Shown here piece after piece: positions 1 through 64,000 of a DNA stretch of 64,000 nucleotides (positions are counted from its first letter, which is position 1; each line of letters begins with the position of its first letter). Made by a program: the position numbers and the translations under genes. Below the pieces are notes generated by a model. The model ran no database searches and was not told the origin of the DNA. It saw nothing but the letters and a program-made list of their open reading frames with translations. The stretch is from Megamerina dolium (taxonomy: Eukaryota; Arthropoda; Insecta; Diptera; Megamerinidae). Location of the stretch: the NCBI GenBank assembly GCA_963854835.1, contig OY978526.1:38354501-38418500 (forward strand), written 5' to 3'.

Positions 1-3000
1 TGATATCCCCGTCGATTTCGTCCTCGGCATATAGTTGAGTTATATTGGGTAGATCTTGTTCTTTTGTAAAGCCTTTAACTCCTTTGTGGATTAGTTTGTA
101 ATTGCCCTTTATTAGTGGCAGGTCGTCTACTGACTGCATCAGGCTCTGTATAAGATAGGAATCTTCTTCTTAAAGACCGAGTTCTGTGATTTCCAATTTG
201 GATTTTGGTTGATTTTTCAAAACTAGTTGAATGCAGCATTTAGCGATGTCATTCAAGTGAAGCATTGGCGCCGGAAAATGGGGTAGAAATATATATTTCT
301 CTAATACAGGTTCTGCGGCAATTCTTCTGCGTTGCACTGCACTTGCATCCAGTCCAATAAATTCAATGCCACCGGACACAACACGTTTGAGCAGGTTATC
401 TGCATAGAATTTTGCTATCGATTCGTTTTCTATTAAGCTCTTATGAAGTTGCGGACAAATTCTGAGGGTTCGAAGACTTGTTGGTAGCATAAGAGTTCGT
501 GAGTCTTGACCTAAGATACTTGTTTGCAACAGGCAGTCCATGAATGTTACCCAACTCTGTGTCCATCGTACTTTACCGTATGTTCCGTCATTTGTTGACA
601 TTTCTACCCCTTGAAATTCACCATTGTAATGGTAACCCCGTAATTTGAGTTCTTTGTAGAAGTCCTTCTTTTGTACCGAAATACGTTCAACGTCATTAGA
701 TATAATTATCGGTTTTGGTTTAGTGGGCGCTTTAATTTCTCGAATTTCCCCTGTAGCAACTAAATTGTCAGATTCCGTCACCTTTTAGAAGGAAAGATAA
801 AAAGAAAGGCACAAGGAGAAACAGCGAAATCAAAATCATATTATATATAGTATTTAGCTTGAATGCTTACTTCAAATTTTCCTGATATTGTATGAATGAG
901 AACTCTTAAATCGCAAGTATTATTACCAGTCAGCGTTGTAGCTCTTTCGAATTTAATATTGCTTAATTCCACTGACATGTTTTCGAATTGAGAAACTCCA
1001 CACATATAAGAAAAGGTTTGCCACACACATTCCAAGTAGAAGGTAGCGTGTATCAGCACTCTTCCATCGATTTCATGACCTTTAAGATATTGATACCGAC
1101 CTGCTAATTTCACGCTAAACGTCATTGCGCCCTTTCCGGATGCACGATCTTCGAGTTTGTAGATATAATGGTCGTATTCGTGATAAAAGCGAATGAGAGG
1201 GCTTAGCGTTCGAGTGCCACGAGATACGGGATAAGCGATCTTCGGATAGAGCTTATCCGGTGCAACTTCCAAGCCATTGATATAAAGACCTAAATAAAGA
1301 AGAATATGGTATTGATTAGAAATATTGCTTTTGTTGAGTGAAATTTAGATATTTACTGGCCAAGTGCGCTTAGAAGGAATGTAAGTGGGTCTTCGCTGTT
1401 GTGCTGCATTAAACCGATGTGAGTGGAATTGGTGACTGTGCTTTCAATGATATTCTGCAGAGTAGCGTTCTGTGAAATTTCGATTGATATGGCATTTCTC
1501 GGTATTATTTTGATACATTGATCGAATCGAACGCTGTCCAGGAAAGATTTGGTCAGGAATTCAGCCGAACAATGTTGATGGTCAGTATGTAATTTGGTTG
1601 CGTTGATCCACTTGCGAGACCGTGATTTAGGAGTAGGAATGATGTGCTTGCTACATCCTGGGAGGGTTCTGAAATTATACATTCCCATGGACTATTTTGG
1701 CAAGCGATGTCAATTGTCTTTGGAAGCGTCGTCTTGATTTCCTTCGCACAGATACCAATGGTAGCCATTGAGCATTTTGATTTATTCATTTCAGAGATCA
1801 CCTTACCATAGTAGTAAGCTGTCATTACTTGTTCTGCTGTTAGACATTCGTCCGCGTATGCACAACCTAATTCTCCAAATGAATGACCGACAAGTAGATC
1901 TGGTGCGATATTCAGCTCCCGTAGGAGGTCGACTAATGCTATTTGCAATGCAGTGCTGATCACAAAGCTATGTAGTATATTTTTGAATTGACTCTGATCT
2001 TCTGTGGTAAGTATTTTGATTAGATTTAAGCCAGTTGGTTTCAGGGTATTACTGCTTCTTTCAATTGACTGTTTAAATGATAATATTCCCATAAGTCTTT
2101 TAACCTTGCCAATCAAGTGGGTGCCAATGCCACTGAAAACATAAACCACTGATCGCTTTGCACCAGCCCAGTGTTGAATTTTTTTGTTGAGTACAATTGG
2201 CTTACTTTTGTTATTCTCTGAGTGTAGGACACTGAATCTTCGAAACGTCATGAGCTTTATTCCGCCGGATTGGGAACCATGAGCGAGAGCTATTAATTCT
2301 AAATCTAGAGGACTGTTTTCCAAATTAGCCAAAAACTGTTGTACACTATCTTGGGTACGTGCCGACCACACCACCAGCCGAGTAGATACGGATTCCTCTT
2401 GGTATTTCTGCTTTTCGAACTGTTTGAATATGGCATGTGCATTTGCTCCACCAAAACCGAATGAATGAATTGGCTACATATTGCTCTGTCAATGGCTTTG
2501 CATTCTTCAGGATCGCCAACATTTGTACTAGTGCAGTGGGCTTCGAAAAAGCCCAAATTATTTACGTCAATATTATTTTTGGTGTATATTTTTCTTAAGA
2601 GATCTGCCTGCATCGCTGCAGATGGATGTGCAATTCTCTCTGCTTTAAATCCATCGCAGTTCACAGTACTATCGATTACTTCTGCGTAAACTCGCTTGGC
2701 AACAAATTTTCGCTGAAGATAAATACTGACTATCCCCTCTGATCTTACATATCCGTTTGCATCTGCGTCCATAGCACGAGAAATTCCATCGAGAGAAAGG
2801 ACGCCAAGTAATACAAATTGCAAGGATAAATTCGGATGAAGACATAAGTTCACACCTCCAACAATAGCAGCATCAATTTGACCTGATTGTAGAGCCCGAA
2901 CTGCCATATGAAAAGCGGTAATGGAACTGGAGCAAGCACTATCGCACATCATGGAAGGACCATGTAGACCAATATGATATGACACATAATTGGCAGCCAT

Positions 3001-3411
3001 AGTTGGTTGGCATCTGTATGAATACAATTATAAAAGTATTACGTTGCACGTTTTTTTCTCTTGGTTTTTAATTGAAAATAAATTTGATACAAATTACCCA
3101 GGTATTAGATCTATTCCATTTCGTTTAGGATTGCATATCCGATTCTGTGTTTCTAACGAACTCATGCCGACGTATACACCAGTGTTAGAACCACGCAAAC
3201 TATCAGGATTTACACCAGCATCCATAATGGCTTTGTAAGTTTCTTCTACTAGAATACGAAATTGTGGATCAATATTCCCTGCATTTTTCGGATTAATGCC
3301 AAAGAACGTAGAATCGAATTTTGAGACATTTGGTATTTTACCCGTAAATCTGGGTATTATTGGATTTATGTGTTTATACCGAATCTCACTATCATCGCAC
3401 ATATATATCTG
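1..3411 (-). pseudogene. Fatty acid synthase-like pseudogene (KS-MAT-DH part, runs off the left edge)
   Basis: Reading leftward on the minus strand, the translated pieces match the animal type I FAS order. The ketosynthase N-terminus lies at 3098-3410 (FDSTFFGINPKNAG, GSNTGVYVGMSS). The ketosynthase core lies at about 2463-3013 and keeps the active-site Cys in DSACSSS and the His in EAHCTSTNVGDPEE, which is EAHGTGT in active enzymes. The acyltransferase lies at about 1650-2430, with catalytic GHSFGE. The dehydratase lies at 871-1289 (GHEIDGRVL) and 1-781. Three short GT-AG introns join these in frame: 3014-3097, 1290-1356 and 782-870. It is therefore a decayed genuine gene and not a retrocopy. 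Damage includes an in-frame TAA at 170-172 with coding resuming immediately (EEDSYLIQSL), a deletion of roughly 90 codons near 2465 that removes the second KS histidine region, and a deletion plus frame change near 1650 that removes the acyltransferase histidine region. An active FAS elongates acyl chains from malonyl-CoA in the cytosol; this copy cannot. Assembly error could explain single lesions but hardly all of them. Confidence 0.85.
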
Positions 3412-3742
3412 AAAGTGGTTTCAAAACGAAGCGGATACTTCATATTAAACGGCGGCTACAAGAATTAAGGTTGAATGATTTTATGTTGAACAACTTTTGC
3501 ATTAATGTCCATCGAGGGGAAATTATTTTCCCAACTCACCACATTACCATCCACTCATTATATAAGTATATATTTTTTTATCGCTCTTGCTTTCAAGAAT
3601 GAATGGTTTTCAGCATATATTTTTTGCCACTCGTTGCAAATCTTAAGTGAGTAAGGAATCTTTTCTCCCACTACAGTATAAAAACATTTTATTATTTTTA
3701 CCTATGTAAAAAAAAATTTAACTCAGACGCAATTTCCTATTA
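3412..3742. other. No clear gene; possible remnant of the first FAS exon
   Basis: A minus-strand splice acceptor (TTTCAG) ends at about 3411, just upstream of the ketosynthase exon, so an upstream exon is expected here. Around 3480-3540 a short minus-strand stretch reads ENNFPSMDIN. It weakly resembles the GRFPESDN region at the start of insect FAS, but it soon meets a stop. I do not call it an exon. Confidence 0.3.
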
Positions 3743-4054
3743 TAGTCCTATTTGCGTTGGTGGCGAATATCGACTAAGGTACAACCATGAGCTGTATGAG
3801 CTGTATGACGACACCAACATAGCAAAGCGCATTTAAATTCAGAGTCTGCGCTTGCTAGTCATGTCGAGCGAATGGAAGAACACGCTCCGGCTAAGAAGGT
3901 GTAGTATTCGGAACCCGCTGGTGGACGACGCAGAAGAGGCAGACCTATCCTCCGATGGAAATACCATGTACTGGAGAATTGGCTGGCGAACCATGCTATA
4001 TTCGGCCCAAATCGATGTTCGGTGGTAATGGCCACATAAGTATGTAAGTAAGTT
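3743..4054 (+). mobile_element. 3' fragment of the RTE-like non-LTR element
   Basis: This is the decayed 3' end of the same family found at 29566-32553 and 60531-63649, here on the plus strand. It matches from the GREYRIRYNHELYELY region of the RT C-terminus (here GEYRLRYNHELYELYDD) through the basic RRRRG segment to the 3' terminus GGCCACATAAGTATGTAAGTAAG. It has several frameshifts and internal losses. The 3' TAAG-like tail is kept, as expected for a 5'-truncated insertion. Confidence 0.75.
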
Positions 4055-4785
4055 ATATGTGTAGGCAATTAGTAGCGAGACAAAGTAATGCAAAGAAAAT
4101 TTGTTAATTATTAGATGACGATCTGAACGAATTATTTACTAATTTGACTATAGATAGTGATAGATCGTCATCCTCATCTAACCATCTAACGATCATAGTT
4201 TACAAACAAATACTTGTGAAAACCTACCAGCTTGAAGAAAGAAAAGTATAAAGTAAAATATTTCAGACTTGTAGCCTCATTCTGCCGTTAAAATTACTAT
4301 CATTTGTTATAAAAATGTTGCGAAGAGTGCAAATATGCTTTGTGATTATGGCCAATATTTCGAAAAATCCCAAATTTTTTGACAGTTTTTATTTCATTGA
4401 CTATATAATCATACAACTCAGTAATCAGTAATCAGTAAACAACATAAATCAATTTATAAAAAATTTCGGTCCAAAGGCATAGAAAATTTAGCACAACTGG
4501 TTAAAAAATGAAATCCCACGTTACAGTTCTCATCAAAATCCACTAAATTAATGGTAAAAGAAAAAGTACTAAAGTATTTTCTATATTTTTTTTTGGAAGT
4601 GCTATGCGGATATTTTTTTACTTTGGGTACAGAAAAACATAAATCAATAGATTTCTTTTCGATTTTGTGGCTTCGCTTTTCAATGGCAAGCTTTAAGCAA
4701 AAAGCAATAATTCTTATGTTTTCAGCTTTGACATGTACTGACATAATATGCATTCACGAATAGAAGATTTTTAATTTTCGTCATT
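4055..4785. other. Intergenic, nothing recognised
   Basis: AT-rich sequence up to the BEL insertion site. It contains one 11-bp inverted repeat (4114-4124 against 4162-4172, GATGACGATCT) and no convincing coding sequence. Open frames here are low-complexity. Confidence 0.5.
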
Positions 4786-4790
4786 ACTAG

Positions 4791-5331
4791 TGTTTACGCC
4801 AGAACACCTCGCGCACTGTTATTGTGATTAGGAGTGTGTGGGCGATCTGGCATCACCAATTATGCCAGTTCTCCACTCACTTCTACCACTTCCCACTCTC
4901 TCACTTTTTTTTCTTTGCCTTTGCTTTTGTCAAAGTGCAATATATTTTCTTATCAGTTAGTCATTCTTTAAAATCTCACTTGGTAGTGCGCGTCTATCCT
5001 TTTCGCTATTTTAAAATAAGAAGTAAAAATCTAAATTAAAATAAAATTAAATTACATAAGTGAAATTAAAAACATAAGACTCTTTATTAAGAAATAAAAG
5101 CTAAAAATAATAAGTTTAAGAAAAACCCAAGCGAATTCTAACCTAAATTTAAAATCATAAAAAAAAATAAAAAATTAAGAACAAAGTGGAGTTAAAAACA
5201 ATAAAACCAACAGACAAACAAGTGTATGCGGTTTTGTGGCAGCAGCAGCTCGAACAACATCAACCCCATCATCATCAGGCAAGCCTTGCCAGTAAGCGGC
5301 CCACCGGCATTCACTCTGCTTCACGTGCTCA
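4791..5331 (+). repeat. BEL 5' LTR
   Basis: The LTR starts TGTTTACGCC and ends CACGTGCTCA. It is nearly identical to 14523-15064. The start and end are fixed by the ACTAG target duplication outside and by the primer site that begins five bases after the end. Confidence 0.95.
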
Positions 5332-5336
5332 TTTTA

Positions 5337-5353
5337 TGGTCCTTCGAGCCGGA
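5337..5353 (+). promoter_or_regulatory. Primer binding site, complementary to tRNA-Tyr 3' end
   Basis: TGGTCCTTCGAGCCGGA is the reverse complement of the 3' end of animal tRNA-Tyr (CCGGCTCGAAGGA plus CCA). It lies five bases inside the 5' LTR, the expected place for minus-strand priming. Confidence 0.85.
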
Positions 5354-8023
5354 TTGGCTCGCAACTAGTGGTAAGCCCTTGCCATAAAGGTAATAACTGT
5401 GTGAGTGTAGTAAATCCAAAGTTTTAAATTGTGGTTACATAAGTATATAAGAATCAGGTTGTTCTTGCTGATTCCAATTTGTTGTTTTTCTTTGCCTACG
5501 GGAAAATATTATACCGCATAAACTTTGGAAATATTCCGCTACGCCTACACATATTTAGAATATATTACATATATAGCATTATTTACTAAAAAACTAAAAT
5601 ACAATAAAAATAAAAGAAAACCAATATATAAAGATCTTTCGGTTGGGTGGTTGTTCTGAACGGTGCCTAATTGGGAACATACATTTTCTATTGTTGTACT
5701 ACGTACTCGTTAATTTGCCTTCGGCATACATACGCGTATACATATGTAGTGCATGCATCGCGGCTAAAATCGTCGATTGACCATTTTCTCATCATAAAAT
5801 AAGGATTCTCCAAAGATCAAATCAAGTCAACGTTTTTTCTCTTTTTTTGGGTTTCGGTTTGTTTCTAGTCGAGTTTATTTGTACATACGTACATACATAC
5901 ATACTTACGTGATATTGCTCTAGTTATTGATGTTCCACCAAAGAAGAATAGCAAAAGCAATTTCATGCAGTCGACCTTTTCTTGTCTTCGTAAATTCAAC
6001 ACATACATACAATTGGTTTTAATGTTGAACTTAGCAAATTGAAAAGTACGAGCCGAGAATCTCTTGTTCACGTTAAAGTATAATAATTTCGCTCTTACAA
6101 GAGCACTGCAATTGGACTTTCTATTTAGTTCAATACACATGCATATAGTGCATAAAAAGGTGTAATCGATCATCTCTCTTAGTTTCGGCAAACTATCATA
6201 GTACAACGTACTATGCAATAATTGGAACAAATATACACGTGTACTTTGGTTCGGCTACTTCGTATGCGAACAATGTTGCCAGATTTTTTTTTTCAAAAAA
6301 CTGTGAAACTGACAAAAAAAAACTGTATTTTGAACCAAAAAACTGTAACCTTCAAAAACGAGATTTTTGTAAAATAACGTTTCTTTTTTTAATTTTATTA
6401 AAAAAACATAACACAAAACAATTCATTTTGAATGGTGAGTGGCGGAGAATGTACCGGGTTTGCTTCGAATTCCATTTACTCTTAGATTTCTTACCACTTT
6501 TTGTTCAAAACTTGTCCATTTTTAACGGAAAAAATATCAAACAGCCACCAACGTACAGAAAACTTCTTCTTCTTCACTCAGAAAACAATAGCAATACACA
6601 AATGACAAACAAATTGCCGTATCGAAGCATGGTTGCAATTTAATCACAGGGTCCCCGTGAGATTTCATTTATTTATTTATCTACAGTGATGTTCCCTGTA
6701 GACAAATATATAATATACTTTTATTAAAATTAAAAAAATATAAATGTTTTTTATTTCTCTTTTTAAATTTGAAATAAAAAACTGTAATTTGTACTACGAC
6801 GTATTTTTAAAAAACTGTGAGCTTGTCTAAAAAACTGTAATTTACAGTTAAAACTGTAAATATGGCAACACTGTATGCGAACCATAAGCAACGTCTCTTT
6901 TGTCACGATCACTTCATTTTACTTTCTCTTCTATACGTAAGAGAACATTGCATATTCGTGCATAATATTTATTTACATTTACTTCGGATTGCTTAACTAT
7001 CGGTAGGCAAGAACAAGTAAAGCAATATATTACGGGACATATACTTAGTAGCATCTGTTGATAAACAACAATACCATCTCTTTTGTATTATTGTTTGTTT
7101 GATTTGCTTATCTACGTAAGCTACAACAGCAATACCATATAAGAGCTACCTACAAAAACGTGTAAAATTGCTAATTTTACTGCTTCATAACAAAACAACC
7201 AACACACAGGAACATATATACTATTTTTGGTGGTACTTTCTATGAATACATTTTTTTCCTTACATTTGTTCCGCATTTGTAAGTTTCTCAATTCGCTGCC
7301 TCTCAATCTTCATAATTACAATAACTATAATCATAATTGTGATCGCCAATGATTGGAATATTGGATTGCACACACATACACACCCTCACACCTTCGTATT
7401 GTGTTTGTTCAATTACATTGACTTCACATACATAAGATAGAACATTAGAGCGCCTCAATTGATTTTCGAGATTCATTACATACATCATCGCGTTATACTA
7501 AATAAATTATTGTGGCTCAAATATTTCTTTTTTTTCTTTTCTTGATTTATTACATAAATCATTACGTCATCTTAAGTGGATCATTGCGAGCAATTGTGAA
7601 TCATTGCATTTAAATACTTAAATAACGTAATTATAATTACATTTAATTTACTACCGGAATTGTTTTAATTTGAAATTATGAATTTCTATACGTTTTAATA
7701 CGCGGGCATCCTGCCGATTTTCTACAGGCTTATCTTGAATAAAGGATTACGTCCTTTAGAAGAATCGAGCATTTGATATTCGATCAGTAAGCCGATTCTA
7801 TTGCTTCCTCATATCGTTCTTCTACGGTAATTATACGTGCTACCTGATTTAGTGATTTTCAGCGGTTTTCACCGCATTCCGGAGTCTTACTGCATTTCTC
7901 ACAGGGCATTTTTTCGATTGGTTCCGTACTATTTGGAGCTGTAGCTCGACGAATTATTCGAATTCGTATTTTAATATCGCTTTTCTTCAGTATACTGATT
8001 TCACTCTACGACTTATCAGTAAG
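5354..8023 (+). other. Long BEL leader, possibly an intron
   Basis: There are 2.67 kb between the primer site and the gag ATG with no gag-like coding sequence on either strand. A strong donor-like GTAAGC starts at 5371, 17 bases after the PBS. Acceptor-like pyrimidine-AG sites occur near 7989 and at 8017-8019, just before the ATG. Bases 6271-6873 are a separate hAT MITE insertion. The remaining 5382-6262 and 6882-8020 are AT-rich and unrecognised. Confidence 0.5.
6271..6873. mobile_element. Non-autonomous hAT-like element (MITE), 603 bp
   Basis: It has terminal inverted repeats CAATGTTGCCA and CAGTGTTGCCA (right end reverse-complemented). It is flanked by a perfect 8-bp duplication TATGCGAA (6263-6270, 6874-6881), the hAT hallmark. 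Both subterminal regions carry many AAAACTGT copies, resembling transposase-binding subterminal repeats. It has no transposase ORF. It inserted into the BEL leader, so it is either younger than this BEL copy or was carried by it. Confidence 0.85.
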
Positions 8024-10570
8024 ATGGCGGATATTAAACGTTTTTACGCTGCCGCTGAGGATATAGAAGAAACCGACAAGTATTTGCAGCTCATAGAAAC
8101 CGACACCCATAGCACATATGCGCTTGACGTCCAGAGGAAGGATTTCGAGGCATCATGGAGCGACCTGAAAGCGGCATACATCTCTATTATCGCGCAGGAA
8201 ACTGAAGCGACTGACCTAGCCCAGATTAAAGCAAAATATAAGGATTGTAAAATATGTTACATTCGTTGCTTAGCAAATATTAACGCGCATATTCATGATT
8301 TGACTGTGATCATGTCGTCTCCCGTTGTTGCGGATGCGCCCGCTGAGAGTTCCTCTCACCAATGCTCGGAAGTTCCTGCAATTCAACTGCCACCATGCGA
8401 TACAGCATGTTTCTATGGATATTATGTGTCATGGCCCAGTTTTCGGGATATGTTTACGGCATTATACCGGAACAATCCACGGTTATCGCCCGTGGAGAAA
8501 TTATACCACCTGCTTCAGAAAACGCGAGGTGAAGCTCACAATATCATTAGGCCAACTCCGTTGACTAATGATGGCTTCCTCCTTGCGTGGCATAATCTTG
8601 AGGAGAGGTATGAAAATAAACGAATTCTAGTGAATATTCAGTTGAAGGCCCTGTTCAATTTGCAGCCAGTGGTTCTAGAAACTGGTGCGAACATAAAGCT
8701 TTTACAGCGAACGATTAATGACTGTTATCTGTGTTCCACGAAACTCCCCGACACCACCTTGTGTCTGTGGGAGCAGTCTATTAAGAATAAGCGTGCAATA
8801 CCTACATGGAGAGCCTTTGATACTTTTTTAACCGAACGTTTTCAGACTTTGGAGTCGGTCTTGGACATTCGAGGTGGTACAGGGCAACCCAGACAGCCAC
8901 AAAATCGGCAAAACAGCCAGCCACAGATTCGGCAACCCGGTCGATTCGATGTCCCCAGGCATCCTAATAATTCAGTGAATTCGCAGAATATTCACACATA
9001 CCAAGTGAATGTCCGGAAGCAAAATTGTCAAGTGTGCCAGAAGATGCATCATTTGCGCACCTGCCCAGATTTTTTGAAGCTGTCAGTGAATGATCGCTAT
9101 AACACCGTGAAGAGATACAAGCTTTGTGTCAATTGCTTAGCAAACTCTCACGAATCCACCTCCTGCAAGAGTCTTTTTTCATGCTCCGCGTGTAACAAAA
9201 GACATCACTCTTTATTGCATAGGCCGGAAAAAGGATCCAGTCCCAGTGAGGAACAACTTCCATCAACATCAGCCACGGCGGCAGAAAGGTCGCGACAATC
9301 GTTCACTTGTCAGCTGCAAACTGCGCCAACAAGTGGGCCCAATACAAGTTCAAGAACCCACAATCATCCAACGAGAGATGGTCCGGTATTACTCGGAACG
9401 GCTATGGTGCACATCAGACACCAGAATGCTACGTTTACTGCTCGTGCCCTCATCGACTCTGGATCTGAAGCGACCTTCATATCCGAACGCTTGCGAAATA
9501 GGTTGCGCCTCCCTGTTTGCGACGTTCGAACTGAGGTCACGGGTCTGAACGAGGTGGTTACGGCACATTCATCCAAAATGTGTTCTTTAGAAATCGGTTC
9601 GCCTATAAACGCTGCAGTTTCTATCACGGTAGATGCCTTTGTATTAAAGAAGTTAACTGGACAACTGCCGTCGTGCTCGATTCTCAAGAACTTACGTGAC
9701 GAATTTGCTGGTCTGCGACTAGCCGACAGACATCAGCATCAAGGTTCTTCTGTGGATTTGGTTCTAGGTGGTGACGTCTACCCTTCTATCATGCTGGAAG
9801 GAATTCACAAGGGCATTCTTGGAGCTTTGATTGCTCAAAACACGGTTTTCGGTTGGATTATTACCGGTCGTTACACGACATCACCACCCAACACACGAGT
9901 TCAATCATTTTACAATGAAGTAAGCCTGGAACGACAAATTTCTAAATTCTGGGAACTGGAAGACATCCCAACGGCTATCCGAAAGACTCCTGAAGAATCT
10001 TATTGTGAAGAGTACTACAACAGGACCACGTTTCGGAATCACGAAGGCAGATTCGTGGTATCATTGCCGTTCAAGAGGCAGTTTCCCCAAGATTTACCGC
10101 TGGGCGATTCGCGCAGCTCAGCTCGAGCTCAATTTTTCCGAAACGAAGCGCGCTTAGTTAAGGCCCCACAATTCAAAATTGACTACGACAACGTAATTTT
10201 GGGATATCTCGAGTTAGGCCACATGAAACCAACCGAGACAAGCGCTTCTACAGAAGTCAATTCGTTCTACCATCTGCCTCACCATGCCGTGGTGAAGCCG
10301 GATAGTACTACTACTAAACTTCGTGTGGTTTTTAATGCTTCGTGTCGGACCTCCACGGGCAATAGTTTGAACGATGTCCTTTATACTGGACCTATACTGC
10401 AATCGGATTTGATGGTACTATTATTACGATGGAGATTTTTCCGTTTTGCTTTCAATTCCGATATCGAGAAAATGTACCGCCAAATTATGGTACACCCAGA
10501 TCATGCGCCATTTCAACGCATATATTTCCGAAAGTCACCAGCCGAAGATGTTCATAGCTTTGAACTATAA
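8024..10570 (+). pseudogene. BEL gag-protease-RT, open up to an in-frame stop inside RT
   Basis: This 848-codon frame starts at ATGGCG just after an acceptor-like CAG. Residues about 130-290 are the BEL Gag domain (SWPSFRDMFTALYRNNP; LSPVEKLYHLL). A triple zinc module starts near residue 335: CX2CX3HX4C (CQVCQKMHHLRTC), then CX2CX4HX4C, then CX2CX3H with HSLLH. The aspartic protease active site ALIDSGSEATFIS is near residue 475. RT begins near 760 (LRVVFNASCRTSTGNSLND; SDIEKMYRQIMVHPDH). TAA at 10568-10570 falls at ELxTVTFG, where family members have an amino acid, and the frame continues unchanged after it. In the family this polyprotein builds the particle and copies the RNA; here it ends before the YVDD box. 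Confidence 0.9.
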
Positions 10571-11671
10571 ACTGTGACATTTGGCGTGAATTGTGCTCCG
10601 TACTTAGCTATTCGAACGTTGTTGCAACTTGCAAACGAAAACGAACTGGCTAACCCTGTCGCGTCAAATCTTCTCAAACATTCGATGTACGTAGACGATG
10701 TACTGGGCGGAGCACACACGTTGGACGAAGCTATACTAGCTCGTGACCAACTTGTTTCGGTATTACGTACCGCAGGGTTTTCTTTGAGGAAGTGGACATC
10801 AAACCACCAACGGATACTTGAGAACCTGCCTTCAGATCACCTTCTGGATTCGGAATTCTTAAATATCTCGGATACGAGTACCGCAAAAACCCTTGGGCTC
10901 AGATGGAACGCAGGTTCTGATCACTTTTTTTTCTCTCCTGAGTCTCTTCCGCACAAAGCGTCTTTTACGAAGCGAGAAGTACTGTCCACTATCGCCAAAC
11001 TTTTCGATCCTGCTGGATGGTTGGCACCAAAGATTGTGGTGGCAAAGATGTTGATGCAACAGGTGTGGCTCGATCACACTGATTGGGATGAGTCACTAAC
11101 GCCAGTGACGCTTCACAAGTGGCAAGCGTTTCTGTCGGATTATCCTAATCTGAGCACAATTCGCATTCCTCGTTTCGTGCAGTTCTCTCCGGACTCTATG
11201 ATGCAAGTTCACGGCTTCTGCGATGCATCAGAAAAGGCCTATGCAGCGGCAATATATGTGCGTATAGAAAGCCCTTCGGGTGAAGTTCATACCCATTTGT
11301 TGGCTGCGAAAACACGCGTTGCTCCTGTTAAGACGCTCTCATTGCCACGCTTAGAGCTCTGCGGGGCAGAACTCCTGGCGCGGCTGTTAGATTCCTTGAT
11401 ACCGCAGCTTCAGGTTCCAACATACACTGTGTTTGCGTGGACTGATTCTACCATCGTTCTTTCGTGGTTACAAAGGCCTCCATGCCATTGGACCACGTTC
11501 GTGGCAAATCGAGTCTCATCGATAATAGAGAAAATTGTTGACTCTAATTGGCAGCATGTGAGTTCCACCGACAACCCAGCCGATGTGGCTACTCGCGGAA
11601 CCACCGCCAAGGTACTGGCAGATAATGAATTGTGGTGGCACGGCCCTAGATGGCTGAAGATGCAACGCTAG
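10571..11671 (+). pseudogene. BEL RT (YVDD) and RNase H part
   Basis: This is the direct in-frame continuation of the preceding ORF after its stop (TVTFGVNCAPYLAIRTL). It contains the catalytic RT box MYVDDVLGG, the BEL thumb region (TAKTLGLRWN; LFDPAGWLAPK) and an RNase H-like domain (GFCDASEKAYAAAIYVR; LPRLELCGAELLARLL; FAWTDSTIVLSWL). It ends at a TAG (11669-11671) after LKMQR, again with coding continuing in the same frame. The residues visible in YVDD and RNase H look catalytically intact; only the stops break the polyprotein. Confidence 0.9.
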
Positions 11672-13230
11672 TATTGGCCAACTATAGCACCAGATGTGGG
11701 TATGAGCGCCATTCCTGAGACAAGAAGAATAAAATCTCACTACGTGAGATCAGATGTCTCGGAGGATATTCTGAATCGGTTTTCCTCTCTTCCGCGCGCC
11801 TTACGTGTCGTGTCATATATCCTGCGTTATTTCAATAATGCCAACGTTGTACGACGAACACGATACACATTTACCTCCCTAATCATCTCCACCGAAGAGA
11901 TAGTCTCCACGCGTAACAGATTAATAAGATTGTGTCGAATGCTTAAGAACTTAAGAAACTCCCGATTTCGAGTAAGAGTGATATACTATCACTCAATCCG
12001 TTTTTGGATTGATAGGGCGTGATGCGCGTTAACGGACGTTTAGCACACTCCTCCGCTCTCTCTTACAGAGAAAGATTTCCCATCATACTCCCGTATTCTG
12101 GACGCTTTACTCACTTGTTGGTAAAATTTGTCCATGTGATTTCTATTCACAGCTCCAATCAACTGCTTCTGCGACTATTACGCATGGAATTTTGGGTGCC
12201 TAAGTTGAAAAACTTAATAAAAACGACGGTGCATAACTGCAAACCTTGTCTTCTCGACAGGCAAAAGCAGTACACACAAATAATGGCCGCATTACCGCCC
12301 GAACGCACGGCCCTTTCACGCCCATTTGCTACGACCGGTGTAGACTTTGCCGGCCCCTTTGACATAAAGGCGTATATAGGCCGAGCATGTCGTATCACAA
12401 AGGGGTATGTCTGTGTTTTTGTGTGCTTCGCAACGAAGGCCATTCACCTTGAGGCAACAAGTGATATGACAACACCTACGTTCCTCGCAGCATTCTCACG
12501 CTTCTTCTCCCGTCGTGGCTGTCCAGCCCTGATATTTTCGGACAATGGAACGTCTTTTGTTGGCTCTTCTCGAGCTCTACGAGCTGAAGGAGAAAAATTT
12601 CTATGCCAAGTTCGTGACACTGTCGGAACCGCTCAAAGCCATCAAAATTTAGAATGGCGTTTTATTCCTGCCGGTGCTCCGCACATGGGTGGTCTCTGGG
12701 AAGCAGGCGTCAAGAGCTTTAAGGCTCATTTAAAGAAGCTTCCTCACGGTCAGAAATATACTCTGGAGGAGTTCAGTACGATGTTATCACGTATCGAAGC
12801 ATGCCTCAATTCGAGACCGTTGAGCCCTATGTCCGACAATCCATCAGACTTAACTCCTCTTACGCCTGGTCATTTCTTGATCGGTTCGGCGTTGTTGTCG
12901 CCTGCTGAGATTGATGTCTCCGACCAATCTTTGAGCATTGTTAATAGGTGGCAACGGCTTAAAATTATCTACCAATCCTTCTGTCTACGATGGAAGGACG
13001 AGTATCTGAAGGAGTTACACAAGCGCACAAAGTGGAAATATCCGCAAAAGGACATTTGTGTGGGGGATCTAGTTGTTATTCGCATTGAGAATTTACCACC
13101 AAATGAGTGGCGACTGGGTCGCGTGCATAAAACTTATTTAGGATCCGATTCTCGGGTGCGAGTGGCTGATGTTCGAACCGCCAAGGGCGTTCTTACTAGG
13201 CCAGTTGTTAAACTTGTAGCACTGCCCTAA
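11672..13230 (+). pseudogene. BEL integrase part of pol
   Basis: The RNase H-integrase linker continues in frame to about 12020 and then shifts frame near 12015 into a 403-codon frame ending at TAA 13230. That frame has the integrase zinc region (ending CKPCLLDRQK), the BEL integrase core (GVDFAGPF with the first Asp, FSDNGTSF with the second, LWEAGVKSFKAHLKK after it) and the C-terminal WRLGRVHKTYLG segment. This enzyme inserts the cDNA in the nucleus. The frame change sits in a GGGCGTGATGCGCG context and looks like a small indel. Confidence 0.88.
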
Positions 13231-13357
13231 TCCCTTACGGCGACATTCCCCATTTCTGAGTCTTGTCTTTCATTCAGTGTACTATACAAAATGACTGCAA
13301 CTACTAATTTTGGTCTTTTTTTTGTTTTTTTTTTATTTTTATCTCAATAAGCCCATA

Positions 13358-13933
13358 ATGTCTGCGAACCATCGAAGATCGGCTCGTATTAGCCCAATCC
13401 GCATACCAAACAAGGAAAAAATGTACGGCGGTCAGGGGAAACGTCGGTCTGGGTGCCGATTATGCCGTCGAATGCACCCATTACGTGAGTGTCCAAAGTT
13501 CATTGTGATGTCGGTGATAAAGAGGTACGAGACAGTGGCAAGACGCCGCTGCTGCCTAAACTGCCTGGCCTACAGCCATCATGTCGACCAATGCCGAGTA
13601 TCGACTAGGTGTCGGCATTGTTCAGAGAAACACCATACAATGCTACACGAGAGAGTGCGGGGGCCAGGGCCGAAAAAGGATAGACAAAAAAAGACGCGTA
13701 CTCCTCCCCCGTTGCAACATCCGGCGACGCAGCCATGCTACTGCACGAATGCAACGACATCGCAAACGGTTCCGCAGTTGGTGGTCCCCATTCAACCGCC
13801 CGTCCAGTCCCTAGTACCATTCGTATCAGCGGGTGGCCAAATACTGCGCCAATTCGCCCCACGGGCTACTTCATCAGCCATCACTCCAGCCTCGGTGTTC
13901 CAGGCCCTAGAATGGATTTTTAATCGATTTTGA
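13358..13933 (+). CDS. BEL accessory ORF with Gag-like triple zinc module
   Basis: This is an intact 191-codon ORF, 127 bases after the pol stop and in a different frame, in the position env takes in other LTR elements. I chose the ATG at 13358 over an upstream in-frame GTG because it directly follows a long pyrimidine tract and an AG acceptor-like site (13350-13351). The protein is basic (RRSARISPIRI). It has CRLCRRMHPLREC, then CLNCLAYSHHVDQC, then CRHCSEKHHTMLH: the same three zinc patterns in the same order as the element's own Gag. The rest is a Pro/Gln-rich tail ending EWIFNRF. It has no signal peptide or membrane segment, so it is not an envelope. Likely role (inference): an extra nucleic-acid-binding, nucleocapsid-like protein made from a spliced RNA. 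No stops have accumulated, unlike pol. Confidence 0.8.
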   Translation: MSANHRRSARISPIRIPNKEKMYGGQGKRRSGCRLCRRMHPLRECPKFIVMSVIKRYETVARRRCCLNCLAYSHHVDQCRVSTRCRHCSEKHHTMLHERVRGPGPKKDRQKKTRTPPPLQHPATQPCYCTNATTSQTVPQLVVPIQPPVQSLVPFVSAGGQILRQFAPRATSSAITPASVFQALEWIFNRF

Positions 13934-14509
13934 ATCCTGGTGACACATTCACCACAGAATATTCGATTGGCTAACATACCTTTGAATTAAGTTGAAACGT
14001 ATTTGTATCTGCCTGTTTTAATTGGATTTTAATTTACTTTTTGAGTTTTATTTTGAATTTCTTTGGCATGTTTAAATTTGAAATTAATTTCAACATTGTT
14101 TACCTTTAATACTTTCTTTTAATATTAGTCATACAATTCTATTTTTTTTGTTTCCTATACTTTTTGAATTCGGTTAAAGTCTCTCTCCCGTATGTACTTC
14201 TAAGTTATTATTTAAGGATTTGTGAATTTATCTGCCCTTACTTATACTTATGAATGCGTATTACATTTTTTTTTGTTTTTTGAATTAATTAATTAAGTAC
14301 ACCTATGTTCTATTGCGTTCTTCCCTTTTTTGTAATTATTAAGTTGTTAGAATTTTAATTTTATTTTAATTTTATATTCTCTCTATTACTATGGTTATTT
14401 TTTAATTCTATTATCTTTTAATCTTAATTAAGTTTAATTTTTCGTTGAATTTGGTTTAATATTTTCTCTACTTCTGGTGTGGATTGCGTCTTCTTTGCAG
14501 CATTACTGC
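13934..14509 (+). other. BEL 3' untranslated region
   Basis: T-rich, non-coding sequence between the accessory ORF and the polypurine tract. I see no domains or repeats beyond homopolymer runs. Confidence 0.6.
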
Positions 14510-14522
14510 AAGGGGGGCGGAA
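14510..14522 (+). promoter_or_regulatory. BEL polypurine tract
   Basis: AAGGGGGGCGGAA lies immediately before the 3' LTR, the expected primer site for plus-strand DNA synthesis. Confidence 0.75.
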
Positions 14523-15064
14523 TGTTTACGCCAGAACACCTCGCGCACTGTTATTGTGATTAGGAGTGTGTGGGCGATCTGGCATCACCAATTATGCCAG
14601 TTCTCCACTCACTTCTACCACTTCCCACTCTCTCACTTTTTTTTTTCTTTGCCTTTGTTTTTGTCAAAGTGCAATATATTTTCTTATCAGTTAGTCATTC
14701 TTTAAAATCTCACTTGGTAGTGCGCGTCTATCCTTTTCGCTATTTTAAAATAAGAAGTAAAAATCTAAATTAAAATAAAATTAAATTACATAAGTGAAAT
14801 TAAAAACATAAGACTCTTTATTAAGAAATAAAAGCTAAAAATAATAAGTTTAAGAAAAACCCAAGCGAATTCTAACCTAAATTTAAAATCATAAAAAAAA
14901 TAAAAAATTAAGAACAAAGTGGAGTTAAAAACAATAAAACCAACAGACAAACAAGTGTATGCGGTTTTGTGGCAGCAGCAGCTCGAACAACATCAACCCC
15001 ATCATCATCAGGCAAGCCTTGCCAGTAAGCGGCCCACCGGCATTCACTCTGCTTCACGTGCTCA
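14523..15064 (+). repeat. BEL 3' LTR
   Basis: Nearly identical to the 5' LTR: a T-run two bases longer, one C-to-T and an A-run one base shorter. It is followed by the ACTAG duplication at 15065-15069. Confidence 0.95.
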
Positions 15065-15099
15065 ACTAGTTTATTCAAATTCATAATAGAATCTTCACT

Positions 15100-15620
15100 T
15101 ACGCCTGAATTGTAACCTTCACGCTAAGGCAAGATACATGTCCCCCCCTTAAAATTAATGGCCAATCAGTTCTACAATGTTCCTCAACAAAGTACTTGGG
15201 TATTCACCTCGACAGAAGGCTGACCTGGAAAAATCACATAGAGGCAAAGAAAACTCAGATCCAGCTTAAAATTAATCAGTTGTGGTGGCTGTTACACAAA
15301 AGATCAAAGTTGAATCTCGATTACAAAGTGCTATTATATAAAGCAATCCTGAAGCCAATCTGGACTTATGGTATTCAGTTTTGGGGCACCGCATCTCCCT
15401 CAAATATAGAAAAATTTCAGCGAATACAATCCAAGTGTCTGCGAATTATTGTAAACGTGCCTTGGTATATGAGGAACGAGATTTAAATGTACCCACAATT
15501 TCAAAAATTACACAATCATCCGAATCCCCTTGCTAGGCAATTGTTGCTGAGCACGGGGCATCGTCGATTAAAAAGAAAAGACACACTGAATGTGCTGTGA
15601 AAACACTATACCTCGCGACT
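15100..15620 (+). mobile_element. Jockey-clade non-LTR fragment (end of RT)
   Basis: The translation matches the C-terminal part of Jockey-type RT: VTFTLRQDTCPP near 15113, then a frame change, then YLGIHLDRRLTWKNHI, KLNLDYKVLLYKAILKP, IWTYGIQFWGTASPSN and RIQSKCLRIIVNVPWYMRNE. After a stop at 15484 the sequence is still recognisable (NHPNPLARQLLL, RRLKRKDTLNVL). It is 5'-truncated and inactive. The BEL element inserted just upstream of it. Confidence 0.85.
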
Positions 15621-16442
15621 TAACAAATTGTGATGGAACAACGGGAATATCACATAATTTTAGTTAGTTTGTAAGATTTGAATACTTATTGTTAGTTTCT
15701 AAGAATTTTAGAAAGATCCAAAATAAGGCTTATTTAACAAAAAAAAATTATGTGTTCACTAGAGTTTTTTATAAGTCTTCAATGGAAAATTTAATAAATA
15801 AAATAATATTCTAGTAAATTGCCATTACTCATATTTGCTGACAGGCAATAACTTTGAGTGCCCGAGTAATTGATAAATGTATTTATTTAGAGAATTTTAC
15901 AATAATCCATTACTTGAGCCTGTTCTTTAAAACCTGCATAACTGTTGTAAGATTTGCTACAAAATATGATGCATAAACCTCTCATTTTGAAAATACTCAA
16001 AATGCTTTTTAATTGTGAATGATACTTTCGTAGAAGGAAGATTTTTTCGATAAAGAAAAAACAAAATGATAATAGACCTACATCATCAATTCCTGGGTAA
16101 TCAATCAATCTTTAGCACATTCGCCGAATTATATTTTTTAGCATAAGTTTTAAAATGTATATAAAATCTACAAAAAATTCATCGATTGGTTTGACAACTT
16201 TGTATTTGGTAAAAATATATGGCACGATCATTGCTGCTGTCAATAAAGCGGTTTGAAATTTTCATTCAATTTATAATACATTTATTTTAAATCGTAAAAA
16301 ATTGTAATATATGATGGAACTAATAAAATTATCTGTCAAACGGATGTAGAACAAATTAAATCGGACTAGTAGAACCCGAGATATTACGATTTAAGTAACA
16401 CGGAAATTGAATAAAATATTGTCTGCATGCCCTCTCTCTCAG
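15621..16442. other. Intergenic, nothing recognised
   Basis: AT-rich sequence without a credible ORF, repeat boundary or RNA gene. A short minus-strand open frame at 15887-16108 has no family resemblance. Confidence 0.5.
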
Positions 16443-16795
16443 AGGACACATTTAGGCCAGAGAGGCCCATTGTGGTAACATCGAGCTTCTCTTCCAATAC
16501 TGTTGTGCGTGTTAAATTTGGACATCATTGGAAGGGACCTACTTATATAAGTCGGTTCCGAACGGCAGAACCCTTGTGACATTACTTTAACTTAGTTTTG
16601 TCACAGAACTGTTTTAAGAAGCATTTTTGGCAAATTGTTACTGCCGGAAAAATTGCCAATTTCTGCCGGCAGGTGGGTACCGTTCGAAAGAAAAATCTTT
16701 TCGATATTAGATTTTGTTAAACTTCAGCCGGGGATTGAACCTACGATCTACAGATCAGAATGCCAACGCACTAACCACTGTGCTATTGCACCCAC
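16443..16795 (-). mobile_element. tRNA-derived SINE, copy 1 (oldest-looking)
   Basis: On the minus strand the right end reads as a tRNA-like head with an A box (TAGCACAGTGG) and a B box (GGTTCAATCCCC). It is followed by the body shared with copies at 40288, 42936 and 56135: CTTTCGAACGGTACCCACC, the GTTCGGAACCG segment and GAGAAGCTCG. It is the most diverged copy. RNA polymerase III would transcribe such an element; its mobility depends on a LINE partner. Confidence 0.8.
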
Positions 16796-16799
16796 AAAA

Positions 16800-17578
16800 A
16801 AATTCCGATACAAGTGTAAACTTATTTTAATACATAAAGAATTTTTAAAAAGATGTTTAGCCGAGCCTGAGGCTTCAAATCCTGAAAGTTGTGTTAGTTC
16901 TATTGCTTTTCTCTTCCATCGCGTGTGATGTATATATATAATATGAATGTAGGAATGTATTAAAGTTTATCTTGATTTCAGTGCACTTTCTTTTTCGAAA
17001 ATATGGATTTTGATTCTCGATTTGATTTCAAACACATTTGATATAATGTCGCAATGAAATTAGACAAAATTTACAACTTTTTCGCACATTAAAAAAAAGT
17101 TCGACATTAATGCAAACGTTTATCGACCTGGATATATAAGTGGTATCCCTTGCATGTTTACCCCATTGTATAATTTCGATTCGTATTCGTCAATATCACA
17201 ACAGGACGGAAACCGTCCGGACATTCCCGAAACCACTATTGGATTATTTTCGTCGTTAAGGCACTTGCTATTCGATTTATCCGTCTTATTCATATTCGAT
17301 TTGCCACTTTAATATATTCTATGTGAGTAATGTATTTAAAGGAACGTCTCCTTCATTGATTTATAGAAGAATATTATTCACTTTTCTAGCGTCTCGAATA
17401 AATAGCCCAACAGCTCGAAACGCGCGAATAGTTATATCTGTGGTGCACACTATTTATATATAAAATACTACAGCCTATTTGCAATTCCAATTTTTGGACG
17501 AATTTATATGATTAGGTAGTGGTTATGTAAATAATGTAATATCTTTACCGAATGTTTATATGTACCCTCGCACTATAG
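16800..17578. other. Intergenic, nothing recognised
   Basis: AT-rich sequence between the SINE and the hAT insertion site. I see no coding sequence or defined repeat. Confidence 0.5.
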
Positions 17579-17736
17579 TCTACAACTAGGGATGGCAAAA
17601 ACAATTTTTTAATATCGCAATTAATTGGAATTATTGTCAAAAATAAATTTCATTCTTTTTTAAATAGTAAAATAAACTGGCACAATGGTTATCTCCGAAA
17701 TTTTGCTTTCATAAAATGTGTAAATTAATATAATAT

Positions 17737-18174
17737 TGTTACGTTTTTATTCTGTGAACGTTTAATTCTATTTGAATTACCTTGTTCGATCACTGGATTC
17801 TGTTAATGATAACTGCAACACTTATTTTATACAACTATATACAGCAACAATTTATTTAATAATCTCTATTTACAATCAACACTGTTTACAATCAACTATT
17901 TACTAAAACACTTAAATGTACTTGCAACTTTTGCCTCTGTATCAATGTTTTCGCAATCACGTTCGGGAGTAGATTGATTGTCAATATTCAACACTGGCTC
18001 TATTTATACTCTGTTGGCAACACCCCAGAATATTCCTTTATCGAGATTCTTCTCTTCCTTTCTCGTTGGCTTGTTCTGGTTATCGTTTATTTCTTTTTGT
18101 TGACATTCGTTTCGATGCTGCCAATAGAGTCAGTCACAATAGTGATGAGTAATCAACTATCGATACTCGTTACA
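17737..18174 (-). repeat. gypsy 3' LTR (minus-strand orientation)
   Basis: On the plus strand it starts TGTTACGTTT and ends ACTCGTTACA. It matches 21206-21643 at all but two positions and follows the ORF in element orientation. Confidence 0.95.
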
Positions 18175-18187
18175 CTGCCCTCCTCTT
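18175..18187 (-). promoter_or_regulatory. gypsy polypurine tract
   Basis: The minus strand reads AAGAGGAGGGCAG directly before the 3' LTR, fitting the plus-strand primer. Confidence 0.75.
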
Positions 18188-18212
18188 AACCTTGTTCGTC
18201 CCGAACAAGTTT

Positions 18213-21176
18213 TTATACTTCCCCTCGATATGGCGCAAGTCGCTCCAAGTGCACTACTTTAAACTTTGCTCTTTTATTCCAGGCACGTTGAATGCGATAC
18301 ACTACGTCATTTATCTTTGCTATAATCTCATATGGTCCTTCCCAATGAGTCTGTAGTTTAGGAGACAGGCCTTTCTTTCGTTGTGGATTATGAAGCATTA
18401 CAAGCTCTCCTTCATAGAACCCTTTTGAATTTGCTTTCAAGTCATACCTGGCCTTCATCTTATCGCTTATCATCTGCGACCGCTCTCTGATGAACCGATG
18501 TACTTCATCCAACTGTTCCCGCTTTTCGCTAGTATAATTACCTTCGGTTGATCTCGTTGGTGTTACGACTCCAAATTTTAAATCAGCTGGCAGTCTTAAC
18601 TCGTTTCCAAAAACTGCCATTGCCGGTGTAGTAGCCGTCGTATCATGTTGTGCGCATCGATATGCCATGAGGAACATTGGTATATGTACATCCCAGTCTC
18701 TTTGGTATTTATCTACGACTTTTCTCAAATATTCCTCCAAGGTACGGTTAAATCGTTCTACCATGCCATCAGATTGTGGATGCAAAGGTGTTGTACGAGT
18801 TTTGTATATACCCAGCATACGGCATATCTCTTGGAATACAACTGATTCGAAATTTCGACCTTGGTCTGAGTGTAACTCTATCGGTACACCAAAACGAGTA
18901 ACCCATTGGTTGACGAATACATCCGCAACTGTACTAGCTTCCTGATTTGGAATGGGGTATACTTCAGGCCATTTACTGAAGTAATCTATAACCACCAGAA
19001 CATACTTGTTTCCTGCGTTGCTTATTGGAAATGGTCCAGCTATGTCCATAGAAATTCGCTCAAATGGAGCACTCACGGTGTATTGGTGCATCTTACCTCG
19101 ACTTTTCTTAGTGGGACCTTTGGCCATTGCACATTGCTTACACTTCCGAATCCAATCAGCGACATGGTCATGACATCCAACCCAATAAAATCGTTTCTTG
19201 ATTTTCTCGACGGTTTTGGTGATTCCCAAATGCCCTCCACTGGAGGCATTGTGATACTCAGCTATCACTTCATTTATTCTTGCCTTGGGTACCACTAGCA
19301 GATCATAAGTGATTTTTCCATCTTCACTTTCCCATGTTCGGAATAAACATCCGTCTCGTAAGTGCAGGCTTTGCCACTTTGCTATTGGACTCTCATTAGC
19401 CATTTCATGCCAATCTGGACGTATGCCCTGCTCCTTGTATTCCATAATCTTTGCGAGATCTGGGTCGTTCCGTTGATCTTCTTGAACTCGTTCGGTTGTC
19501 CATGACTCTTCCGATATAACATTCGTAAGTCGTAGCTTAACAATGTGATTCTGGATTCCTACCCGAGAACAATGTTTACTATCTACGGTGCAAATACGAT
19601 GATATGGAGTAACAGCTTTACCACGATGAATGACATCACGATCTTCCTTTCGTTGTCCTGGTGAATTCGATCTTTGTTGCTTGCGTCGTAGCCGACAATT
19701 ACGCGCCATGTGTCCTCTTCGATGGCATATGAAGCACTTACCGGTAAATTTATTTTTGTGTTGATTCCTTGTTCTTCCTTTAGGCTTCATACTCGATTGA
19801 TTGCAATCACGCGCTATATGCCCTCTTTTGTCGCAAATGAAGCACTTTCCATTAAATCTGTTTACGCGTCGACCTGCTCTTACTTCAGGCTGAACTACTG
19901 ATTTTACTGCCTGACGCACTGCTTCAACCAGATGTGATGTTTTCCCCTCTAGTTTGTGTACTCCTGGCACTGGTCGACACATTAAGCTGGCGGCTTCATA
20001 TGTCAAAGCACTACTGACTGTTTCGGCATATGTATTCCTGGGTGACATGACTAGGGCACGCTTTGTCTCTCCATCACGTATACCATATATGAATGCCTCT
20101 ATTTTTATTTTTTCGACGAACTCTTCCGAATTACCAGAGAACGCAAGATGACATAAGCGCTCAATATCAGAAGCGAATTCCTGAAGGCTCTCATTACTCC
20201 GTTGCACTCGCGATCTCAATTCCACACGATGTAATTGACTCTTGTATTCATTTCCATATTTCCGCTGGAGGGTGTCCATCAGTGACTGGTAGCTACCACG
20301 ATCTTTCTCTGGAACCATCTGTAACACCTCGGAAGCATTACCTTTTAATGCGACTATTAAAGCAGCAGTCTTGTCGCTATCATCCCATTGATTCTTCGAC
20401 GCTGTTGTCTCGAATTGAAGCTTGAAGATATTGAATGGCGTGCTTCCGTCAAATGTTGGTGACTTTAGTTTGATTGTACTTGAATCTCTAATCACTGATG
20501 TGGCTGGTCCATTTATTTTTAGTTGATTGAGTTCGTGCTGTAATTTCTCGAACTTATCTTCCCAGTCGTCGACATGTTCCTTCAGCTTATCATCCAACTC
20601 ATCCACGTGTTCTTTCAGCTCTGTGACTTTGTCATTAATAGCTCCGGAAATTTCCTGAAATCTAAGTTCAATTCCTTTTTGTAGATTTTCGATGACGTGT
20701 TCTTGGCGAGCCGAATGTTCTTGAAACTTGTAGTCAATTGTTTTCTGGAATTCTCCCATAGCGTTTTCTTGGCGGGACGAACCTTCTTGAATTTTCATAC
20801 GCAATTCAGCCGAATGTTCTTGAAGCTTGGAGTCAATGCGAGACGCATTTCCTTGAATTTCCGTACGTAATTCAGCCGAATGTTCTTGTAACTTCGCATT
20901 AATTCCTTGCAGTTGCTGCTGCTGCTGTTGCATCATGGATTTCATAAATTCCATGAGTTGACCACTCGAATCTACCTTGCTCTCTTCCTCGGCGTGCACA
21001 ACTGCATGTATATCGTCTTCCTCAAAGAACTCATGTTCTTCTACATTAATTCCCTTAGCCTCCATGGCTTTCCTCAGCCTCACCAGCAGTTCCGCCTTTG
21101 CACCTGATGACGATAGGTTCATCTCTACCAACAGCTTTTTAAGCTGGTCCACTTTTAGTTGGTCAATTTTCACCAT
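18213..21176 (-). CDS. Gag-integrase fusion polyprotein of the gypsy element
   Basis: An uninterrupted 987-residue frame begins at an ATG ten bases after the PBS. Residues about 4-38 form a SAP-like fold (QLKKLLVEMNLSSSGAKAEL). Residues 70-220 are coiled-coil with repeated LQEHSAELR units. A retrotransposon Gag domain follows (240-400). Two CCHC knuckles are near 442 and 479 (CFICDKRGHIARDC, CFICHRRGHMARNC). By about residue 560 it is already the RNase H-integrase linker. The integrase has its HHCC domain (HLGITK...CKQC, near 640-690), core Asp in MDIAGPF (710), Asp in LHSDQGRNF (768) and Glu in MVERFNRTLEE (807), then a C-terminal segment (LQTHWEGPYEII). There is no DSG protease and no YxDD RT. 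The DDE triad and zinc ligands are intact. It could package and integrate but must borrow RT. Confidence 0.92.
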   Translation of the reverse strand: MVKIDQLKVDQLKKLLVEMNLSSSGAKAELLVRLRKAMEAKGINVEEHEFFEEDDIHAVVHAEEESKVDSSGQLMEFMKSMMQQQQQQLQGINAKLQEHSAELRTEIQGNASRIDSKLQEHSAELRMKIQEGSSRQENAMGEFQKTIDYKFQEHSARQEHVIENLQKGIELRFQEISGAINDKVTELKEHVDELDDKLKEHVDDWEDKFEKLQHELNQLKINGPATSVIRDSSTIKLKSPTFDGSTPFNIFKLQFETTASKNQWDDSDKTAALIVALKGNASEVLQMVPEKDRGSYQSLMDTLQRKYGNEYKSQLHRVELRSRVQRSNESLQEFASDIERLCHLAFSGNSEEFVEKIKIEAFIYGIRDGETKRALVMSPRNTYAETVSSALTYEAASLMCRPVPGVHKLEGKTSHLVEAVRQAVKSVVQPEVRAGRRVNRFNGKCFICDKRGHIARDCNQSSMKPKGRTRNQHKNKFTGKCFICHRRGHMARNCRLRRKQQRSNSPGQRKEDRDVIHRGKAVTPYHRICTVDSKHCSRVGIQNHIVKLRLTNVISEESWTTERVQEDQRNDPDLAKIMEYKEQGIRPDWHEMANESPIAKWQSLHLRDGCLFRTWESEDGKITYDLLVVPKARINEVIAEYHNASSGGHLGITKTVEKIKKRFYWVGCHDHVADWIRKCKQCAMAKGPTKKSRGKMHQYTVSAPFERISMDIAGPFPISNAGNKYVLVVIDYFSKWPEVYPIPNQEASTVADVFVNQWVTRFGVPIELHSDQGRNFESVVFQEICRMLGIYKTRTTPLHPQSDGMVERFNRTLEEYLRKVVDKYQRDWDVHIPMFLMAYRCAQHDTTATTPAMAVFGNELRLPADLKFGVVTPTRSTEGNYTSEKREQLDEVHRFIRERSQMISDKMKARYDLKANSKGFYEGELVMLHNPQRKKGLSPKLQTHWEGPYEIIAKINDVVYRIQRAWNKRAKFKVVHLERLAPYRGEV

Positions 21177-21186
21177 CTTTACAGAA

Positions 21187-21203
21187 TCCCACTTCTGACA
21201 CCA
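21187..21203 (-). promoter_or_regulatory. gypsy primer binding site, complementary to tRNA-Leu
   Basis: On the minus strand TGGTGTCAGAAGTGGGA follows the 5' LTR by two bases. It is the reverse complement of the 3' end of tRNA-Leu(CAA) (TCCCACTTCTGACA plus CCA). Confidence 0.8.
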
Positions 21204-21205
21204 AT

Positions 21206-21643
21206 TGTTACGTTTTTATTCTGTGAACGTTTAATTCTATTTGAATTACCTTGTTCGATCACTGGATTCTGTTAATGATAACTGCAACACTTATTTTATA
21301 CAACTATATACAGCAACAATTTATTTAATCATCTCTATTTACAATCAACACTGTTTACAATCAACTATTTACTAAAACACTTAAATGTACTTGCAACTTT
21401 TGCCTCTGTATCAATGTTTTCGCAATCACGTTCGGAAGTAGATTGATTGTCAATATTCAACACTGGCTCTATTTATACTCTGTTGGCAACACCCCAGAAT
21501 ATTCCTTTATCGAGATTCTTCTCTTCCTTTCTCGTTGGCTTGTTCTGGTTATCGTTTATTTCTTTTTGTTGACATTCGTTTCGATGCTGCCAATAGAGTC
21601 AGTCACAATAGTGATGAGTAATCAACTATCGATACTCGTTACA
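21206..21643 (-). repeat. gypsy 5' LTR (minus-strand orientation)
   Basis: 438 bp, lying upstream of the PBS and ORF in element orientation. It differs from the other LTR at two sites (AATCATC against AATAATC, CGGAAGT against CGGGAGT). Confidence 0.95.
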
Positions 21644-21647
21644 ATAT

Positions 21648-22424
21648 GAAGTTTGCACTACGACCAAAGGGTGTATTGTGCCCTCTTCTCTTTCCACAAC
21701 CCTTCTGTTATGCTTACTGCACCTGAAAAGTTCAAAGGCCACATTAGGCTTATGTTCACACAGACACGGTGGCAAAATCTTAAATTCTCCTTTGGGAGAT
21801 TGAATCTTATCGAATCTATATAAACTGAAAAATCAATTCATATTTGTGTGGAATTTTTCAGGATTATTAATGTCAATAATAATTATTTATTAGGTTCTCA
21901 TCTTCTTTTACGAGCTCGTCAAACAGCTCTCTAATTTTTTATGAAAAGTGGTTTACACAAATTGTGTAAACCACTTTGAGCGAAGTTTTCCGTGTGTAAA
22001 TTTAAGCGAATGTAAAAAGCAACCTCGTTTAATGAACAACTCCTTATGTTATACAAATATTTCACGAAGTGCGTTCATCAAACAATTTGTATAAATGCTT
22101 AAATTTAATCGTTTCGTAAAAAATTGATTAATCAAGTTTGCAGCAACATCAATTTTGATAATCGTGTTGTTGTTAAGCGGTTCCGTTTTTTGGTGGCCGT
22201 AGCATCACCTTTTGGAAAAAGTTGCTCGGCTGGTACTAATGTACCAACTAAATAGCAACCTTTTTTTTGCAAGCTAAAAGTTATTAGTTTGGAGTCAGTT
22301 TTAATATGGAATGCAAGAGCGAGTATTTTTGTCATATATTTCTTTTTAATTCCCTTAAAGTATAGAACGCAGCGCAACTAGCTAAATAGTTACATGATGT
22401 GTATGGTGAGGAAGCCTGAAAAGA
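21648..22424. other. hAT interior, unrecognised, with one perfect palindrome
   Basis: No coding sequence is recognised. Bases 21945-21977 form a perfect 16-bp inverted repeat around a single A. An 81-codon minus-strand frame at 22132-22377 has no family resemblance. Confidence 0.45.
21945..21977. repeat. 33-bp perfect palindrome
   Basis: The arm AAAGTGGTTTACACAA is repeated in inverse orientation after one central A. It would form a tight hairpin in single-stranded DNA or RNA. Confidence 0.9.
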
Positions 22425-22630
22425 AAGACCGTGATTTTTCACTCAAAGTCGTTGGTCAACAGGACGACCAGATGAGCTTGATGATGATCAAATTAAAACC
22501 ATAATCGAGTCGGATCATGATATAACTGTACGAGAGATAGAAGAAAATATGTCACATGCAGCGATTGAGAAACATTTAATACATGTGAAACTCGCTTGAT
22601 ATTTGGATTCCAATCGGCAAATACTTAGTT
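22425..22630 (+). mobile_element. Mariner transposase N-terminal fragment
   Basis: Frames here read RDFSLK, then after a frame change GRPDELDDDQIKTIIESDHD, ITVREIEENMSHAAIEKHL, a TGA at 22597-22599, and DIWIP. These match the helix-turn-helix and GRP-linker region of mariner transposases. The DDD catalytic part is absent. It is a short relic inside the hAT element. Confidence 0.75.
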
Positions 22631-22950
22631 GGCATGCAACAAAATGATACATAAGCAATAGCAACCCTGAAATAATTTCATTTCAGTTCAGTTCGTTCAG
22701 AAGACAGTCATCATCACAACTTTTGGTGCAGACGCCATCTTGTCGTCGTTTTGCAATGTTGCAGGCGCAGTGAATCTGTTTACAACTTAACTATGTAGCA
22801 CTGCTTGTGGATATTAAACTATGTTTACATATGAGTATCTGAATTTTTTACACAATTTACAATCATATGCTACGGATTCAACAATTTTATGCGTTGTAAG
22901 CTAACTTAGATAATTATACAACAGAATTTATTAAACTTCAAAATTTCGTT

Positions 22951-23020
22951 AACGATTATTTTACTATTTCTCGATTAATAATCGATTATTTTACTATTTC
23001 TCGATTAATAATCGATTATT
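22951..23020. repeat. 30-bp tandem repeat, 2.3 copies
   Basis: Units at 22951-22980 and 22981-23010 differ at one base, and a partial third reaches 23020. They carry ATCGATTATT motifs close to the right end of the hAT element, so they may be its subterminal repeats. Confidence 0.85.
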
Positions 23021-23112
23021 CAAAAGCAGTGTTACCATACAATGAAATCGAAAATTCAACGAAAATAATCGATTATTTTAATCAAATGATTAATTGCATC
23101 CCAATCTACAAC

Positions 23113-23959
23113 ACCATGTTTTGCGGCCTAAATTTCAAAAGCTAGACCGCTGAAAATTTGTATATAGATTTTAAATGCCATCCAGATTATCCTTCCAGAA
23201 AATAACTGATTTATATATTTTACATATATAAATGTATTGCTATGCGTTAGTCGTTATGCGTTATTCGCTATAATTCTGGGATGTTTTAAAAGAGAAAAAC
23301 GAATTATAGAGTTGCCACCTGTTTGAACAATTTAGTTTAATTAAATTTATAAGATAAATTCAATAATATAATATGGGTGTCAGGCGAAAGAGGTTTAAGA
23401 TAGCTTACTGCCAAGAATAGTTATAAGGAGAGTTGCCATCTGTTTGAAAATTTAATTCAATTAAATTGATAAGATAAATGAAATATTACAATGTGGGTAT
23501 CAAACGAAAGATATTTGTGAAATCGTTGTTTTAGAATGTTTTCCAACAGGAACGGCGCTTATTTAAAAAGTTATACTTTCTTCCACATTCACACAATAAA
23601 TTAATTATGTTCTCATTTTTAAAAGTAATGGATGCTGAAAATGGTAAATAATTTACAGAAAAGCGGGAAAATGCAGATAAGTTTAGTATCAAATTAATGA
23701 AACAATATTAATTTATTCATTTTAATTTCATAAATATGAACATGTAAAATAGAAGAGAAGTTATAAAGTTAGTAAACTGACCTGTATATAATATAAAAAA
23801 AAGACATTTACTAAGAAAATCATTCAAAATGATGCAAATAGTCTTACGTACGAAAATGCATTTTTTTTACAAAACTTCGAATCTTGTGGTGTTTTTAGGA
23901 TACTCACAAGAAATTGCAATTAATATCACTCTAAAATTTTTCAAAATTTCTATATCAAA
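23113..23959. other. AT-rich spacer with a diverged direct repeat
   Basis: A segment starting GAGTTGCCACCTGTTTGAA near 23311 recurs near 23430 (GAGTTGCCATCTGTTTGAA) about 119 bp later, covering about 95 bp with clear divergence. No gene is recognised. Confidence 0.5.
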
Positions 23960-25450
23960 TTGTATAATTGAAGAAAAGGTTCAAAATTTGTAAATGCTCT
24001 CCTGGCCGGCAATACTGCCAGGAGAGCAGTATTGCCGGCCATTATTTGATGTTCCACTACCATTTGCTATAGGATTATCTACACGAAGGCACTTTTCTTC
24101 CCAAAACCGCTTTTGCACTTCTTCTTTACGAATTTGAAATGCTGCTTTATGTGAATCTTCTCTAATTTGCCACTTTTTTAATCCAATTCTATACGAAATG
24201 TGTAGAACGAACTCAAATACTCGAATCAAAGCATGTAATGGGCTAATGCCATATCTCAGTGATTTCAGTTTCGGTTTGAAAATATCACATTTTATATTTG
24301 TAGTGAATAGAAATTGTTTTGGTGTAGCACCACATATAGGACATTTCTGTGTGGAATTGGTATTTGTTATAACATTTAGTATTTTTCCATCAATTAAGCC
24401 ATATGCAAATTGACAATCATTTTTCGGATTTAAATTTGATATTTTCAAATCTAATTGACTATTTTCAGATAGAGCTTTAAACCCTTCTACAAATTGTGTT
24501 TTTAAAGGTCTGCAAAACCGTACTAATTGCGTAGTGCAACTCACCCAAATAATTTGCCAGAAATATCCAACATTTTCATAGGCACCATGATTGTTACAAA
24601 CAAGGACTGATCAAAGAGTTGAGGTGTATCTGCCTTAAACCTTACATATTTTGTCCCGTTGTACTGTTAAATCCATAGCTAACAATTAAAATAACACTAG
24701 TTATTGCTGTAATGCAAATCATCTGCTTGCAATAATATGTAGAATACGTTGAGCGGTATGGTCTAAGCGACTTTGAAGATGCCGATACAGATACCCCCTT
24801 GGGTCGGCAAAGTTGCATTTAATTATTTCGTCATAGCTTGGAAATTAATTAAAATTCCCTACTTTATTCAATAACCCCATGTCTTTTACGTAAATCATTT
24901 TAAGTAAATTCGCGAGAGCTTCTTTCTTAGTAAGTGGAAATACTTTGGTTTGTTCAGAGGAAACCAGTTTTCTAATTCCGCTCTGCTGTGTTGACGCACT
25001 TTTTTTAAATAAATGTTAAATTTGGTTTTTTGGATTTTTTGTCGCAATAGTGGCCGCATGAATCATCAAATCAACATCATTGTTTTTCTCAAAGGAAATA
25101 TCAGTTGCCAGCTTCCTCTTCAGCCGATGTTTTTCTTTTGTGTAACTGACCTTAGGCCTTCTTGTTTTACTTGATCAAAGTTTTTCAAAATCATTCTCAT
25201 ATTGTTCAATGATGGTACTTAAGGAAACCCACTGGGGATAGTTCTGAGTAAATCTATTTATGATACGATGGCATTTTGATATCCTTTCACTAACGTATGC
25301 CACTAAATTATGTATTTTTTTTTCCAATTTCATATTTTTTTCTAAATTTAATTCATTTTCACCAATTTTTTTTGAAATCCAATCCGAAACAACGCCAGTT
25401 TTACGATAATCTTCCTGCCAAACACTAAGTATTTCCTTGTGGTGGAATTG
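23960..25450 (-). pseudogene. Transib transposase pseudogene (RAG1-related family)
   Basis: The longest frame (23981-24544) contains QLVRFCRPLKTQFVEGFK, LIDGKILNVI, KCPICGATPKQF and YGISPLHALIRVFEFVLHI. It ends at NGSGTSNNG, matching the zinc-binding and GNTARRFF region of Transib transposases. Upstream, in other frames, lie DQSLFVTIMVPMKMLDISGK, HLQSRLDHTAQRILHIIASR and an N-terminal part near 25200-25400 (SERISKCHRIINRFTQNYPQ). Many stops and frameshifts are present, and the C-terminus with the last catalytic Glu is missing. An active enzyme would cut and paste Transib DNA using a DDE nuclease fold; this one is dead. I could not find trustworthy terminal repeats. Confidence 0.78.
23997..24040. 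repeat. Interleaved double inverted repeat in the Transib gene
   Basis: CTCTCCTGG (23997-24005) is inverted at 24018-24026, and GGCCGGCAATACTG (24004-24017) is inverted at 24027-24040. The order is X Y X' Y'. It disrupts the conserved GNTA codons of the transposase. Confidence 0.9.
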
Positions 25451-25920
25451 AAATATCGTTGAAAATTACAAATCTACTTAAATTGGCCAAAAAACGGGAT
25501 AACACAGACAAACACCAACTTTTTACTCTAAAAAGGTTGTTACACGAAACGGCGCACTATAGAAGTATTCCACAATAAACCACATTTTTTTTATTTACTT
25601 CAAAAATAGAAACCTCTCTTATTATTCTCGATTACACATTTATTAACTTTTTTGTTTATTAACTATTTCCACACAATTCATTCCTTCCAATGTTTACTTA
25701 GCTGTTCAGTTTTATAGTTGCTCCATATGGATCATTTTTGACAAATCATAAATAGAACAGCATTGCCATACCAAGTTAATTTTTCGCATATTTTGGACCA
25801 TTAATATTGCTTACCTCATTTTTAAAAATAAGACAAAAATTTTTTGAATTAATGCCAAAAAAAATGATTTCTAGAAAATTATTCGCAATTAAATAATCTA
25901 GACAATTTTAAAAATCAAAA
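25451..25920. other. AT-rich spacer
   Basis: Probably the 5' non-coding part of the Transib element plus flank. No coding sequence or clear terminal repeat is visible. Confidence 0.4.
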
Positions 25921-25923
25921 TTA

Positions 25924-26048
25924 CAGTCGAATTATGTAAAACGCAACGCGACGAATTACTTTTTCTCGCGTGCGTTTTGTTTTTGTATTTTCGATAGAAC
26001 GAAAACAAAGTGATTCTACGCGTCGCCGCGTTTTATATAATTCGGCAG
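25924..26048. mobile_element. 125-bp MITE, PIF/Harbinger-like
   Basis: Terminal inverted repeats CAGTCGAATTATGTAAAACGC (left) and CTGCCGAATTATATAAAACGC (right, reverse-complemented) match at 18 of 21 positions. They are flanked by the 3-bp direct repeat TTA (25921-25923, 26049-26051). A TTA target and short foldback length suggest PIF/Harbinger, but superfamily assignment from the target alone is an inference. Confidence 0.7.
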
Positions 26049-26051
26049 TTA

Positions 26052-26769
26052 AGCAATATATATCAACTCTAGTTTAATATTAATTTTCGTGCGTGCGGTA
26101 GCTCTGTGGTTAGTAACAGGGTTCCTCTCCCCAGTTCTATGGAACTAAGTATGATAGCTAATAAAGTTAATAAGTAAAATCGAAGAGGTGCGGAATGATA
26201 GTTTATTCCCATGATAACCAAAAAATTTATGGGAGTGCTTGATAGCGAACCTGCAACAAACTGAATTTCTGTCGATAAGGTCACGTAGTTGTGACGGTCA
26301 CTCTATAACTTTAACTTTAATTTCGTTGATATTATACGATACTCCTACATATCTTCAATGGCATATGCGGTTTGATTTACTGTACTTTAAATATTGATTG
26401 ATTTAATTCTTTCAGCTCCATAGTCCATCAATAGCAATCAGCTGGTATTGATGGGAGAAGGAGTCATAGAAATTGACATTTGGTGCTAAAAACTTTTAAA
26501 ATAAACTTGAAATCAAGAACTGATCAAAATTGGTGAAATAATTTATGTCTTCACCATAATCAAATATCAAATATCCACTTTATCCGAATCAGTGGCATAT
26601 CCAGGAGATGGTTCAGGGATATAGATCCTCTCAGACAGATTAAACAATGTATTACTTTTTATTTCACGTACTTTTAACCAATCGTTTGGTATTCTTGAAC
26701 GATTATTTAGTGAGTTTTAAATCAAAATTGCCGCAAACTGAAGAAACAATAAGTCTTGTTCTTTCACTG
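26052..26769. other. Intergenic, nothing recognised
   Basis: AT-rich. A tRNA A-box-like string lies near 26100 (GGTAGCTCTGTGG), but no B box follows at the right distance. No coding sequence is recognised. Confidence 0.45.
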
Positions 26770-28190
26770 TTGGTAGAATTTTTATACCCTCCATAATGCA
26801 ATATGCAAGGTATATTCATTTCGGTCAGATGTTTGTGTCCACTTGAAGGAATCTCCGGAGTTATAGACATAGATACATATATATTCGTGTTCAGCGTCGC
26901 TTAAATTTTCGATTTAACGATGTCCGTCCGTCCGTGCGTCCGTCTGTCTGTCACCTGGTTGGTTCGTACGATAACTTGAGTAAATATTGAGCTATTTCGA
27001 CGAAATTTGGCATAAGTAACCTATGATCCAAGGGTACGGAGGGGAATGATATTGGGCATGATCGGTCAATAGCCACGTCCACACCAAGTATTCAAAGCGA
27101 CTAACCTCGAAATTTTCAAAATCTTTAACTTGCTATAACTCACATAATATATCACTTGGGACAACAATATTTGGCACATAGAGTTATATTATACTACTAT
27201 ATAACCTCGCCAAAAGTGGGTGAGCCACGCCTACTTTTTAGCGTAGCTCTCATACAAAGTGTCTGTACTTCTTTTAAATTGAAACAGCTGTAACTTCTAC
27301 AATCTTCTGTCCAGAATAACCATATTTGACACTTAGATTAACATGGCAGTCGGAAATAATATGGCAGAAAATTAGTGTGCCACGCCCACCCCTTCATGGG
27401 TCTCCCATATAAAGTCGAGGGAATTAAACTAAAACTTTTAAGCTCCATAACTTACAAACCATTTAGCGTAGAATAACGAGATTTAAGGTATGGATTAGTA
27501 TTGTACGAACAACGAGGCTCACAGGAAATGGGCGCACCACGCCCACTGTTTATCGTATCCCCCATACAAATTTTAAATTGAAACAGCTGTAACTTCTACA
27601 ATCTTCTGTGCAGAAGAACCATAATTGACACTTAAATTAATATCGTAGTCGGAAATAATATGGCACAAAATCATCGTACCACGCTCACTTCTTATTGGGG
27701 CTCCCATACAAAGTTGAGGAATTAAACAAAAATTTTAACCGCCATAACTTACAAACTATTCAGCGTAGAACAACCAGATTGAAGGTGTGGATTAGTATTG
27801 TAAGAGCAAATATACCCACAAGAAATGGGCCAGCCACGTCCATTGTTTATAGTGGCTCCCATACAGGATGACTGAATTTCTTTTAAATTGAGATAGCTCC
27901 AGCTTCTGCAATCTTCTGTCTAGATCAATCATAATTAATACTTAGGTTAATATGGTAGTTGTACATAATCTGGCAAAAAATCAACATGCCACGTCCACTT
28001 CTTAATGGGGCTACCATACAAAGTTGCGAAAATTTTAACAAATTTAAATCGCTATAACTTATGAACTATTTAACGTAGGACAACCAAATTTAAGGTGTGG
28101 ATTAATATTGAAAACATAATTGGATTTACAAGAAAGAGGTAAGCCACGCCCACTTTTTTTTTGGGCGCCTTGTTCACCCGTTTGCGCCCT
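26770..28190. repeat. (GTCY)n-containing dispersed repeat with 300-bp tandem units (mini-me/DINE-1-like)
   Basis: A GTCC/GTCT run at 26921-26952 is the proto-microsatellite typical of dipteran mini-me and DINE-1 elements. Next come the conserved string ACTTGAGTAAATATTGAG and then repeats. The segment TTGAAACAGCTGTAACTTCT starts at 27279 and 27578, and a diverged copy at 27888, giving units of about 300 bp. Each unit has CCACGCCCAC and CCCATACAAA boxes. No ORF is present. Membership in the Helitron-related DINE group is inferred from structure only. Confidence 0.65.
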
Positions 28191-28877
28191 TAGCTCTCTG
28201 CTTCCTGCCAATCTATTGCTTTATGTTCCTTGAGACTACCGAATTATTCAATGAGTTCATAAGAAGAGTTAATATTGTACATTCGCTTTTATATTCCACT
28301 TATTTTTGCAAATTAGGGTCGCATCGTCCAGCAGAGATGAAATATTACATACGAAAACCGTGCCCAATTGTTTTTCAAGCTCACTTGATGAAGGCTGTAG
28401 AATTTGATTTTCAATGTTGGGAGTGACTATTTAAGTAGTGGTCAAGAATGTGATTTGATATATTCACAGGTTTTTAGGTTTTAAGCTTCTACTAATGGCG
28501 TTTCACGAAAACATTGAGATTTAGGAACTTATATAAACTAATATTCGATTTATACTTTTTCATTGATAAGAGTAAAGTGTTTATCATAGAAATTGAAAAT
28601 CATTCAAGGGAGTAATTCCTCAATCCATATCTATCTCTACGTTGATCGTTTATGCGGCACCATTACTTGACGCCGAATTCCTGGGAACACTTCGAATATC
28701 TCTTAATCTGACCTTAGATATGAGAATTTGCAATGTCCAATAGAATTTTTTTTCTATATAACGACATTTTATTAAATAAATGATGTACTTGTACAAATAA
28801 ATTAACTAATCAACAAAATACGTTATTTGAATTCCAAGTAGTACATATAACTAACGAACAATTTAATTCAGGTAATA
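28191..28877. other. Intergenic, nothing recognised
   Basis: No domain, repeat boundary or RNA gene is recognised. A 67-codon frame at 28223-28426 (plus) has no resemblance to any family I know. Confidence 0.45.
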
Positions 28878-29151
28878 CAAGGTGCGACAATTATGTATTA
28901 AGACTCGAACCATATCTCAGCAACCAAGCGCGCCATCTATGTGTTTTGAAGCTTCAAACTTCCTCTACTAACTGTCAAAATTTCATGGCATTTGGTTGAC
29001 ATTTAATGTTTATTGACATTCATTTTACAAAACATGTGTTCGTTTGATGTTGAAATTTTAACATGAAATTTAAAATGAAATTTAACACACAGATATCGTG
29101 TTTTAATCATTTTTTCTAGAGGCAGTCTTAATACATAATTTTCGCACCTTG
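28878..29151. mobile_element. 274-bp MITE with mariner-like ends
   Basis: The 28-bp ends match at 27 positions: CAAGGTGCGACAATTATGTA at 28878 onward, and the same sequence with one change in inverse orientation ending at 29151. TA dinucleotides flank both sides (28876-28877, 29152-29153). Short size, long perfect ends and a TA target indicate a Tc1/mariner-derived MITE. Confidence 0.85.
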
Positions 29152-29329
29152 TATATATTTCAAAAGATTCTCTGCTACTCTCGTATATCAGAAATTTGGT
29201 CATCGCAAGATTTCGTTCTTTTAAGTCTTCGGACCAAGTTTGTGTTGGCAAGTTTTGTTGCTTCCGGATTAATGTGTGTCGCTTCCGGATTTTAGTCGCT
29301 CTTTATGGGCTTTGGCGAATTTTGTTATT

Positions 29330-29563
29330 GTTGTGTGAACTGAATCAACATCTAAATCGCGGTGTTGATTTTCTACCCATGTGCCAGTACATACTTCTAT
29401 ATTTTAGCTCGAGCTTATCTCGTTTCTTTTTTATATGCTCATTCCAGCGGAGCTTTGCATCAAGGATGATTACAAGATATTTTACTGAGCTAGAGTAAGG
29501 AACCTGAACGCCGTCAATGTAAAGAGGCAGATATCGAATATTTTTATTTGAAAAGACAACTTG
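29330..29563 (-). mobile_element. Jockey-clade RT fragment
   Basis: The minus strand reads IDGVQVPYSSSVKYLVIILD, AKLRWNEHIKKKRDKLELKY and RSMYWHMGRKS, the segment after the RT palm in Jockey-type elements. It abuts the 3' tail of the RTE copy at 29566. It probably belongs to the same or a related Jockey element as the pieces at 32554-32774, 36171-36318 and 36927-37250. Confidence 0.8.
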
Positions 29564-29565
29564 GA

Positions 29566-32553
29566 CTTACTTACTTACTTACTTACTTATGTGGCCATAA
29601 CAACCGAATAGCGATTTAGGCCGAAAATAACATGCTTCGCCGGCCATCTCTGTTCTTTGCTAGCTGGCGCAAGTTAGAAATTCTAAGCGCCGTCAGGTTC
29701 TCCAGCACTTGGTCTTTCCACCGGAGATTAGGTCTTTCTCTTCTGCGTCGTCCTCCAGCGGGTTCCGAATATAACACCTTCTTAGCTGGAGCATGTTCTT
29801 CCATTCACTCGACATGACCTAGCCAGCGCAGCCGGTGGATTTTGATGCGCTTTACTATGTCAATATCAGCATACAGCTCGTACAGCTCATTCTTGTACCT
29901 TATTCGGTACTCGCCACCAACGCAAATAGGTCCAAAGATCTTGTGTAGGACTTTTCTCTCGAAAACTCCAAGCATTCGCTCATCCGAGTGGAAATTGTCC
30001 AGGCTTCAGCGCCATATGTTAGGACAGGCATGATGAGAGACTTGTAGAGTGTAGTTTTCGTTCTTCGAGAGAGGGCTCGACTTCTCAATTGCTTACTCAC
30101 CCCAAAGTAACACCTGTTAGCAAGAGTTATCCTACGCATGATCTCCAAGCTGACGTCATTACTGCTGTTAATGCTGGTTCCAAGATAGACAAAGTCCCTT
30201 ACTACTTCAAAAGCGTAGTTGTCAACAGTGACGTGCTGTCCAAGACGCCGGGACTCTTTGTTTGTTGACACTAGATACTTCGTCTTGCCCTTGTTCACCG
30301 TGAGACCCATCCGACGCGACTCTCTTTCCAACTCTAAGAATGCTGTACTGACTGCTTGCGTGTTCATGCCGATTATGTCAATATCGTCGGCATACGCTAA
30401 CAGCATGACACTTTTGTTGAAGATAGTGCGATTATGTAGTAGATCAGCAGCTCGTATTATTTTCTCCATAATAAGATTGAAGAAGTCGCACGATAACGAA
30501 TCACTTTGTCTGAAACCCCGTTCGGTATTAAACGGTGCGGAGAGGTCCTTCCCAATTTTCACTGCACAACGGGAGTTATGCAGTGTCATTCTACAAAGTC
30601 GAATGAGCTTTGCAGGAATACCGCACTCAGACATTGTTGCATAGAGGTAATCCCTTACCGGACTGTCGAAATCGGCTTTATAATCAACAAATAGGTGGTG
30701 TGTGTCGATCTGTTTTTCTTGGGTCTACTCCAGGATTTGGCGCAGTGTGAAAATCTGGTCGATGGTGGATTTACCAGGTCTGAAGCCACAATGATACGGT
30801 CCAATCATGTTGCTGAGCATAGGCTTCAACCTTTCACACAGTACGCTCGATAGAACCTTGTATGCGATACTCAGGAGACTCATTCCATGGTAGTTGGCGC
30901 AAATTGTGAGGTCTCCTTTTTTATGTACGGTCTTAAACAACTCGGCAGGCAGGCCATCAGCACCTGCAGATTTGTTGTTCTTCAGCCTTAAAATGGCCGT
31001 TTCAACCTCGTCATAGTCGGGTGGTGGAACATCAACACCATCATCTGTAATTGGGGTTATCGGGCAATCTCCTCCACTGGCGGAATTGTTCGTAGCATCG
31101 CCATTCAGTAACGTGGAGAAGTGTTCCCTCCATAGGCTCAGTACACTCTGGACATCTGTAACCAGATTCCTATTTCCATCACGACAAGAAGAGGCTCCGG
31201 GAATTAAACCTCCACTCAGGCGCTTCATCTTTTCGAAGAATTTTCGAGTCTCATTCTTGTCGGTGCACATATCTATCTCCTCACACTCGCGTCTTTCCAA
31301 CTCCCTATTCTTGCGCCTGAAAAGACGTCTCTCTGCACTCCTTTTCTCTGTGTACCGCTCCTTAACAGCTCGCGTTGCGCCTGCACGCAGGGTTTTTCTG
31401 TAGGCGGCGTCTTTCTCTGCGGTAGCGTCGCGACACTCCTGATCATACCACTCATTCCTCAGAGGCCGGTAATAACCGATTACCTCCTTGGCAGCAGTAG
31501 TCATGGAGTGGGATATATGTGTCTACCGTGCGCATGTATCATGAAGTTGGGGATTGTTCTGCATAAGCAGATCCGATAGTCGAGTGGAAAATGCATCTCC
31601 TGTCTCTGGTGATCGCAGCTTACTGACGTCGAGCTTTCTCTGTGTGGGACTTCTCTTGTTATTTGCGACACATAAGCGTGTGCGCACCTTAGCTGCAACA
31701 AGGTAGTGATCCGAGTCGATGTTGGCACCACGGATCGATTTCACGTCCATCACACTGGAAGAATGACTTCCGTCAATCAGCACATGATCAATTTGGTTTC
31801 TTGTACGTTGATCTGGAGACAGCCATGTCGCTTTGTCGATGTCGAGATGCTGGAATCTGGTACCACCAATTACCATGTTTCGTGCTGAGGCGAAGTCGAT
31901 CAGCCTCATTCCGTTATCGGAGGTGTTCTGGTGGAGGCTGAATTTTCCGACAGTTGGACCAAAGGTACCTTCCTTGCCCACCCTGGCATTAAAATCGCCA
32001 AGCACGATTTTGATATCGTGGCGGGGGCAGCGGTCATAAGCTTCTTCGAGGAGCTGAAAGAAGTTCTCCTTGGTCACATTGTCCTTCTCATCCATCGGAG
32101 CGTGGGCACATATAAGGCTGATGTTGAAAAATTTTGCCTTGATGCGGATTGTGGCCAGCCGCTCGTTCACAGGCGTGAAATGTGAGACAATATGTCATAG
32201 TCTCTTGCTGACCAAAAATCCACATCCTAATTCGTGCCTTTCAGCATGGCAACTATAGTAAATGTCACAGGATGCTCTTTTGGAGCAGCCCTGTCCCGTC
32301 TATCGCATTTCCTGGAGAGCGGTGATGTCAGCTCTGTATTTTTCGAGGACATCAACCAGCTGGATGGAGGCACCCTCCCTATAAAGGGACCGGACATTCC
32401 AGGTGCATATCCGTAAATCGTTGTCCTTTTTTCATTTGCGGGCTGTTTTTTTCATTGGGGGATTTTTTATGTGGCGGGTCCCAAACTCAACGCACAACCT
32501 CTAACCGAGGAGATTTTCGCCACTCACTTCAGCCACCTCCCAGCGGGTGCCAG
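29566..32553 (-). mobile_element. RTE-like non-LTR retrotransposon, copy A
   Basis: About 3.0 kb, very similar to copy B at 60531-63649. It reads right to left: short 5' region (GGCACCCGCTGGGAGG), endonuclease, RT, and a 3' end GGCCACATAAGTAAGTAAG with five or six TAAG repeats. I found no convincing target duplication. Homology with copy B ends at about 32553, though copy A may extend slightly further 5'. Tandem TAAG tails and the single endonuclease-RT arrangement fit the RTE clade. Confidence 0.85.
29600..32440 (-). pseudogene. Endonuclease-RT of RTE copy A
   Basis: The endonuclease N-terminus (CTWNVRSLY region) is largely lost to deletion and a TAG after ALQEMR. The endonuclease body is open at 31523-32170 (NISLICAHAPMDEKDN; LGDFNARVGKEG; RNQIDHVLIDGSHSSS; GANIDSDHYLVAAKV). 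RT follows in 30725-31504 (ERYTEKRSAERRLFRRKNR; NNKSAGADGLPAELF) and 29900-30634 (GFRQSDSLSCDFFNLIMEK; the YADD box; SLIMPVLTYGAEAW). Relative to copy B there is an in-frame loss of about 33 codons between AELFKT and VHKKGD, a stop after ILE, and C-terminal frameshifts. The family enzyme nicks target DNA and reverse transcribes from the nick; this copy is inactive. Confidence 0.85.
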
Positions 32554-32774
32554 AAGGACATTACCCGGTGGTCGCCACATGGAGGGCCCCCATTAATAAT
32601 AATGAAAGCGCCATCACATAGTAAGCAGAGCAAGCTACATAACTACCCCTCATTAACAAATAAAGCTATCATCACATAGCGCTCAGATCAAATTACATGA
32701 CAGCCAGTGAGTTGACTTGTGATGCGTTCAACTAACGCAATCCTAGTGGCATCGCTTTTTCCAGCTGCTAACGT
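32554..32774 (-). mobile_element. Jockey-clade remnant between two insertions
   Basis: On the minus strand short frame-shifted stretches read ALNNVSSWKK and KSTH followed by NLI. They fit the segment after the catalytic YADD/FADD box of Jockey RT. A 9-bp direct repeat ATCACATAG occurs at about 32609 and 32675. The sequence is heavily decayed. Confidence 0.5.
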
Positions 32775-33186
32775 TATTTAGAGCTCATGGTCGGAGGTGA
32801 GGGGTTGGATTAAGGTGTTAAGCGATCCGTGCCGAAAATCAGCCTGGCTGGGGGCCCCTTTTTCAAATAGCCCACTCGCTAACGTGAGCTTACGGATACC
32901 TGGCGCCCTCCTTAATAATTAGCCTTACCTGCTTACTGCGAATCTCTGCGCAGGCGGACATTTATTTCTTCGCAACTCGTGGGAACAAGATTGATTCTAA
33001 AAACCCAAAAACTGGATCTGCTGTTCCGGGGGTGTTAACGGGAGTAACGGCGGACAATAAGGCTTCACCAGAGGCCGACCTGTTAGCTGCACCACTCGGT
33101 CCCACCTCTGGAACACAGAACGAAATTCCTGCAATGGCGGACAGCACTGCCTCATACGAAGTAGTGCTGGAAAAGTAGTGGAGGGG

Positions 33187-34545
33187 ATGGCGGAAAATGA
33201 GGCTTCCATAGAAGCTGAGCTTTTAGCTAGCCCAAAATCAATGGCAGCATCTGTTGCGGCGGACGGAACGGGTCTCGGAAGACCTAAGCCGGCGGCTGCG
33301 ACGTTGTTGAATAAAGAGGACGGTGTCACCAGGTCGGCAGGGAAGCCGGTTTGGATGCAGCGTAAAATATCTGGCCGAACATCTGATGGTGTGGACGAAG
33401 ACGCTAATATTGGAGCGGAATCGTTAGCTTTATCAGGTGTAAGCAAAGAGGACGAAGTCTCAAGAGCAGAGCGAATCCTGTTGAAGAAACGGGAGAAGCA
33501 GAAGCGAAAGAGACAACGTAAAAAGGCCATGAAGTCGTCGGAGAAGACCATTGAGCAGCTCTCGGGCCAACTCAGTGGACTTCTGCAAGATGAGTCGACC
33601 TTGGAGGTGGAGAACTCGGGGAAGAGGTTCAGGGGCGATAGCTCCGGAACCACTTTGAAAAGTTCAACGCCTGAGGAGCCTCATCCGAAGACGACGGAGG
33701 GGCCAATTGAGGTGGATGCTGGGAAGGATGGACAACCGTCTCTTGAGAAGGTTGATAATTCTTCCACGCAGGCACCAAAATGGGCAAATGCTCGGAGAGA
33801 TGGACGGCCAATTATAAAGGCTCTGGTAGACAGGCTTCTGGGAATATTTATTACTTGCCTGGCTACAGGATATATCCCGACTGAATGGAGAGAGACTAAG
33901 GTTGTCTTTCTTCCAAAGCCGGGAAAAAGGGACTACTCAGAGGCTAAATCCTTCCGGCCGGTTAGCTTGACCTCCTTTCTGCTTAAATGTATGGAAGGAG
34001 TACTGGCGGACTACATGGAAAGGACAACGCTTCTGACAAAACCACTGAGCAGGTGTCAGCACGCGTACAGAGCTGACAAATCCACTGAAACGGCCCTGCA
34101 TGAACTCGTTCGCGTAGCGGAGAGGGAACTGTCTTGTGGAGGGATATCTATGTCTACTTTTATGGATATAGAAGGTGCCTTCGATAATATTGGTTTCGAT
34201 AAGCTAAGGATGGCCCTTGCTACTCGTGAAGTCAGCCCAACCATTATAAGGTGGGTGGACAGCATGCTGAGGAAAAGGGCAATAAACTTTCAAAATGGGA
34301 GTTACAGACTCAGAGGTAGGGTAGTCAAAGGGTGTCCACAGGGGGGAGTATTATCGCCCATCCTTTGGAACATCACGGTCGATTCCCTACTTCAGCTTCT
34401 GGACTCAAAAGGCATACACACCGTCGGGTATGCAGATGACATAGCGGTAACGGTGAGCGGTAAGTTCCTGGACACTATTTATGATACCATGAGAGGTGCA
34501 CTCAAATGGTTGAAGAATGGTGCACGGAACAAGGTCTCTCTGTAA
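33187..34545 (+). pseudogene. In-frame ORF1-RT fusion of the LOA/I-like element
   Basis: The frame is open for 452 codons from ATG 33187. The first 210 residues are ORF1-like: acidic repeats AENEASIEAELLAS that echo ADNKASPEADLLAA upstream at 33053-33094, then a basic stretch LLKKREKQKRKRQRKKAMK. Near 33805 it passes without a stop into RT (GIFITCLATGYIPTEWRETK; FRPVSLTSFLLKCMEG; GCPQGGVLSPILWN; GYADDIAVTVSG). An in-frame deletion of several kilobases is the simplest origin. A one-base loss at about 34512 shifts the frame and ends the ORF at KVSL. Confidence 0.85.
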
Positions 34546-36083
34546 ATGCTAGTAAGTCAGAAACAGTACTCTTTACTAAAAGGAGGACTGGACTAACAAT
34601 AGACCCTCTTAGGCTTTTTGGATCGAACATCAACGTATCCAAGGAAGTAAAGTATCTAAGTGTCATCCTGGATAACAAGCTGACTTGGAATAGTCACGTC
34701 GATGACAAGATCCAGAAGGGCAAGTGGGTATTGCATCAGTGTAAGAGAGTGTTCGGTCTCATGTGGGGAATTACTCCCAGAGCAGCGCACTGGATCTACA
34801 CAACGATGGTCAGACCATTAATAACATATGCTGCTGTGGTCTGATGGCCTAAGGTCACCCAAAAGACCGCGAAAAGCAAGTTAGATAGGGTACAAAGAAT
34901 GGCTTGTATTGGGATTACCGGAGCTATCCGGACGTCCCCAGTAGAAGCATTGGAAGTCTTTCTCGGGCTGCTGCCGTTGGACTTGCGTATTATGAAGTCA
35001 GTGGCATTAACAGCATTACGTCTGAAGACAACCAATAATTGGTATGGATTCGGCACAGAGAGGGGGCACAGGGGCATCCTGTCACTGCTATATAGCAGTG
35101 TAAAGGAGGCGAAGATGCCAATGGAGGGAATGGGTAGGCTGAAGATGACTGAAAAGTCACACAGAACACTCATTGAAGACGGCCTCACACATGATGTATG
35201 TGAGGAAAATGACATCAGTATTTTTACAGATGGTTCATTAATGGATGGCAGAGCGGGTGCTGGAATCTTCTCTAAAGAGTTGGGACTGGCATGCACTCTG
35301 AATCTGGGAAGATGCGTATCGGTATATCAAGCAGAAATGCTTGGTCTAATGCATGCGCTAGACCATCTACTAGATGGAAAGGTGCAAGGTAAGAAAATCT
35401 TGCTAGCACTCGATAACCAGGCGGTGGTCAGGCGGCTGCAACAACCTACGGTATCTTCTAACTTGGCGCTCGAACGTGTTCAGAAACTTAATGGGTGTGC
35501 TCGTAGTAATGCGATTACTCTTATGTGGGTGAAGGGACACATTGGTATAGAACAGAATGAAGCTGCAGACGCCAGATAAGGATCTGAAGCTGAATTTTAT
35601 GGACCGGGACCAGTAGTTGCTCTCAGCAGCGGGACGGTGAAGGTAAAGGTCGAAGAGTGGATAAAGAAACTTCATCTCACGAGATGGGAGAACTTATCTA
35701 CTTGTAGACAGGCAAAGGCTTCGTTGAGGCTATCAAAGGGCAGTGAATCGGGGAGGGCTCTCAGTCTACGACGAATGACTCTAAGCTGGTTGACTGCATT
35801 AATAACTGGGCATGGCAATTTCAGGTACCACCTCAGCAAGATGGGTCTTGTTGATGGGGAGGATGATGATATTTGCAGATTATGCATGGAAGAGGCAGAG
35901 ACAGCGGCGCACATAGTGTGCCAGTGTCCTGCATTGGCAAGCAGGAGGATGTCCACACTGGGTCGCCAATTTATTGATGAACTCGAAATGTGGAACATAC
36001 CCCACAAAGAGATGCTTGAAATAACGCGTGATGTTATTATGAGGAAGGAAGTAGAAAAATTCTGCAACCGAACAAATAATTAA
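34506..36083 (+). pseudogene. RT thumb, RNase H and zinc tail of the LOA/I-like element
   Basis: This is one reading frame with two in-frame stops (TGA 34842-34844, TAA 35577-35579). The RT continues as EEWCTEQGLSVNASKSETVL, YLSVILDNKLTWNSHVDD and RVQRMACIGITGAIRTSPVE. RNase H carries all acidic sites: IFTDGSLMDGRAGAG, YQAEMLGLMHAL, LALDNQAVVRRL and GIEQNEAADAR. The C-terminus has CRLCMEEAETAAHIVCQCPA, a zinc motif common at the end of such ORF2 proteins. The polyprotein ends at TAA 36081-36083. Confidence 0.88.
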
Positions 36084-36170
36084 CACATGATTTGAGGGAC
36101 GTAAAGGGACCCATATAAGTGGTCTGATTCGGCTAATCCCTAAAATATATAATAATAATATTTAGAGCTC

Positions 36171-36318
36171 TCTGCAAACGTAGCTGTGGTATAAGTTGCA
36201 CTAGTCGGAAGATCTAAAGTGTAAATTAGATATAGAAGCGGACCCAGGACACTGCCTTAATTTTATTTAACTTACTATATTTATCTTGTTGCTTTATTAG
36301 AAAGTATCTTGTAGGTAG
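36171..36318 (-). mobile_element. Jockey-clade RT palm fragment between two insertions
   Basis: The minus strand reads LPTRYFLIKQQDKYSKLNKI and then, after a small loss, GSVLGPLLYLIYTLDLPTSA and TTATFAE, the RT palm leading to the catalytic box. It is interrupted on the left by the LOA/I-like insertion and on the right by a solo LTR. Confidence 0.8.
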
Positions 36319-36926
36319 TGTCTACGTAAGATTGAATTTGCGCCTACTTGGGTACTTTCCCCCCTAAAATGAGGGAATGGGTTGTGTGGTGATCCGGCAC
36401 CACCAGTGCTGCTAACTCTTCTCATTCCTATCATATCCCAGTACTGTTTTATTTTCCTTTCTCACTCTCTCTCTCTCTCTCTCTCTCTCCGTATATTTCT
36501 TTTTCCCGTTTCTCCACTCTCTCGCTCTCAACCCACATGTTTATTTTTTCCTATTCTCCACTTTCTCTATCCCACTCTCCATGTGTTTTCTCCTCTTCTT
36601 GTTTGTGTGGTTGATTTTGTTTATTATTGTGTGTTAAGAATTAAGCCAAGTGCGCGCATATTTTTCCCAATCCCGAATTTAAGTTAAAAAGTTAAAGTTT
36701 ATTGGAAGTAAATTGTATAAATGGTGATTTAGGATAATAAATTAGAAACAAGAAAGACAAAACCGTTTAATTAAATTACTTTACACAAGAAAGTAAAAAT
36801 AAGTGCAAAAGGTGCTGAAAGGAGACATTTGCTATCACCAATTCTACCAGCTACGCAATCCACAGACAATTTTGCCATCCAGCCGCAGCAAGCCTACCGG
36901 CATTCCCGCTCGCTCCCCGCTGATCA
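36319..36926 (+). mobile_element. BEL-related solo LTR
   Basis: A 608-bp segment starting TGTCTACGTA and ending CGCTGATCA. It has the same layout as the BEL LTR at 4791: a GATCCGGCACCACCAG box against GATCTGGCATCACCA, a CT-rich centre, an A-rich second half, and CTACCGGCATTCCCGCTC against CCACCGGCATTCACTCTGC near the end. Flanks GGTAG (36314-36318) and GATAG (36927-36931) form a 5-bp duplication with one mismatch. Removing the LTR restores a continuous Jockey reading frame. The internal (CT)n run covers about 36463-36488. Confidence 0.75.
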
Positions 36927-37250
36927 GATAGATATGATAGGAGTATATCATAAAATGTTATTGCACTATTGCATTTAATCGTTTGATTAAGATTTTTTCA
37001 TATAACTTTGACTGAATTGGCAATAGTGATATTGGCCTGAAGGAAGATACATCATGTGGTGGCTTCTCTGGCTTTAAAACCATGATTACTTCAGTTATCT
37101 TCCAATATATTGGGACATATTTACTATTAATTATTTTTGCGAGATTGTCAATCATTTCGTGTGGTAGCTGTTTTAAAATTTCGGCAGTTATTAAGTCTCT
37201 TTTTTTCTTCAGCTTTTGATTAATTTCTGTAATTATTTCAGTCTTGGTTG
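36927..37250 (-). mobile_element. Jockey-clade RT fragment (5' part)
   Basis: The minus strand encodes YVPIYWKITEVIMVLKPEKP, PHDVSSFRPISLLPIQSKLY and EKILIKRLNAIVQ, the RT fingers of Jockey-type elements, then FYDILLSYL just before the solo LTR. About 90 codons are missing between these two parts. Confidence 0.82.
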
Positions 37251-39107
37251 TTCATTGTATTATTTTTTTTATTAATTATACAATTACAAAAAATTGTTCT
37301 TTCTATTTTTTCTTGTTTTTATGATAAAAAAAAAATTATAAGTTACCTTTATATTCATAAAAAAACAATATTTTATTATTGTTATAATTATTTATTTAAA
37401 CTTAGCATTAATTCGAAACCTAAATTTGTAACATAAGAGAGAGATAGAGAGTTGCTGGGATTATCGGCTAACGTAACGTGATAGGCACTACCTAATATAC
37501 GATAAGCCAATGATATTGCGTTACTTCATTGTTTAGCTAAAGGCTCAACCGTAGCCAAAACCAAAATTCAAATAATCGATTGGTCGTGTCATAACAAAAA
37601 AAAAAAAAACCTTGATTTTGACATTAAATAAAGAAATTAAAACAAATTACAATAATAAAAGACAGTAAAGAAAAAATAAACAACATCTGGTATTTTAAAA
37701 TATAATGGCATTGTATGCCAAAAGATGTTGGCACTTCCGTCCAATAAACATAGATTCATTCTGAAAATTAAATAATAAAGTCATCCATCTACTTGAACCA
37801 AGCCAAGCCTAACGAAAATGAAAAATAAAATAAAATGAATGAAATGAATAAAATAAAATGAATCAGCCTAGATGTTTGATCAGAATTATTATGGTACCAT
37901 TAGTTGAATCTTAAAACGTAACTTTTTACATGTATTCAACTGTTAAAAACAAGGCTTTACTCCACCTTAATACACATTTCATATGTTTTCTGAGGAGTGG
38001 TGACAGAATTCTGATTTACTAATTTTCACTATACGAGCGTTGTCGAACTTTGTTTTTTAACAAATAAATTAGCAGTGTTGTTGCTGCTTATTTGTAACAA
38101 TAGTTTTATGTAAACAAACATGCAAAGATTGCAATCACCAACGAAAGTGAAACCACTAGTATTTTGAAGCCAGTCTAAGGCCAAGGCTATTTATATTCAT
38201 GAACAACATACACAAGTACTGTATAGTTCTTACACGTAGCATGTATTTGGTGTTGATTGAAATTAGCATAAATACATAATATGCTCAATTGATTATGGTG
38301 TTGGTCTTATGTGCATTCATCGTAGATTGTTAGTTCAAATCCCGACCGAGACAATTTTAATAGCAAAAAATGGTTTGTTAATTTACATTTTCGAATTAAA
38401 TAAAAAAGAAACGAGTGTAATTTCAAGTGTTCTTTTTCATATATTTTGTATTGGAGATAAGTATGATAGAGGGAAATGTTCAGGTGAAAAATGAATGGAG
38501 GTCGGCCATATATCTTACCCCCTTAGGGGTACCAATAAATAAATATCATTTTCGTAGGTACTGGAGATAAGGGGCAAGCATATTCGGGAGAAACTAATAG
38601 GGTTCGGAGTAACAATGGACATAGTTGTTGATTGTCAGGTACTTGAGGAAGTATTATGATGAAAAAGAAACGAATGTAGAGTGCTGGGAACGTATCATAT
38701 AAAATGTCACTTTTGACATTCAACTTCAAAATGTACTTAAGTGTGGGCGTAGGCGATTTCTCTTCACTCGAAAAACATAAATCATGCAATTTGTTTAGCA
38801 AATGAGGCTAAGGATGATTCTGAAGCTTTGACAATTAGAAATGTATGTCAGGTAATTGGGATAAACATATAGGATAGACAAAGGAATTCATGACAGTTTG
38901 CTAATATTACTCACATTTCTGTTCAATAGCTTAAGAATAACAATGGAAATTACCAGCCTTGATGCATCTCTGGGCATGGCTCTAGCGGTACAGGTTTACG
39001 CTCCTTTGGAGTATGTCAAAAGATGTACCTCCACCTTTGCAGCGTTTTCATAAATTTATAAACAGCAATACTCATACTACAACAGATCAAAGCTGTAGCA
39101 TAAATTA
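37251..39107. other. Intergenic AT-rich DNA, nothing firmly recognised
   Basis: Contains T- and A-runs, an AAATGAAT-type low-complexity patch near 37820-37862, and near 38330 a B-box-like AGTTCAAATCCCGACC that could be the head of an old tRNA-derived SINE. Open frames such as 38523-38801 (minus) have no family resemblance. Confidence 0.4.
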
Positions 39108-39368
39108 TTAAACTGATAGATTCCTTTTGATCAGTGTTAGATAGAATTGCCTCAATTGTGCACTAAGTCCACAGTAGCACATGTGCTGTGCAAATGTGCT
39201 CATTCTCATGATCTTCAGGCTGACGTTGTTACTGAGAAAAACAAAGTCGTTTACTACTTTTCGCTCTTGTTCATCATGTCTCATTTGATATGACTCTCTT
39301 TCCAATTTAGAGACGGCTGCACTACCTGTACGCGTATTCACGCCGATTATGTCAATTATGCATTTCAT
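39108..39368 (-). mobile_element. RTE-like fragment (RT centre)
   Basis: The minus strand reads DIIGVNTRTGSAAVSKLERE, VVNDFVFL, NNVSLKIMR and CYCGLSAQLR. These match DIIGMNTRAVSAAFSELERE through YFGVSKQLRS of the RTE family in copies A and B. It is a short, decayed internal piece with deletions. Confidence 0.75.
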
Positions 39369-40287
39369 TCGGCACTCGCACTTAGCTAGCCATCGATAAG
39401 TACATGGTAAAAAAAAGATGCTATATTCAGCGTGTATAACTATAGACTACTGTACAGGGATGTTACTTATCGATACCTTTTTATTTTGTACTAATTAACA
39501 TAAGAAGAAAAGGAAAAGAAAGTATGTTGCAACAAAATTATTTCTCTTTTTTGATACATTTAATCAATTAAATAATCGGAATTGGTTCAATTTGAAATTT
39601 ATATATAAAATAAAAATCAAATCAACTCTGTTGTCAATGCGATGTCGACTTTGATGGCAAAAATATGAATTTTATGGAAAACATTTCACAGAAACGAATG
39701 ATTGCCAGCGACATAAGAGGCGACAAATTGTTGCCAAATAGAATTTTAGTGCTGTCATCGTGTCAAAACTCAGAAACCACGATAATATTCCTGGCGTATA
39801 GTATTTCGTGACTGCTTTCGTTCTTCTCCCTCTGCTTACAACTTCTTTGTAATATATACTTGCCATTTGGAAGAAGTGATAAATGTTGTTTTGACAAGAA
39901 ATCATGTATTGGAATGGAAAATGTGGCGCTGCCACAACCCTTACATTTACGTGTTACACCTATTTTCTAAAGAGAAGTGACGTCGACATCAATGCAGTGC
40001 ATCATTAAATCCATCAACAAAAAGATAATTGTAATAAAATACATATTTCCAAAATGGCCGACCACACCTTTGGTCATTGTGCTAATTTCTAAAATCTGTA
40101 ATGGATTTATTCTGTATTTATACAGTTTAAAATGATCTGTTGTTACTCCCTTGTATACTTCCAACCATATTGTGATGTTATTATATTTTTCTACAAATCT
40201 TCATATTAATACAATGAGTCTCGTGGGTTTGTATTTATATAACAACACATACAAAAACGTTATAAACCTTTGCTTTAAGATTTTTTT
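39369..40287. other. Intergenic, nothing recognised
   Basis: CAGGGATGTTACTTATCGAT near 39457 looks like a hAT terminus, but I found no partner end. No coding sequence is recognised. Confidence 0.4.
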
Positions 40288-40625
40288 TATATGTGGCTCT
40301 TTGGTGGAGATTCTCCTCCATTACTGGTGTGCGTATTATATTTTGGACAGTATTAGAAGAGACCTACTTATTTTTAGCCGGTTCCGAATGGCAGAACTCT
40401 TGTGACATCACTTTTTCTGAGCTTTGTCACCGTGTTCTTTTAGAAGCCTTTTCATGGCAAATTGTTGCTGCCGGAAGAATTGCCAATTTCTTGCCAACAG
40501 GTGGATACCGTTCGAAAGAAAAATCTTTTCGATATTCAATTTGTTATGCTTCAGCAGGGGATTGTACCATGACCTACAGACCAGAAGGCCAACACACTAA
40601 CCACTGAGCTACGGTACCTACACCC
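40288..40625 (-). mobile_element. tRNA-derived SINE, copy 2
   Basis: Same body as copies 3 and 4. The tRNA-like head at the right (minus strand) has TAGCTCAGTGG (A box) but a damaged B box (GGTACAATCCCC). The left tail is diverged (ATGTGGCTCTTTGGTGG). Confidence 0.8.
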
Positions 40626-42250
40626 CTTTAAAATACAAAATTCAATAATACCTATTTTGAATAAAATCAAATCTAATTCTTTATTTTCTTTAATCATATT
40701 ACTATATATAAATACACGTATATATGTATCATGCAGTCTGAAATGATATTAAAAGTTTTGTTTATTTCGCAACATTGTTCATTATAATAATGATAAAAAA
40801 AAAATAAAAATAAAAAAAGTTGATAAACAAAGTTTAATCCCATTCCTTGTTTCTTTGCTTCTCTGTTAAAATGCTGTCATATGGTAAGTATCAAATATTA
40901 TGATACTAAAGGAAGTCATTCAAAATTTCCCAATTAGTCATTGCAAAATTCGAATAGCAACATAAATGATGAGAAAATACTTAATTGCAAAGTTACCTGA
41001 AATTTGAAAATTTTCTTTATTTTTTTTCACCCTCCTTTTATGAGGACGAGAAATAAAAACAAATTGCAGAACAAGAGAGCGGTAAAGAAATTATTAGAAA
41101 CACTCGTAATGATGTGTGCTTTAGCTTCCCTTCTATTCCCATAAAAGGAAGTTTACTAATTAGTGCATCATTGAAAGTTTACCACTGATGTGCACATAAG
41201 ATATGAGCAACAACAAAAACATTAAGCTAAAAAAAATTTCATTTTTCACATGCAGGTTCTTATGGTTGGGGTTATTGTTTATTATGCAAAGAAGAAGATA
41301 TTGACATAAGATTTTGAAGATGACAATTATGATGCTGGATAATATAGTATTTAGGGTATTCCTTTAAGCACGAAAACTGGGATACTCATGGGCCTCAGAG
41401 ATTTTAGAGACACTTTCGGGAACGCAGCTTTTTTACAACATCGCAAACAATTGCGAAATTTATGAAATTTATTGGTGATAATCGATTCTCTGGCATTCAA
41501 TTTTATGCCAGAATTATGACTTGTCTTGAGGAACATTTGAAAAGGATTTTCTTGGATCGAGCGGGTTAATTGAACTGGCGACTCTACGATCGTCATATAA
41601 ATTGGACACTAAAATAATAAAATTTCTATATATTTTACAGCATACTCGAATTTAACTTCCTCCATAATTTCTACATCTCATATACGAGTAGATAAATATG
41701 GGAACAGGAACGACCAAAGTCTGCCAGAGACTATTATGGCATCAAAACGGATGACGGCATCATGAGTTTTTGAGGTCAAACCAAAAAAATCTTTACCAAC
41801 ACAAGGCACGATTGAGCAGTCTTCTGGTCTGAACTGCACGCAATAGAGTTTTGCCTCGGATCTTGTATAAACATTTAATATTTGGGACAAAAACATTTAT
41901 ATGATATAATATCCGCTAGCAGAGGTGTTTTGCTTGCACTAAAATAACAAAACTTGTCTGAGAGCTATAAGCCACTAGTCAAACTGTAATGTAACAAGAG
42001 AGTTTATCTTATTTGCGTATTTGGATATAATTTCGGAAATGAAATAGTAGATATCGTGGCCAGAAAAGGATCCTAAAAACAAAATCTTAATCTATGACTC
42101 CAAATACCTCTTGCTTTTTTTATTAAAGATGTCAGTACCAAAAACTACGAACATGCTATAGCTAAATAGATATCATATACGTCTACTTTCGGGTTCTCTG
42201 ATAGGTTAGTATTAAAAAAGAAAATACTAATATGGACAAAACCAACAGGA
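40626..42250. other. Intergenic, nothing recognised
   Basis: AT-rich. Two minus-strand open frames (41351-41596, 41678-41896) show no recognisable domain, and I do not call them genes. Confidence 0.4.
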
Positions 42251-42388
42251 GAACCTGTAGTTGCAGCAAAAATGAAGATGAAACAATTCATCCAAGGAGA
42301 GATATGAAAAAGGTCAAAGGAACTTGTAGATGCTTCAAAGGTGAATATGGAACAATTTATCCAAGGAAACACTTGAAAAAGGCCCAAG
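42251..42388. repeat. 69-bp tandem duplication, frame-preserving
   Basis: Units 42251-42319 and 42320-42388 match at most positions (GAACCTGTAGTTGCAGC against GAACTTGTAGATGCTTC; ATTCATCCAAGGA against ATTTATCCAAGGA). A 69-bp period is 23 codons. The plus-strand frame 42232-42684 spans both units, but I cannot identify a protein. Confidence 0.75.
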
Positions 42389-42796
42389 GTCCCTTAAAAG
42401 AGAAAGTAGTAAATAAGTCCAGAACAAATGTTACGAATGAAGTTTTAAGTAGACTCAGTCTTGTACAATATTTCACCGCTTTGTTGGCGATCCAAAGAAG
42501 TTATTTGTCGATTTTCATATTGATAAGAACTTTGGAGCTTCATGCTGTCTGCTTCTTCAACATTTTCTCCGATCATACTTACCTCAATCGATATCTCCAC
42601 TCCTACAGGGGACTTTCATACAAAATCAGGCAAAAACACATGAAAATAGACACAAATAACTCCAGAAATCATCCGTTGTACTGACTATTCATTTTTTCTT
42701 CTCAAAAGTTCCCCTACTCCGGGAAATGTATGTAGTTTTTACTCTTCGACATTTTCTCTTGACATACTTATGTCTGCACTTCTTAGGGGAGTTTCT

Positions 42797-42934
<138 letters not shown>

Positions 42935-42935
42935 A

Positions 42936-43287
42936 TATGTGGCACTTAAAGCCCCAAAGGGCTCATTGGCCGAGCTTCTCTTCTATTACTGTTGTGCGTC
43001 TTAAATTTTGGACAGTATTAGAATGGACCTACTTATTTTAGCCGGTTCCGAACGGCAGAACACTTGTGACATCACTTTTTCTGAGCTTTGTCACAGAGTT
43101 CTTTTTAGAAGCTTTTTCATGGCAAGTTGTTACTGTCGGAAGAATTGCCAATTGCTTGCCGACAGGTGGGTACCATTCGAAAGAAAAATCTTTTCGATAT
43201 AAAATTTGTTATGCATCAGCCGGGTATTGAACCACGACCTACAGATCAGAAGGCGAACACACTAACCACTGAGCTACGTCACCCACT
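42936..43287 (-). mobile_element. tRNA-derived SINE, copy 3, inside a (TA)n tract
   Basis: The SINE body and tail (GCCACATATTTATTTTT in SINE orientation) are well preserved. The head has an intact A box (TAGCTCAGTGG) and a B box GGTTCAATACCC. (TA)n runs flank both sides, so the element either inserted in a TA microsatellite or seeded one. Confidence 0.85.
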
Positions 43288-43295
43288 ATATATAC

Positions 43296-43370
<75 letters not shown>
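43288..43370. repeat. (TA)n microsatellite
   Basis: A TA run with two CATATA interruptions, immediately beside SINE copy 3. Confidence 0.9.
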
Positions 43371-44244
<874 letters not shown>

Positions 44245-45363
44245 TGTGTATGTAGGATTCAAATTCGTAAGTTTTCAGATAAATAATATTGTGTATAATG
44301 AGTAATAAATTATAACAGCATATGAAAACTTTTAATGTTAAATGTACAAATTTTATTAGTTAAAAAAAAAAAGAAGGAAACTTGGCATTAGGTGTATTAT
44401 ATTATCTGTGTAAAAGAATATTGTAGAATAAGTCAACCTGCATAATTTTTTGCCGAAGAGAACCACTTGCATATCACAAATTTGAAGTGATCTCAAAAAT
44501 CAAGCAATTTCAAAAAATAAAGGGAATTCGAATGGCATATTCGTGTAGATTTATGAAAATTTAAAGTTAGATTTGTATGTACACACTGTTAAATGCATGC
44601 AGTGAATCACTTGTGGGCAGAGCGGCTGGAAGAAAGATAGAAAAAGTAGCCTTTGACGAAGATCCAAATTTTTGAGGATCTTTGAGGAAAATTCTATTTT
44701 AGGTAATTACAATCCAATGTGATGAGAGCACAATAAAATGCTAGGTGTATTTAAAAATGTATATTATGTATATCATAAAATTTATTATCTTTGAAGATTT
44801 CACATTCTTCTATTAATTATTTTTCTGGTGGAAGTTCATAGTAAATTTGGCATTTTGTCGAAGAGTTCGTTTTGTTGTTATTGCGTTTTTTAATTTTGGT
44901 ACATGCATGTTGTAATAAAGACAAAAAAAAAATATTTAATTAAAATCTGTTTATTGTTGTAAATATTGTATTAAATCATACAATGCTATATATTCTTATG
45001 TAATAGTCGATCATCTTGCATATATTGGGTGGTCCATTAAAATAAGATTTATTTATATTAAATATATACTTATTGTATTTTAGTAGTGTGTATGTGTACG
45101 TGTGCATCATGTTTTTGTCATATGTCATCTGTTAAATGTCAAATTTTGTGGAAAAGTCACAAAGAAATTGAAATGCTTCAAAAGATGCAAATGAAAGAAA
45201 AGTGACAGGCGAAGCTGATGATGGTGGTGAGTATACGAATATTATACGATACAAATACACCTACATATTGTGTAATTTATTTTATTATGCAAGTTTTATT
45301 TTTATTTCAAAAATATACATATGTTTTTGTATGTGCTTAAGTCTGTTCTACAATACTTTTCTT

Positions 45364-45364
<1 letters not shown>

Positions 45365-45395
<31 letters not shown>
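45365..45395. repeat. (CTG)n triplet repeat, about 10 units
   Basis: An uninterrupted CTG run after TTTG. It is not inside a credible coding frame on either strand. Confidence 0.9.
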
Positions 45396-45397
<2 letters not shown>

Positions 45398-48300
45398 GGT
45401 TATTTTGGTGGTTTTGTTTTATATTTTGTTCTTTATGTGTTTTCTTCATTTAATTCAATGTGGCATACGTGTCACTATGTATACTATATGTGTGTGCATA
45501 TAGTCTTGCTAACTGTAAGAAAAAATATGTTGTAGGGCGTATGTAGAGCCGTGTATTGTTCATCATCGTCATCACTATCATCAGAGCTACGGACTTACAT
45601 ATCATGATTGATGGATGAGTATGACTGTTTGATTGGGTGTTTTGGGTGGTTGGTTGTTGACGATAGTATGAGTCGTATTGTTGGCATCATTGTTAATATA
45701 TCCGCATATATGGGGATATGTATTTTGTAATGCGGTTCCTGTTACTTTAGTGTTTATTGCCATCGGTGCCACAGTGACAGTGACAACAATGACAAATAAC
45801 AATAACATATGTTTTTGTGAGCATTTTGATTTTGATGGAAAAAGTTTAGTTTGATGATAATGATGATGACGATGATGAAAATGATGAAGAATTTAGAAGA
45901 TATTTTGCACATTTCTTGTCATTTGGATTTATCCTGTATTGGTGGTGGCAGTAGCTGGAAGTATCTCAGAATGAGGCTGATTGAATTATTTTGCCATTTT
46001 CTATAAGTAATATGTAAGTTATATGTCTATATATACATATATATGCTATATATACGTATATGCCTGAATATGTGTGGGTGTATGGTTTTCATGTGCTTTT
46101 GGAATATGGTGTTTGTTTTGTATTCCTAAACTGATGTTGATGATGATGATGATGAACACAAATATGAACTAGGAAAGTGAAAGTCATTAAGTACGTGTAT
46201 TTTAAAAGCTACGACATGTAATTATTAACCCGTGTTGTAACAGTAATACTACATTTACATAGGAAAAGTTTGATTACGTTCGCATTTGATCAATCATTTC
46301 CATCATTTCTAAATTATTCCAAATTAATCACAACATCGGCATTATCCATTTATATAGCTGTCTCTCATACGCAACCAAACTGACACCACAACAGTATTAA
46401 GTAATCTCAGCGGAGATGGCATTATTCCTTTAATATGAAACATTGATGCCCAAAACTGAAGTTGCTGCAATTACAACAATTAGTAATAGTGGTCTAATAA
46501 GTAACCTAAAATGCTTTGTCTATTAGATGTCAGGAAACTTGTCACAATTTCACATTTGCCATCAAATCACAAGCATCTACTGCAGCCGCTAAATGTTGTT
46601 TTACTGGCGTAAAATACTCACTAACTGAAACAATAAGGCCGCCATGAGCGCTACTACAATTTCCAACAGCAAATTTGCATTGCTTTTCATTAAGCTAATG
46701 GGCAAAAAAATCGACCGCAAATGGATTTCACAATTGCGGCATACACCTCCATTGGGTCTGAAAATCCGCAACAGAATCAACGTACCATATAGAAAGGCCT
46801 CTGAACAACAGAACGTGTTCATGCAATTGCTGTAACCAACTGTGCAGCCTGCAGAAATAAGCACTATATCATGTTGTATCCAGAAGCGATGAGTGAGCTG
46901 TAAGAACTGCACCCATCAACTCAACTAGGGCTCAACAGAGCCGGCTAGGAAAGCACGGACTACCGAACAACATTCAGAACTAGCTCCACTGACTTTCAGG
47001 GACTCTAGCAGAGTACGAAAATCGATGTCGACTTAATTTCATAAAACGTTGCCTAGATTTTTAGCATCAAAATTACGTGTATCAACTCAACTATGGATAT
47101 TTTCCGTTTGATTGATTTGATTACGTTGAGTTCTTTTAAGGAGAAATTGCAAATAATTGGATTCACACAATTTGTACACTGTGTTTTGGATTGATTACTA
47201 AGCAATTTTGTATAGGATTTTTTGCTATATGAAAGTTGTTAGTGTAATTATTAGTTATTTCTATTTTGTTCTATAGTTGTCTCTAGTATTGTTGACGTTG
47301 GTGATAATGTTGTTTCGTTCGAAATGTGTCACCATGCAGTACACGATGGGACAATTTTAATGTATATTTATTATTATTAATGCAATCAAAAATATTTCAG
47401 TATTATTTGCAAACAAATGTACGAGTTTCAAGTAGACTTTCAATATTATTGCTTGTACCTGACCCAAATATATTTTCTTTTTACTATTCGCTAAGTTTAC
47501 ACATTTTATGAGTTTCACATCGAATTGTTTTTATTGCAAATTGTTTCTAGTTTTTTTACTATTTCTATGAATTGTTTTTATTTTTGTTTTGTTGTCTTCC
47601 TGCCTATTTTTCCCTTTTCCTTTAAATATTCACATATGCAGATATATTTCATTCACTGTAGTTTTCAAATTGTTGCTCTGATTTTGTTTCTTTTTTCTTC
47701 TTTTTGTTATTTTGTTGTAGATGCAATTTTATTTCATCTATGATAGCTATTTGTCTCTAATACATCAATACATGTTTTATGTCTGATATTATTTTACTTG
47801 TTTTACTCTAAAATTGTTGATACTATTTCATCAGTTTTGTATGTAATATTATTTATGTTCTGTATGCGTATAGATAAAACCCGTATAATGATTTCTCAAC
47901 TGCTATTTTATGATAGTAGTAGTATTTCTTCCCCTACTGCAGTTCTGCAATTTTTTTTTAGTTTAGAAATATATTTTTGTTATTTTTGAATGATTGTAAA
48001 TCTTTTACCCGTATTGCATCGTAAAATTTAAATAAAAAGTATTGCAGTTCGTATTGAGCTTATGTGAAGTGGGTGAGTGTGGAGAAAATATTATGATGAA
48101 AAGTATTAAAAATCTCATCAAAATAAACCAAAATAATATCGTTTTTATAGAAAGTATTATGTTGATATTTGATCCTTTCTTTTATAAGATATATATTGAG
48201 TTCAATATAAAAAAATGCGTTAATAAAAATTTGGTTTATATATAATACATGTCTGACTAACCAATAGTATATGATTAAGATTTTTAAAAATTATTAGATT

Positions 48301-48843
48301 ATGACTCCAAAAGGTTTATTAAGAACAAAAATGTTACTAATGTTTAATCCGACTCTCCCCAATTCCCACATTAGAGGAACAAAGCATGTTAAATGTTTTT
48401 CAAAATACAATCACTCATCAAACCAAATACGCTCATTAAGAGTCTTTTGTTGGGAGCCTTTGATTTGCCAGGCGGGTATTCATGTGAAAAATTCCTTCTC
48501 ATAATGTCTCAGATTGGGCAAGCATTATTTATTGTGTGGTCCAAAATCAATATGCACCTCAATATACATATAGAAAACTAAGTTAGGTATTATTGTACTA
48601 TGAGCCATCTCTTTAAATATGTAACATGTATTCACAATTCCCCTTTGTATTTATAGTCAACATATTATCTCATCTATAAATGTCACGTAGAAATGTCCAA
48701 GCTTTTTTTGGCATTTCAAATCCTTTCTGTATGCTTCATTTGTAGAAGTGTGTGTAATTGAAATGAAATGGAGAAATTAAAATGAGACGCCATGGTATTG
48801 ACGGCAAATAAAAAAAGAAACCAAATCCACCAAGCCAGTAACC

Positions 48844-48846
48844 AAC

Positions 48847-48885
<39 letters not shown>

Positions 48886-48886
48886 A
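48844..48886. repeat. (CAA)n triplet repeat
   Basis: About 14 consecutive CAA units outside any recognised gene. Confidence 0.9.
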
Positions 48887-51800
48887 TCAATAAACTCACT
48901 TTGAAGAACACACTACGAATACTTAGCATCATTAACCATGGACTGATGGCATATAACTACATATTTGGGTGTGTGTGTGTGTGTGTATGTATTTATTTAC
49001 GTTATATTGACCAGATAGTTAGTTAAGGTGGTCGGACGATTGGTTTGTACTTTGTTTGGTTAGTTCTTTGGTTGCTTGTGTGGTTGGTTACCTTTGATGA
49101 ATTAGTCACACGCAAACACTCACTCGCACTGACACATATTCTATGCATGGAAAGGTATACCTCCTAATCTATATGAAAGAAATAAAGCAGAGCTATTTTA
49201 TATAGAGAGAATTTATTTATGCCAAGGTAACATGCAACCTATTGTACTAGTGGTGATGTAATTCTATTTAATTGGTCAAATAAATCTAACTTTCTATGAT
49301 CATTACGCAAGTGTGTGTGTGTGTGTGTGTGTGTGTTTATATATACTTGTATTACAACCAAAACCAACAACAATGGAAATAAAAAAATGTAGTGGTCCAT
49401 TGGGATACCCCTTATTGGTAGGCATATACATATTTCTACATTAATATTCGTATGTACACTATGTGTGCATTCACATTACGGCTCAAGGTGCTCATCAGTG
49501 TGGTTGTAATGTTTTCTCTTCTGGACAATTTATATGTATTACATATTATATTGTATGAGAATGTATTTTTTATGTTTACATTCCATGCTGTAGCATCTTG
49601 AGTTGAGCTGAATTATGGTAATAAAATATTTTTAATAACATAGAGAAGTGCGAAACTGAATGCCTATGAATAAGTGTACTCGTATATAATGCCTAAAGGT
49701 GAAATAGATTTATGAAAGTATGGTCAAGCCATTAAATGTTTTTAAATGTAAATTTTCCTTATTTTGAAAATAAAATTAATGGCAAATATTATTATGCACG
49801 CACTTTCGCACACACACACGCACACTCGCCCGCTCTTTAACAAACCATATACCCAATACATATAGCAACCACAAAAAGGACATTAAGCACATGTACGTAC
49901 AATATCATATTTATGTATTTATGTATAGCAAATGTCCAAAAGGAACATTTCTCATTTCGTATTCATATTTCAATAAATTTATTGAGTATGTGCTTTGAGT
50001 GCTAATAATGAATGGTATGCATGTGTTAGATTAGTTGAAAAGTTAATGGGACGAAATCTAAATTATACAAAGAAGAAGTATGCAAACATACTCGTACCAT
50101 ATATTTATTGTGTAGTACAATCAAATTGAAGTTCCAGAGGTAACCTCATCTGAACGTATGCGAATTTTCAAATTAATCTGTACAATAGCGAAATAGATTA
50201 GTTGAAATGAATGAAAATATTGGGTCAAAATACTTTGTCATTAATTAAGAAAACATATTTCAATTTGGTGAAAAAGAAATCCGTAATTTCTCATATCTCG
50301 TCAAGTATTTATCAAAGAAATGCAGACGTGATAATGTGAGAAATATGGCATTGTCAACTAAACAATTCTTTCAAAGCATATTGATTGATCGATTTATGAA
50401 GGATACTATCGATCTTAAGTGATAACATTCAATGAATTCTGACTATTTTTTTGAAAACTAGTAACCTTGACTTTAAGCGATATATTTACATCTAGTACGA
50501 TAATAAATGAAAAGTAATTAAGGAACATATTATAAATCGATATAGGATAAAATGTATAAAAATGGTAAGGTAGACAAATCTTTAGTAAAACTGTACGATT
50601 TAGACCAACAAATCATGCAACATGGCATGTACCGTTCCAAAGCGTAACAAAAAACAGAATATAAATGCATACGAAATATAAATGTTATTTGTGGAAGTGA
50701 AACTCTGCTTTAACATTGTCTTAAAATACTCTCTCTATTTGCCAGAAAGGGATTTATCACATTTTGTAAAGTCGATTCTTAAATATGAATATGCGATTGA
50801 TATCATTATCCACAAAATATGAAAATATTAATATAATAGAATTATGGTAAACTTTTGGGAAAGTCTCAGAAAAAGAAAATTCAACATGTTACAAGTTATT
50901 TCTCTATTCTTATTTTGATCATCATCTGGAAATTCAATTCAAAGATGAGATAAACACATAGAAAAACGATTAAGAAGAAGGTATTGAGTATTGAAGAGAA
51001 TACTCGATGAACTTTTCAACCAGTCTAGTATGTAATTGTGAAATACCATCAATACAATACAATTATATGAATATATACAGTCAAACTGTTGCATATATTA
51101 ATTAATTTATGCAAATGAAGCAGAAATGTCCTTTTCTCTCGATTTTGATGTGTGTTTTCACTCGTAAATACAAAAATTAAAAATACATACACTCACACAC
51201 ATACACGCTCATGCATACATACATAGAGTGTGTTACAGATGACTGCCATAAATTATAAGGATTTACAATATAGTCTATTATAAATTGTATTACGTATTAT
51301 GTTTGCTTTGTAAGAAATGGAATATGTCACAGATGTGTCGTTGATAAATCATACTTTATACCAAGCTATTGCGTAGTAATCCAATGAGTTATATTTATGA
51401 ATTTAGCTGCTAAAATTAAAATGTATTCTTCTTCGTGTAGTATTAAATACATATTTCAGATGATAAAAATAAAACAATCAACTACAATATACAAAAAAAA
51501 ACGACACAAATAATAGATGTATGTAGTTGTATTGAGTTTGCTTACAATAAGGCCAATATGCAATAGTATAGTGTTACTTTCATTAGTTCTTAAGTACATA
51601 TGTTTATATCTGCTAGCTTACTGAGTTTACGATTATAAAATATTTGCCTTCCATTACTTGACTCATAAATCTTACACAACGTCTGCATGCCTATATATAT
51701 ATATATATATATATGTATACCTATACATACAAATATATATTGTGTATGTCGTATAATATCATAGCCGTCATATTACACAAATACAATGTCAGGTCTATGT

Positions 51801-52100
51801 TGCTACGAAATAGCATTAACCATAAATGTGTTTGAATACACCGCCTTCCTCCAATTGTCACACGCAAGACCGCTTCGTAGGTTCTGTCGATGATGCTGAT
51901 AATAATTGCCATTTTGGTATGATGGTATGTATGTGAGCCGCAATTGTAATGTGAGTACTGGCTCAAACTGACCCCAAAAATATTGTACTCCCCGAATGTA
52001 AAGGGGGCATACTATGTGTGTGTGTGTGTGCGTGCGTGTGTGAATGTGATTGAGAAGAAAAACATTTGAAGTAGGCGCTCACGACAGTTGATAAGCCCGC

Positions 52101-52784
52101 TTAGTCGCGTATGAAAACAAATTCATTGTAATGATTCCAGCGATTCTCCTCAACATCGACACCCGGTTTGAGTTCGGCTGCTGAGCCAGCTGTGCCAGAA
52201 CCGCAACTGCCCACCAATCGGAAGCCCTGTTCGTGTAACATATCAAAGGCCTGCTCTATGAAACAGTGCTTGAGGAAGAATCGTGATGTATAGCGATCGG
52301 GACCTCCATGATCGGGATCGCGTGATTCGTTCAATGTATCGGCGAACACTTCACGGCATTGCGCCACTCGTCCGCACACCAGAATACGTGACAGCTTGCG
52401 AAATTTAACATCGGCCAGACCGTCCTTGCCGAATTGGAAGCTGCCGCGATAGCCGATTGTAATGCAGCCCGGCGGACGTACTTCACGTTCGTGGCCAATA
52501 AAATCGAGCATACCTTGGAGCTTAAAGTATTCTGCTTCCTTTTGAAGGCGTTGTTTTTCGCGGAAACCCTCTGGCAAGTTGAGCTGTTTGTCACGCAGAT
52601 AGTCCAATAAATAACGGAAGAGCACACCATCACGGTCGAGGAAATAACGTCCCTTGCTGTCCTTCAGTATGCCATCTCTCTTGCTAAAGATGTCATGCAA
52701 CAGTGAATTTGGCTCCTGCAACAGGGTGTTTAGTGTTGTGGTGTAATGCACACCACCGACGTTCAGTTCAACGATCTCGGTCAT
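52101..52784 (-). CDS. Ktl: KCTD12-like BTB/T1 domain protein (KCTD8/12/16 family)
   Basis: An intact single-exon, 227-residue protein starting MTEIVELNVGG. Residues 3-97 are a BTB/T1 tetramerisation domain (ELNVGGVHYTT; DSKGRYFLDRDGVLFRYLLD at about 42-61; LQKEAEYFKL). Residues 107-227 match the C-terminal H1 domain that defines KCTD8, KCTD12 and KCTD16 (CITIGYRGSFQFGKDG; FADTLNESRDPD; GGPDRYTSRFFLKHCFIEQA; WNHYNEFVFIRD). Vertebrate members are auxiliary subunits of GABA-B receptors that bind the receptor tail through T1 and G-beta-gamma through H1. A membrane-associated G-protein signalling role in neurons is inferred here. The variable linker between the domains is very short compared with vertebrate KCTD12, as expected for the fly form. 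The ATG has A at -3, and no upstream exon is evident. It is less AT-rich than its flanks. Ktl is my best orthologue; the family is certain, the symbol less so. Confidence 0.92.
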   Translation of the reverse strand: MTEIVELNVGGVHYTTTLNTLLQEPNSLLHDIFSKRDGILKDSKGRYFLDRDGVLFRYLLDYLRDKQLNLPEGFREKQRLQKEAEYFKLQGMLDFIGHEREVRPPGCITIGYRGSFQFGKDGLADVKFRKLSRILVCGRVAQCREVFADTLNESRDPDHGGPDRYTSRFFLKHCFIEQAFDMLHEQGFRLVGSCGSGTAGSAAELKPGVDVEENRWNHYNEFVFIRD

Positions 52785-54308
52785 AGTGCGTGTCTTGGAG
52801 TGCGTCCGTGTGTGTGTGTGTGCTTTTGTTTGTCTTACGTGACTGTGTTCAAGTCAATTTGGCACGTCGATGATGTTTTTGTTTCGGTTCTTTCTTGTTT
52901 ATTATTATTCGTTTTTTTTGGTTTATTGTTCTTTTACTTTTCTATCACATTCACGTGTTTCAGCTTTTATTTATTCTATTTGCATTATTAATTCATTTCT
53001 TCACTTACACATTAACTCGCATATGGAAAATACTTTTTTGTATCTACACTCTCAACCATAAGATGTATACAAAATTCACTTTGGCACACTTTTTGCCTTC
53101 GTTTTTTATTTTTATTTTTTATATTTCTATTTCTTGTTGATTACTTCGTTCATTCGCGTTTTATGTGTGTAATATAGTGGAGTGGAGTGGAGTGAGTTTG
53201 AGACCATTTACTATATATGTATGCACTCTTAGACTGTTAAGCGTTTGGATTTTCATCTAATCGGCGGTTATCCGTTCGTTGGGTCTTTTCACTTTGAATA
53301 CTTGTGTCGAACTGAGTCGTCGTATTGTGCTGTCTTCATTTCAAATGCTGCTCCATTTACTGTATGGTAGGTGCGTGAGTGTGTGTGTGTGGGAGAGGGA
53401 GAGAGAAAAAGAGAGTCGAGAGTATTCGGATTCGTTTCATCGAGCAAGACATTATATTCACCCGCAATGTTCTCTCAGTTACCAAAATAGGTATGTATTC
53501 TCTCATAAATGAGCGATTAGATGTTTGACGAAATCTGTGTCATTTTGTTAATAACAGATATTTACGGATTTTATGAATTTTGTTTCTTCTATCTATTTTA
53601 GCAGTGTTCTGAAAATAGCCAATCCTTGAAATGTGCGCCTTTATACGTATATATGTATGTATTATTATCCCTGAATGTTCTACACGGCGTATGGGGAATA
53701 TACTCGTAGTATTGGATTGAATTATTGCATCTGGTAAAATCGCAAACAATGTGGCAATACTAAATACCTGCTCAAAGGTCATTATGAGTGTTTTTCATTA
53801 TTTCATTAATATACGAATTAGTTCTTCTTCATTCTAATAAGGGTCCTTGGCAACATTATTTATTTATATACACGCAATGGCTATACAACAACAACGAGAC
53901 CAGCAACAGTACAATGTTTACAAATATCGTCAATGGCACTTCACATACAGAATGCAACACCAAGCAAACAAACAAAAAAAACCATCGCGATGTATATCAT
54001 TGACACACACTGAGTAGAGAATGATGAGAAAAAACAAAATTTATATCCATAATGGAGAATTCTCAGAGAATCAATGTCAGACAACCAGACCTTCTGCATA
54101 CTCTTTCATCTTTCTGGTTTTTCTCACATGCTATGAATGAACAACGACACATGCATAAACACTTGTTATTACCCATATGGATGAAGGTTGCTCATAGATA
54201 TTAGAGCTGTACGAATTTTCCGAATACACTTTGTTGCAAAAAAAAGGACTAAATATTAAAGTTTTGATACGAAGTTTTTTATTACATTTAAATCAATTTT
54301 TCCTATGA
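52785..54308. other. 5' flank of Ktl, no further gene
   Basis: Holds GT runs (about 52807-52821, 53378-53389), GAGTG-type repeats near 53178-53195 and GAGA-rich sequence at 53393-53415 that may be promoter-proximal. No TATA box or start site can be fixed. The 5' untranslated exon and promoter of Ktl probably lie here. No transposon is seen. Confidence 0.4.
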
Positions 54309-54310
54309 TA

Positions 54311-55564
54311 AAGAGTTATCCATTTTGCGGTTTCAAAAGTAATTGTGAATAAAACACATATAAAATATTTTTTATCATGATATTTCTTTTTTATTATAAA
54401 GTTTGAACGCTGACATTATGTGTGAAATACTACATCATTTAAATGACCACCACGCGAATTGTTGCAAGCATCGATTCTTTTGAGGTAATTTTCGACCACT
54501 TTTTGATACATATTGGGCGGTATCTCAGCCATAACGTGACGAATGTTGGTTTTTAGGTGCTCAAGAGTTAAAGGTTTATCTGCATAAACACGGTCTTTCG
54601 CGTAGCCCCATAAAAAAAAGTCAAGCGGTGTCAAATCGCATGATCTTGGTGGCCACTTGATATCGCCACGACGAGAAATTACGCGGCCAGAAAATTTCTC
54701 TTGCAATAAAGCCATATTCGCTCGAGTTGTGTGGCATGTGGCACCGTCTTGTTGAAACCACATATTCTCTAAGTCGTATTCTTCAATAGCAAGCAAAAAA
54801 AGTCGGTTATCATATGACCATAACGCTCTGAATTGACGGTAACAGTCGTTCCATCGTCGTTTTCGAAGAAGTATGGTCCAATCACACCTCCGGACCAAAG
54901 AGCGCACCTAGCAGTGACTTTTTGTGGATGTAGTGGCCTCTCTTCAATTACTTGAGGATTCTCAGAACCCCAAATACGACAATTTTGTTTGTTAACATAC
55001 CCACCGAGTGAGAAATGTGCTTCGTCGCTGAAGAAAATTTTGTTCGAAAAATCGCCGTCCACCGCCTGTTGTTCAAGCACCCATTCGACGTATCTACGAC
55101 GTTGTGAATGGTCAGCTGGCTTCAGTTGTTGTGTGAGCTGGATTTTATATGGATGTAGGTGTAGATCCAAATGCAAAATACGCCATAATGTGCCGTAAGA
55201 CAGTCCTAATTCCTGAGAACGACGAGGAATCGACACATTCGGGTCTTCGATGATGCACAGGCCTTACAATATCTGTAACCGATCCAGTCTCTTCATATTT
55301 CTTCACAATTTTGCCAATTGCTTGCGTAGTTGGACGATTATGTAAACCATAATCTCCTCTTAAAGCACGATATGTGGCTGTGGCAGAATCACCATTTTTG
55401 TAGTAGGTTTTTACAATTTTAATGCGTTGTGCGATAGTTAAGCGATCCATTTTCGCAAATGTCAGACTTTGAACTGAAAAAGAAAGAAATTGTTTTAACA
55501 ACTCAGTTTGACAGATGTCGAATTCTAGCCCTATACTTTTGAAACCGCGAAATGGATAACCCTT
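54311..55564 (-). mobile_element. DD41D mariner element (rosa family), nearly full length
   Basis: A 1254-bp element with about 30-bp terminal inverted repeats: AAGAGTTATCCATTTTGCGG on the left, and on the right, inverted, AAGGGTTATCCATTTCGCGG; both continue TTTCAAAAGTA. TA dinucleotides flank it (54309-54310, 55565-55566). Both ends appear usable, so it could still be moved by an active relative although its own transposase is broken. Confidence 0.9.
54416..55450 (-). pseudogene. DD41D mariner transposase, frameshifted
   Basis: It starts at ATG 55448-55450 (MDRLTIAQRIKIVKTYYKNG, the first helix-turn-helix). Near 55250 about 20 codons are lost with a frame change inside the linker, and the frame resumes at SIPRRSQELGLSYGTLWRIL. 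The first catalytic Asp is in FFSDEAHFSLGGYVNKQN. A second frame change near 54790 lies in MITDFF/LLAIEEYDLENMWFQQ. The second Asp is in WFQQDGATCHTTRA and the third in SCDLTPLDFFLWG, with 41 residues between them, the DD41D spacing that defines rosa elements of tephritid flies. All three Asp codons survive. Confidence 0.9.
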
Positions 55565-55566
55565 TA

Positions 55567-56121
55567 TATTAAAAAAATTAAGGTAGAGAGAAAATAGAGG
55601 AAGACAAATTCAATTTAGAATGCTATGTCTGGCTGTCAACTAAGTTTTTAGTGAAAATAAAAATAAATTAATTAATTGAAAAATCTTTGGAAAGCTTGAT
55701 TTCGATAATAACGATACAACACCAAGGCAAATACGTAGATAGACATACAAAAAAAAATTCCTGCGTAGGAAGTAAGCGTGGTTTTCATACAGTTGCGCCA
55801 ATTTTCAAACATACTCTCTTATTGATAAAACTAACCGTACCAAGTTATAGCTAACTTTATATTTTCATGCGCAACGGGTATAATCACATATAGGGAAGCG
55901 TAAAATTATATGGAAGTTTTCATCCATTCCGGTAATTTTGATGTCAAAGATGCAAGACCAATTGTCGAAAATATCGATAAAATAATGGAAATCGTCGAGT
56001 CTGACCGTCATGTAAGCACTGTTTCTATTGCTATGGAGCTAAACATTGCACACAAAAGCTCTTGGAACCATTTAAATAAATAAAACCTTCAATTTAATGC
56101 AAAAATAATGGATTTCCTTTT
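55567..56121. other. Intergenic, nothing recognised
   Basis: AT-rich. A short stretch near 55960-56070 gives DVKDARPIVENIDKIMEIVE in one plus frame, recalling a mariner transposase N-terminus (about 40 codons), but it is too short to call. Confidence 0.4.
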
Positions 56122-56134
56122 ACTACACCTAATA

Positions 56135-56509
56135 AAAAATAAATAAAATAAATATGTGGCCACATAAAGCCCCAAAGGGCTCATTGGCCGAGCTTCTCTT
56201 CCATTACTGTTGTGCGTCTTAAATTTTTTGGACAATATTAGAAATGACCTACTTATTTTAGCCGGTTCCGAACGGCAGAACACTTGTGACATCACTTTTT
56301 CTGAGCTTTGTCACAGAGTTCTTTAAGAAGCTTTTTCATGGCAAGTTGTTACTGTCGGAAGAATTGCCAATTGCTTGCCGACAGGTGGGTACCGTTCGAA
56401 AGAAAAATCTTATCGATATTAAATTTGTTATGCATCAGCCGGGGATTGAACCACCGACCTACAGATCAGAAGGCGAACACACTAACCACTGAGCTACGTC
56501 ACCCACTAC
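56135..56509 (-). mobile_element. tRNA-derived SINE, copy 4, with target duplication
   Basis: The best-defined copy: a 13-bp duplication ACTACACCTAATA flanks it (56122-56134, 56510-56522). In SINE orientation it has A box TAGCTCAGTGG, B box GGTTCAATCCCC, a body of about 290 bp, and a 3' end GGCCACATATTTATTTTATTT. The long target duplication fits LINE-driven insertion. Confidence 0.9.
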
Positions 56510-56859
56510 ACTACACCTAATACATTTGGCAAAAAATTCTTATGGGTGTTAGGCGCAGTTTCTATCCTATTACAACTATTTTCAGAGTCGGTTATACTCT
56601 AGCCAATATAATCGTACCTACTGAGTTCCAAACTAATTGCTGAATATTTTTTCCCACAAAATGTGAAATATTGCCGCTTTCACCCATTCACCCTTTCCGT
56701 TCGTTGGTGCCAATAATTTTATACACTACTTTTCAGTTCTATAGCTCTTTTATTACGTCAGTTAGAGCCCGAATAGGTGGATAGGCAGTCGGACATTCAA
56801 TTTACATTAAAAAATTCTGTCTAAGGCTAGACAAAATTATTTACGGGTTAAAAAAATGG

Positions 56860-57300
56860 AGTATTAAGTGATGAAACTAAATATCTTGGCATACATTGCG
56901 ACAAATGATTAACCTAGAAAACACATATATTTACCAAGCGAAAGCCTCTCGGTATAGAGCTCAGAAACTTACACTGACCCTTAAATCGAAACTCCCAAGT
57001 GTTAGTCAACAGCAAATCGTTTGTGTACTCAGCCATTTTTAAACCCGTCCGCATATACGATATTTAGCTGTGGAGTTCTGCAGCTACCTCCAACGTTGAA
57101 ATACTGGAAATGTTCCAATTAAAGGTCCATCGTATCCATCCGTCGTGACGTCATAATTCCTACAGTCTTACAAGAATTAAAGTAGCATGCTGCATCGCAC
57201 AATTTGAGACTCCAGGCCGATTTAACCCACTGTTAATGAATTTAAATGCCAATCCTATTACCTTAATGGCTTACAGTTAAGGAATGGATGCACCACAGGG
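56860..57300 (+). mobile_element. Jockey-clade RT fragment, decayed
   Basis: Plus-strand frames with several stops read LSDETKYLGIHCDK, FTKRKPLGIELR, VYSAIFKPVRIYDI, LWSSAATSNVEILEMFQLKV and ANPITLMAYS. These align with the C-terminal RT region YLGIHLDRRLTW through LWGTASNSNIEILQRFQSK of Jockey elements. It is older-looking than the piece at 15100. Confidence 0.7.
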
Positions 57301-57540
57301 TGTATTTCACATAAGACCGAAAATTCCAAGCAAAAGTTGTATATCTATTGCTGAATGTTAAGTGCAACATATTTTAATAAATAATTGAATTAAAAAAAAA
57401 AATACGAATTCTGTCCAACACTTAAATTTGTACTTTAGTGGTGGAATAGGTATGCATTTTTTATTTCATTTCACTTTTTTTTATTTTCAATAGTACTTTT
57501 AGTGTTTTTCGGACAGACTTAACGTACTTACGTACATAGA

Positions 57541-57542
57541 TA

Positions 57543-57609
<67 letters not shown>
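57541..57609. repeat. (TA)n microsatellite
   Basis: A TA run of about 69 bp with one GTA interruption at its start. Confidence 0.95.
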
Positions 57610-57611
<2 letters not shown>

Positions 57612-60244
57612 TAGTACATAAATAAGTGCGGCTAGTTGTTGATACTGGTGCTGTTGGTGGCAAAACTATAATGGAAAAACTGTTGCTCTCAGTTGCAGAG
57701 TTGCAGAGTTGCAGATTGACATACTGACACTGACACAGCTCTTCATTCATGTCGTTCTCATTCAGTTATTTTTTATATACATGAGATGTGTACACGTATG
57801 TATGAGTATGTTATATGAAACACCTGTTCATTGAGCTATAGCCTACACTTACTCATCATTCATTCAATGCCATCATTCTGCGTCATTGTTGCACATTGTA
57901 ATGGGCTTTTCGTGATATTTTTCTCATGTAAATGCTACAAAATGAAACATAAATATAGAAAATGCTAAAATCTGGCAACTACCAATGTAGCATAGGCATA
58001 TGTTCTCATGAGAAATCTTTCGAACGTTCAGAGAGAGAGAGAGAGAGAGAGAGAGTAACTCAGAGAGCTAAAAAGTAGCATCCTTTTCGGGAAATACTAC
58101 TTCCGAAGTATTTGTGAGTGACTATGTGTTCGGGTGTGTGAGTGATGAGTTTTAAGGAAAAACACCCCTTTTCGCGCAATCTCCTCCACAATCACATAAA
58201 TTGCAGTAAATATTTAAACAAGTTCGTATACCTACCATCTAAAATATAGGTATATAAAATATATATCTAAAAATGCGTAGGAATTTTTGTTTGCTTGTTT
58301 GTCGCACAATGGTCTAAAATTATTGCAACACTCTCAAAATACCATCACACCCTTCTTCTTTATCGTCATTCTTCCCCTATCTTTCGTTTCTCATTGTGTA
58401 GTTTACACTTCATTCAAAGTGCGTTCAACCGTCTTACTACTGACTATATTTTATTCGCTAAAGCACCACCCCCAATGGTTGGGTTAGTGGGCTAGTTGGC
58501 GAACGGGTGAGTGCGTGAACAAGTGAGAAGGGGTTTATTTCCTATTTTGCTGGTATGGAAATTTCACATCTTATACTCATCTGTAATGCAGGGCCAAAGA
58601 GTACATACGAAAATAAGCGTGCTCATAAATATCTATGATGTCACACTAGGGCACAATGAAACTGGTAGAAATGCGATACAATGCAGTGCATTGTTGGAAA
58701 GGTGAAGGGTAGTGTGAATCACTGGATGATGCTCGTTCAGTGATTGGTTTATCACCACTGTTACTACACTGCATGGGACTATACTGTATGTGAGTGTGTT
58801 AAAGTGCTTTTCCTAATGTGAATGTTTCATATGTTGTACCTACATACATATATAAAGAGAGATGGATGCCAATATGATATCGTAACAACTCATTGATTTG
58901 ACTGAGATCAATGTATAGTTAGAGGGTCTTTTTTTAAATTAAGATTACAGAATTTGTTCTTTCTTTTGAAATCTTGGGTATCATTTCCGAAAGAGAAAGC
59001 TTATGTTATGTCGGAAGCCATTGTATTGGAGAATTTCTTCAATTATTTGTGGTACCATCTAATTGAAACGAAAACTATTTCAGTTCAATACCGTACAAAT
59101 TTTAAAACAAGTAGACCTTCATCATCATCATATGTCCGCAAATACATATTTAAAAGATGGTAGAGGATTCTAGAGAGATTCTTCACATATCATTTGTGTG
59201 AATTTTGATACCTCCATCATATATAACTGAATTCCCATTGAATTTCTAGAAGATTCTTCTTATTTCACTTATTTGAAGTGATATATTGTGATGCTATGTT
59301 TATAAAAAAAAACACCCTTTACAATACATACATAACAGAATGGACTTTGGCAATGCTAAGAAAAGAAATAAAAATAAGAAATGCGTGTCATCATCAAATT
59401 TGTGAACATTGCCACATGGGGATGAGCTGCAAACCAATCGATTCTTTTTTAGTTGATGTTGCAACATATTCCACGACTGAGTCAGAGTGGAATCTATCGG
59501 GATACAATGATGAATGAACTATCCAGTAAGTATGTTAGAGTTGCTCCACGCTACGCAAAGTCTCAAAATTTCTTTTATTATTTAGTAAAAGTGGTTAGTG
59601 GAGTCTTATACCGGTCACTTTTATGAGCTTAGCACTTAAAATGAATTGGCTTGAGACACATTTCTGTGGAGAAGACGAAAAGGAACCGACAGTCTACTTT
59701 TGAAATGGCTGATATGTTTTTTCACGAATCAAGTTTATGGCTTTCGGGATTGACACTATTTTTTGCAGCGAAATTTGTAGTATAAGACATGTATTTGCAT
59801 CGCAAATTCTCTATACAAATCAGAACCAGTCTAACGTGTCTGTTATTGACAGTTGTTCTTCCATATCAAGTTCATGCGTAACGTCGGACGGAAGGAGAAT
59901 ACATCAACTTAATAGTATAAGGTACGTACTCGTATAAGTAAATATAGTAACGTACATGTAATTGCAGCAGCTGGGCTATAATTGATGATACATATATCAG
60001 TGGCATACATCAGAGAAGCTTACATGCTGTCGATCATCAATTGAACATGTGCATAAGTTAGATTAAATAAAAATAAATACTCATACCTACGTGTAAGTAT
60101 GCACATGAAAAGGAGAAATTGATGATTACATTTGTAATATTGAACAGGATTCAGGAAAAGTGTCTACAATCGGTAGTGAAATTGATAAAGCATTGTAAAG
60201 CATTATATTTGCAGTTTTTTCAAAAAATATTTATTTTTCTATAG
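57610..60244. other. AT-rich intergenic DNA, nothing recognised
   Basis: Contains a GA run at 58029-58054 and scattered short microsatellites. Open frames (for example 59278-59517 plus, 59737-59937 plus) have no family resemblance. No transposon boundary is visible. Confidence 0.45.
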
Positions 60245-60522
60245 AATTTCGTTCATCTTTTCTCTTCAATATTTAGTCACGAATATCGCATAGTTCATTC
60301 CACTAGTCTATAAGTAACCTCTGAATAGATTATAACTAACTGGGATAAAGCAAAGAAAATGTAAAAAAACAACAATTAATTTCAATTTCGTTCATCTTTT
60401 CTCTTCAATATTTAGTCACGAATATCGCATAGTTCATTCCACTAGTCTATAAGTAACCTCTGAATAGATTATAACTAACTGGGATAAAGCAAAGAAAATG
60501 TAAAAAAACAACAATTAATTTC
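60245..60522. repeat. 139-bp tandem duplication
   Basis: Units 60245-60383 and 60384-60522 appear identical (both start AATTTCGTTCATCTTTTC). The second unit ends within the target duplication of RTE copy B. Confidence 0.95.
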
Positions 60523-60570
60523 AATTAACATACTTACTTACTTATGTGGCCATAACAACCGAATATCGAT

Positions 60571-62450
60571 TTAGGCCGAAAATAAAATGCTTCGCCAGCC
60601 ATCTCTGTTCTTCGCTAGCTGGCGCCAGTTAGAAAATCCAAGCGCCGTCAGGTTCTTTAGTACTTGGTCTTTCCACCGGAGGTTTGGTCTTCCTCTTCTG
60701 CGTCGTCCTCCAGCGGGTTCCGAATATAACACCTTCTTAGCTGAAGCGTGTTCTTCCATTCGCTCGACATGACCTAGCCAGCGCAGCCGCTGGATTTTGA
60801 TGCGCTTTACTATGTCAATATCGGCATACAGCTCGTACAGCTCATGGTTGTACCTTATTCGGTACTCGCGACCAACGCAAATAGGTCCAAAGATCTTGCG
60901 TAGGACTTTTCTCTCGAAAACTCCAAGCATTCGCTCATCCGAGGTGGAAATTGTCCAGGCTTTAGCACCATATGTTAGGACAGGCATGATGAGAGACTTG
61001 TAGAGTGTAGTTTTCGTTCTTCGAGAGAGGGCTCGACTTCTCAATTGCTTACTCACCCCAAAGTAACACCTGTTAGCAAGAGTTATCCTACGCATGATCT
61101 CCAAGCTGACGTCATTACTGCTGTTAATGCTGGTTCCAAGATAGACAAAGTCCCTTACTACTTCAAAAGCGTAGTTTTCAACAGTGACGTGCTGTCCAAG
61201 ACGCCGGGACTCTTTGTTTGTTGACACTAGATACTTCGTCTTGCCCTCGTTCACCGTGAGACCCATCCGACGCGACTCTCTTTCCAACTCTGAGAATGCT
61301 GCACTGACTGCTCGCGTGTTCATGCCGATTATGTCAATATCGTCGGCATACGCTAACAGCATGACACTTTTGTTGAAGATATTGCCATTATGTCGTAGAT
61401 CAGCAGCTCGTATTATTTTCTCCATAATAAGATTGAAGAAGTCGCACGATAACGAATCACCTTGTCTGAAACCCCATTCGGTATTAAACGGTGCGGAGAG
61501 GTCCTTCCCAATTTTCACTGCACAACGGGAGTTATGCAGTATCATTCTACAAAGTCGAATGAGCTTTGCAGGAATACCGAACTCAGACATTGTTGCATAG
61601 AGGTAATCCATTACCGGACTGTCGAAAGCGGCTTTATAATCAGCAAATATGTGGTGTGTGTCGATCTGTTTTTCTTGGGTCTTCTCCAGGATTCGGCGCA
61701 GTGTGAAAATCTGGTCGATGGTGGATTTACCAGGTCTGAAGCCACACTGATAAGGTCCAATCCGGTTGCTGAGCATAGGCTTCAACCTTTCACACAGTAC
61801 GCTCGATAGAACCTTGTATGCGATGCTCAGGAGACTTATTCCACGGTAGTTGGCGTAAATTTTGGGGTCTCCTTTTTTATGTACAGGACAGAGAACACTG
61901 AGCCTCCAATCATCAGGCATGCTTTCATCCGACCATATTCTGCTTATGAGCTGGTGCATGCGGGTGAGCAGCTCATCGCCTCCGGTCTTAAACAACTCGG
62001 CAGGCAGGCCATCAGCACCTGCAGCTTTGTTGTTCTTCAGCCTTAAAATGGCCGTTTCAACCTCGTCATAGTCGGGTGGTGGAACATCAACACCATAATC
62101 TGTAATTGGGGTTATCGGGCAATCTCCTCCACTGGCGGAATTGTTCGTAGCATCGCCTTTCAGTAACGTGGAGAAGTGTTCCCTCCATAGGCTCAGTACA
62201 CTCTGGACGTCTGTAACCAGATTCCCATTTCCATCACGACAAGAAGAGGCTCCGGGATTTAAACCTCCACTCAGGCGCTTGATATTTTCGAAGAATTTTC
62301 GAGTCTCATTCTTGTCGGTACACATCTCTATCTCCCCACACTCGCGTCTTTCCAAATCCCTCTTCTTGCTCCTGAAAAGACATCTCTCTGCACTCCTTTT
62401 CTCTCTGTACCGCTCCTTAACAGCTCGCGTTGCGCCTGCACGTAGTTTTT
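60571..62450 (-). pseudogene. RT and C-terminal domain of RTE copy B
   Basis: One long open frame covers the whole RT: LRAGATRAVKERYREKRSAE, NNKAAGADGLPAELF, VHKKGDPKIYANYRGISLLS, CGFRPGKSTIDQIFTLRRIL, GFRQGDSLSCDFFNLIMEK and the catalytic YADD in LAYADDIDIIGMNTRAV. The C-terminal segment follows (SLIMPVLTYGAKAWTISTSD; RKIFGPICVGREYRIRYNHE; RWLGHVERMEEH; RRRRGRPNLRWKDQV), ending at a stop beside the 3' terminus. The RT part itself looks intact. It is cut off from the endonuclease by a two-base loss near 62448 relative to copy A, so the full polyprotein is not made. Confidence 0.9.
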
Positions 62451-63615
62451 CTGTAGGCGGCGTCTTTCTCTGCGGTAGCGTCGCGACACTCCTGATCATA
62501 CCACTCATTCCTCAGAGGCCGGTAGTAACCGATTACCTCCTTGGCAGCAGTAGTCATGGAGTGGGATATATGTGTCCACCGTGCGCATGTATCATCAAGT
62601 GGGGGAGTGTTCTGCATAAGCAGATCCGATAGTCGAGTGGAAAATGCATCTGCTGTCTCTGGTGATCGCAGCTTACTGACGTCGAGCTTTCTCTGTGTGG
62701 GACTTCTCTTGTTATTTGCGACACATAAGCGTGTGCGCACCTTAGCTGCAACAAGGTAGTGATCCGAGTCGATGTTGGCACCACGGATCGATTTCACGTC
62801 CATCACACTGGAAGAATGCCTTCCGTCAATCACCACATGATCAATTTGGTTTCTTGTACGTTGATCTGGAGACAGCCATGTCGCTTTGTCTATGTCGAGA
62901 TGCTGGAATCTGGTACCACCAATTACCATGTTTCGTGCTGAGGCGAAGTCGATCAGCCTCATTCCGTTATAGGGGTGTTCTGGTGGAGGCTGAATTTTCC
63001 GATAGTTGGACCAAAGGTACCTTCCTTGCCCACCCTGGCATTAAAGTCGCCAAGCACGATTTTGATATCGTGGCGGGGGCAGCGGTCATAAGCTTCTTCG
63101 AGGCGCTGAAAGAAGCTCTCCTTGGTCACATTGTCCTTCTCATCCGTCGGAGCGTGGGCACATATAAGGCTGATGTTGAAAAATTTTGCCTTGATGCGGA
63201 TTGTGGCCAGCCGTTCGTTCACAGGCGTGAACTGTGAGACAAGATGTCGCAGTCTCTTGCTGACCAAAAATCCACATCCTAATTCGTACCTTTCAGCATG
63301 GCAACTATAGTAAATGTCACAGGACGCTCTTTTGGAGCAGCCCTGTCCCGTCTATCGCATTTCCTGGAGAGCGGTGATGTCAGCTCTGTATTTTTCGAGG
63401 ACATCAACCAGCTGGATGGAGGCACCCTCCCTATAAAGGGACCGGACATTCCAGGTGCATATCCGTAAATCATTGTCCTTTTTTTGCTTGCGGGGGTCAT
63501 CAAGAAAAGCGGTAGTCCTTATCCGAGGCATATTTGTTTTTTTCATTGGGGGGGTTTTTTTATGTGGCGGGTCCCAAACCCAACGCACAACCTCTAACCA
63601 GGAGATTTTCGCCAC
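62417..63615 (-). pseudogene. Endonuclease (APE-type) part of RTE copy B
   Basis: Three frames are needed. The N-terminus (63352-63615) has LRICTWNVRSLYREGASIQL and ends at a TAG after DITALQEMR, where a Trp codon is usual. The centre (62959-63267) has NISLICAHAPTDEKDN and IKIVLGDFNARVGKEGTFGP. The last part (62417-62962) has RLIDFASARNMVIGGTRFQH, RTRNQIDHVVIDGRHSSS and GANIDSDHYLVAAKVR, with the catalytic SDH-type motif DSDHY. The domain makes the target nick in active RTE elements. Confidence 0.88.
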
Positions 63616-63659
63616 TCACTTCAGCCGCCTCCCAGCGGGTGCCACCAGATCAATTAACA

Positions 63660-64000
63660 AATTAATATAAAATTCATGCTAATAGCCAATATTTGATTGC
63701 GAACTCAACCAGCAAATGAAACTCATGTCAGTCATTAGGAGAAAAATACAAAGAATCTAGAATTTAGAAAGGTAATTTCAAAAACGTTCATTTTTGCACA
63801 TTTTTGTAGAGACAATCTTAAAATCAATATAAAATGGTTAGAAATCGAAATTGTCGAAATTTTAGTTTATCTAATTGCGAATAGTTTTGGCGCTCATACG
63901 AATTTATATGGAGCTATGGAGATTCGAACCAGTATAAAATTCTTCTATAAGAAGGATTTTTAACGGCATTAAGCAAGTTAAAAACTTTTCCATAAATCAT
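63660..64000. other. Flank right of RTE copy B, nothing recognised
   Basis: AT-rich sequence to the window edge without a credible gene or repeat. Confidence 0.5.

What the first reader, a model, noticed from the sequence alone, without database searches (positions are those of the whole stretch)
13312..13933. BEL accessory ORF duplicates the Gag triple zinc module in the env position
Seen: an intact 191-codon ORF after pol has CX2CX3HX4C, CX2CX4HX4C and CX2CX3H...H in the same order and spacing as the element's own Gag (about residues 335-400 of the 8024 frame), followed by a Pro/Gln-rich tail. BEL/Pao elements usually have gag-pol only, sometimes with an env-like gene; this protein has no signal peptide or membrane segment. 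Inference: a captured or duplicated nucleocapsid module serving as a separate RNA-binding accessory protein. It stays open while pol has two stops and a frame change.
Basis: partly seen in the sequence, partly recalled or inferred. Interest (0 to 1): 0.75.

Follow-up and report, generated by a model that had tools for sequence, protein, structure and literature searches.

The report
Spliced nucleocapsid-like accessory gene of BEL
Some jumping genes of the BEL group in this genome carry a second, separate copy of their zinc-finger RNA-handling module as an extra gene at the place where other elements keep an envelope gene; it is kept by selection, has relatives in other flies, and probably helps the element handle its own RNA.

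Summary
[quoted passage not shown] its three zinc motifs match the element's own Gag (41% over 81 aa). It is no one-off: the genome holds many copies in several families, 12 of 15 and 42 of 54 best full-length places without a stop. Seven ORF-bearing rows form one clade (100/98) against 13 rows without it. Between families the zinc module is under purifying selection (omega 0.11-0.16), the tail less so. Relatives from other flies are annotated as odd host genes. Accessory modules lie apart from Gag modules (94/90), which fits one old duplication. Donor-like sites behind the primer-binding site and acceptor-like sites before the ORF suggest a spliced mRNA; in one family the donor supplies the missing ATG in frame. 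No transcript was seen, and a search for a joined copy found none. Likeliest role, inferred: a basic RNA-binding regulator of the unspliced RNA, like CERV or Rev. New variant of a known kind.

The parts
4786..4790 (.). target-site duplication ACTAG, 5' copy (3' copy at 15065-15069)
   Evidence: the same five bases flank both LTRs
4791..5331 (+). 5' LTR
   Evidence: pairs with 14523-15064, 99.3% identity, 1 mismatch and 3 gap positions in 543 columns
5337..5353 (+). [quoted passage not shown]
   Evidence: same in the 5 leaders read (4 families); tRNA-Tyr recalled, and reported for the tephritid BEL element Achilles (PMC4580426, passages)
5371..5376 (+). first 5' splice-site-like sequence (GTG|GTAAGC), 40 nt behind the LTR
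   Evidence: GGTAAG 33-40 nt behind the LTR in the 5 leaders read (4 families); 391 places in the genome with this primer-binding site and GGTAAG 8-40 nt on, 0 for the reversed control
5390..5395 (+). second 5' splice-site-like sequence (AAG|GTAATA), 59 nt behind the LTR
   Evidence: AAG or CAG|GTA 57-61 nt behind the LTR in the 5 leaders read; GTACGT or GTATGT in three of them
8024..10570 (+). Gag, protease and start of reverse transcriptase, open piece (848 aa and stop)
   Evidence: DUF1759 2.5e-14, Asp_protease_2 3.9e-6
9026..9220 (+). the element's own Gag nucleocapsid module, three zinc motifs (Gag residues 335-399)
10571..11671 (+). pol piece between two in-frame stops (reverse transcriptase, Peptidase_A17)
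   Evidence: Peptidase_A17 2e-53
12016..13230 (+). 3' piece of pol in another frame: integrase and DUF5641
   Evidence: DUF5641 3.9e-29
13312..13351 (+). T-rich tract ending in AG: 3' splice-site-like sequence 6 nt before the accessory ATG
   Evidence: T tract and AG within 25 nt before the ATG in 26 of 28 distinct places that keep the ATG; weak in this family (rank 41 of 475 AGs in this copy)
13358..13933 (+). accessory ORF, 191 codons and stop
13454..13648 (+). zinc module of the accessory protein (residues 33-97: CCHC, CCHC, CCHH)
   Evidence: omega 0.11-0.16 in five between-family pairs
13649..13711 (+). basic, then Pro-rich linker
   Evidence: mean net charge of the 40 residues after the module +7.5 in 11 accessory rows, +0.5 in 13 Gag rows (one Gag row, L053, has +6)
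13736..13744 (+). CxC motif (residues 127-129)
   Evidence: in 9 of 10 aligned accessory proteins
13898..13930 (+). C-terminal FQALEWIFNRF
   Evidence: kept in L002 and, with changes, L019; other families differ
14495..14511 (+). short hairpin TTGCAG-N5-CTGCAA before the polypurine tract
   Evidence: arms identical in the 4 copies (3 families) whose 3' LTR junction was placed right, loop varies
14510..14522 (+). polypurine tract AAGGGGGGCGGAA
   Evidence: same in those 4 copies
14523..15064 (+). 3' LTR

Best explanation
It is the accessory gene of a clade of BEL/Pao retrotransposons: an old duplicate of the Gag nucleocapsid module, set between pol and the polypurine tract. It is most likely made from a spliced mRNA whose short first exon ends just behind the primer-binding site and whose second exon starts at the ORF (sites shown, transcript not seen). 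The product is a small, very basic three-zinc-finger protein that should bind RNA, above all the element's own (inferred). Because it is made apart from Gag and from a spliced RNA, its likeliest task is to act early on the unspliced genomic RNA: to keep it from being spliced, bring it out of the nucleus, or hand it to Gag, as CERV does for Cer1 and Rev for lentiviruses. Shown: position, homology to Gag, one clade in the pol-end tree, purifying selection on the module, relatives in other flies, recurring splice-like sites. Inferred: splicing, RNA binding, nuclear task. The confidence below is for the accessory gene with spliced expression; for the Rev/CERV-like task alone I give 0.35.
For: Copies: 12 of the 15 full-length places among the first 16 rows, and 42 of the 54 best places, have no stop. 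Intact neighbours: L015 (LTRs identical over 620 bases, gag-pol 1774 aa in one frame, ORF in a 227-aa frame) and a sibling of the window copy (LTRs identical over 599 bases, gag-pol 1817 aa, ORF in a 232-aa frame). DUF5641-type pol end beside the ORF in 36 of 41 distinct accessory places. Seven ORF-bearing rows are one clade, 100/98, against 13 without. Zinc module omega 0.14, 0.14, 0.14, 0.16, 0.11 in pairs L002-L019, L002-L020, L016-L034, L030-L037, L016-L030. 28 accessory modules lie apart from 16 Gag modules, 94/90. Elsewhere: P0021, from an unnamed contig, runs from DUF5641 into the ORF in one frame; 6 of 47 homologs, all from flies, hold QG[GR]RH[VG] within their last 40 residues, which reads like a translated polypurine tract (the window's own reads LLQGGRNVYAR). 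Splicing: donor-like sites in the 5 leaders of the window clade that were read; acceptor-like AG in 26 of 28 places; in the second big family the ORF has no ATG before finger 1, its acceptor CAG|T lies in the ORF, and the leader donor ATGAG|GTGAGA gives ATG AGT TCC, in frame. Three BEL families without the ORF have other primer-binding sites and no donor-like site above 7.0 in the 107-329 leader bases held. The Lucilia models P0024 and P0028 have different N-termini joined to one shared sequence, just where P0036, from an unnamed contig, shows what looks like a translated T-rich tract.
Against: No transcript or protein was seen. A search for the joined exon ends of the second family, with up to 2 mismatches, found 0 places; the same search for the window clade did not complete. 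Acceptor scores are weak in the window's family (rank 41 of 475 and 28 of 422), L019 and L036 lack the AG, and L014, L020 and L038 lack the ATG. The leader donors are not the best-scoring ones everywhere: other sites score as high inside some copies, for example 10.4 in L017 and 9.7 in L011. The 29 places with ATGAG|GTRAG were found with a pattern that demands the ATG, and of three leaders of that family read (L067, L068, L069) one, L069, lacks the site. Omega in near-identical pairs is often 0.4-1.0 for the whole ORF, two module values are 1.27-1.28 on 5 differences each, and the tail exceeds 1 in several pairs. A first module tree of 24 rows split the accessory rows (p-AU 0.47 for one clade), and the 94/90 is below the tool's mark for a shown clade. 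No Pfam hit above its cut-off, no significant fold match. I saw no clear nuclear export signal by eye. The accessory rows were picked with a finger pattern that fixes the spacing; three more places (L018, L021, L023) have lost one finger cysteine.
Confidence: 0.75

Rival explanations
1. Auxiliary nucleocapsid: the protein enters the particle or the Gag-RNA complex and acts as an RNA chaperone (dimer formation, primer annealing, strand transfer), supplementing Gag NC.
For: Same finger spacing as Gag NC; highly basic arms, as chaperones have.
Against: It lacks any capsid part that would carry it into particles; Gag already has the module; a separate spliced mRNA would not be needed for a structural dose.
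Confidence: 0.3
2. Counter-defence or copy-number control: a Gag-derived fragment that interferes with host silencing of the element, or that limits the element's own particles (as the Ty1 p22 fragment does; recalled).
For: Fast-evolving tail beside a fixed module; exchange between families at the pol/ORF border and just after the fingers.
Against: Fast tails are also common in linkers; nothing in the sequence points to a silencing factor; Ty1 p22 derives from capsid, not nucleocapsid (recalled).
Confidence: 0.15
3. The ORF is translated without splicing, by reinitiation, an internal entry site or readthrough after pol, and the splice-like sites are chance or serve something else.
For: The window family's acceptor is weak; no joined copy of the second family in the genome; one copy has a frame open from the pol end into the ORF (L034).
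Against: The sites recur at fixed places in families with otherwise diverged sequence; in the second family the ORF has no ATG before finger 1 and the donor supplies one in frame.
Confidence: 0.15
4. A dead Gag fragment that hitchhikes with the 3' end of the element.
For: Position next to the LTR; part of the copies are broken.
Against: Open frames and omega 0.11-0.16 of the zinc module between families; relatives in other flies.
Confidence: 0.03

Closest known systems
CERV of the C. elegans LTR retrotransposon Cer1 (PMC10309623; abstract, outline and passages seen)
   [quoted passage not shown] required for export of genomic RNA.
   Different: Cer1 is Gypsy/Ty3, not BEL; CERV is 517 aa from five exons, has no recognised RNA-binding motif (at most a C4-type finger) and is not a nucleocapsid duplicate; here no function is tested.
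sORF1 and sORF2 of the 412/MDG1 group of Drosophila (PMC11952523; passages seen)
   Same: Small accessory proteins of insect LTR retrotransposons without env.
   Different: sORF2 is a short membrane protein, mostly coded upstream of gag, in Metaviridae; the present protein has no membrane segment.
Env of BEL elements (baculovirus F type), present in this genome in another BEL family
   Same: Same place, 3' of DUF5641 (L040: DUF5641, then Baculo_F 4.2e-24).
   Different: No sequence relation seen; the present protein has no membrane segment.
ORF3 types of bdelloid rotifer LTR retrotransposons (PMC5408684; abstract and outline seen)
   Same: Non-envelope ORFs in the ORF3 place, exchanged as modules.
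   Different: Esterase or exonuclease domains taken from elsewhere, not a Gag duplicate.
Achilles, BEL element of the olive fruit fly (PMC4580426; passages seen)
   Same: BEL element of a tephritid, tRNA-Tyr primer-binding site, very long 5' leader, three Cys/His motifs in Gag.
   [quoted passage not shown] its Gag fingers 1 and 2 are given as CX2CX4HX4C; relation to the present clade not tested by sequence.

Membership tests
BEL/Pao element (Belpaoviridae) | Gag with DUF1759, Pao-type Peptidase_A17, reverse transcriptase, integrase with DUF5641 | tested here: met
   DUF1759 2.5e-14, Peptidase_A17 2e-53, DUF5641 3.9e-29, above their cut-offs; RVT_1 0.0011 and rve 1.7e-5 below theirs (pol is in pieces)
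BEL/Pao element (Belpaoviridae) | LTRs, primer-binding site, polypurine tract, target-site duplication | tested here: met
Gag nucleocapsid module | CCHC, CCHC, CCHH fingers in the order and spacing of the element's own Gag | tested here: met
   6 of 7 Gags read from BEL families without the ORF have CX2CX4H in finger 1 instead
Gag nucleocapsid module | part of a Gag polyprotein with capsid | tested here: not met
   separate ORF without DUF1759
Env protein | membrane segment, fusion protein domain | tested here: not met
   highest 19-residue mean 1.17; no Pfam envelope hit
sORF2/FAST-like fusogen | transmembrane segment | tested here: not met
Rev/CERV-like regulator of genomic RNA | made from a spliced subgenomic mRNA | tested here: inconclusive
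   sites present and in frame, no transcript seen, no joined copy found
Rev/CERV-like regulator of genomic RNA | binds the element's genomic RNA, acts in the nucleus, needed for export | not testable with these tools
   basic, zinc-finger protein of pI 10.5-11.2 (7 proteins); nothing more
Host gene domesticated from Gag | fixed single-copy gene outside elements | tested here: not met
   many places; pol end beside the ORF in 36 of 41 distinct places; context of the named proteins of other flies not seen

The most novel reading that the evidence does not exclude
An ancient family of nucleocapsid-derived regulators: before the flies sampled here diverged, a BEL element duplicated its NC (perhaps NC-protease) segment into the env place and turned it, through splicing, into a nuclear RNA-binding factor for its own genomic RNA, an independent invention of the Rev/CERV principle from a Gag part. 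It persists as a cassette that moves between families, with fixed fingers and fast tails, and is mistaken for host genes in fly annotations.
Probability: 0.3. Interest if true: 0.85.

Novelty: new variant of a known kind. Interest (0 to 1): 0.72.

Why it matters
BEL/Pao elements are described as gag, pol and at most an env-like gene (ICTV profile PMC8742986, whole text read). A conserved, selected, non-env accessory gene made from Gag's own RNA-binding module would add a gene to one of the main LTR-element families of animals, give a case of how a structural module becomes a regulatory gene, and open a test of how unspliced BEL RNA leaves the nucleus. It would also correct annotations: homologs are listed as hormone receptor 4-like, G-box-binding factor-like, GATA zinc finger 10-like, SNF5-like and sex-determining region Y-like proteins.

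Tried and rejected
Chance ORF or fragment in this copy only: rejected. Env or membrane protein: rejected. Host gene: not supported in this genome. Recent copy of the window's own Gag: not supported, since accessory modules of different families and flies group with each other rather than with their own Gags (less clear).

Led nowhere: one-sequence homolog search (172 candidates, none at 1e-3; the alignment searches then worked); PDB by sequence (best E 0.077) and by fold (3 matches, best LIN28A E 2.6, not significant; model of P0020 with mean pLDDT 70.7, pTM 0.42); Pfam on accessory proteins (none above cut-off); joined-exon search (0 places). The first pol-end tree used only 11 of the 20 rows because my extraction missed nine; one search repeats it with all 20. 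The module tree missed Gag modules with other spacing; searches have them. The tree holds 20 of the 47 homologs, those with all three fingers that I had labelled as accessory, NC-protease or Gag; the rest were left out.

Literature: searches (BEL or Pao with third, additional or accessory ORF, zinc, spliced, Achilles and the like) listed no title or abstract start that describes a zinc-finger accessory ORF in BEL elements. Eight papers were opened, as stated for each or, for PMC12992720 and PMC3212995, passages only; others in the lists that could bear on it (for example PMC554778, PMC3286476, PMC2774666, PMC3087523) were not opened. The library lacks most subscription journals; Repbase was not searched. 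This is not proof of novelty.

Full report
What is there. The window holds one BEL/Pao element, 4791-15064 on the + strand, with LTRs of 541 and 542 bases (1 mismatch and 3 gap positions in 543 columns), a five-base target duplication ACTAG, a primer-binding site, a leader of 2.7 kb, a broken gag-pol and a polypurine tract. Pfam finds DUF1759, an aspartic protease, Peptidase_A17 and DUF5641 above their cut-offs, and weaker reverse transcriptase and integrase matches. Between the end of pol (13230) and the 3' LTR (14523) lies the ORF of the finding: ATG 13358, stop 13931-13933, 191 codons. Its three zinc motifs (residues 33-97) have the spacing of the element's Gag (residues 335-399); the two align over 81 aa without a gap, 41% identical.

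It belongs to the element family. A six-frame search of the window's own 500-Mb genome lists 151 matches, with 150 of 3178 candidates scored (a lower bound, and it includes a few Gag modules such as those in the 1817- and 1449-aa frames). Of the first 16 rows, 15 cover the whole query and 12 of these have no stop. Further rows at 36-64% identity belong to other families, many without a stop. Of 43 accessory loci read (41 distinct places), 38 (36 places) have a DUF5641-type pol end beside the ORF; the five without are L018 and the derivatives L054-L057, which have lost that part. In copies fetched in full, the order is gag-pol, ORF, LTR: L015 has LTRs identical over 620 bases, gag-pol of 1774 aa in one frame and the ORF in a 227-aa frame; L016 has LTRs 99.7% alike, one stop in gag-pol and the ORF in a 235-aa frame; a sibling of the window copy, fetched in two pieces, has LTRs identical over 599 bases, gag-pol of 1817 aa and the ORF in a 232-aa frame. 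These figures describe copies; none is proposed for use.

A second, larger family came up as a control. A DUF5641 search lists 150 places (150 of 2127 candidates scored). I chose 14 of them for long frames and variety and read about 1.2 kb behind the pol end: 1 (L048) has the zinc ORF, 1 (L040) has a baculovirus-F-type env (Baculo_F 4.2e-24), and 12 have no such ORF; L043 and L051 are near-copies, so the 14 are not all different families. With L048's ORF as query, 42 of the 54 best places have no stop. In a tree of about the last 100 residues of pol, the 7 ORF-bearing rows form one clade, 100/98, against 13 rows without the ORF; L048 and L058 are near-identical, and L011 and L013 share most of gag-pol. 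The simplest reading is one gain at the base of that clade.

Selection. Pairwise Nei-Gojobori values were computed for accessory ORFs. In five pairs from different families or subfamilies, the zinc module has omega 0.14 (L002-L019), 0.14 (L002-L020, not independent of the first), 0.14 (L016-L034), 0.16 (L030-L037) and 0.11 (L016-L030, dS 1.5); the tail has 0.37-0.49 in these pairs. Pairs of near-identical copies give noisy values, often 0.4-1.0 for the whole ORF; two module values are 1.27-1.28 on 5 differences each, the tail exceeds 1 in several pairs, and some distant pairs are saturated. L002-L008, closer copies, gives 0.07 for the module on 10 differences. So the module is constrained over the life of the families, while single copies drift after insertion.

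Other species. A profile of ten accessory proteins finds 19 proteins at E <= 1e-3 in the large protein set, and a profile of the second type finds 31; together 47 distinct proteins, read. Named sources include Haematobia irritans, Lucilia cuprina, L. sericata, Calliphora vicina, Cochliomyia hominivorax, Musca domestica, M. autumnalis, and one moth record, Eumeta japonica; some hits are true Gags (Solenopsis P0005 carries PF03564). Many of the stand-alone ones share a basic N-terminus, the zinc module, a linker rich in Gln, Arg or His and a C-terminal helix like LAEAIKSLANVLC. P0021, from an unnamed contig, runs from DUF5641 into the zinc ORF in one frame. Six of the 47 hold QG[GR]RH[VG] near the C-terminus: P0023, P0032 and P0046 end two residues after it, P0004, P0043 and P0044 run on for about 14-36 residues. 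The window's own polypurine tract and LTR start read LLQGGRNVYAR in one frame. So at least these seem to lie where the window's ORF lies. This is read from protein sequences; no genomic context was seen.

Origin. With wider sampling, 28 accessory modules (12 from this genome, 16 from the homologs, three of them NC-protease forms) lie on one side of a branch against 16 Gag modules, support 94/90, in a midpoint-rooted tree of 71 columns, nearest to the Gags of the same element clade and of L060 (92/75). The tool marks this as neither shown nor rejected. An earlier tree with 24 rows split the accessory rows and could not reject one clade (p-AU 0.469). The 12 accessory modules and 5 Gags of the carrying clade share CX2CX3H in finger 1 (my search pattern for accessory rows required it), while 6 of 7 Gags from families without the ORF have CX2CX4H. 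Three homologs, P0002, P0003 and P0009, go on past the fingers into a protease-like part; P0002 and P0009 align with the window's Gag-protease up to its residues 615-617, a little beyond the DUF1758 match (28% identity each), and where the window reads ALIDSGS they read ILVDTAS and ALMSQSA. An ancestral NC-protease duplicate with a dead protease is a possible first stage; decayed Gag-Pol fragments are the alternative.

Expression. In 26 of the 28 distinct places that keep the ATG, a T-rich tract and an AG lie within 25 nt before it (read by eye; eight of the 28 are near-copies of the window's family). Exceptions are L019 and L036; L014, L020 and L038 have lost the ATG. By a simple score of my own the AG ranks 1 of 345, 1 of 379, 3 of 409 and 7 of 398 AGs in L013, L016, L015 and L017, 2 of 79 in L058, but only 28 of 422 and 41 of 475 in two copies of the window's family, where it reads AAG. 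Behind the primer-binding site, the 5 leaders read from this clade (4 families) have GGTAAG at 33-40 nt and AAG or CAG|GTA at 57-61 nt from the LTR end; the genome has 391 places with this site and GGTAAG, none for the reversed pattern. Other donor-like sites of similar score lie inside the copies. In the second family the ORF has no ATG before finger 1; its acceptor TTTCCAG|T lies inside the ORF, and the leader has AAATGAG|GTGAGA 50 nt from the start of the primer-binding site. Spliced, this would read ATG AGT TCC GCC and on into the fingers in the right frame. The pattern primer-binding site plus ATGAGGTRAG occurs at 29 places, 0 in the reversed control, in three spacing variants; the pattern itself demands the ATG. 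Of three leaders of that family read, L067 and L068 have it, L069 lacks it. Three BEL families without the ORF have other primer-binding sites; in the 149, 107 and 329 bases held behind their LTRs the only donor-like sites above 6.5 are one of 7.0 at 13 nt and two of 6.6 at 260 nt or more. The donor score uses recalled frequencies, and splicing remains inferred. No retro-spliced copy of the second family was found.

The protein. Seven accessory proteins have pI 10.5-11.2 and net charge +24 to +27. The 40 residues behind the fingers carry a mean net charge of +7.5 in 11 accessory rows and +0.5 in 13 Gag rows (two accessory rows are the same place, two Gag rows nearly identical, and Gag L053 has +6). 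This basic arm is what mostly sets it apart from Gag NC. AlphaFold of P0020 with an alignment of 28 rows gives block means of 70-93 over the fingers and up to 95 for a C-terminal helix at 165-186, low values in the linker, and no significant PDB match.

Mechanism. A separate, basic, NC-like protein from a spliced mRNA suggests early, non-structural work on the element's RNA. Any element that splices must also export unspliced RNA; Cer1 solves this with CERV, made from a spliced mRNA and required for export, from an element with an ORF in the env place (PMC10309623). I rate a Rev/CERV-like task at 0.35, an auxiliary nucleocapsid or packaging chaperone at 0.30, counter-defence or copy control at 0.15, the rest open.

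Known or new. ICTV describes gag, pol and sometimes env for BEL elements (PMC8742986, whole text); in a BEL survey the passages found mention env only (PMC3118150, passages). Achilles, a tephritid BEL element with a tRNA-Tyr site and long leader, was cloned without its 3' end (PMC4580426, passages), so such an ORF could not have been seen there. Seven searches listed no description of this ORF. I file it as a new variant of a known kind: an accessory ORF3, here a nucleocapsid duplicate.

Noticed in passing
L054, L055, L056 (C4:44427617+, C1:69249908+, C1:87047409-): Derivatives in which Gag-protease is fused in frame to the accessory ORF by loss of RT and integrase (open frames 828, 624, 344 aa; C1:69277135 has a like frame of 624 aa). 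They may be moved in trans and suggest that Gag and the accessory protein may suffice as an element's own contribution.
   Followed up: partly
L013 against L011: Gag-pol about 90% identical up to the pol stop, then the accessory ORF and 3' end hardly align: exchange of the ORF-LTR cassette between families. L017 against L014 breaks just after the fingers.
   Followed up: partly
P0002, P0003, P0009 (Haematobia, unnamed contig, Musca domestica): Accessory-like zinc module followed by a protease-like domain that lacks the DSG motif of the window's protease (P0003 by eye only).
   Followed up: partly
P0010, P0024, P0025, P0028, P0039, P0043 and others: Public fly annotations name these proteins hormone receptor 4-like, G-box-binding factor-like, GATA zinc finger 10-like, SRY-like, SNF5-like.
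   Followed up: no
window 14495-14522: Conserved hairpin TTGCAG-N5-CTGCAA directly before the polypurine tract; arms fixed, loop variable. The first arm also ends a pyrimidine-rich stretch with CAG and could be a second splice acceptor.
   Followed up: no
G000:C1:66656022-66671565: Six copies of the same primer-binding site and GGTAAG at a period of about 3.1 kb: probably a tandem array of a short LTR element.
   Followed up: no
L040 (C4:22808717-): A BEL family of this genome with a baculovirus-F-type env in the same place, open in frame from DUF5641.
   Followed up: partly
window 4791-15064: The window copy has nearly identical LTRs but two stops and a frame change in pol, so part of the damage may predate its insertion and it may have been copied in trans.
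   Followed up: no
window 15109-15486: Open 125-aa frame that looks by eye like the end of a LINE reverse transcriptase, just behind the 3' LTR (name recalled).
   Followed up: no
L067/L068 (C1:66475-66491 kb): Two elements of the second family in tandem, apparently sharing a middle LTR; the L069/L070 copy has satellite-like repeats around its LTR region and unlike LTR-leader parts at its two ends.
   Followed up: no
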